From: an uncultured Roseibacillus sp.
GTDB taxonomy: Bacteria > Verrucomicrobiota > Verrucomicrobiia > Verrucomicrobiales > Akkermansiaceae
Length of the DNA: 35,683 nucleotides
Assembly (NCBI GenBank): GCA_937949965.1
Contig: CALFBF010000108.1
Location: 1-35,683 of the forward strand
Direction of reading: 5' to 3'
A program made the position numbers and the translations under genes. Below are positions 1-35,683 of this stretch, piece by piece. The notes under the pieces were generated by a model. That model was not told the origin of the DNA. It was given only the letters and a program-made list of their open reading frames with translations, and did not search any database. Position 1 is the first letter of the stretch, and each line of letters starts with the position of its first letter.

Positions 1-2
1 CT

Positions 3-185
3 CAAGGTGAGATTCCTCTTAGGTTTAGTGTAGATTCTAATTTCGAAGGTAGACTCGAAAGTGCTATATCAGGCCTTTTTGAGACAGAACTAAGCGGTCC
101 ATTTGTTCAAATACCGGAGCCTTCGAGTGCGGTAATGATGCTGATAGGCGGTTTCTTCTTTCTTAGGAGAATGCGTCGAATCTGA
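3..185 (+). CDS. C-terminal part of a PEP-CTERM sorting-domain protein (5' truncated by window edge)
   Basis: Frame 3 reads ...SGPFVQIPEPSSAVMMLIGGFFFLRRMRRI*: PEP motif, hydrophobic helix, Arg-rich tail. Confidence 0.8.
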   Translation, partial: QGEIPLRFSVDSNFEGRLESAISGLFETELSGPFVQIPEPSSAVMMLIGGFFFLRRMRRI

Positions 186-221
186 ATGTGTTTAGAGCAG
201 AACTTGAAAAATTGAAAAGCG

Positions 222-839
222 ATGTCGTTAGAAGGCGAATCTCAAATAAAGAACATCCTTGCGACATGGCTGTCCGCTATCGTTGTGATGCTTTCTTTGG
301 GCGAAGCACGCGCCGAATTCTTCTGGCACGAGGATGGTCGGCTCGATTACTTAATCCGACCCAATGGCACGGAGCGTCGGATGCACTTCGATAGTTTGGT
401 GCGCTTGAGCGGGATTACCGAGCGCGATGCGGCGGGGGAATTGCTCTTAACCTATCAGCTCGGCTACAAGCCCAGTGACGAGGTGGACCATCGCTTCTAC
501 TGGCCGCGCAATCCGTCTAACCAGACCTTTCATGCCATTAGCAGCGGGGCGCATGATGGTGATAATTCCATCACGAGTCTCAATGGCGAGAGCTTCGTCT
601 ATGATGCCGATGGCAATCTCACCGAAGGGTTTTTCAACGACCCTGCGGTGATGGAGACCGCTAGCTGGGATGCGCGCAATCGTCTCACAGGCATAGGCAC
701 GACGAGTTACCGCTACGATATGGAGGGGCATCGCGTGGAGGTGACTCATGAGGGAGAGACGACGCAGGCCCTCATCGATCCGCACAGTGGCCCGGTTTTG
801 TCGCTGTGCATTTATGCTGAGGGCTTTACTATTGCCTGA
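222..839 (+). pseudogene. Short secreted RHS/YD-repeat-like fragment, probably truncated
   Basis: YD-repeat-like stretches FVYDADGNLTEG, WDARNRLTGI, YRYDMEGHRVEV; ends abruptly after ALIDPHSGPVLSL, well short of a normal RHS core. Confidence 0.6.
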
Positions 840-840
840 T

Positions 841-2772
841 CTAGGCCGAAGCGGCAACTGAGGGGAGGTGGGTACGAATTTTTGACAAGGCGTTGGCTAC
901 GGTGAGGCCGTGATTCTCACGCAAGATTTCGGGTTTGCCGTGCTCGACGAATTCGTCGGGCCAACCGATACGCTCTACAGGGACGTGCACTCCTCGATCG
1001 TGCAAGAGTTCGATAATACTAGCCCCAAAGCCGTTGGCTAAGACGTGATCTTCGTAAGTGCAAACGACTTTTGCCTTCTTGGCTTCGCTGACAATGAGCT
1101 CGGCATCGAGTGGTTTAATGAAGCGGGGATTAATGAGCCCGACACTGAGGCCGTCTTTGCTGAGTTCTGTCGCAGTCGCTTCTGCCATTTCAAATAGAGA
1201 ACCAAGACCGATGAGGCAGACGTCGCTGCCGGATTGGACCAGTTCAGCTTTACCCATTTCGAGTAGTTTGGGTTCGGTCTTTGGCTTTGCTCCTGTTCCT
1301 GCTCCTCGTGGATAGCGGATTGCGGTTGGGCCATCGTCGTAGTTGGCCATAGTCCAGAGCATGTCAACGAATTCGTCTTCATCCTTGGCTTGCATGTGGA
1401 TCAGGCCTGGAACGTGGCGAAGATAACCAATATCAAACAAACCGTGATGAGTGGGTCCGTCATCTCCGGAGAGGCCTCCTCGATCCATGCATAGGCGCAC
1501 AGGAAGGTTTTGCAAGGCAATGTCGTGCACAATCATATCGAATGCGCGCTGCATGAAAGTTGAGTAAATGGCGAGGAAGGGACGCATTCCTTGAGTCGCA
1601 AGGCCAGAGGCAAAGAGGGCGGCATGTTCTTCCGCAATCCCGACATCATAGTAGCGTTCAGGGAGTTCTTCCTTGAAGATGTCGAGCTTGGTTCCGCCCG
1701 GCATTGCTGCTGTGACTGCGACCATTTTCTGATCGTTCTTGGCGAAGTCAGTAATGCTACGACCAAAGATTTCGGAGAAAGTGGGTGCTCCTGTTTGAGT
1801 GGCTCCGTCTAATACGTTGTAGGGGCCGAGCCCGTGGAATTTTCCTGGTTTTTCGAGGGCTGGCTTGTAACCACGACCTTTCTCGGTGATAATATGGAGA
1901 ATGACAGGTTCGTCTTGCTTCTTGAGATACTCAAAGGTTTGGGTAAGGAGTTCGAGGTTGTGACCGTCAATGGGACCGAAATAACGGAGGCCAAATTTCT
2001 CAAATAGGACGTTGGGGAAGAGGAGATTTTTGGCCGAACGCTCGATCTTATGCGCGAATTTGCGGACAGATTCTCCCGCTACTTTTTCGACGAAATCAGA
2101 GGCTTTGTCTCGTACCGTTGAATAGGCAGAGTGTGTTTGGAGTGCGTTGAAGTACTTTGCGATCGCTCCTACGTTCTTATCAATGGACCATTCATTGTCG
2201 TTTAGGACGACGATGAAGCGCTTGGTGGTTTCGGCGATGTTATTGAGGGCTTCGAGAGTTGGTCCACAGGTGAAGGCTGCGTCGCCAGCTACCGCGACGA
2301 CGTGGGAGTTTTCTCCTTTTTGGTCCCGTGCGGCAGCCATCCCGAGAGCTGCCGAAAGAGCTGTCCCTGCATGTCCGGCACCGTAGGCGTCATGCTCGGA
2401 TTCGGTGCGGAGAAGGAATCCGTTCAGTCCCTGGTATTGGCGAATGGTACCGATTTTGTCGGCTCGTCCAGTGAGCATTTTGTGGACGTAGCCTTGGTGG
2501 GCTACGTCGAAGACGAACTTGTCCTCGGGAGTGTTGAAGACGCGGTGAAGGGCGATTGAGAGTTCAACCACCCCAAGATTAGGCCCAAGATGTCCTCCCG
2601 TATTAGCAAGGGAACGGATGAGAGTATCTCTGATTTCGGCTGCAAGTCCCTCAAGTTCTCCAGATTTCAGATTCTTGACATCCTCTGGTGACTGGATCCC
2701 TGGCAGTAACGGAGGGTCGGGCAGAGTGACGAGGTCAGTTTCGGTTTCAGGATTAGAGGAGTCGGATGTCAT
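841..2772 (-). CDS. dxs: 1-deoxy-D-xylulose-5-phosphate synthase
   Basis: Full-length transketolase-like protein with GDAAFTCGPTLEALNN, DRGGLSGDDGPTHHGLFD and DVGIAEEHAALFASGLA. Start taken at MTSDSSN (ORF track extends to 2802). Confidence 0.95.
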   Translation of the reverse strand: MTSDSSNPETETDLVTLPDPPLLPGIQSPEDVKNLKSGELEGLAAEIRDTLIRSLANTGGHLGPNLGVVELSIALHRVFNTPEDKFVFDVAHQGYVHKMLTGRADKIGTIRQYQGLNGFLLRTESEHDAYGAGHAGTALSAALGMAAARDQKGENSHVVAVAGDAAFTCGPTLEALNNIAETTKRFIVVLNDNEWSIDKNVGAIAKYFNALQTHSAYSTVRDKASDFVEKVAGESVRKFAHKIERSAKNLLFPNVLFEKFGLRYFGPIDGHNLELLTQTFEYLKKQDEPVILHIITEKGRGYKPALEKPGKFHGLGPYNVLDGATQTGAPTFSEIFGRSITDFAKNDQKMVAVTAAMPGGTKLDIFKEELPERYYDVGIAEEHAALFASGLATQGMRPFLAIYSTFMQRAFDMIVHDIALQNLPVRLCMDRGGLSGDDGPTHHGLFDIGYLRHVPGLIHMQAKDEDEFVDMLWTMANYDDGPTAIRYPRGAGTGAKPKTEPKLLEMGKAELVQSGSDVCLIGLGSLFEMAEATATELSKDGLSVGLINPRFIKPLDAELIVSEAKKAKVVCTYEDHVLANGFGASIIELLHDRGVHVPVERIGWPDEFVEHGKPEILRENHGLTVANALSKIRTHLPSVAASA

Positions 2773-3055
2773 CGGGCGAGTCTTCGGAAGCAGGAGTCTC
2801 ACCCGCGGATGTCTTGCTGGCTAGCTTGTTTTCAGACTGTGTTTCACCAGCTACTCGATTGAGTTGCACGACTTCGATGCGCTTGCGAGCATTTTCAACC
2901 ATTGTTTGACACTGTTGGAGTAGTTCGTGTCCTTCTTCGTAGTTGGAAAGGAGATCTTCGAGAGGAAGAGAACTCTCCTCCATATTACTTACGATGGTCT
3001 CTAACTGACTGAGAGACTCTTCAAAAGTAGCTTTAGTTGCGGCTTTGCGGGACAT
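2753..3055 (-). CDS. xseB: Exodeoxyribonuclease VII small subunit
   Basis: FEESLSQLETIVSNMEESSLPLEDLLSNYEEGHELLQQCQ is the XseB signature; overlaps the dxs start. Confidence 0.92.
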   Translation of the reverse strand: MSRKAATKATFEESLSQLETIVSNMEESSLPLEDLLSNYEEGHELLQQCQTMVENARKRIEVVQLNRVAGETQSENKLASKTSAGETPASEDSPDDIRLL

Positions 3056-3058
3056 GTC

Positions 3059-4852
3059 TTAGAAATTGGAGTTACGAGAGGTGTAGAAGATCATGGGAGA
3101 ACCGCGGAAGATGAGGGGACGCACTTGAGGGTAACTTGTGTAGAAGGCCTTCAGGTCAGAGTCTTGTCGGCTCACAATGCTGAGATTACTCGAAGAACTA
3201 GTGGAGAAGGAGGCCCAGCCGTCGAGCATCAAGCTCATGTATTCGCCGTAGAAGCGAGCCGTCTGAGTAAGAGGGATAGTGCCACTAGAGATCGGCGAAA
3301 GAATGACGCCAACGATGGGAGTTTCCTCGTCTTCGGCAATGTTCTCAATCTCTTCTAGTTGCGTTAATTTCATAGGAATCCAGAGGGAGCGGCGATCCGT
3401 ATACCAAGCAACTGCCCACGGTTGATCAGATGCGATAATCTCGTCGGGTTCGGCGTAATCTACTACACTTTTATCAAGAAGGCTGGGAGCATAAGGCGGG
3501 TAGTTAGGGGGAAAATCATTTCCCGAGCGGATGGCGTAGACGGCGTCGAAGGGCATTCGCAAGAGGAAGGGGCTTGCGGAAATCGCAACAGCGAGAACCA
3601 AATGGGCATTGCTTAGGAAGGGTGCCGTAGGAGACAGCTGGAGGCGTGCCCAAAGCACACTCAACATCGCGAGCCCATAAGCTCCCATGAGAGGAGCAAA
3701 GAGGAGGTGAAGCTGGTTGGGTGAGGTTTCTCCTCCTTTGAGACCAAAAATAGCCATGCCGAGAGTGGAGAAAACCCACATGATGAGAAGAGTCCAGCGG
3801 AAGTGGCTAATAGAGATTTTCTTAAAAGGATGAAAGAGTGCGATGAAGAAGATAGGAGCGGCAACAATACTACCGAAGTAGGCATAGAGGTTGGTTGTTT
3901 GCGCAACCATCAGCTTCAAGATCGTGGTCGTTAACATCCTAAGGTTGAGCGGAACTGTGTCTAAGCTGCGCATCGCCCATGATTCTGCTCCGGAAAGGCC
4001 CTCAAAGAGAACGAGAACGGCTGTTCCTCCTGGATTCCCAGTGACTTTGATATTATGAATCACAGGCAATGCCGCTGCTAAGATAACGGCTGTAAGAACA
4101 ATAATGCCTGCTAAACCACGAGGCTTGATGAACATGGCTGCAGCAACGGCGTAACCAATAACGAGCCAAATCGCAATCCAGTGAGTGAGGCAGAGTAGTG
4201 CGAAGAAGATGGCGGCGAGAATGGCGGGAATCAAAGGCAGGCCTTCTTCTTCGCTGGATTCGATAGAACGGTAGGCAAAGTAGCACCCTGAGGTGAAAAG
4301 AAGTAGCATGAGCATCTGCGGTAGGCCGCTCATCGAGATGGTCCAGAAGAGTTCGCAGAAAAGCATCAAAAGAGCAGTTGCTCCGGCAATTTTGGAGTCA
4401 AAGATACGACAAACGAGGAGATAAGTCACCCCGATGGAAAGAAGGAGACAGACGATTGCAAAGCCAGCGACCACCCGATCCAATTGATAAATATACTCGT
4501 TTTCATCGGGCCGGAAGGATTCAAAATCGTTGGCTCCAATGGCCCGAAAGACTGCACCGAGGAGCAAGGGTTTGAGTGGAGCATGATAAGTATTTTGGCT
4601 CGCATCAGCGAGGGTAGCGTTATCACCGATATTTTCTCTGGTCTGGCGAATGGCCGCGGGCCGGATGACTTTAGTGACGAGTCCGTTACCGCGTGCGACT
4701 TCACGAGCAATAGCAGCCTGCTCCATGCCATGAGCAGAATCGAGCCCTTTGAAAAGGAAGGTGACATGTAGAGCTCCTAACGAGATCAGAAGAATGAAGA
4801 AGATTGCCCTCAGAGAGAGGGCTGCGATGTTGGATGAGCCTTGATTAGACAT
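3059..4852 (-). CDS. Multi-pass membrane protein, glycosyltransferase family 39 / ArnT-like
   Basis: About 10 or more hydrophobic segments; N-terminal loop GMEQAAIAREVARGNGLVTKVIRP resembles GT-C mannosyltransferases. Confidence 0.65.
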   Translation of the reverse strand: MSNQGSSNIAALSLRAIFFILLISLGALHVTFLFKGLDSAHGMEQAAIAREVARGNGLVTKVIRPAAIRQTRENIGDNATLADASQNTYHAPLKPLLLGAVFRAIGANDFESFRPDENEYIYQLDRVVAGFAIVCLLLSIGVTYLLVCRIFDSKIAGATALLMLFCELFWTISMSGLPQMLMLLLFTSGCYFAYRSIESSEEEGLPLIPAILAAIFFALLCLTHWIAIWLVIGYAVAAAMFIKPRGLAGIIVLTAVILAAALPVIHNIKVTGNPGGTAVLVLFEGLSGAESWAMRSLDTVPLNLRMLTTTILKLMVAQTTNLYAYFGSIVAAPIFFIALFHPFKKISISHFRWTLLIMWVFSTLGMAIFGLKGGETSPNQLHLLFAPLMGAYGLAMLSVLWARLQLSPTAPFLSNAHLVLAVAISASPFLLRMPFDAVYAIRSGNDFPPNYPPYAPSLLDKSVVDYAEPDEIIASDQPWAVAWYTDRRSLWIPMKLTQLEEIENIAEDEETPIVGVILSPISSGTIPLTQTARFYGEYMSLMLDGWASFSTSSSSNLSIVSRQDSDLKAFYTSYPQVRPLIFRGSPMIFYTSRNSNF

Positions 4853-4882
4853 GAAATTATTTCGGGGGAGAGATAGTTTTGT

Positions 4883-6301
4883 TTATTCTTTCGTGGCCGA
4901 ATCCGAGGGGGATTCACTTAATTTTCTTTGGAGGGTTCTCCGGCTGATGCCCAAGAGTATGGCAGCTTGTGTTTTGTTTCCTTCGGTCTGATGCAGGGCA
5001 CGTTGGATGGCATCTGCTTCCAAGCTATGCAAGTTGAGTTCCGCGACCGGGGCAAGACTCTTTTGCGGAGCGGAACCTTCGGAGGAGGGTGAGGAGGAGT
5101 GAGGAGGAGGTTGCGCGATAAAGGCAGGGAGGTGTTTGGCCGTAATTTGATCCGAATTGGACATGATCACACCGTGCTCGATAGCGGTACGTAGTTCCCT
5201 TACGTTGCCAGGCCAATAGTAATTCCGAAGGAGTAAGAGCGCGTCGTCGGCAAAGGCTTTCGCAGGACGGTTGTTCTCTTGCGAAAACTCGGTGAGAAAT
5301 GAGTTCGCGAGGAGAATGACGTCTTCTGGCCTAACTCGCAGGGGAGGCATATCGATTTTGAGCACATTGAGCCGGAAGAAAAGGTCTTCTCGGAATTCTC
5401 CTGCGTCGACGAGTTCACGTAGACTTTTGTTCGTCGCCGCTACTAATCTGACGTCTATCGCAATCGGAGTATTGGATCCGACTCGTTCGATGGAACGTTC
5501 TGATAAGGCACGAAGAAGCTTTACTTGGGTGGTGGAGTCGATTTCGCCGATCTCGTCTAAAACAAGAGTGCCACCATGAGCTTGTTCGAAACGACCAATG
5601 CGTCGCTGGCTAGCTCCGGTGAAGGCTCCTTTTTCGTGACCAAAAAGCTCGGACTCAAGAAGCTGTGCGGAGAGCGCGGCGCAGTTCACGATGACAAATT
5701 TCTCCAAGGGGCGGCCAGAGAGGTCATGGAGGGCGTGGGCGACGAGTTCTTTGCCTGTGCCAGATTCACCTTCGATAAGTACTGTTGCGCGGGTTGCCGC
5801 AACTTGTTCTACCATCTCGGTCACTCGGCGGATGGCATCAGATTTACCGAGGATTCGATCCAAGCCCGAGGGCGCTTGCGAAGTCTTCTGACGAAGGCGG
5901 GCATTCTCCGTCTTGAGTTCGACGTTTTGTTTTTCGAGCTTTTGAGTGCGGACCGCACGTTGGAGGAGGTTTTCGACCTCATCGATGTTCAGTGGTTTGG
6001 TGACAAAATGGAAAGCCCCCCGGCGCATCGCTTCTACCGCCGTATCCACTGAGCCGTAAGCTGTCATCATCACCGCGACAGGTGGTTTGGGAAGGGCGAG
6101 CGCTTCTTCGATGAGGGTCATCCCTGATTCCGCACCCAGTCGCAGGTCCGTTAGCAGGAGATCGATATTTTCGTTTTTCAGGACTTCGCGTGCTTGCGAA
6201 AGGTCCGCAGCCACGTAGACATCAAAGGTCTCGTCCAGAGCCATCCGCAGACCATCGCGAGTGGGTTTTTCATCATCAACTATCAGGAGAATGGGCTGCA
6301 T
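4883..6301 (-). CDS. NtrC-family sigma-54-dependent response regulator (REC-AAA+-Fis HTH)
   Basis: REC domain ILLIVDDEKPTRDGL/LLLTDLRLG; Walker A GESGTGKE; GAFTGA loop; Fis-like C-terminus EGNKTQAAILLGISRRTLQRKL. Start placed at MQPILL. Confidence 0.93.
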   Translation of the reverse strand: MQPILLIVDDEKPTRDGLRMALDETFDVYVAADLSQAREVLKNENIDLLLTDLRLGAESGMTLIEEALALPKPPVAVMMTAYGSVDTAVEAMRRGAFHFVTKPLNIDEVENLLQRAVRTQKLEKQNVELKTENARLRQKTSQAPSGLDRILGKSDAIRRVTEMVEQVAATRATVLIEGESGTGKELVAHALHDLSGRPLEKFVIVNCAALSAQLLESELFGHEKGAFTGASQRRIGRFEQAHGGTLVLDEIGEIDSTTQVKLLRALSERSIERVGSNTPIAIDVRLVAATNKSLRELVDAGEFREDLFFRLNVLKIDMPPLRVRPEDVILLANSFLTEFSQENNRPAKAFADDALLLLRNYYWPGNVRELRTAIEHGVIMSNSDQITAKHLPAFIAQPPPHSSSPSSEGSAPQKSLAPVAELNLHSLEADAIQRALHQTEGNKTQAAILLGISRRTLQRKLSESPSDSATKE

Positions 6302-6738
6302 CTCAGGCTCATGAAGATGAGAGGGAAGAGCGGTAACTGCAAGACACAAGCTTGTCCCGCTCTGACCATTCTCGGGAATTGATTTGGTTATTTCTTTCCC
6401 GGAGTAGAAGGGCCCCTTTGGCAACTTTTTTTGGAGGAAGTCGCGAAGTATTTTCTTACAGTGAGGTTGTCGGAGGTGCCCAGAACTTTATCTTGGTTTT
6501 AGCGTTCTGCAGAAGACAAGCCTTAAGAGAAGAACTCGCAACAAGGTGAGAGGGCCTAATCAGGCATTGCATAAGAAATCGAAAACACCTACCAAGTCCC
6601 TGCCTAGCACTTATCTCTTAACTCAATCTCTAATAAATTGAACTTAGGGAATCTCGTTACATTTCAAGATTCGGGAAGAGGGGCAAGTTGACTTCTTAGC
6701 TCTTGGGCTTTGAGTCTTGTTAGTGAAAATTTCGGAAG

Positions 6739-7374
6739 ATGAACTTAACCACTCTCAGATTATTTATTTTTGGATTGTTTGGTTTAGTGCTGCCTCTTTT
6801 AAGTGATGAAAGTGAGGGGCCAGTAACACCACCCGAGTCGGCAACGACTACCACAGAACCTCTTATATCCGAACAAGAGAAAGAAGTGGAGGCAGAAGCT
6901 CAAGGAGAGAAAGATGAGCAGGAGGAGCCTGAAGTCGTCGAGATCCGTCAGATCTTTGGGTGGAAGGAGTGGGTGAAGATTGGTAGCAAAGCCGATGAAA
7001 TGCGAGCCAAGTTAGATAGCGGCGCTCGCACCTCATCACTCCATGCCGAAGATGTCGAAGAGTTCGAGCGAGATGGTCGGGAGTGGGTCCGTTTCACACT
7101 CTGTGATCCCACCAAGGAGGAGTCCAAGAGGATCGAAGTGAAGGCTCCCGTGCAACGGATTTCTCGCGTCAAAAATACGGATAAAACTGTGAGTAGCCGC
7201 TACGTGGTCGAACTCTCATTTGAATTGGGAGGAATGCAGCGAAGAGCGGAGTTTAACCTGAACGATCGCACCGGCTTCACTTGCCCGATTTTGTTGGGAA
7301 GGAACATTCTTCGCAAAATTGGCTGGGTGGATAGCCGTCGCGTGGATTTAGCAGAAAAGAAGATCTTCCGATGA
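6739..7374 (+). CDS. Retropepsin-like / RimK-associated putative zinc protease (PF05618-type), secreted
   Basis: GWKEWVKIGSKADEMRAKLDSGARTSSLHAEDVEEF and DRTGFTCPILLGRNILRKIGWVDSRR; N-terminal signal sequence and acidic linker. Confidence 0.85.
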   Translation: MNLTTLRLFIFGLFGLVLPLLSDESEGPVTPPESATTTTEPLISEQEKEVEAEAQGEKDEQEEPEVVEIRQIFGWKEWVKIGSKADEMRAKLDSGARTSSLHAEDVEEFERDGREWVRFTLCDPTKEESKRIEVKAPVQRISRVKNTDKTVSSRYVVELSFELGGMQRRAEFNLNDRTGFTCPILLGRNILRKIGWVDSRRVDLAEKKIFR

Positions 7375-8882
7375 AGACGAAAAGCCTCCTCCTCTGGGTA
7401 ACCAATCTCTTCTTCATCGGGCTCGCAGTTAGTCTAGCTCTCTACAAGACGGTGAGCATGGAAGTGCCGTTCCTACCAGGGCAGAATCTCACCAATTGGA
7501 CGGTAGAAGCTCGTGTCCAAATGCAAGCCGTAGGAGGTCGGCTCAAGGCGGAGATGACCTTGCCCAGTTTTGAGCATGGCGGAGAAGTTGCCTCCCTAGG
7601 GTTTGGCTACATGGAGCGTAATCGGGGTCGAGAAAAGATTGGGGTATGGAGTGCTGCTGAGCGCACTGGAGAACAAGTGATTTATTACCAAGCTTCTGCT
7701 CGAGATTCTTCTTGGTTGGCGAGCAAGGAGCTAGCAGGACCAAAACCCCCGACTGAACAGAAGGTTCTGCCAGATGATGGGGCTGAAGCCGTTGCCTTGA
7801 AGAACCTGTTAGTTGAGGCCGAAGCTCGTTCAGCAGACTTGGAAACCTTTGTTGGTCAGGTCCAGTTGTTAGTTGAGGGGGAAGTTCTTTCTCAAGAGGC
7901 AGGCATTCTGCGCCGTTCATACGAAAAGAAGTACCGAGGAGCTTGGGTGCAACAACTTCTCATGGATTTGTTAGCCGCCAAGGGAGTTCCCGTGCGACGG
8001 GCTTGGGGAGTCGTTTTGAATGAAGACTTAGGACAACAGACGCCGATCCGAATGGTTGATGTTTATGAGGGAACGCGCTGGCGAGCTTTTGCAGTAGAGG
8101 CGAATAGGGAGCCTGGTCCACTCGCTGTTTGGTGTCGGGGAGAGGCTCTTCTCGATATTACCGGAGGAAAGAGCTCCGAGGTCTACTTCTATGTTACGAA
8201 AAGTCTAGTAAATCCCGAAACGGCTTCTTTGCTCAGAGATGCTCCCATTTGGGCTCCTTCTATTGCGATGTTGCCAGTGAGTGATCGACAGGTGTTTCGC
8301 TATATTGCCCTCATTCCGGTAGGGGCCTTTGTGATCGTCCTGTTGAGGAATCTTGTAGGTCTCTCAATGCTGGGAACTTTCATGCCCATTCTGCTGTCGT
8401 TATCGTTTTTGGAAATTCCCGTGGTGCCGGCATTACTAATGTTTGCCTTATTACTCGCCGTTGGCCTCGCCTTCCGCTTTTACCTCTCGCGTTTGAATCT
8501 GTTAGTCGTGCCACGAGTAGCCGCTTGCGTGGGGATCGTGTCTATTTTGATGATCATCTTTGCATTGTTATCTTATCGCTTGGGCTCGAATCTTGGGCTC
8601 AAGATTACCGCCTTTCCGATGGTGGTGATGGCGTGGTCCATCGAGCGGATGTCGTTGATGTGGGACGAAGAAGGCGCTTGGGATGCCATTCAACAAGTAC
8701 TCGGAAGCATCCTCGCTGCCATCGTAGGGTATCTGGTTATGAGAATGCCCGTCGTCGATTACTGGTCCATCTACTTCCCTGAGCTCTTACTCATTCTGAT
8801 GGCGGGAATCTTAATGGTCGGGCGCTATACTGGCTATCGCCTCATGGAGCTACATCGTTTCAATCGCTTCAGCCCCTCATGA
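7371..8882 (+). CDS. Inactive transglutaminase fused to 7 TM helices
   Basis: N-terminal TM plus transglutaminase-like domain (LLMDLLAAKGVPVRRAWGV), then multiple TM helices; located between the protease-like and ATP-grasp genes. Confidence 0.85.
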   Translation: MKTKSLLLWVTNLFFIGLAVSLALYKTVSMEVPFLPGQNLTNWTVEARVQMQAVGGRLKAEMTLPSFEHGGEVASLGFGYMERNRGREKIGVWSAAERTGEQVIYYQASARDSSWLASKELAGPKPPTEQKVLPDDGAEAVALKNLLVEAEARSADLETFVGQVQLLVEGEVLSQEAGILRRSYEKKYRGAWVQQLLMDLLAAKGVPVRRAWGVVLNEDLGQQTPIRMVDVYEGTRWRAFAVEANREPGPLAVWCRGEALLDITGGKSSEVYFYVTKSLVNPETASLLRDAPIWAPSIAMLPVSDRQVFRYIALIPVGAFVIVLLRNLVGLSMLGTFMPILLSLSFLEIPVVPALLMFALLLAVGLAFRFYLSRLNLLVVPRVAACVGIVSILMIIFALLSYRLGSNLGLKITAFPMVVMAWSIERMSLMWDEEGAWDAIQQVLGSILAAIVGYLVMRMPVVDYWSIYFPELLLILMAGILMVGRYTGYRLMELHRFNRFSPS

Positions 8883-9850
8883 CCTCACTGTTATCCTATT
8901 TTGCCAATCCCGCTAAGCTACGGAAGCTGGGCATTGTTGGGCTGAACGAGCGTAATGGTCGCTATCTTTTACCGAATAATCCGCGCCATCTTTATCGGGC
9001 TGTTGATGACAAGTTGCGGACCAAGGAGCTGGCAATAGCAGCCGAGATTGCCGTTCCCGAGCTCTACGGCGTCCTTCGTAGTCCTGGTGATTTGAGGAAG
9101 ATTGAGTCCCTTGTAAGCGAGCGTTCCTCCTTCGTGATGAAGCCTGCTATGGGCAGTGGCGGGAAAGGGGTTCTTGTGATTAAGGAGAAGAAAGAAGAAC
9201 GATTTCTCAAAGGAAGCGGGAGTTCTCTTTCTTTAGAAGAACTCAAGTTCCATGCCAGCAATATCTTGGGAGGTCTTTTTAGCCTAGGCGGCAAGCGTGA
9301 TGCCGTGATGTTAGAAGAGTTTGTGAGCTGTGAAGCCGGACTTCAATCCTACAGTTTTCAGGGTGCGCCTGATATCCGAGTAGTGATGTTGCATGGCTAT
9401 CCCGTCATGGCGATGATGCGCCTTGCGACACGGGCTTCGGATGGGCGCGCAAATCTCCACCAAGGAGCCGTTGGCGTCGGGATTGACCTTGGGACCGGAC
9501 GCACCACCCACGCGATTTGCGGTCGCGAAAGTGTGGCGAAACACCCCGACCTTGGAGTTGCCCTGATCGGTCAGCTCATTCCTCATTGGGGCGAGGTGTT
9601 AGAGCTGGCGAGCCGTTGTTATGACTTTGCTAATTTGGGTTATTTGGGGGCTGATGTCATGGTCTGTGAAGACCTAGGGCCGACTTTGATTGAGGTGAAC
9701 GCGCGGCCTGGATTGGCGATTCAGTCGGCTAACGGAGCGGGACTTCAGGATCGCTTCGAGAGGGTGCAAAGAGAGGCTGATCGGCTGAAGGGGCAGGCTG
9801 TGCTTGAGGAGAGAGTGGATTTTGCGATGCAAGAATTCACTGCCGGTTAG
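8879..9850 (+). CDS. Alpha-L-glutamate ligase-like ATP-grasp protein
   Basis: FVMKPAMGSGGKGVLVI, DIRVVMLHGYPVMAMMRLAT, GADVMVCEDLGPTLIEVNARPGLAIQSANGAG; 4-bp overlap with upstream gene. Confidence 0.87.
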   Translation: MTSLLSYFANPAKLRKLGIVGLNERNGRYLLPNNPRHLYRAVDDKLRTKELAIAAEIAVPELYGVLRSPGDLRKIESLVSERSSFVMKPAMGSGGKGVLVIKEKKEERFLKGSGSSLSLEELKFHASNILGGLFSLGGKRDAVMLEEFVSCEAGLQSYSFQGAPDIRVVMLHGYPVMAMMRLATRASDGRANLHQGAVGVGIDLGTGRTTHAICGRESVAKHPDLGVALIGQLIPHWGEVLELASRCYDFANLGYLGADVMVCEDLGPTLIEVNARPGLAIQSANGAGLQDRFERVQREADRLKGQAVLEERVDFAMQEFTAG

Positions 9851-10941
9851 AGGTCTTCCGCATTGCGGTCAGGCGTCCACCAATCTGTGTTCCAGAAGAG
9901 ATGCATTTCCTCCGCGCTGGGAATTGCTACGGAGCGAACGATGCGAAATCCAACGTGCTGGCCATTAGTGTGATACCAGATGCTTTTGGGCACTTGCGGG
10001 TCGATCATTTTCCAATCCTTGGAGGACTTGGTCTGTGAGGTGATGGTTAGGTCTTCGGGGTCATCATCCCAGCTACCGCCTTTCACAATTCGTGGGTAAC
10101 GGGTTTCGGCAATACGCCAAGGATTCGTGGTGCCAGACTTGAGGGAACTTCGGTAGTTGGGATCGTGACCATCGAGAACCCATTCTGCGACATTACCATG
10201 CATATCGTAGAGACCCCAAGCGTTTGGCTTTTTCTGCCCTGTTTGGTGGTAAGTATCGTCACTATTATCGTAGTACCAAGCGTATTCGCCGATCTGATTT
10301 TCGTCGGAACCAAAGGAGTAGCTCGTAGTTGCTCCGGCACGACATGCATACTCCCATTCGGCCTCAGTGGGCAGGCGATAAAAGTTACCCGTCTGAGCCG
10401 TGAGCCATTGACAGAACTTAGACGCAGCATGATGGGTCATGTTCATGGCGGGATAATTAGGGCCATTATCAAATTGCCCGGAGAGAAACATGTCGTGATA
10501 CTGGGGTGTGGGCTGAGAAACCGCGTCGACGAGTGAAGTGTTCTTCTCGGGTTCTAACAAAGAGCCGTCCTTATTCCGTCCCAGATCGTTTTGATAATAG
10601 GCTTGGTAGAGAGACCAAGGAATCTCGATGGACGAGATCCAGAATGGAGAGAGTTCCACGGTACGTTTCTTATCTAGCGCTAAAGTGCCACCAGGAATGG
10701 CCACCATTGTGAGTTCTGCTCCTTTGGCCTTGGGAACAGTTTCACGGTAAGTTTCGTGTTTCGTTTTTGCGGTGGCATTCGCTTTCGCAACGACCTTTGC
10801 ATGGATTTTTTTTGTGATCGGAAGCTTTTGTGGTGCTGGGAGAGGGTAGTCCTCAGGAGTCGAGGAGGTTGTCGCTGGGAGCGTTTCTCCTCCTAGAAAA
10901 TTAGTAAGAAAGAAAAAGAGGAGAGGCTGAAGAGGGCGCAT
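9847..10941 (-). CDS. Formylglycine-generating-enzyme (SUMF1) domain protein, secreted
   Basis: FCQWLTAQTGNFYRLPTEAEWEYACRAGATTSYSFG, WGLYDMHGNVAEWVLD, RIVKGGSWDDD, VGFRIVRS. Start placed at MRPLQPLLFF. Confidence 0.9.
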   Translation of the reverse strand: MRPLQPLLFFFLTNFLGGETLPATTSSTPEDYPLPAPQKLPITKKIHAKVVAKANATAKTKHETYRETVPKAKGAELTMVAIPGGTLALDKKRTVELSPFWISSIEIPWSLYQAYYQNDLGRNKDGSLLEPEKNTSLVDAVSQPTPQYHDMFLSGQFDNGPNYPAMNMTHHAASKFCQWLTAQTGNFYRLPTEAEWEYACRAGATTSYSFGSDENQIGEYAWYYDNSDDTYHQTGQKKPNAWGLYDMHGNVAEWVLDGHDPNYRSSLKSGTTNPWRIAETRYPRIVKGGSWDDDPEDLTITSQTKSSKDWKMIDPQVPKSIWYHTNGQHVGFRIVRSVAIPSAEEMHLFWNTDWWTPDRNAEDL

Positions 10942-10963
10942 GGATTCTAGTTTAAAAGAGAAA

Positions 10964-12256
10964 CTAGACGAGTTGATCAACTCCCGCTTTTGGCAGGGGC
11001 GCGATCGGGAATTCGTCATCGATACCTAGGGAGTCAGGGGCTAAGTCTTCGTTGGATTCGAAGAGTTGTTTCCAGGTGATTCGCTGTCCAGTGTGAGCCG
11101 CCTCACGTCCGAGGATGCCGAGCGCGGTCGAGTTTGCCATATATTCTCCCGTATTGATGTGCTTGCCCTCACGGAGAGCTGAGAAAAATTCGTTGTGGCA
11201 GACTTGATACATGTTCTGTTCTTCGCCATCGGCTGCCTTGTAACGCCAGATTCTTTTCCCGGTATGGTCAGTAATCTGACACCGACTAGGAGAGACCATG
11301 GTACCGCCTTCGCAACTCACTCGGTCGATGATTTCGTTGTGGCAATTGTGGAACTGGCGTTGACCCACGTGGCAGAAGACGTTGTCTGGGTATTCATAAG
11401 AGACCGAGTAGTTGTCATAGACATTGCCGGGATCAGTGCGTTGATGTTTTCCTCCGTTGCCAACAGCCGCTATCGGAGCGACGTCGTTCATCGCCCAAGC
11501 GACTTTATCGACGGTGTGAATGCATTGTTCTAAAAGCGGACCACCAGAAAGCCATTCGAAATTGATCCACTTCCAGAGTTGCCACCGCACATCTGCCATT
11601 CCCTGAGGCTTTTTTTCGTTATTGGCGAGAGCGCGGACTCGACCACTGTAGTAGGTCCCGTAGACGGAGGTGACCTTACCAATATCACCGGCGAGTACTT
11701 TGCCATAGGCCGCGCGAGTACCTGGCTGAAAGCGCCAACAGTATCCATGTTGGATGGAGATCTTCTTCTCGTCGGCAAGTTTGGCGGAAGCGAGGACTGA
11801 CTTGACCCCAGCCATATCAACCGCCATCGGTTTCTCGGCAAAGACGTGTTTCCCCGCCTTGATGGCCGCGTGGAGGTGTTGTGGCCGAAAGCCTGGAGGG
11901 GCTGCGATCAGAACGACATCGACTCCAGAGTCGATCAGTTCTTGGTAAGCATTGAAGCCAGAGAATTGGCGTTCGGCGGGAACCTCGATGCGTTTTTCGA
12001 ATGAAGGTTTCGCCGAGAGATTATTGAGAGACTTGGTGATCTTTTCAGGAAAAGCATCTGCCAGTGCCCAAAGGCGAACATTGGGATCAGCGGTCAGAGC
12101 TTGCACGACGGCACCGGTACCGCGGCCTCCGCATCCGATAAGGCCTATTTTAATGGTGTTATTGTTAGCCGTCTGCGCATTTGCGAAATAAGTAGATCCT
12201 ACGATAATGCTAGTAGCGGTAGTTGATTTAATAAATTGACGACGGTTTTTTGGCAC
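10964..12256 (-). CDS. Gfo/Idh/MocA family oxidoreductase with Tat-like signal
   Basis: MPKNRRQFIKSTTATSIIVGS leader; IKIGLIGCGGRGTGAVVQAL Rossmann motif; AGKHVFAEKPMAVD. Confidence 0.93.
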   Translation of the reverse strand: MPKNRRQFIKSTTATSIIVGSTYFANAQTANNNTIKIGLIGCGGRGTGAVVQALTADPNVRLWALADAFPEKITKSLNNLSAKPSFEKRIEVPAERQFSGFNAYQELIDSGVDVVLIAAPPGFRPQHLHAAIKAGKHVFAEKPMAVDMAGVKSVLASAKLADEKKISIQHGYCWRFQPGTRAAYGKVLAGDIGKVTSVYGTYYSGRVRALANNEKKPQGMADVRWQLWKWINFEWLSGGPLLEQCIHTVDKVAWAMNDVAPIAAVGNGGKHQRTDPGNVYDNYSVSYEYPDNVFCHVGQRQFHNCHNEIIDRVSCEGGTMVSPSRCQITDHTGKRIWRYKAADGEEQNMYQVCHNEFFSALREGKHINTGEYMANSTALGILGREAAHTGQRITWKQLFESNEDLAPDSLGIDDEFPIAPLPKAGVDQLV

Positions 12257-12620
12257 AACATAGTTTTACGCTAGGGGAGATTTCATCTTACAGGCAAAAT
12301 GGTTGTTCCACATTGCCGTTTTTTGGCAAGAAGAGGTCAGTGAGAATATCCTTAATTTTCAAACGAATAGAGGGAACCATGGATTTCTCTTTCGATCTCT
12401 CCGTCAGGGGTTGGGAGTTTGGTTTTGAGCACGTAAGGTGCGTGCTGAATGAAGCCACTGGAGTGGTGAGTTGGCTAGCTCTACTATCTGTTGAGACGAT
12501 GCATTCGATGATCGTAAGTTCTTTCTCATTTTTAAGATCGGAGCCGTAAGTCTCTGATCGTTCGATAGTGTAGCTTTTGAGCGAAAAATGGGAGGGCTGG
12601 AGTTTGTCGGCCAGAATTCG

Positions 12621-13382
12621 TTACGTTGGAGCAGAGAATACTTTTCCCGCAATTCTAGCTCCGAGGGGAGCACCGAGGAAGGGTGCAACGATGTAGACAA
12701 GGAACCAACTACTGCCATTAGCTTGGAAGGGATAGAGGCCCCAGCCTGCTAGGGTGGAAAAGAGACGAGGAGCAAAGTCCCGCGCGGGGTTGAAGCCAGC
12801 CATCGAGATTGGCGCAAAGATGGAAATGAGGATGGTGAGTGCAAGGCCAATCCCAACTGGAATGAACCAATTAGGGAAGGGACTACTACGGTGCTTGAAG
12901 ATGAGTCCAAAGACAAAGAAGGCGAGTAAGAGGGTGCCGAGGAATTCTGCTAGAAAAGCGTTCCAAAGTGGGATGTTAGAGGAGTGGAATTCCCCGAAAA
13001 TTTTTGCGGAGGCTTCACTCCCTGCCGACCCGCGTGTCAGTCCTTGGGCGGCTTCCAAGGCCGTAATGGAAGGACCGAACAAGCCGTAGAGAAGAGCTGC
13101 CGCCAGAAAGGCTCCCATGAACTGTCCTGCGAAGTAGTGGGGGATTTTTTTCTTTGAAAAACCGTCAACACTCACGAAAGCAATCGTGATCGCAGGGTTT
13201 AGATGAGCTCCGCTCAGTGATCCTGTTAGCGTAATCGCTAAGGCTACCGCGATACCCCAGATGGCAGCGATTTGGAACAGCCCTGAAAAGGCGTCAAAAC
13301 AAACAGCGCCTGCGACGGCCCCGCAGCCGAAGAAGACAAGGAGAAAGGTGCCCAGAAGCTCGCCAGTGAATTCTTTTTTCAT
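12621..13382 (-). CDS. glpF: MIP family channel, aquaglyceroporin/GlpF type
   Basis: Two NPA boxes: SGAHLNPAITIAF and AGFNPARDFAPR (NPARD typical of glycerol facilitators). Confidence 0.85.
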   Translation of the reverse strand: MKKEFTGELLGTFLLVFFGCGAVAGAVCFDAFSGLFQIAAIWGIAVALAITLTGSLSGAHLNPAITIAFVSVDGFSKKKIPHYFAGQFMGAFLAAALLYGLFGPSITALEAAQGLTRGSAGSEASAKIFGEFHSSNIPLWNAFLAEFLGTLLLAFFVFGLIFKHRSSPFPNWFIPVGIGLALTILISIFAPISMAGFNPARDFAPRLFSTLAGWGLYPFQANGSSWFLVYIVAPFLGAPLGARIAGKVFSAPT

Positions 13383-13468
13383 CGCACGTTGTGGCAGATG
13401 TCACCGTGCGCAGAGGGATATGGCGAGCCAAATTTGTGAACTCGTATCCTAAAAGAATAGGGGGACGA

Positions 13469-16400
13469 TTATTCCTCTTTTCCGCAGCACGATTTGAACT
13501 TTTCACCCGAACCACAAGGGCAGTTATCATTACGACCCACTTTGACGGTAGGGCGACGCTTGGGAAGGTTGATTTTGAGTTCAGGTTTATCCGGTTTGAC
13601 ACTGCCAGCGTCGGTTGAGACCGACATGTTATTCTGCGCGATTTGACCCGGGCTCGGGGCCGTGCCACCGAGTTCGAGAGGTAGGTTTTGCAGGAAGTTC
13701 TCGTAAGCGTCCAAGTTCGTAGTCGAGCGGAAGAGATTACCTAGCGCTTCTTCCTCGATGTTAGCCATCAATTCTTCGAAAAGCTTGTAGGCCTCGTTCT
13801 TGTATTCGACGAGTGGATCCTTCTGACCCTGTGCTCGTAGGCTGATGCCGTCGCGGAGGGAATCCATATTGTAGAGATGCTGCTGCCACTGACGATCGAT
13901 CGCTACCAGAATGATCTGACGCTCGAGGTCGTCGAGGGCCTGCGGCACTTCGTGAGTAACCTTCAGTTCATAGGCCTGTTTCACTTTTTCCATCAAGAAA
14001 GTGGTGACCTCATCTGAGGTCATGTTCTCGAAGCCAACCGTGTCCTTATCGAGACGGAGGGGGAAAGTCATGTTGGCCCAACCAATGAGTTCTAACAGAT
14101 CAGAGGCTCCCTCATCACGCTGGTTCATGTAGAAGTCGACCTTCTCGGGGATGGTCTTGTCGATGACTTCGTAAATCAGTTCACGAGGATCTTCAGAGGT
14201 GAGAACTTCATTACGGTAGCCGTAAACTACTTCACGCTGATTGTTCATCACGTCGTCGAAGTCGAGGACATACTTACGCTGGCGATAACGGTGCTGCTCG
14301 ACACGCTTCTGCGCCGTTTCAACCGAGCGGTTCAGCCACTTGTGTTCAAGAGCTTCACCCTCTTCCATTCCGAACCGTTCCATCATGTTGGTCATGCGGT
14401 CAGCGGCGGCAAAGTTGCGCATGAGGTCATCCTCAAAGGAAATATAGAATTGCGACATCCCCGGGTCACCCTGGCGGGAGCAACGACCGCGGAGCTGGCG
14501 ATCGATTCGGCGAGATTCGTGGCGCTCGGTTCCGATAACGAAGAGCCCACCGAGGTCGGAGATGCCTTCGCCCAACTTAATGTCTGTTCCCCGACCAGCC
14601 ATGTTCGTCGCGACAGTGACCGACCCTTTCTGACCGGCTGCTTGCACGATCTCGGCCTCCTGACGGTGGAATTTGGCATTGAGAACCTTGTGCGGGATTT
14701 TCGCTCGCTTGAGCATCCGCGAGAGCGTTTCCGAGGACTCGACGGAAGCAGTTCCGCAGAGAACAGGTTGTCCCTTGTCGTGTGCTTCCTGAATCTTGGT
14801 AATAACCGCGTTATATTTTTCGCGTCTTGTCTTGAAGACCTGATCGTTGAGGTCTTCGCGCTGATTTGGTCTGTTCGTCGGTATAGGAAGCACGTCGAGG
14901 TCGTAGATGTCCTTAAACTCAGAGGCCTCCGTTTCTGCCGTTCCCGTCATTCCGGCCAGCTTGGCGTAGAGGCGGAAGTAGTTTTGAATGGTAATGGTCG
15001 CGTATGTCTGGGTTTCAGCCTCAATTTCGCAATTTTCCTTAGCTTCGACGGCCTGATGGAGCCCGTCTGACCAGCGGCGACCCGGCATCTCGCGACCCGT
15101 ATTCTCGTCAACGATAACGACCTTGTTTTGCTGGACCACGTATTCGACATCCTTCTCGTAGATACAGTAGGCCTTCAGCAACTGAGAGATGACGTGCATT
15201 TTTTCCCCCTGTTCGTCGAGGCGCACGGTGGCCTCTTCTTTCATGCGGGCGCGTGTCTCTTCGTCCAAGTCGAGCTTGGCGTCGATCTCGGCGTAAGCGC
15301 CAGCGAGGTCAGGCAAGATGAAGCTTTCGGGATCGTCAGGGGAGAGGAGTTCGCGACCCATTTCCATGAGGTCGGAATCATGAGCCTTCTCATCTATGGT
15401 GTAGTAGAGTTCCTCCTTGGCCGCATAGAGGTCCTTCTTTTGAGTATCTTGATACATTGCCAACTCCGCCTTTTCAACAATACGGCGGATATCAGGATCC
15501 TCCATGAAGCGCATGAACTGCCGGTTGCGTGGTTGCGCGAGCTTGAGCTTGAAGAGTGTCCGTCCTGCTTCTTCTGGTTCTTGATCGTCGAGCTGCTTCT
15601 GAGCTTCGGTAGCCAACTGGGCGCAGAGCATGTTCTGCTTCTTGACTAAGCCCTCAATGAGCCCCTTGTATTGAACGTATTTTTCGGTGGAAGTTGCTAC
15701 CGTAGAAGGACCCGAGATGATGAGGGGAGTTCGCGCTTCATCGATCAGGATGGAGTCTACCTCATCAATAATAGCGAAGTAGTGACCGCGCTGAACTTGA
15801 TCGAGGCTGGAGTGAGCCATGCCATTGTCGCGCAAATAGTCGAAGCCGAATTCGGCATTCGTCCCATAAGTGATGTCGCAGCCATAGTGTTCGCGGCGCT
15901 CTTGTGGCATGAGCGAGTTCTGGATGCATCCTACGGTGAGACCGAGGTAGCGGTAGAGAGAACCCATCCACTCCGAGTCCCGGCGAGCAAGATAGTCGTT
16001 CACCGTAATCACGTGAACCCCGAGACCAGTGAGCGCATTTAAGTAAACGGGCAGAGTCGCCACCAGAGTCTTACCTTCACCCGTTTGCATCTCCGCAATG
16101 AGACCGCGGTGCAAGCCCGTGCCGCCCACTAGCTGAACGTCGAAGTGAACCATCTCCCAAAGAATCTCCTGATCCGCGACATTGATGGTCTGACCACACA
16201 TCCGGCGGGCGCCGTTTTTGACCACAGCGTAAGCTTCCGGAAGGATGGTTTCTAAATACTTCTCCCGTAATTTAGGGAATTGATCTTCAATGTTTTGAAA
16301 GGCCTCCTTGGCTTCTTCGATGGAGGTGGTCGTCGCCGTGACCTTCGGCAAGCTTGGGAAGTCTGGGCGAAGAGCTTCGATACGGTCAGAAACGCTTTTG

Positions 16401-16639
16401 GTAAGCTCTGCTAAGGCATCGACATCCAGTTGCTCAATGGTGCGCTTGGTAGGCGTCTTGAGGGGGAGAAAGCGATGGAGATACTGCTGCCACTCGCGGG
16501 TTTTCTCCACCAAAACACTCTCAGGTTGGCTTTGGAGAGCCTCCTCAAGCTGATTAATTTTGGTCGCGACTGGGCGAAGCCGTTTTACTTCGCGTTGATT
16601 CTTTGTCCCGACGATTTTTTGGAGAGTCCACTTGAGCAT
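13469..16639 (-). CDS. secA: Preprotein translocase subunit SecA with C-terminal SEC-C zinc motif
   Basis: AEMQTGEGKTLVATLPVYLNAL, VNDYLARRDSEWMG, IDEVDSILIDEARTPLIISGP, TNMAGRGTDIKL, terminal VGRNDNCPCGSGEKFKSCCGKEE. Confidence 0.97.
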   Translation of the reverse strand: MLKWTLQKIVGTKNQREVKRLRPVATKINQLEEALQSQPESVLVEKTREWQQYLHRFLPLKTPTKRTIEQLDVDALAELTKSVSDRIEALRPDFPSLPKVTATTTSIEEAKEAFQNIEDQFPKLREKYLETILPEAYAVVKNGARRMCGQTINVADQEILWEMVHFDVQLVGGTGLHRGLIAEMQTGEGKTLVATLPVYLNALTGLGVHVITVNDYLARRDSEWMGSLYRYLGLTVGCIQNSLMPQERREHYGCDITYGTNAEFGFDYLRDNGMAHSSLDQVQRGHYFAIIDEVDSILIDEARTPLIISGPSTVATSTEKYVQYKGLIEGLVKKQNMLCAQLATEAQKQLDDQEPEEAGRTLFKLKLAQPRNRQFMRFMEDPDIRRIVEKAELAMYQDTQKKDLYAAKEELYYTIDEKAHDSDLMEMGRELLSPDDPESFILPDLAGAYAEIDAKLDLDEETRARMKEEATVRLDEQGEKMHVISQLLKAYCIYEKDVEYVVQQNKVVIVDENTGREMPGRRWSDGLHQAVEAKENCEIEAETQTYATITIQNYFRLYAKLAGMTGTAETEASEFKDIYDLDVLPIPTNRPNQREDLNDQVFKTRREKYNAVITKIQEAHDKGQPVLCGTASVESSETLSRMLKRAKIPHKVLNAKFHRQEAEIVQAAGQKGSVTVATNMAGRGTDIKLGEGISDLGGLFVIGTERHESRRIDRQLRGRCSRQGDPGMSQFYISFEDDLMRNFAAADRMTNMMERFGMEEGEALEHKWLNRSVETAQKRVEQHRYRQRKYVLDFDDVMNNQREVVYGYRNEVLTSEDPRELIYEVIDKTIPEKVDFYMNQRDEGASDLLELIGWANMTFPLRLDKDTVGFENMTSDEVTTFLMEKVKQAYELKVTHEVPQALDDLERQIILVAIDRQWQQHLYNMDSLRDGISLRAQGQKDPLVEYKNEAYKLFEELMANIEEEALGNLFRSTTNLDAYENFLQNLPLELGGTAPSPGQIAQNNMSVSTDAGSVKPDKPELKINLPKRRPTVKVGRNDNCPCGSGEKFKSCCGKEE

Positions 16640-16746
16640 GAGATTGTTGCGCTGGCTTAGAGCGCGGTTAAATACACTTGCCCAGCAGACAAGGCAAGGA
16701 AGGGCTGTGCCCTTTCTCGGCTAAGAGTGAGGAAAAATGGGGTAAA

Positions 16747-17187
16747 CTAGCGAATTAACCGGATAATTCCAGGAATCCGGAACCAGTTTCCCTCCGAGGC
16801 GCGAATGCAACCGATGATTCCGAGAACGTAAAATAAGATCACGAGCGGGAGGTAGAGAAAGCCGGCCAGTCCAAAAGTGATAATGGTGATAACCATAAGT
16901 GGGATGGAGTAGATAAAGAAGGTGATCTGTAAGTTAAGTGCCTCTTTGCCGTGGTGGTTGACGAACTGGGATTCATCCTTCTTGACCAGCCACAGAATGA
17001 GAGGTCCTAGGAATCCGGTGAGAAGACTGAGAAGGTGGATTAGCATTGCCTGAGTCCGTTCTTCGCTTGTAGGAGAGTAAGGTCCGGCCAGGGGATCTAA
17101 GCCGGGAACCGGAGCGCCTTGGGCAGGTTGCCCTGGTGGCGGTTGTGGAAGCTGGGGTGGGGCAGGGACGTCATGCTCATCAGACAT
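16747..17187 (-). CDS. DUF4870-like small membrane protein
   Basis: SEERTQAMLIHLLSLLTGFLGPLILWLVKKDESQFVNHHGKEALNLQITF. Start placed at MSDEHD. Confidence 0.8.
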   Translation of the reverse strand: MSDEHDVPAPPQLPQPPPGQPAQGAPVPGLDPLAGPYSPTSEERTQAMLIHLLSLLTGFLGPLILWLVKKDESQFVNHHGKEALNLQITFFIYSIPLMVITIITFGLAGFLYLPLVILFYVLGIIGCIRASEGNWFRIPGIIRLIR

Positions 17188-17262
17188 GCTCCAAAAGCTA
17201 GCGAACTCCCACCCAAGAAACGAGCACAATTACCCACTGCAATAGAGCTAGAGTTGTTTGTG

Positions 17263-17283
17263 GGGTCGACTTCCAGTCGACCC
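17263..17283. repeat. Palindrome GGGTCGAC-TTCCA-GTCGACCC, possible REP-like element
   Basis: Perfect 8-bp inverted repeat with 5-nt loop in an intergenic region; no adjacent T-run. Confidence 0.55.
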
Positions 17284-17365
17284 ATCCTACCACTGCAAAC
17301 CACCACCCCCTCACTACCGCCCTAGGCCGATTTTCCAGATTCCCCAAAACGGCCTCATCCCAAAT

Positions 17366-17908
17366 CTATCGGCCGGTAGCAGGAACCTTACTCAGAAGTT
17401 CTTTCACTTGCTTCTGATAAAGATCACCATTGCCCCCATGATAGGGTCCCGCCATGTGATTATGGCGCAGTTTCCCTGTGTGATCGAAGATCAAGTAATA
17501 AGGAACATACTTCACCGGAGCACCAGGGAAATGGGTGTGATACATCACCGAGGTATTTTGCAGCTCTTTTGTCCAACCTTGCCTTTGCAACGCCGCCAGT
17601 GCGCCCTCTCGCGAGCCATGTTGGCAGTAGGAAGCGATCATGTGGAAAGGTTTGCCCTCGAGAGACTTGGCCAAACTGACCATGCCTGGGGTGAGTTGTC
17701 GGCAACCCACTCATCCTCCCCAGATCACGAGGAGGGTGACTTTTCCCTTCAGATCAACAGGTGCTTTCACTTCTGGTCCTGCCCAATGAAGCCCCCACTC
17801 AATGCCTTTAGCAGAGCCTTCGACTTTCGTATTATCCTGCCGACCCGCATGTAGCGGCAGCGTGAGAAGAAGGGAGTAGAGCAGGGAACGAAGCATCATA
17901 ATATTCAT
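17366..17908 (-). CDS. TlpA/thioredoxin-like exported protein with in-frame TGA (17711-17713); candidate selenoprotein or nonsense-interrupted gene
   Basis: The two ORF-track proteins are in one frame separated only by TGA: ...VDLKGKVTLLVIWGG[TGA]VGCRQLTPGMVSLAKSLEGKPFHMIASYCQHG...VKYVPYYLIFDHTGKLRHNHMAGPYHGG. The TGA sits 3 residues before a Cys (UxxC). Confidence 0.6.
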
Positions 17909-18482
17909 CGTTGAGTAGTTAGTTGTGTGGAAAGTAAGACAAGTAGAGCCAAGTTTTTATTCCTCGCGCGTTTGAAAAACCTTCATTGGTCGAACCTGTC
18001 GAAAGATAAGGAGAATGCTAACGAATAGTATTCAGGTTTACTGCATTTCAGAAATTACTCGTCTTATGAACTGAACAAACAAGGGGATCGTGAATACCTT
18101 GCCCCCATGGCTTGGGCTTCAAATCATTTCTTTCGCAATTAGTTTGTTGCCCATCCGAGCTAAGAATTGCACTTCGCAGAAAAAGTTCTTCGATCGAAGC
18201 AAACTCGGAAGAAACTCGCGTCAAGGGCAGCTGCTGCAATCGCACTGAAGTGGTCTCCTTATAAGCTAAGAGTGTAATAGGGCTGTTGCCGGCAATATCT
18301 CATAAATGTTTCCTCCATTCTTGCAGGGCGGATTCAAGTGTCCGTATCAACTTACCGCTACAAATTTTTGGTAAGTAGTGGATTGTTCGGGAGTTCTGTT
18401 AGGCAAGGTTCTGTTAGGATGTCTTTCGTTCGCCGAGACATCATGCGATCCTGACGAAGAACCGTCTTTCTTTCACTAGCTA

Positions 18483-18986
18483 TTACTTCTTCCGTTTCGG
18501 CAGGCGCTTCCCTTCCAAGCGGGCTTGGATGAGGTTGGGGCATTGGCCTTTGGAGCGGAGCTGTTCGCAGGAGGCTTCGATGCGGAGGGATTGTTTGACG
18601 GGCCGGAAGCCGAGACGACGGGTGAGGCAGTCGTTGAGGACTTCGAGATGATCGTCCTCGAACTCGAGCACTTTGCCGCAATCGATACAGACGAGATGAT
18701 TGTGGGTCGGGCGGTCGAGGAAGTTGGGATCGTAAGTGGTCTGGCCGTCACCGAGGTCGATCTCGTGCAGGAGGTCGGCTTCGACGAGGAGAGAGAGGGT
18801 GCGGTAGACCGTGGCCCGGGAGGCAGAGGAGCCTTGTTTGCGAAAGCGGTCAAAGAGTTCTTCGGCAGTAAAGTGTTCGTCAGAGGCAAAGATGAGTTCC
18901 ACAATGGCATCGCGCTGTGCTGTTTGACGGAGTCCTTTTGAACGGATAAAGGCGTCGAGTTTTTCGCGAATAGAAGGAGGCATCAT
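18483..18986 (-). CDS. fur: Fur-family transcriptional regulator
   Basis: LRQTAQRDAIVELIFASDEHFTAEELFDRFRK, SRATVYRTLSLLVEADLL, HNHLVCIDCGKVLEFED. Confidence 0.93.
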   Translation of the reverse strand: MMPPSIREKLDAFIRSKGLRQTAQRDAIVELIFASDEHFTAEELFDRFRKQGSSASRATVYRTLSLLVEADLLHEIDLGDGQTTYDPNFLDRPTHNHLVCIDCGKVLEFEDDHLEVLNDCLTRRLGFRPVKQSLRIEASCEQLRSKGQCPNLIQARLEGKRLPKRKK

Positions 18987-19014
18987 GATGATGCCCTAAT
19001 CAGTAATTGAGGAA

Positions 19015-19494
19015 ATGAGAATTGGGAAGAAAGATTGGGAAATGAAAGCGTTCTTCGCAGCGGGTTGTCTCGCATTGATCTTAGTGAGCTGTGGCTCGCG
19101 TGAACCACTAGTAGTCAGGCAGTTCACATTACGAGAGACGGATCCTGATTGGAGTGATGACCGTCTCATTCGGGGAGAAATCCAGAAACGCCTCTACGGT
19201 GCCGTTGAGCAGTCCGAACGCGAGAAGCGTATCGGGCAATACTATACCGCTCGTTGGCGAGTGGATCCAGCGGCAGGTCCCATTGAGGTCGGTTTTTATT
19301 ATCGCCAAGCATCGACTGGCAGCAAAGTGCAGAAGTTGACTCAAAAAGTGCAACCGAACAAAGAAACCGGGGTGGTCGAATTCTCGGTTACAGGGGATTC
19401 GTATCTCAAGGGTGGGCGCGTTCTGGCTTGGCGAATGGAGCTGAGGCGGAGTGGGCAATTGCTGGGGGAAAAGAAATCTTTTCTCTGGGAGTAA
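19015..19494 (+). CDS. Hypothetical lipoprotein
   Basis: N-terminal hydrophobic segment ending in lipobox-like LILVSC; no recognised domain. Confidence 0.6.
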   Translation: MRIGKKDWEMKAFFAAGCLALILVSCGSREPLVVRQFTLRETDPDWSDDRLIRGEIQKRLYGAVEQSEREKRIGQYYTARWRVDPAAGPIEVGFYYRQASTGSKVQKLTQKVQPNKETGVVEFSVTGDSYLKGGRVLAWRMELRRSGQLLGEKKSFLWE

Positions 19495-19548
19495 AGGTCA
19501 TCGTAGCATGGTTGCGAATAAAATGACTACTGCAGCGGTCTAACCTCT

Positions 19549-20208
19549 ATGATGAAGCGGGAAAGTGCTCTTCCGCCGGAGACGGTAAAAAGCGTGTCTC
19601 CATTCTCAGCTTTCATTGACGATTTCGCTAATATTTCTTACCTTTCTCACGTTGATTCTCAGGTAACTCGATTACCGGAACATGTGACAAAAGCAGACTC
19701 CATAGCGGTAGGTAAGGTTGATGACTCTCAATGGGTAAGAGTCCATGGCAAAGGAAACTTCATGAGTAGTCCTCGCCTCAAAGAATACGTGGAAGAGTGT
19801 CTCGAATCAAATGATTGCAAGAGCGTGGTCATTGATCTCGATACCTGTCCTGCGATGGATTCGACCTTTATGGGGACGCTTGCAGGTTTTGCGAGTCGCC
19901 TTTTAGCGCGCAAAGGTCGGCTTGTGGTTGTAGGACTTTCAGCGCGTAATCGCAGTTCTCTCGTTGATTTGGGGCTCGATGGGGTCTTGCAGTTAGAGGA
20001 AGAGGGAGGAAGTTCTCCGTGGAGTTCACAGCTACCCGCGATTCGAGAGGGACTCATCACTTGGAAGGGTAGCCAGAATGGAGCGGCTGCAGCAGAAGAG
20101 GTGTTAGAAGCTCATCGTAAGCTCTGCCAAGTCGATAATCGCAATCAGGAAAAATTCGATGCCGTGCTAGACCTTCTCCAGCAGGAATGTGATTCCAAGC
20201 GCGATTGA
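19549..20208 (+). CDS. STAS-domain protein (anti-sigma factor antagonist-like)
   Basis: VRVHGKGNFMSSPRLKEYVEECLESNDCKSVVIDLDTCPAMDSTFMGTLAGFASRLLARKGRLVVVGLS. Confidence 0.8.
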   Translation: MMKRESALPPETVKSVSPFSAFIDDFANISYLSHVDSQVTRLPEHVTKADSIAVGKVDDSQWVRVHGKGNFMSSPRLKEYVEECLESNDCKSVVIDLDTCPAMDSTFMGTLAGFASRLLARKGRLVVVGLSARNRSSLVDLGLDGVLQLEEEGGSSPWSSQLPAIREGLITWKGSQNGAAAAEEVLEAHRKLCQVDNRNQEKFDAVLDLLQQECDSKRD

Positions 20209-20476
20209 TCCTGACCGTCAGCTTATGCATTGAGCGAAGTGGAGACACTAGCGGAGGACGTTCATAGAAGCTGAAGCTGAAGAAGGTCGCAGGTGACGGC
20301 CTTTTGACTACTTCTTGACTGCGGAGATCGTAGCAGAGATCACATTTCATGCCAGCAGTTGCACCGCGAGCATTACCGTGGGTGGGGAAGACTTCAACAT
20401 TGGCTTTGGGGAGATTTTCTCTACCGATCATCAAATATCCACCGAATCTTCCGTGAAGATGCATAATGTCACCTGG

Positions 20477-20507
20477 TTGAGGGATAAATTTCTAAAATAT
20501 CCCTCAA
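20477..20507. promoter_or_regulatory. Operator-like inverted repeat TTGAGGGATA-N11-TATCCCTCAA
   Basis: Perfect 10-bp inverted repeat just upstream of the Fic remnant; a further TATCCCTCA copy at 20542-20550 overlaps the Fic ATG. Confidence 0.55.
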
Positions 20508-20549
20508 ATTTTCTTATAATGTGAGCCTTAACCGCTCATTATATCCCTC

Positions 20550-21228
20550 ATGCGTTGGAATTGTCAGAAAGACGACTGGCCCCATTTTGCCTACCAGGCT
20601 GAAGTTTTTCGTGAATTCGAGAATGATTTCTTGGCTCTATCAGGGCAAGTGTTGGGAGCATTTGAGCATCTCTCGCGAGAGATCCTGACCCTTTGACTTT
20701 AGCTTCAATCACGCACCTTTGGTTTGAAAGTATTCATCCCTTTCCAGATGGAAATAGTCGAGTCGGTCGCACCCTCGTAGAATATTCTCTTTCTTCTTTC
20801 TAAATCGTTGGGACGGCCTGCAATCATATCCCTCTTTTCTGCAATAGAGAAGGGGAGCAAACACTACTACGAGACTCTTGAGCGAGCTAACAAAGGCAAC
20901 GATATTACTCATTGGATTAAATACTTTATCTCGACTTTGCTTAAAGCTCAAAAATTCAGCCTTACTACTATCGAGTTCGTAGTTTAAAAAAAGGAAAGTT
21001 CTATCAGAGGCATGATCATTATCTGAATGAGCGGCAAAAAAAGTGGTGAGTCGCGTTTTTAGGGAAGGGGTTGATGGGTTTGTCGGTGGCCTCAGTGCTG
21101 CAAACTACATCAGTATTACCCAGACTTCACCTGCTACCGCTACTCGTGATCTCAATGACCTTGTCACAAAGGGAGTTTTTCGGAAAACGGGTCAGAAAAA
21201 ATCTACACGATACTGGATAGTGTTGTGA
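20550..21228 (+). pseudogene. Degraded Fic family gene (DUF4172-Fic-wHTH architecture)
   Basis: Fragments in shifting frames: MRWNCQKDDWPHFAYQAEVFREFENDFLALSGQVLGAFEHL; LASITHLWFESIHPFPDGNSRVGRTLVE; LSKSLGRPAIISLFSAIEKGSKHYYETLERANKGNDITHWIKYFISTLLKAQK; KFYQRHDHYLNERQ; VVSRVFREGVDGFVGGLSAANYISITQTSPATATRDLNDLVTKGVFRKTG. Confidence 0.85.
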
Positions 21229-21572
21229 TCTGTTAAAAAAGCATCTCGCTAGGTCGAAAGCTTTTCTGAATGGGCCGCCTGCTTAAGGAATCCTCAGAAC
21301 GCTCTATGTGTGGGAGTCTTCCTCACTCCTCCTCATTGCCCGTTGTCGCTAACACGATCAAGAGACCTAAAAGCCACGTGGACTCTTTTCGTAAGGAGGT
21401 GCGCAAGGTGCAGAGCGAGAAGACTGCGCTTTTTATCATCGTCCCATCTCAAAGCCTCAAGCACTACTGCTATCTCTTAATCTTCTCTACACTGACTTCT
21501 TCAGCCAAATGATAAAGATGTTTCCAAGCTATGCTCGCCGCTAAAGCTTAGGCCCTGTCACTACAAGGGCAT

Positions 21573-21594
21573 AAAAAAGACCGGTGAGCCGGCC
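21573..21594 (-). terminator. Rho-independent terminator downstream of tRNA-Val
   Basis: Minus strand GGCCGG-CTCA-CCGGTC followed by TTTTTT. Confidence 0.6.
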
Positions 21595-21625
21595 TATCGT
21601 TTGGGGAAGGGGATGAGGTGAGGAA

Positions 21626-21700
21626 TGGTGCTCGATGCGGGATTTGAACCTGCGACCCCCACAATGTCAATGTGGTGCTCTACCCCTGAGCTAACCGAGC
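21626..21700 (-). tRNA. tRNA-Val (anticodon GAC), CCA encoded
   Basis: Minus strand GCTCGGTTAGCTCAGGGGTAGAGCACCACATTGACATTGTGGGGGTCGCAGGTTCAAATCCCGCATCGAGCACCA; acceptor, anticodon loop TTGACAT and T-arm fit a cloverleaf. Confidence 0.95.
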
Positions 21701-21834
21701 GTTCCTTACGGGGCGGGGAAGCTATGAGCAATCCGAGATAAAGGCAATGTCTTTTTTGCTCGAAAATACGGCTCGCGGGGATTCGGCGAGAAGAGGGTAG
21801 ACGGGATGTATTGCTCTCGTTAAAGCTACTCCTC

Positions 21835-22749
21835 ATGGACCGTCGTCAATTTGTCACCACTGTTGGATCTGCCTTCGCTTTAGCCGGAACAAGTTCACTC
21901 GCGAGAGGGGAAAAAGTTGCCGCTTCAGGAGGGGCTGAGAGCAAGCCCTTCAAGGTGCAGTTCGCTCCTAGTCCGCGTCATTTCAAAAAAGTGAAGACGA
22001 TCGAAGGCTATCTTGCTGCCATGCAGCAGGCTTACGATCATGGGTTCCGAGCTTGGGAGGATAACCGCTTGCCGACTCGTTCCCCCGAAGACCAGGAAAA
22101 GGTGGGCGAGTTCCTCAAAAGCAAGGGGATGACGATGGGGGTGAGTGTAGTGACCACCGGAGGCGGCGCTCGTTGGTTTGAGCCTACCAAGGAGGAGGCT
22201 GAGAAGGCGGTGCAAGATTGTAAGGATGCGGCTGAGGTTGCGAAACGAGTCGGTCACAAGTGGCTGACCCTGATCCCCGGTGCGCGTGATGAATCCCGTC
22301 CCTACCAACCCCAGTTAGAAGGGGCCGTTGATTTGATGAAGCGTTGCTGTGATGTCTTCGACGAAGCGGGGTTAATCTTTGTGCTAGAACCTCTTTCCCA
22401 CAATATGGGCGGGCAACCGGTGTTGCTGAGGACTTTTAAAGAAGGTTTTGATTTTTGTAAGCTCGTGAACCGCCCCTCCTGTAAGCTGCTTGCAGACTAC
22501 TTCCACCAACAGCAGATGGGTGGCGACTTGATTAAAAATACCGACGACTGTTGGGATGAGATCGCTTATATCCAGTATGGCGATGTTCCGGGGCGGAATC
22601 AGCCGGGAACGGGTGAGATTAATTACGCGAATGTGACACGCCATATTCGGGATAAGGGATTCACCGGAATCTATGGCATGGAGCACGGGATCGATGGCTC
22701 CTTTGAAGATTTGGTGAAGTCTTATCGCGAGATCGACGCGGCGCTTTAA
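21835..22749 (+). CDS. TIM-barrel sugar phosphate isomerase/epimerase, hydroxypyruvate isomerase-like, Tat-like signal
   Basis: MDRRQFVTTVGSAFALAGTSSLARG leader; LIFVLEPLSHNMGGQPVLL, LLADYFHQQQMGG, IQYGDVPGRNQPGTGEINYANV, GIYGMEHG. Confidence 0.85.
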   Translation: MDRRQFVTTVGSAFALAGTSSLARGEKVAASGGAESKPFKVQFAPSPRHFKKVKTIEGYLAAMQQAYDHGFRAWEDNRLPTRSPEDQEKVGEFLKSKGMTMGVSVVTTGGGARWFEPTKEEAEKAVQDCKDAAEVAKRVGHKWLTLIPGARDESRPYQPQLEGAVDLMKRCCDVFDEAGLIFVLEPLSHNMGGQPVLLRTFKEGFDFCKLVNRPSCKLLADYFHQQQMGGDLIKNTDDCWDEIAYIQYGDVPGRNQPGTGEINYANVTRHIRDKGFTGIYGMEHGIDGSFEDLVKSYREIDAAL

Positions 22750-22821
22750 AAAGGAGAAGAGGAGAGAAGGTTTTCGTTTTTTACTGAAGACTTCTTTCGC
22801 GCTTTCCGTTCAAGGTCGATA

Positions 22822-23775
22822 ATGAGAGTTTGCGCAACGATGCGAGGCATTTCAGTATTAGTAGGTTTAGCGAGTTTGATGAGTATGATGGCCTGTGCCC
22901 CCGTGCCGGGCTCATTTCCATCATCTGCGCCTGGGGTGTCAGTCGCGCCGCAGGGTAGCAGTCTTGCTCCGGTTCTTGCTCCGCCAGTGGCTCCTCCTAC
23001 AGGGCTGCTCCCAAACAATCCTGTGCCGCCGATCACCTCTGCGGCAGCGGTGGTGATGGATGGGGTGACGGGACGCATCTTGGCCGCTAAGAATCCGGAT
23101 GAGCGCCGCGCGGTGGCCTCGACTCAGAAGATTCTAACTGCTCTCGTAACTCTCGATAATGGTCCCCTCAGTGATCCGGTGACCGTGGTGACGGGGGACA
23201 CCCAAGTAGAGCCTTCTAAGGTCTACATTCGCGCGGGCGAAACTTACACTCGTGCCGCCTTGGTCAAGGCGTTGATGGTGAAGAGTGGCAATGACGTTGC
23301 GAAGGCATTAGCGCGTGATGTGGCGGGGAGTGAAGAGGCCTTTCTAGCCTTGATGAATGCGAAGGCGCGGTCTCTTGGGATGCGGAGTTCGCATTTTAAG
23401 AATCCCCATGGCCTCACGGAAGAGGGGCAGTATTCCACCGCACGCGATATCGCAATTCTAGGTCGAGAGGCTTACCAATCTGCGGTGATCCGTGGTTTCG
23501 TGCGGACGAAGAGTTATTCCTTCTCCCGCCCGAGCGGGGAGACGAAGACTTTGACCAATACCAATCAGTTACTACGACGCATCTCGTATTGCACTGGGAT
23601 GAAGACTGGCACGACGCGCGCTTCGGGTCGTTGTCTGGTCTCGACGGGAGAGCTCAATGGTCGTCTCGTCGTCATTGTCGTGCTAGGAGCGAGTAGCGAG
23701 TCCGTTCTCTATCAGGACTCGGAGGCCCTGATGAGATGGAGTCTGGAGCGGACGACCGAGCCCGCTCTTAATTAA
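22822..23775 (+). CDS. D-alanyl-D-alanine carboxypeptidase (peptidase S11)
   Basis: SxxK in ASTQKILTALVTLD, SGN in VKSGNDVAKALA, KTG in GMKTGTTRASGRC; N-terminal lipoprotein-like signal. Confidence 0.92.
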   Translation: MRVCATMRGISVLVGLASLMSMMACAPVPGSFPSSAPGVSVAPQGSSLAPVLAPPVAPPTGLLPNNPVPPITSAAAVVMDGVTGRILAAKNPDERRAVASTQKILTALVTLDNGPLSDPVTVVTGDTQVEPSKVYIRAGETYTRAALVKALMVKSGNDVAKALARDVAGSEEAFLALMNAKARSLGMRSSHFKNPHGLTEEGQYSTARDIAILGREAYQSAVIRGFVRTKSYSFSRPSGETKTLTNTNQLLRRISYCTGMKTGTTRASGRCLVSTGELNGRLVVIVVLGASSESVLYQDSEALMRWSLERTTEPALN

Positions 23776-23782
23776 GTGCTAT

Positions 23783-24601
23783 CTACGGCACGCGAGGAAA
23801 TTGGCTAAAGTCAGGAGCTCTCTTTTCGAGGAAAGCGTTTTTACCCTCTTTTCCTTCTTCACTCATGTAATACATCAGGGTGGCGTTGCCAGCGAGGTCG
23901 AGGAGACCCATCTGGCCATCGCAATCGGCATTGAGCGCTGACTTGAGGCAACGCAGCGCGAGGGGGGAGTGGACCAGCATTTCACGGCACCACTTGAGAG
24001 TTTCGTTTTCCATTTCAGCGTAGGGCACCACGGTATTGACGAGGCCCATATCAAGCGCCTCTTGGGCGTCGTATTGACGACAGAGGAACCAGATCTCGCG
24101 AGCCTTCTTTTGGCCAACGATACGGGCTAGATAACTGGAACCGAGACCGCCATCAAAGGAGCCCACCTTGGGGCCAGTCTGACCAAAGCGAGCATTGTCG
24201 GCGGCGATGGTGAGGTCGCAAACGACGTGCAGCACGTGTCCACCACCGATGGCGTATCCAGCCACCATCGCAACGACAGGTTTGGGGAGAGAGCGAATCT
24301 TTTTCTGCAAATCTAACACATTGAGACGAGGGACACCATCGTCACCCACGTAGCCGGCATGTCCGCGTACTTTCTGATCGCCACCGGAGCAGAAGGCTTT
24401 TTCTCCTTCACCTGTTAGAATGATCACTCCGACAGTAGGGTCTTCATGGGCCATGTCGAAGGCGGCGAGTAGCTCTCGCACGGTGAGGGGGCGAAAGGCG
24501 TTTCTGACCTCAGGGCGATTGATGGTGATTTTGGCAATGGCACCCTCGTCGGTGGTCTCGTAGCGGATGTCTTCGAATTCAGCTTTGGTAGTCCAGCTCA
24601 T
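23783..24601 (-). CDS. menB: 1,4-dihydroxy-2-naphthoyl-CoA synthase
   Basis: [86 protein letters not shown]. Confidence 0.95.
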
Positions 24602-24691
24602 GTGCGCCTATTCTAGTTCGAAATGGGGGCGTGTCGAAGCGGAATTGTCAGCTTTGCTCACTGTCGGATCGCTCTTGGGGCGTTCTTGTGA

Positions 24692-25336
24692 TTGATTCCT
24701 GAGGTGGCGCTGACCGGATTTCCTATTCTCGAACGAGACCTCGCTCTCACCATGCGCGAGGCCGCTCTCGATCATGAGAGTTTTCAAACTCCGATTCGAG
24801 CCTGTGAGCTGTCTCGTTGTCGAGGGATGTGCTGCCACGATGGTGTCTTTGTGGGAGGAGAAGAGCGGCGCGTGATTGCGGAGCTGTTAGAGGGAGTGGA
24901 AGGAGATTATTTTGAAGAGAAAGAAGGTCGCTGGAAGACCCGCACCCTCACTGCGCGAGAAGATCAACTGGGCGAGGACTATCCTTCCCACTTTCCTCGC
25001 ACGAGATGCCAATTTCTCGATGAGAATCATCACTGCCGTCTCCAGAGCAGGGCTCTCAAGGAAGAGCAACATCCTTGGTTCTGGAAGCCCTTTCCCTGTT
25101 GGTTACACCCGCTGAGTTTTCGGCGAGAGGCGGCTTCGGGGCGTCCCGTGCTATCGCTACCTCGCCTGGGAAAGGACCCGGCGGCAGAGCCTGGTTATGA
25201 TGGCTTCGCCTCATGCACTACCTGCGGTCGGGCCGAGTCTACGGGGGAGCCTGCTTGGCAGGTTTTGGCCCCCGAGCTTTCCTTCTTGTCAGAACTCAGT
25301 GGTCGCGACTTATTACGTGAATTGGGTGATGAGTAG
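24692..25336 (+). CDS. Cys-cluster protein, DUF3109/YkgJ-like
   Basis: CELSRCRGMCCHDGVFVGGEER, RCQFLDENHHCRLQ, FPCWLHPLSF; TTG start. Confidence 0.65.
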   Translation: MIPEVALTGFPILERDLALTMREAALDHESFQTPIRACELSRCRGMCCHDGVFVGGEERRVIAELLEGVEGDYFEEKEGRWKTRTLTAREDQLGEDYPSHFPRTRCQFLDENHHCRLQSRALKEEQHPWFWKPFPCWLHPLSFRREAASGRPVLSLPRLGKDPAAEPGYDGFASCTTCGRAESTGEPAWQVLAPELSFLSELSGRDLLRELGDE

Positions 25337-25371
25337 CATCGTTCAATGGATAACTTATTAACTGTAATACT

Positions 25372-26019
25372 ATGAAAATCGTTGTTTCTTTCGTTTCTGT
25401 TTTCACCGTTTTTTTGTGGGCGGAGATTACGATGGCAGAAGAGAGTGCGGTTGAGCTGGGACTCCTGACCAGTCACCCTTCAGCGGAGGTCCGGTTAGCG
25501 GCGGTGGAATCTCTGCGAGCATTAAGGGCCGAAGAAGTGGATCGTTTTTTCAATGACCGGAGTGTCGAGATTCGAGAAGCCGCAATCAAAGCTGCTTACG
25601 ACGAGGGTATCGAAGCCGCGCTGCCGTCACTCGCGCGGTTAGCCCCTCTGATTGCGCGCTCGATAGGGGCGGGAAACCAAGAGTTGCTGCCAATCGCACA
25701 AAGAGCGGTTTATGCCGCTTGGAGGACAGGCCGCGAAGCTGACCTTGCTGCTGTGATTACGATTGCACGTGACCGCGCGATCGATGGGCAAATCAGGCGG
25801 ACGGCGGTGGATGTTTTGAATCTTTGGAATGAACCGCCAGCTGAGGATCCATTCCTCGGAATTATGTGGAAGTTTTCCGACGAGAGAGTTCTTCTGAAAA
25901 GAGAAGCCCTGAGTTGGTTAGGTGAATTCTTAAAAAATAAGGAAGAGGCTAAGCCCCTCTGGAAGGAGTTCACTCAATTGGCTCGTCAGTTTGGTTACAC
26001 TTCTTCTTCAATGTGGTGA
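25372..26019 (+). CDS. Exported HEAT-repeat-like protein
   Basis: Signal-like N-terminus; HPSAEVRLAAVESLRAL and RSVEIREAAIKAAYDEG helical repeats. Confidence 0.6.
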   Translation: MKIVVSFVSVFTVFLWAEITMAEESAVELGLLTSHPSAEVRLAAVESLRALRAEEVDRFFNDRSVEIREAAIKAAYDEGIEAALPSLARLAPLIARSIGAGNQELLPIAQRAVYAAWRTGREADLAAVITIARDRAIDGQIRRTAVDVLNLWNEPPAEDPFLGIMWKFSDERVLLKREALSWLGEFLKNKEEAKPLWKEFTQLARQFGYTSSSMW

Positions 26020-26082
26020 CAATGATTTCAGAGCTTTTTTTTGAATGTGAGTAAGCTTGTGTTACAGTTCTCCTAATAAACC

Positions 26083-26484
26083 GTGGTTCAATCAATTACA
26101 GCCTTGTTTCTGGCGATTCTCATCGGAAATCCGATGTGTTTTGGGGTCGCTCTGAAGATGCTCGTTGAGAAGAACGCTTCTTCCACAAACTGCTATTCGA
26201 GCTGTTGTGAACATGAGCTTGCAAGGGAGTTAGAGGAAGAGGGACCGGAACCGATTTCGTGTCTCTGTTTCCTCGACAAGGAAGAGATTTCTCCTGAAGC
26301 GAACCCCATCTGGGTGAAACCTCCTCAAGAGGAGAAGCTGAGAGCATTGGGGGTGTTTGATCGAGAACTCGTTCGGATTCACCTTTCTTCGGCAGTGAGC
26401 CACGTTAGTAAGTGGCCTCCCGATCGTTTTGTCGTAATCCAGCATCGAGAGCGTCTTTCTCTCCAAGGGTGCTACCTCCTTTGA
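26083..26484 (+). CDS. Small exported Cys-rich hypothetical protein (GTG start)
   Basis: Signal-like VQSITALFLAILIGNPMCFG followed by TNCYSSCCEHEL and ISCLCFLDKEE. Confidence 0.5.
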   Translation: MVQSITALFLAILIGNPMCFGVALKMLVEKNASSTNCYSSCCEHELARELEEEGPEPISCLCFLDKEEISPEANPIWVKPPQEEKLRALGVFDRELVRIHLSSAVSHVSKWPPDRFVVIQHRERLSLQGCYLL

Positions 26485-26752
26485 GGTTTTGGTTTTTGTC
26501 CCTGTATCTGTCTGCGTCCGCACCGTTCACTTTCGTGCCGTGGTCTTCTAGTTCTCTTTGTTAGAACGGACTCATCGCTTCTGTTAGTTAGGCGTTTCCC
26601 AATGTCTCTTTGGGCTTGCAACTCTGCGGTCCTACCGACTCTGACGAACGTGGATTATCCGTCTGCGCTCACCTTTTTCTTTCTCCTCTGCAAGAGATGC
26701 GGTGGAGAAGCAAAACCAAGATTTTATCCCTTTCACCTACCTCAAAGAAACA

Positions 26753-27655
26753 ATGAAATTTACCTCATTGCTTGCCGCTATTTTCTTTCTCCCATTTTCC
26801 GCCTTTGGATGAGACGGCTGAAAACTCATCGCACCGCCAGTTGGCGGTGCTACTATTTCCCACGGCTCGGATTTTAGCCTTTCGGTCAATTATCAGTTTC
26901 GCAGAAACGACGATATTTTCAGGGGAGATTCTCGCGTGGCGAATGCTTCGGACTTTGCTGCGGAGCTCAATATTGTCGCGCTCTCTGGGAGTTACCGCTT
27001 GAATCGTCATTGGTCTTTTTCGGTCTTCGTTCCTTTTGTGGACGGAGTGACCGAAGAGCAAGGTCAGGCAGACATTAGAATCAATGGACTGGGTGATGTT
27101 TCGGTCTCCGCAATTTATTCTCCCTGGTCAGGCGAGGACTCTTGGTTGGCGGGGTTGGGCTTCAATGCCGGACTGATTCTTCCTACCGGAGAGTCCAGTG
27201 ATGATCCGAATGTGGGGGTAGTGAACCCCCATGTTTTTCAGCTCGGAACAGGGGCAACTCAGTTGACTTTGGGCGCGAGTTACTTTGGTCAAGTTGATGA
27301 GGATTGGTCTTACTTCACCAGTGTCGGAGTTTCCTTGCCGCTTCACGAAGGGAGGGATGATTTTCTTCCTGCAGAGACTTTCTCTTGGCAGCTAGGAACG
27401 AGTAGAAAGCTCACCGAGAATCTGAGTGCCAAGTTGACTCTGAGCCTCTTCCATGGCGAGAGAGATGAGTTCTTGGATCAAGAGATTGGAAACACTGGTT
27501 CGACCACTTTAAGCCTTGCTCCAGCCTTGAGCTATGCCCTCACCGATAAGCTCACTACTTCGCTATCGGTGACCATTCCGGTGTATCGCCGAGCTAATGA
27601 AACGGCCCTCGTCGTCGGCCCTCTGTGGTCAGCGGGAATGAACTACCGATTCTAG
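26753..27655 (+). CDS. Beta-barrel-like outer-membrane protein with two in-frame TGA codons (26810-26812, 26819-26821); candidate UxxU selenoprotein or pseudogene
   Basis: One frame from ATG 26753: MKFTSLLAAIFFLPFSAFG[TGA]DG[TGA]KLIAPPVGGATISHGSDFSLSVNYQFRRNDDIFRGDSRVANASDFAAELNIVALSGSYRLNRHWSFSVFVPF...GMNYRF*. Alternating beta pattern, C-terminal Phe. ORF track reports only 26936-27655. Confidence 0.55.
26831..26850 (+). promoter_or_regulatory. Putative bacterial SECIS-like hairpin (alternatively a palindromic repeat)
   Basis: GCACCGCC-AGTT-GGCGGTGC: perfect 8-bp stem with 4-nt loop; loop starts 17 nt after the second TGA and 26 nt after the first. Confidence 0.45.
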
Positions 27656-27849
27656 TCGGATGGAGAGATAAGGTCTTTACGAAATGAAAATCTACTAGAA
27701 TTCTAGTTTTTGATTTAAGCGAAAGTAAGCTTCATGCTAACTGTTTAAAAATCATTAACTTAAGTAATGATTGCTCTTCAATTTATTTAAAATTTCTGAG
27801 CCAATCTTTTGTGGCTATTTCGTGAGAATGTGCGTCTACTCGCTTGCTT

Positions 27850-28536
27850 ATGAAAAAATATGTAGCGGAATTTATCGGGACCTTCTGGTTGGTATTAGGA
27901 GGTTGTGGTAGCGCAGTTTTGGCTGCCGGAGTGGCGGATGTCGGCATTGGGTGGGTCGGTGTTTCTTTCGCTTTTGGTTTGACTGTCCTCACTATGGCTT
28001 ATGCTATTGGTCATATATCAGGTTGTCATCTTAACCCTGCTGTTTCCATTGGTCTCTGGGCTGGAGGACGATTTTCTTCGAAGGAACTTGGACCTTATAT
28101 TGTGGCGCAAGTGGTGGGAGGAGCCTTGGGTGCGCTTGTTCTTTTCTTAATCATGTCTGGGAGAGAGATCGGTGGTTTCGCGACTAATGGTTTCGGCGAA
28201 ACATCTCCCGAAGGATTTGGGCTGATGCCTGCTTTTTTGACTGAGGTTGTGATGACCGCTTTCTTCCTCATTATTATTCTTGGTGCAACCGATGGCCGTG
28301 CTCCGGCAGGATTTGCGCCCATTGCGATTGGCTTAGGTTTGACCCTCATTCACCTCATCAGTATTCCGGTTACGAATACGTCCGTAAACCCCGCTCGAAG
28401 CACTGCCGTTGCACTCTTCGTTGGTGGAGCTGCCATGAAGCAACTTTGGCTCTTCTGGGTAGCCCCCATTATCGGTGGTTTCCTTGGTGCCGTGATTTAT
28501 AAGTTCATTGGTTCTTCCGACGACGCTAATAGCTAA
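27850..28536 (+). CDS. aqpZ: Aquaporin Z
   Basis: [56 protein letters not shown]. Confidence 0.93.
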
Positions 28537-28557
28537 AGCACATTAAACTTTCTAACC

Positions 28558-28594
28558 TCCCAGTTCTTCTTTTCTTGGAAGGCTGGGATTTTTT
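28558..28594 (+). terminator. Rho-independent terminator after aqpZ
   Basis: TCCCAG ... CTGGGA followed by TTTTTT. Confidence 0.65.
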
Positions 28595-28609
28595 GTGGTT
28601 TCTGATCTC

Positions 28610-28939
28610 TTATTCGTCTTCTGCTAGGAGCTGCGCCAAGGCCTGTTGCGCTCGGACACGGAGAAGTTTGCGAATTCCGATAAGGAGTAAGATTGGGCAC
28701 ACGACCCAGGCTGAGAAGCGATAGAGATCCCCCGGGTGTTGTCCGATGAGGAGATGACTCTTTGGAGAAAGGTCCGCCAAGCTGCCTGCGATTCTGAAAT
28801 TGATGGCGCTGAAAGCGGTGCCCGCACAGGTCCAGACGGTGAGGGGCCAAGGTTGCTTACTGCGGAGGATTCCGAATAGGACTGCGAGGGGCACTCCGCC
28901 TAGGACTGCGATTTTAATGATGAGAGTCAGCCAGTCCAT
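28610..28939 (-). CDS. Small membrane protein, last gene of the carotenoid operon
   Basis: 109 aa with 3 hydrophobic segments; 4-bp gap from the acyltransferase gene. Confidence 0.6.
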   Translation of the reverse strand: MDWLTLIIKIAVLGGVPLAVLFGILRSKQPWPLTVWTCAGTAFSAINFRIAGSLADLSPKSHLLIGQHPGDLYRFSAWVVCPILLLIGIRKLLRVRAQQALAQLLAEDE

Positions 28940-28943
28940 GGGT

Positions 28944-29432
28944 CTAGTGGATGGGGGATTTGCGATGGGGGAGAACCTTGTTAAGGCGGGCGCGGGTATG
29001 ACGCTGTGACACGAGGCAGGGTAAGTTGGAGAGGATGGCGTAGACGATAATCACGGTGTTAGCAGGATAAGGATTCCAGATCACGAAAAGTAAGATGGCC
29101 GTCATCTGAACCCAATGAGAGAATTCTCCTCGGCAGGTCTCGATCCGAAAGTCGGTGAGATAAGCTTGGTCTCGGGATTGGAGGGAGCCTTTCGCAAAGC
29201 CCGAGAACCAACTAGCACCGTCGGGGAGTTTATCTTTCCAAGCTCGGACTCGGAAAAAACGCTCATAGAAGGTTCCGTGTTTTTCCCAAGTGCGAATTCG
29301 AAAGAGAGGGGACTGGGGCTGAAACCTTTCGCTGGCCAATCGGGTTGTTCGCCAAGCAATGAGGAGGTGGCTTACCGGAATCCCAATGACATTGAGGAGG
29401 ACGATAGCGAGGGCTGGCAGTTCAATAAACAT
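28944..29432 (-). CDS. Glycosyl-4,4'-diaponeurosporenoate acyltransferase-like (CrtO-type)
   Basis: FRVRAWKDKLPDGASWFSGFAKGSL resembles the CrtO acyltransferase KxxLPDG motif; neighbours GT2 and desaturase. Confidence 0.75.
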   Translation of the reverse strand: MFIELPALAIVLLNVIGIPVSHLLIAWRTTRLASERFQPQSPLFRIRTWEKHGTFYERFFRVRAWKDKLPDGASWFSGFAKGSLQSRDQAYLTDFRIETCRGEFSHWVQMTAILLFVIWNPYPANTVIIVYAILSNLPCLVSQRHTRARLNKVLPHRKSPIH

Positions 29433-30516
29433 CGCGTCCTTTCCAGTTGGTTTGGATGCCTAATTTTTTTTCTAACAGAGATGTGAAGAAAAGGATCTGA
29501 TAAAAGATGAGACCTAAGGGGAAGAGAAAAGCGTTCAGGAGAGAAAAGCTTCCTACTTGGCGAAAAGCCCACGCGCATTGGCTGGCGAAGAGAAGATACG
29601 CGAGGCTAACTACTAGTGTAAAAGAGGGCTCCGCAGAGGGGAGAAAGAAGAGACTGACGACGGTCATCATCCCTGCAGTGAGCCAGAGCGAGATGAGGAT
29701 GAGTGCTCGTGGTGCCGCTTGCTTAGCTCCAGAGGTGAACCCTTTTTTCCAGCTTCTCCAAAGTTCTAGGAACCCTCCCGAAAACATGCGCATGGAGAGG
29801 GTGCCTTTTCCCAAGAAGCAATTGCGGGAAAATCCTTCTTCTCGCAAAAAGGCTGCGAGGTGGAAGTTTTCGAGAATTTGGTTGCGAACTTTGTTATGTC
29901 CTTCGACTTGTTCGTAGGTTTTTTTGGCGATAAGAAGGCTTTGTCCGAAGAGGGCGGAGGATTGGCGACTGCGTGTAGGGTAGCCAAAGGAACTCGAACC
30001 AGCTGCCATGATGAGATTGAAGAAAGCAGAAAGCTCCTCGGTCCAGCTTGCGATGCGATGGTAAGGGCAGAGGGATGAGACTTGGGTGGGGTCACCAGTG
30101 AGAGCGAGAATTTTGACAAAGGCATCGGGCTCTAACCAGACGTCAGCATCGAGAAAAAGCAGCCACTCGCCAGTGGCTTGGTTGGCACCTTGTTGGCAGG
30201 CCCAGGGCTTACCTTTCCAGTCATCTGGGAGGGAAGGAGGAGTGATTACTCGGGCTCCGTTTTCGAGCGCGATGCGGGCGGTGTGGTCAGTAGAATCGTC
30301 GTCGACCACGATGATTTCGTGAGGCTGGTTCGAACCATGGTGAAAGGAGGTGAGGAGTTTTGGAAGGTTCGTTTCCTCATTACGAGCGGGGATGATCACA
30401 GAGATCTTCTGCGGAGAAGGAGCTACTGTGGGAGAAGTTAAGAAGCGTGGTTGCCCGAATACGAGCCTGATCGCAAAGGATAGCATGATAGCGAGAATGG
30501 GCGCGATGAGGAGCAT
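29422..30516 (-). CDS. Glycosyltransferase family 2 (CrtQ-like)
   Basis: KISVIIPARNEETNLPKLLTSF, EIIVVDDDSTDHT, WLLFLDADVWLEPDAF; C-terminal TM segments. Confidence 0.85.
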   Translation of the reverse strand: MLLIAPILAIMLSFAIRLVFGQPRFLTSPTVAPSPQKISVIIPARNEETNLPKLLTSFHHGSNQPHEIIVVDDDSTDHTARIALENGARVITPPSLPDDWKGKPWACQQGANQATGEWLLFLDADVWLEPDAFVKILALTGDPTQVSSLCPYHRIASWTEELSAFFNLIMAAGSSSFGYPTRSRQSSALFGQSLLIAKKTYEQVEGHNKVRNQILENFHLAAFLREEGFSRNCFLGKGTLSMRMFSGGFLELWRSWKKGFTSGAKQAAPRALILISLWLTAGMMTVVSLFFLPSAEPSFTLVVSLAYLLFASQCAWAFRQVGSFSLLNAFLFPLGLIFYQILFFTSLLEKKLGIQTNWKGRDVY

Positions 30517-30519
30517 CTC

Positions 30520-32019
30520 TTAAGCTTGCGAATGTTTGGCGACGATCCGATCCGCGACCTTTTGCCCGGAGAGAATCACCATCGGCATTCCTCCTCCAGG
30601 ATTGATGCTGCCTCCGCAGAAGTAGAGATTCTCATACTTACTACTCGTCTTGGGAGCCTTGAAACCTCGGTTTAATTTCCAGTCACTAACAACCCCGTAG
30701 ATAGACCCTTTGTGAGAGCGATACATGCGCTCGATGTCCACCGGAGTGAGGAAGTCTTCGGTGACGATGTGTTTACGCAGGTCGGGGCAACAGATGCGTT
30801 CCATCTTATCGAGGACGCGCTCGCGCAGTGCGAGGTAGTCCTCGTGAGTAATCGAGCCGTCATCGGAGAGAGGAGGGATGTGGGGCAGGATTTTGATGTT
30901 ATCGCAGCCTTCGGGGGCTTTGGAAGGATCGGTGCGTGTGGGCGCGACGACGTAGAGAGTGGGGTCATCGGGTAGTTGCCCTTTCTCGAAGACAGTTTTG
31001 AAGTGCTTGTGCTGATTCTGTGAATAAATGAAATTATGATGCGCTAGCTTGGGGTAGATGCAGTCGGTGCCGAGATGAATAACGAGCCCTGAGCAAGCGG
31101 GTTCGAACTTGTCGAATTTACCGAGAAATTTCTCCGACTCGCCTAGTAGTTTCTGGTAAGTAGGCACTACTTCCATGTTGCTCACCACCGTGTCGTAGGA
31201 GCGTTGTTGGCCACCTGCGAGAGTGATCCCAGTTACTTTTTTCCCCTGACGGTTAATGGCTGTCACGTCGGCGCTGAGGTGAATGTTAATTCCCATCTCG
31301 CGCATCAGTTTTTCTAATCCCTCTGCGAGGTGATACATGCCCCCACGGACATACCAAAGACCGTAGTCGAACTGGATGATGGGCATCATGTTCATATACC
31401 CCGGGGCAGCTAGGGCGGAGGAACCAACGTATTTGATAAAGTATTCGAAGATACTGCGCAGAGCCGGATCGGTGAACCGTTTCTCAATAGAACCCGCCAT
31501 CGTGGGGCGATAGTCGATTTCGCGGCCAAGGCGACTCAGGCCATAATGACGGATGAATTCCCAGAGACCGTCTAACCCTTCTTGCAGATACCCAGAGTCG
31601 ATGACCTTGTATTGCTGGCGGGCGTAGGCGAGGAAGTTCTGCAGCTCTTGCCAATGTTGCTCCGTATTGCCGGGTAGTTTGGCGAGTTCTTGACGCATGA
31701 GATCGGGCTCTTCGAAAAGATCAAGCGTGAGACCGTCTTCGAAAAAATTGCGCCAGTGGGGGGTGACGGAATCGAGCTGAAAGTAATCTTCCATTTTCTT
31801 GCCGGCACGCTGGAAGAGGTCTTGGAAGATCTGCGGAAGCGTGAAAATGGAAGGCCCCAGGTCAAAGGTGAAGCCGTCTTGTGCGAGGACGTTGAGCTTG
31901 CCTCCCAAGTGAGCATTTTTTTCGAAAAGATCGACCTCGTATCCTGCCGCTCGCAAGGAGATTGCGGCGGACATTCCACCCAGACCACCGCCGATTATCG
32001 CTACCCGAGAAGCTTGCAT
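30520..32019 (-). CDS. Phytoene/diapophytoene desaturase-family FAD protein (CrtN/CrtP/CrtI-like)
   Basis: VAIIGGGLGGMSAAISLRAAGYEVDLFEKNAHLGGKLN, FDLGPSIFTLP, C-terminal YFCGGSINPGGGMPMVILSGQKVADRI. Start at MQASRV. Confidence 0.9.
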   Translation of the reverse strand: MQASRVAIIGGGLGGMSAAISLRAAGYEVDLFEKNAHLGGKLNVLAQDGFTFDLGPSIFTLPQIFQDLFQRAGKKMEDYFQLDSVTPHWRNFFEDGLTLDLFEEPDLMRQELAKLPGNTEQHWQELQNFLAYARQQYKVIDSGYLQEGLDGLWEFIRHYGLSRLGREIDYRPTMAGSIEKRFTDPALRSIFEYFIKYVGSSALAAPGYMNMMPIIQFDYGLWYVRGGMYHLAEGLEKLMREMGINIHLSADVTAINRQGKKVTGITLAGGQQRSYDTVVSNMEVVPTYQKLLGESEKFLGKFDKFEPACSGLVIHLGTDCIYPKLAHHNFIYSQNQHKHFKTVFEKGQLPDDPTLYVVAPTRTDPSKAPEGCDNIKILPHIPPLSDDGSITHEDYLALRERVLDKMERICCPDLRKHIVTEDFLTPVDIERMYRSHKGSIYGVVSDWKLNRGFKAPKTSSKYENLYFCGGSINPGGGMPMVILSGQKVADRIVAKHSQA

Positions 32020-32097
32020 GGCACGACCGTTTGCTGGGAATAACCCCTTGTCAATGGCTAGGCCGCTCTTAGTGTGAGGCGACCTCTTCCTCAAGCT

Positions 32098-33474
32098 ATG
32101 GAACAGACGACTTTAAAGCAGTGTGATGACCTCTTACAGGCGCAAAGTTCTTACTTCGCGAGCGGTCAGACACGTGCTTTGGACGCGCGGTTAGAGGCTT
32201 TGGCTCGCTTTGAAGAGGTTCTGAGAGAGCGGGAGGAAGAAGTTCTAGCTGCGGTAGCGCAGGATCTGGGTAAGCCCACTTTGGAGGCTTTTCTCTCGGA
32301 ATATTACTTTGTCTTACAAGAGCTGCGGCTGGTTCAGAAGTCTTTGCGGCGTTGGCTTCGTCCGCGTCGAGCAGGCAGTCCTATTTACTTTTGGCCCTGT
32401 CGGAATGAGGTTCGGCGAGAGCCTTATGGTCAGGTGCTCATCATCTCGCCTTGGAACTATCCTATTCAACTGGCCCTTGCTCCCGTCATCGGTGCGATTG
32501 CGGCAGGTAATACCGTTCTCCTCAAGCCTTCAGAGGAGACCCCCACATGTGCGGCCTTACTTGCCGAGATTCTATCAGCAGTCTTTCCTCCCGATTGGGT
32601 TGCGGTGGTGCAGGGCGACGGGCCTTTTACTACTCAACTGTTAGAGAGGCGTTTTGATTTCCTCTTTTTCACCGGGAGCACCCAGATTGGGCACAAGGTC
32701 GCCCAGCAGGCGGCCTCTCATCTGACTCCTCATATTTTAGAATTAGGAGGAAAGTGTCCTTGTGTCGTGGATCGCACTGCTGATCTCAAGATTACCGCGA
32801 AGCGAATTCTGATTGGGAAACTGTTTAACGCGGGACAGACCTGTTTTGCGCCAGATTTCGTGGCGGTAGAGGAGTCGGTTTGTGAAGAATTGGTGGCCGC
32901 TCTTGTCGAGGTTTTGCGAGAATTGCCTTGGGAGGATGAGATGGCTCGCATCATCAACGATCGCCATTTTCAGCGTCTACAAGCACTCCTCTCTGAAGAG
33001 GCGAAAGTGACTTTCAAAAAAGGAGAGGATCAGATGGCGGATTGTCAGTTCGCTCCTCGTATTTTAGGGAAAGCCGATTGGGATGATGTCGTGATGAAGG
33101 AAGAGATTTTTGGACCTCTCTTGCCAGTTGTTTGCTACCGCGACTTGGCCGACCTCACTACTCGGCTTAAGAAATTTTCGGAGCCCTTAGCGCTGTATTG
33201 CTTTTCACGAGAGGAAGCTTTTGTTGCGGAATTAACCTCACGGATTCCGTCGGGTGGGGTCTGTGTGAACGATGTTGGCAAGCAAGCGACCAATCTACAC
33301 CTTCCTTTTGGAGGGAAGGGGAGTAGCGGGCATGGTCGTTATCGTGGGCGTTATTCCGTGAATGCCTTCAGCTATGAACGTGCCTATACTAGGCGCTATT
33401 TTGTAAAGGATCCTTTTGAATCATTGCCACCACGTCATCGGCAGAATGCCACCTTGCGAAAGTGGATGAAGTGA
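32098..33474 (+). CDS. Aldehyde dehydrogenase (candidate diaponeurosporenal dehydrogenase)
   Basis: LIISPWNYPIQLALAPVIGAIAAGNTVLLKPSE, FFTGSTQIGHKVAQQAA, ELGGKCPCVVD, FNAGQTCFAPDFV, EEIFGPLLPVV. Confidence 0.92.
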   Translation: MEQTTLKQCDDLLQAQSSYFASGQTRALDARLEALARFEEVLREREEEVLAAVAQDLGKPTLEAFLSEYYFVLQELRLVQKSLRRWLRPRRAGSPIYFWPCRNEVRREPYGQVLIISPWNYPIQLALAPVIGAIAAGNTVLLKPSEETPTCAALLAEILSAVFPPDWVAVVQGDGPFTTQLLERRFDFLFFTGSTQIGHKVAQQAASHLTPHILELGGKCPCVVDRTADLKITAKRILIGKLFNAGQTCFAPDFVAVEESVCEELVAALVEVLRELPWEDEMARIINDRHFQRLQALLSEEAKVTFKKGEDQMADCQFAPRILGKADWDDVVMKEEIFGPLLPVVCYRDLADLTTRLKKFSEPLALYCFSREEAFVAELTSRIPSGGVCVNDVGKQATNLHLPFGGKGSSGHGRYRGRYSVNAFSYERAYTRRYFVKDPFESLPPRHRQNATLRKWMK

Positions 33475-33591
33475 GAAGGATTGTCGCTGTTTTGCGATTT
33501 CGCCTTTCTGCGTGATGGAGACCGTTTACGCTCACTTTCCGCACTTGAGTTTATTGCTCATCTGCGGCATTGCCAACCCGTGGAAAAACGG

Positions 33592-34470
33592 ATGGCACCA
33601 TGGTGGCAATGGCCCAACCTGCTGAGCTTGGACGCTCCGTTGGTCGCGGTCGCTTGGCTGTGGATGTTTTCCCACTTTTACTATATCGACTATCAGGATC
33701 CCGCGCTCTACTGGCTGTTGGGTGGAATGGTGTGGGTGGTCTATGTCCTCGACCGGCTCCGGGATGTCCGTAACGGCGATCAAGAGTTACGAGATCGTCA
33801 TCACTTCATTTGGAAGTATCGCAAAGTTTTTTACGGGCTCGTGACCTTAGTGCTCATTGGAGTCTTCTTCGGTTTCCTGCTTGGGGTTCCGTTCTCTATT
33901 CTGTGGGATTGGCCTCCGGGACTGCCCTTTGGGATTGCGGGGATCATTAGTGCTGCTTTCACACACGGCTTTGTGGTGGTTTTGTTTACGATCTTCTTTT
34001 TCCTCGCTGGTCGTCGTCAGGGATCGAGTATCGAGTCTGTGCTTTTCAAGAATATCTTGGCGGCACTGACCTTCTCCTTTGGCACTGCGATGGGAGCACA
34101 CTTCTATACCTGGAACGGAGTAATCAGTATGATGACTTCGTTCGAGGCCTTAGGCTTCGCGGCGTTGTGCTTGATGAACCTCAATGCAATTGACCTCTGG
34201 GAACGGGAGGAGAAATCGGGAGAGGACCATGTCCGACGAGACTTTTTGCTGACTTTGCCGCTACTCGTGATTGGGTTTTTCTCTCTCCTTGCTGCCACCT
34301 TTTGGCATGAGTATCAGAAGCCTTTTTTCTACTCCATGTTGGTGGCCTCTGCCGGGCTCTTGATGTTGGATCATTTTCGCTTGGCTCTCTCGGCTCGTCT
34401 CTTGCGCGTGTTGGCAGATGTCGCTTTGTTGCTCCCTCTCCCCATTTTTTGGCTCTGGTTCCAAAATTGA
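33592..34470 (+). CDS. Multi-pass membrane protein, possibly UbiA-like
   Basis: LLSLDAPLVAVAWLWMF, VVYVLDRLRDVRNGDQELRDRH resembles the Asp-rich UbiA motif; ORF could extend to 33481 from TTG. Confidence 0.5.
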   Translation: MAPWWQWPNLLSLDAPLVAVAWLWMFSHFYYIDYQDPALYWLLGGMVWVVYVLDRLRDVRNGDQELRDRHHFIWKYRKVFYGLVTLVLIGVFFGFLLGVPFSILWDWPPGLPFGIAGIISAAFTHGFVVVLFTIFFFLAGRRQGSSIESVLFKNILAALTFSFGTAMGAHFYTWNGVISMMTSFEALGFAALCLMNLNAIDLWEREEKSGEDHVRRDFLLTLPLLVIGFFSLLAATFWHEYQKPFFYSMLVASAGLLMLDHFRLALSARLLRVLADVALLLPLPIFWLWFQN

Positions 34471-34503
34471 CGTAGGCTCTTTTATTAGGCATACAGCGGG
34501 GAA

Positions 34504-35475
34504 GTGAGTGAATGGGTGTTAGATTTGAAAGGGGTTCGCAAAACCTATCGCGGGGGAGTGGAGGCTCTTCGTGGGATTGATTTACAAGTCCCGAGAGGCA
34601 GTGTTTTTGGTCTGTTAGGTCCCAATGGCGCTGGGAAGAGCACTTTGGTGAAGATTCTCACCACCATCATCCGTCCCACAGCAGGAGAGGGGCAATTCTT
34701 GGGTGAACGAGTGGGCCACAAACCCACTTTGCGAAAGGTAGGTTACCTTCCTGAGCACGCTCGTTTCCCCGAATATCTAACCGCGCGTGAAGTGGTGAAG
34801 ATGACCGCAGGACTGTGCGGAATGAAGCCTGCTCTTACCAAAATCCGCTCAGAGGAACTTCTCAACAGAGTCGGTCTTGCGGATTGGCAGCATAAAAAAG
34901 TTGGCGGGTTTTCCAAGGGAATGAAGCAACGGGTAGGCCTTGCGCAAGCTCTTGTGAATAATCCCGAAGTGGTCTTTCTTGACGAGCCTACTGATGGCGT
35001 TGACCCCGCTGGTCGTCGCGATATTCGCCTCTTGTTAGAAGAGCTGCGAGCGGAGGGAAAAACTGTTTTTGTAAATAGCCATCTGCTCGGCGAACTAGAG
35101 ATGGTGTGCGACCGAGTGGCGATCTTATCAAAAGGAGAGATTAAGCTCGAAGGGCCGCTCACCGATCTGATGGGGCAGAAGGTGGAATACCGCGCGAGTT
35201 GCGGAAAGCTCACAAGTGAACTCCAATCGAGTTTAGAAAAAAAGGGCGGACGTTGGGAAGGGAGTCAGCTCGTCATTCCCGTCACCAAGGCCGAGGAGGC
35301 AATGCCTTACCTCGACCAACTCCGAGAAGCTGGTGTTGTGGTGGAGAGTTTCACGCGCAACTCCATGAGCTTAGAGGAGCTCTTTATGGAAACCGTTGGG
35401 ACTGACACTCCCGGAGCCTCTCCTCGTCCTCCGCAAACGAATCGTCAAGCACCTCCCTTACCACCAACATCATGA
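34504..35475 (+). CDS. ABC transporter ATP-binding protein
   Basis: GLLGPNGAGKSTLVKIL Walker A, GGFSKGMKQRVGLAQALVNNPEVVFLDEPTDGVDP; GTG start. Confidence 0.95.
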   Translation: MSEWVLDLKGVRKTYRGGVEALRGIDLQVPRGSVFGLLGPNGAGKSTLVKILTTIIRPTAGEGQFLGERVGHKPTLRKVGYLPEHARFPEYLTAREVVKMTAGLCGMKPALTKIRSEELLNRVGLADWQHKKVGGFSKGMKQRVGLAQALVNNPEVVFLDEPTDGVDPAGRRDIRLLLEELRAEGKTVFVNSHLLGELEMVCDRVAILSKGEIKLEGPLTDLMGQKVEYRASCGKLTSELQSSLEKKGGRWEGSQLVIPVTKAEEAMPYLDQLREAGVVVESFTRNSMSLEELFMETVGTDTPGASPRPPQTNRQAPPLPPTS

Positions 35476-35683
35476 GAGAAACACTAACGATTCTATGGGA
35501 CTCCCTGAAGCTACTGCTCGCACGGAAGCTTTTCTGGATTGTGATGGGAGTCTCCCTGCTTGTCGGGCTCGTCTATGCCTCGATCGGCTTCAATGATTCT
35601 GGGATCACCGCCTTTTTTGGTCTGGCTAAGATTCCTAATGAGTTGGTGACCGAAGGTTCTGACTTTGCGAAGATGTTTTACCT
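35472..35683 (+). CDS. ABC transporter permease, N-terminal part (truncated by window end)
   Basis: ATGA overlap with upstream ATPase; MRETLTILWDSLKLLLARKLFWIVMGVSLLVGLVYASIGF. Confidence 0.8.
   Translation, partial: MRETLTILWDSLKLLLARKLFWIVMGVSLLVGLVYASIGFNDSGITAFFGLAKIPNELVTEGSDFAKMFY

Follow-up and report, generated by a model that had tools for sequence, protein, structure and literature searches.

Thioredoxin-fold proteins that carry selenocysteine (Sec) in a UxxC motif have long been known and have been tabulated (PMC13188914, PMC9312934). The closest described systems are the redoxin family and thiol-disulfide isomerase-like UxxC selenoproteins (PF08534; cd02966; PMC13188914 Table 1). 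The protein described here, encoded within a window of 35,683 nucleotides (the whole stretch of DNA that we analysed, from an uncultured Roseibacillus sp.), has in common with them the thioredoxin fold and Sec in the first position of UxxC, but it differs in three ways: its Trp-to-Sec spacing is one residue shorter (WGG-U rather than WGxx-U/C), no Cys members were found for its subfamily, and it scores below the Pfam gathering cut-off for Redoxin PF08534 (14.8 vs 26.6 bits). With ResA, TlpA, CcmG and YkuV it shares the fold and the position of the CxxC motif, although those proteins carry Cys, not Sec, and are without a SECIS. The ResA-like selenoprotein model NF041054 (WAxxUGC_long) is similar in kind, but is built on a UGC motif rather than UxxC.

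Within the Verrucomicrobiota, TlpA-like proteins of the WGVN(U/C)PPC type (L013, L084, L089, L108) and the FWGxWUGPC type (L012-L026) share the fold and the Sec/Cys column with the window subfamily, and nearly all of their Sec forms have, as it does, a hairpin of SECIS type whose loop contains a G and lies at +30 to +35; they nevertheless form clades separate from it, with different hairpin stems. We found no paper in the open-access literature that names a WGG-U subfamily and no survey of the Verrucomicrobia selenoproteome. WGG-U is apparently an uncatalogued, new subfamily of a known kind, the UxxC thioredoxin-fold proteins, although the “redoxin family” and “thiol-disulfide isomerase-like” entries of PMC13188914, which we compared by description only, could include it. 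With it, the Verrucomicrobiota selenoproteome gains a well-supported subfamily that is Sec-only, and its existence suggests that Akkermansiaceae relatives put selenium into several TlpA-like redox proteins.

The read-through frame and its homologues

On the minus strand, the frame from 17908 to 17366 is interrupted solely by a TGA at 17711-17713 and closes with a TAG at 17366-17368. With the TGA read as Sec, it yields a protein of 180 aa (MNIMMLRSLLYS...VTLLVIWGG-U-VGCRQLTPGMVSLAK...) with the motif WGG-U-VGC, in which the putative Sec is residue 66 and the first position of UxxC; our re-reading of the frame thus agreed with the preliminary description in coordinates and motif. Automated annotation would cut this gene into two ORFs. 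The N-terminus (17846..17908, minus strand) is hydrophobic and resembles a signal peptide; its exact start is uncertain (M1 or M4/M5), and the homologues suggest that translation probably begins at M4/M5 (17899 or 17896) rather than at 17908.

Among 387 genomes belonging to the same order, a search recovered 11 close loci, spread over 9 genomes of a single Verrucomicrobiota family and with protein identities of about 44-75%; in the named collection they carry the labels Akkermansiaceae, Verrucomicrobiales and Roseibacillus. Every one of these loci has exactly one in-frame TGA within the match, always at the identical codon (11/11, WG[GS]-U-[VIP]GC), and none has Cys there (0/11). The frame beyond the TGA is open in all 11, in one case up to the contig edge at which the locus ends. 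Downstream of the UGA, substitutions follow the same coding-type pattern as upstream, in keeping with the earlier remark that the intact downstream region is atypical of decay, and this likeness on both sides, combined with a TGA shared at one codon by all the loci, argues that the arrangement is not due to chance.

Among more distant relatives, the same column holds either Cys (WGVNCPPC) or Sec (WGVNUGPC, FWGIWUGPC), so that the TGA does occupy the first position of a redox motif, as had been proposed, with Sec (UGA) in the close homologues and Cys further away. A profile search of 260 genomes of the family and 388 of the phylum turned up no additional member of the subfamily and no Cys version. 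In a maximum-likelihood tree of 59 domains, the WGG-U sequences form one clade (support 100/100), and the remaining Sec forms are placed in at least two separate positions.

The thioredoxin/TlpA-like domain (17384..17755, minus strand) was assigned by profile comparison against solved structures, which matched YkuV (6e-8), the redoxin-domain protein 28db, DipZ, ResA and TlpA; in these matches the Sec column coincides with the N-terminal Cys of CxxC. An AlphaFold model of moderate confidence (pLDDT 58.8, pTM 0.58) shows a thioredoxin fold in which UxxC opens the first helix, and Foldseek groups it with TlpA/ResA/CcmG-type thioredoxins (probability 1.00). Both lines of evidence back the earlier reading of a TlpA-like thioredoxin. 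Besides PF08534, the window protein falls short of Pfam AhpC-TSA PF00578 (12.5 bits; gathering cut-off 26) and NCBIfam TlpA NF047696 (22.1 bits; curated cut-off 230), and it has no match to NF041054 (cut-off 300), to which one subfamily member reaches E 0.096. Since it attains no curated cut-off in Pfam or NCBIfam, the subfamily appears to be unmodelled; it looks Sec-only and restricted to the Verrucomicrobiota. Two members of the alignment have a weak C-terminal match to SHD1, and a C-terminal extension is present in L006, L008 and L009.

Candidate SECIS hairpins and decoding machinery

In the bacterial SECIS model, a stem of 4-16 bp carries a loop of 3-9 nt whose first two positions include a G, at a distance of 16-37 nt downstream of the UGA (PMC13188914). 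Two hairpins had been pointed out in the window, and both form when the RNA from +1 to +50 is folded (z = -2.2). The proximal one, GUGGGUUG-CCGA-CAACUCAC (+1 to +20; 17691..17710, minus strand), does exist as originally written, but its stability is particular to the window and it is absent from the homologues; we rejected it as a SECIS. The other, UGGUC-AGUUU-GGCCA (+29 to +43; 17668..17682, minus strand, loop 17673-17677), had been ranked as the weaker candidate. It is instead the conserved one, and it, not the +1 to +20 hairpin, is the SECIS candidate proper.

This conclusion comes from aligning the 11 loci codon by codon: codons 77-80, GTC-(A/G)GT-(T/C)TG-GCC, have a third-position identity of 1.00, whereas the mean is 0.41, and 0 of 100,000 permutations reached as high a value. 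These codons were picked after viewing the alignment, yet no other stretch of the entire gene scores higher. They specify the stem-loop UGGUC-(A/G)GU(U/C)U-GGCCA, and because AGT-TTG and GGT-CTG are always paired, loop bases 1 and 4 change jointly (A with U, G with C). The hairpin satisfies the bacterial model, with a stem of 5-6 bp and the loop at +34/+35; the apical loop starts 33 nt past the UGA, within the 16-37 nt range but near its far end, much as the preliminary description had it.

We then scanned the homologues with the explicit, published bacterial constraints (PMC13188914) at a threshold of -3 kcal/mol or better. A hairpin fitting the model is found in 21/23 Sec homologues (loop at +30 to +35) vs 2/36 Cys homologues (p = 4e-10, which overstates independence because the Sec and Cys sets are each related internally). 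The scan is permissive: when the window sequence is recoded at random with synonymous codons, 11% of the results have an equally good hairpin; given this, and the short upper stem, the evidence lies in the conservation of the hairpin rather than in its stability. Other Sec clades have different stems at the same distance, such as ACGAGC-GGUC-GCUCGU and CAUCU-GGUCG-AGAUG. A set of Sec forms with the hairpin and Cys homologues without it offers a means of calibrating SECIS prediction for the Verrucomicrobiota. An RNAalifold consensus of a 93-nt alignment gave long-range pairs, none of them changed on both sides, and was not used.

Most of the decoding machinery is present in the window's genome, a metagenome-assembled genome (MAG) of 2.73 Mb that is 90.6% complete. 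It has a tRNA-Sec (63.9 bits, above the cut-off; called tRNA-SeC with anticodon TCA by ARAGORN), selB (341 bits; cut-off 242) and selA (460 bits; cut-off 268). Neither a profile nor a congener protein used as query detected the fourth gene, selD, in this MAG, and the weak matches that the search returned seem, judging by ORF length, to be relatives of ThiL/PurM. Because selD, which has an in-frame TGA of its own, is present in all three same-genus genomes, missing sequence is the simplest explanation for the gap. The presence of the Sec genes, which had been named earlier as a check, was thus borne out for selA, selB and tRNA-Sec(UCA) in this genome and for selD in the congeners. An in-frame TGA is found in selD of most of the relatives that have the gene (L051-L055), SelD being itself a selenoprotein.

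Competing readings and possible function

We consider it very probable that the gene encodes a secreted TlpA/ResA-like thiol:disulfide oxidoreductase whose UGA is decoded as Sec through SelB, tRNA-Sec and the +29 to +43 SECIS. A lone TGA in a small gene from one MAG is a common signature of decay, and a Cys or Trp codon could have mutated or been misread as TGA; however, the same TGA codon recurs at 10 other loci, nearly all from separately assembled genomes, with the frame open past it, coding-type substitutions downstream and invariant hairpin codons. A pseudogene is accordingly a negligible prospect, and a sequencing error is very unlikely. Mechanical ORF calling gives just the split to be expected if the UGA were a true stop, with a short secreted peptide followed by a separate gene re-initiated at the GTG at 17710. 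Yet in the model such a break would split the thioredoxin fold after its first strand and ahead of the active-site helix, and the Cys homologues are single chains; further, the UGA is followed by a codon for Val, Ile or Pro and thus by no conserved start codon, and we regard re-initiation as highly improbable.

There is an equally slight chance that a suppressor or an altered code inserts a different residue at the UGA, Cys or Trp for instance. The wider homologues do have Cys in this column, but TGA is an ordinary stop here, ending 6/24 window genes, which argues that it has not been reassigned, and it is also the terminal stop of the homologues L060, L062 and L063. The genome encodes a dedicated tRNA-Sec along with selA and selB, and the SECIS-like hairpin goes with Sec, not with Cys. 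Each of the refuting conditions first put forward that could be checked came out in favour of a UxxC thioredoxin-fold selenoprotein.

For this Sec-containing oxidoreductase, we infer the following course. Under the direction of the in-frame hairpin, whose apical loop starts 33 nt past the codon, SelB and tRNA-Sec(UCA) would decode the UGA at 17711-17713, and the product would probably be exported by way of its N-terminal signal sequence. The selenolate of Sec66, the N-terminal active-site residue of UVGC, may then attack a disulfide or oxidised group of a putative partner, or a peroxide, and the resolving Cys69 would release the substrate, as in CxxC thioredoxins.

The function might instead be that of a peroxide- or peroxiredoxin-type enzyme directed against oxidative stress rather than of a general disulfide oxidoreductase, a possibility that deserves mention but that we think unlikely. 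In its favour, a KatG-type peroxidase lies convergent and directly downstream of the Sec gene at two loci (L057, 6629-9298; L059, 6588-8942), followed in L057 by a Fur-family gene; in the window, a Fur-family regulator gene (18483..18986, minus strand; PF01475, 103 bits) lies 574 bp upstream; and there is faint similarity to AhpC-TSA/Redoxin. This synteny is not conserved across the loci, however (KatG in 2, Fur-family genes in 2), and since most of the other loci are without the KatG/Fur context, a role in peroxide defence is merely a lead. The UxxC with its resolving Cys is typical of TlpA/ResA reductases, and YkuV, ResA, CcmG and TlpA come out on top in the structural and profile comparisons.

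More speculatively, and in our view rather improbably, these genes may represent an obligately Sec-dependent Akkermansiaceae clade whose one-residue-shorter W-G-G-U loop could not work with Cys, used against extracytoplasmic peroxide or disulfide stress alongside neighbouring KatG and Fur/PerR-type genes, and joined in certain genomes to an SHD1 domain or a TraB/M8-peptidase-like one. A family without a Cys form would permit testing why Sec is retained.

Other Sec genes and side observations

The FWGxWUGPC sequences (L012, L015, L016, L019, L025, L026) form a Verrucomicrobiota Sec clade of their own, in which a very stable hairpin of SECIS type, CACGAGC-GGUC-GCUCGUG, spans +25 to +42; in L026, UGPS replaces UGPC. 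A degenerate DNA pattern detected no other FW..UGPC gene in the window's own genome. Sec proteins of the WG(V/I)NU(G/P)PC type (L013, L018, L084, L089, L108) are intermingled with Cys homologues on the tree; L108 comes from a genome of the same genus, and L018 is without a convincing hairpin.

TlpA-like Sec genes are clustered on one contig (L063, G326 C115, 370-2826 and 4097-4894, and L009), and a further FWGTWUGSC gene lies near this cluster. One G326 copy (TGA at 811) is a fusion with a TraB/PrgY and M8-peptidase-like region. Finally, two genes in the window (12621-13382 and 27844-28536), both on the one 36-kb contig, read like aquaporin/MIP channels.
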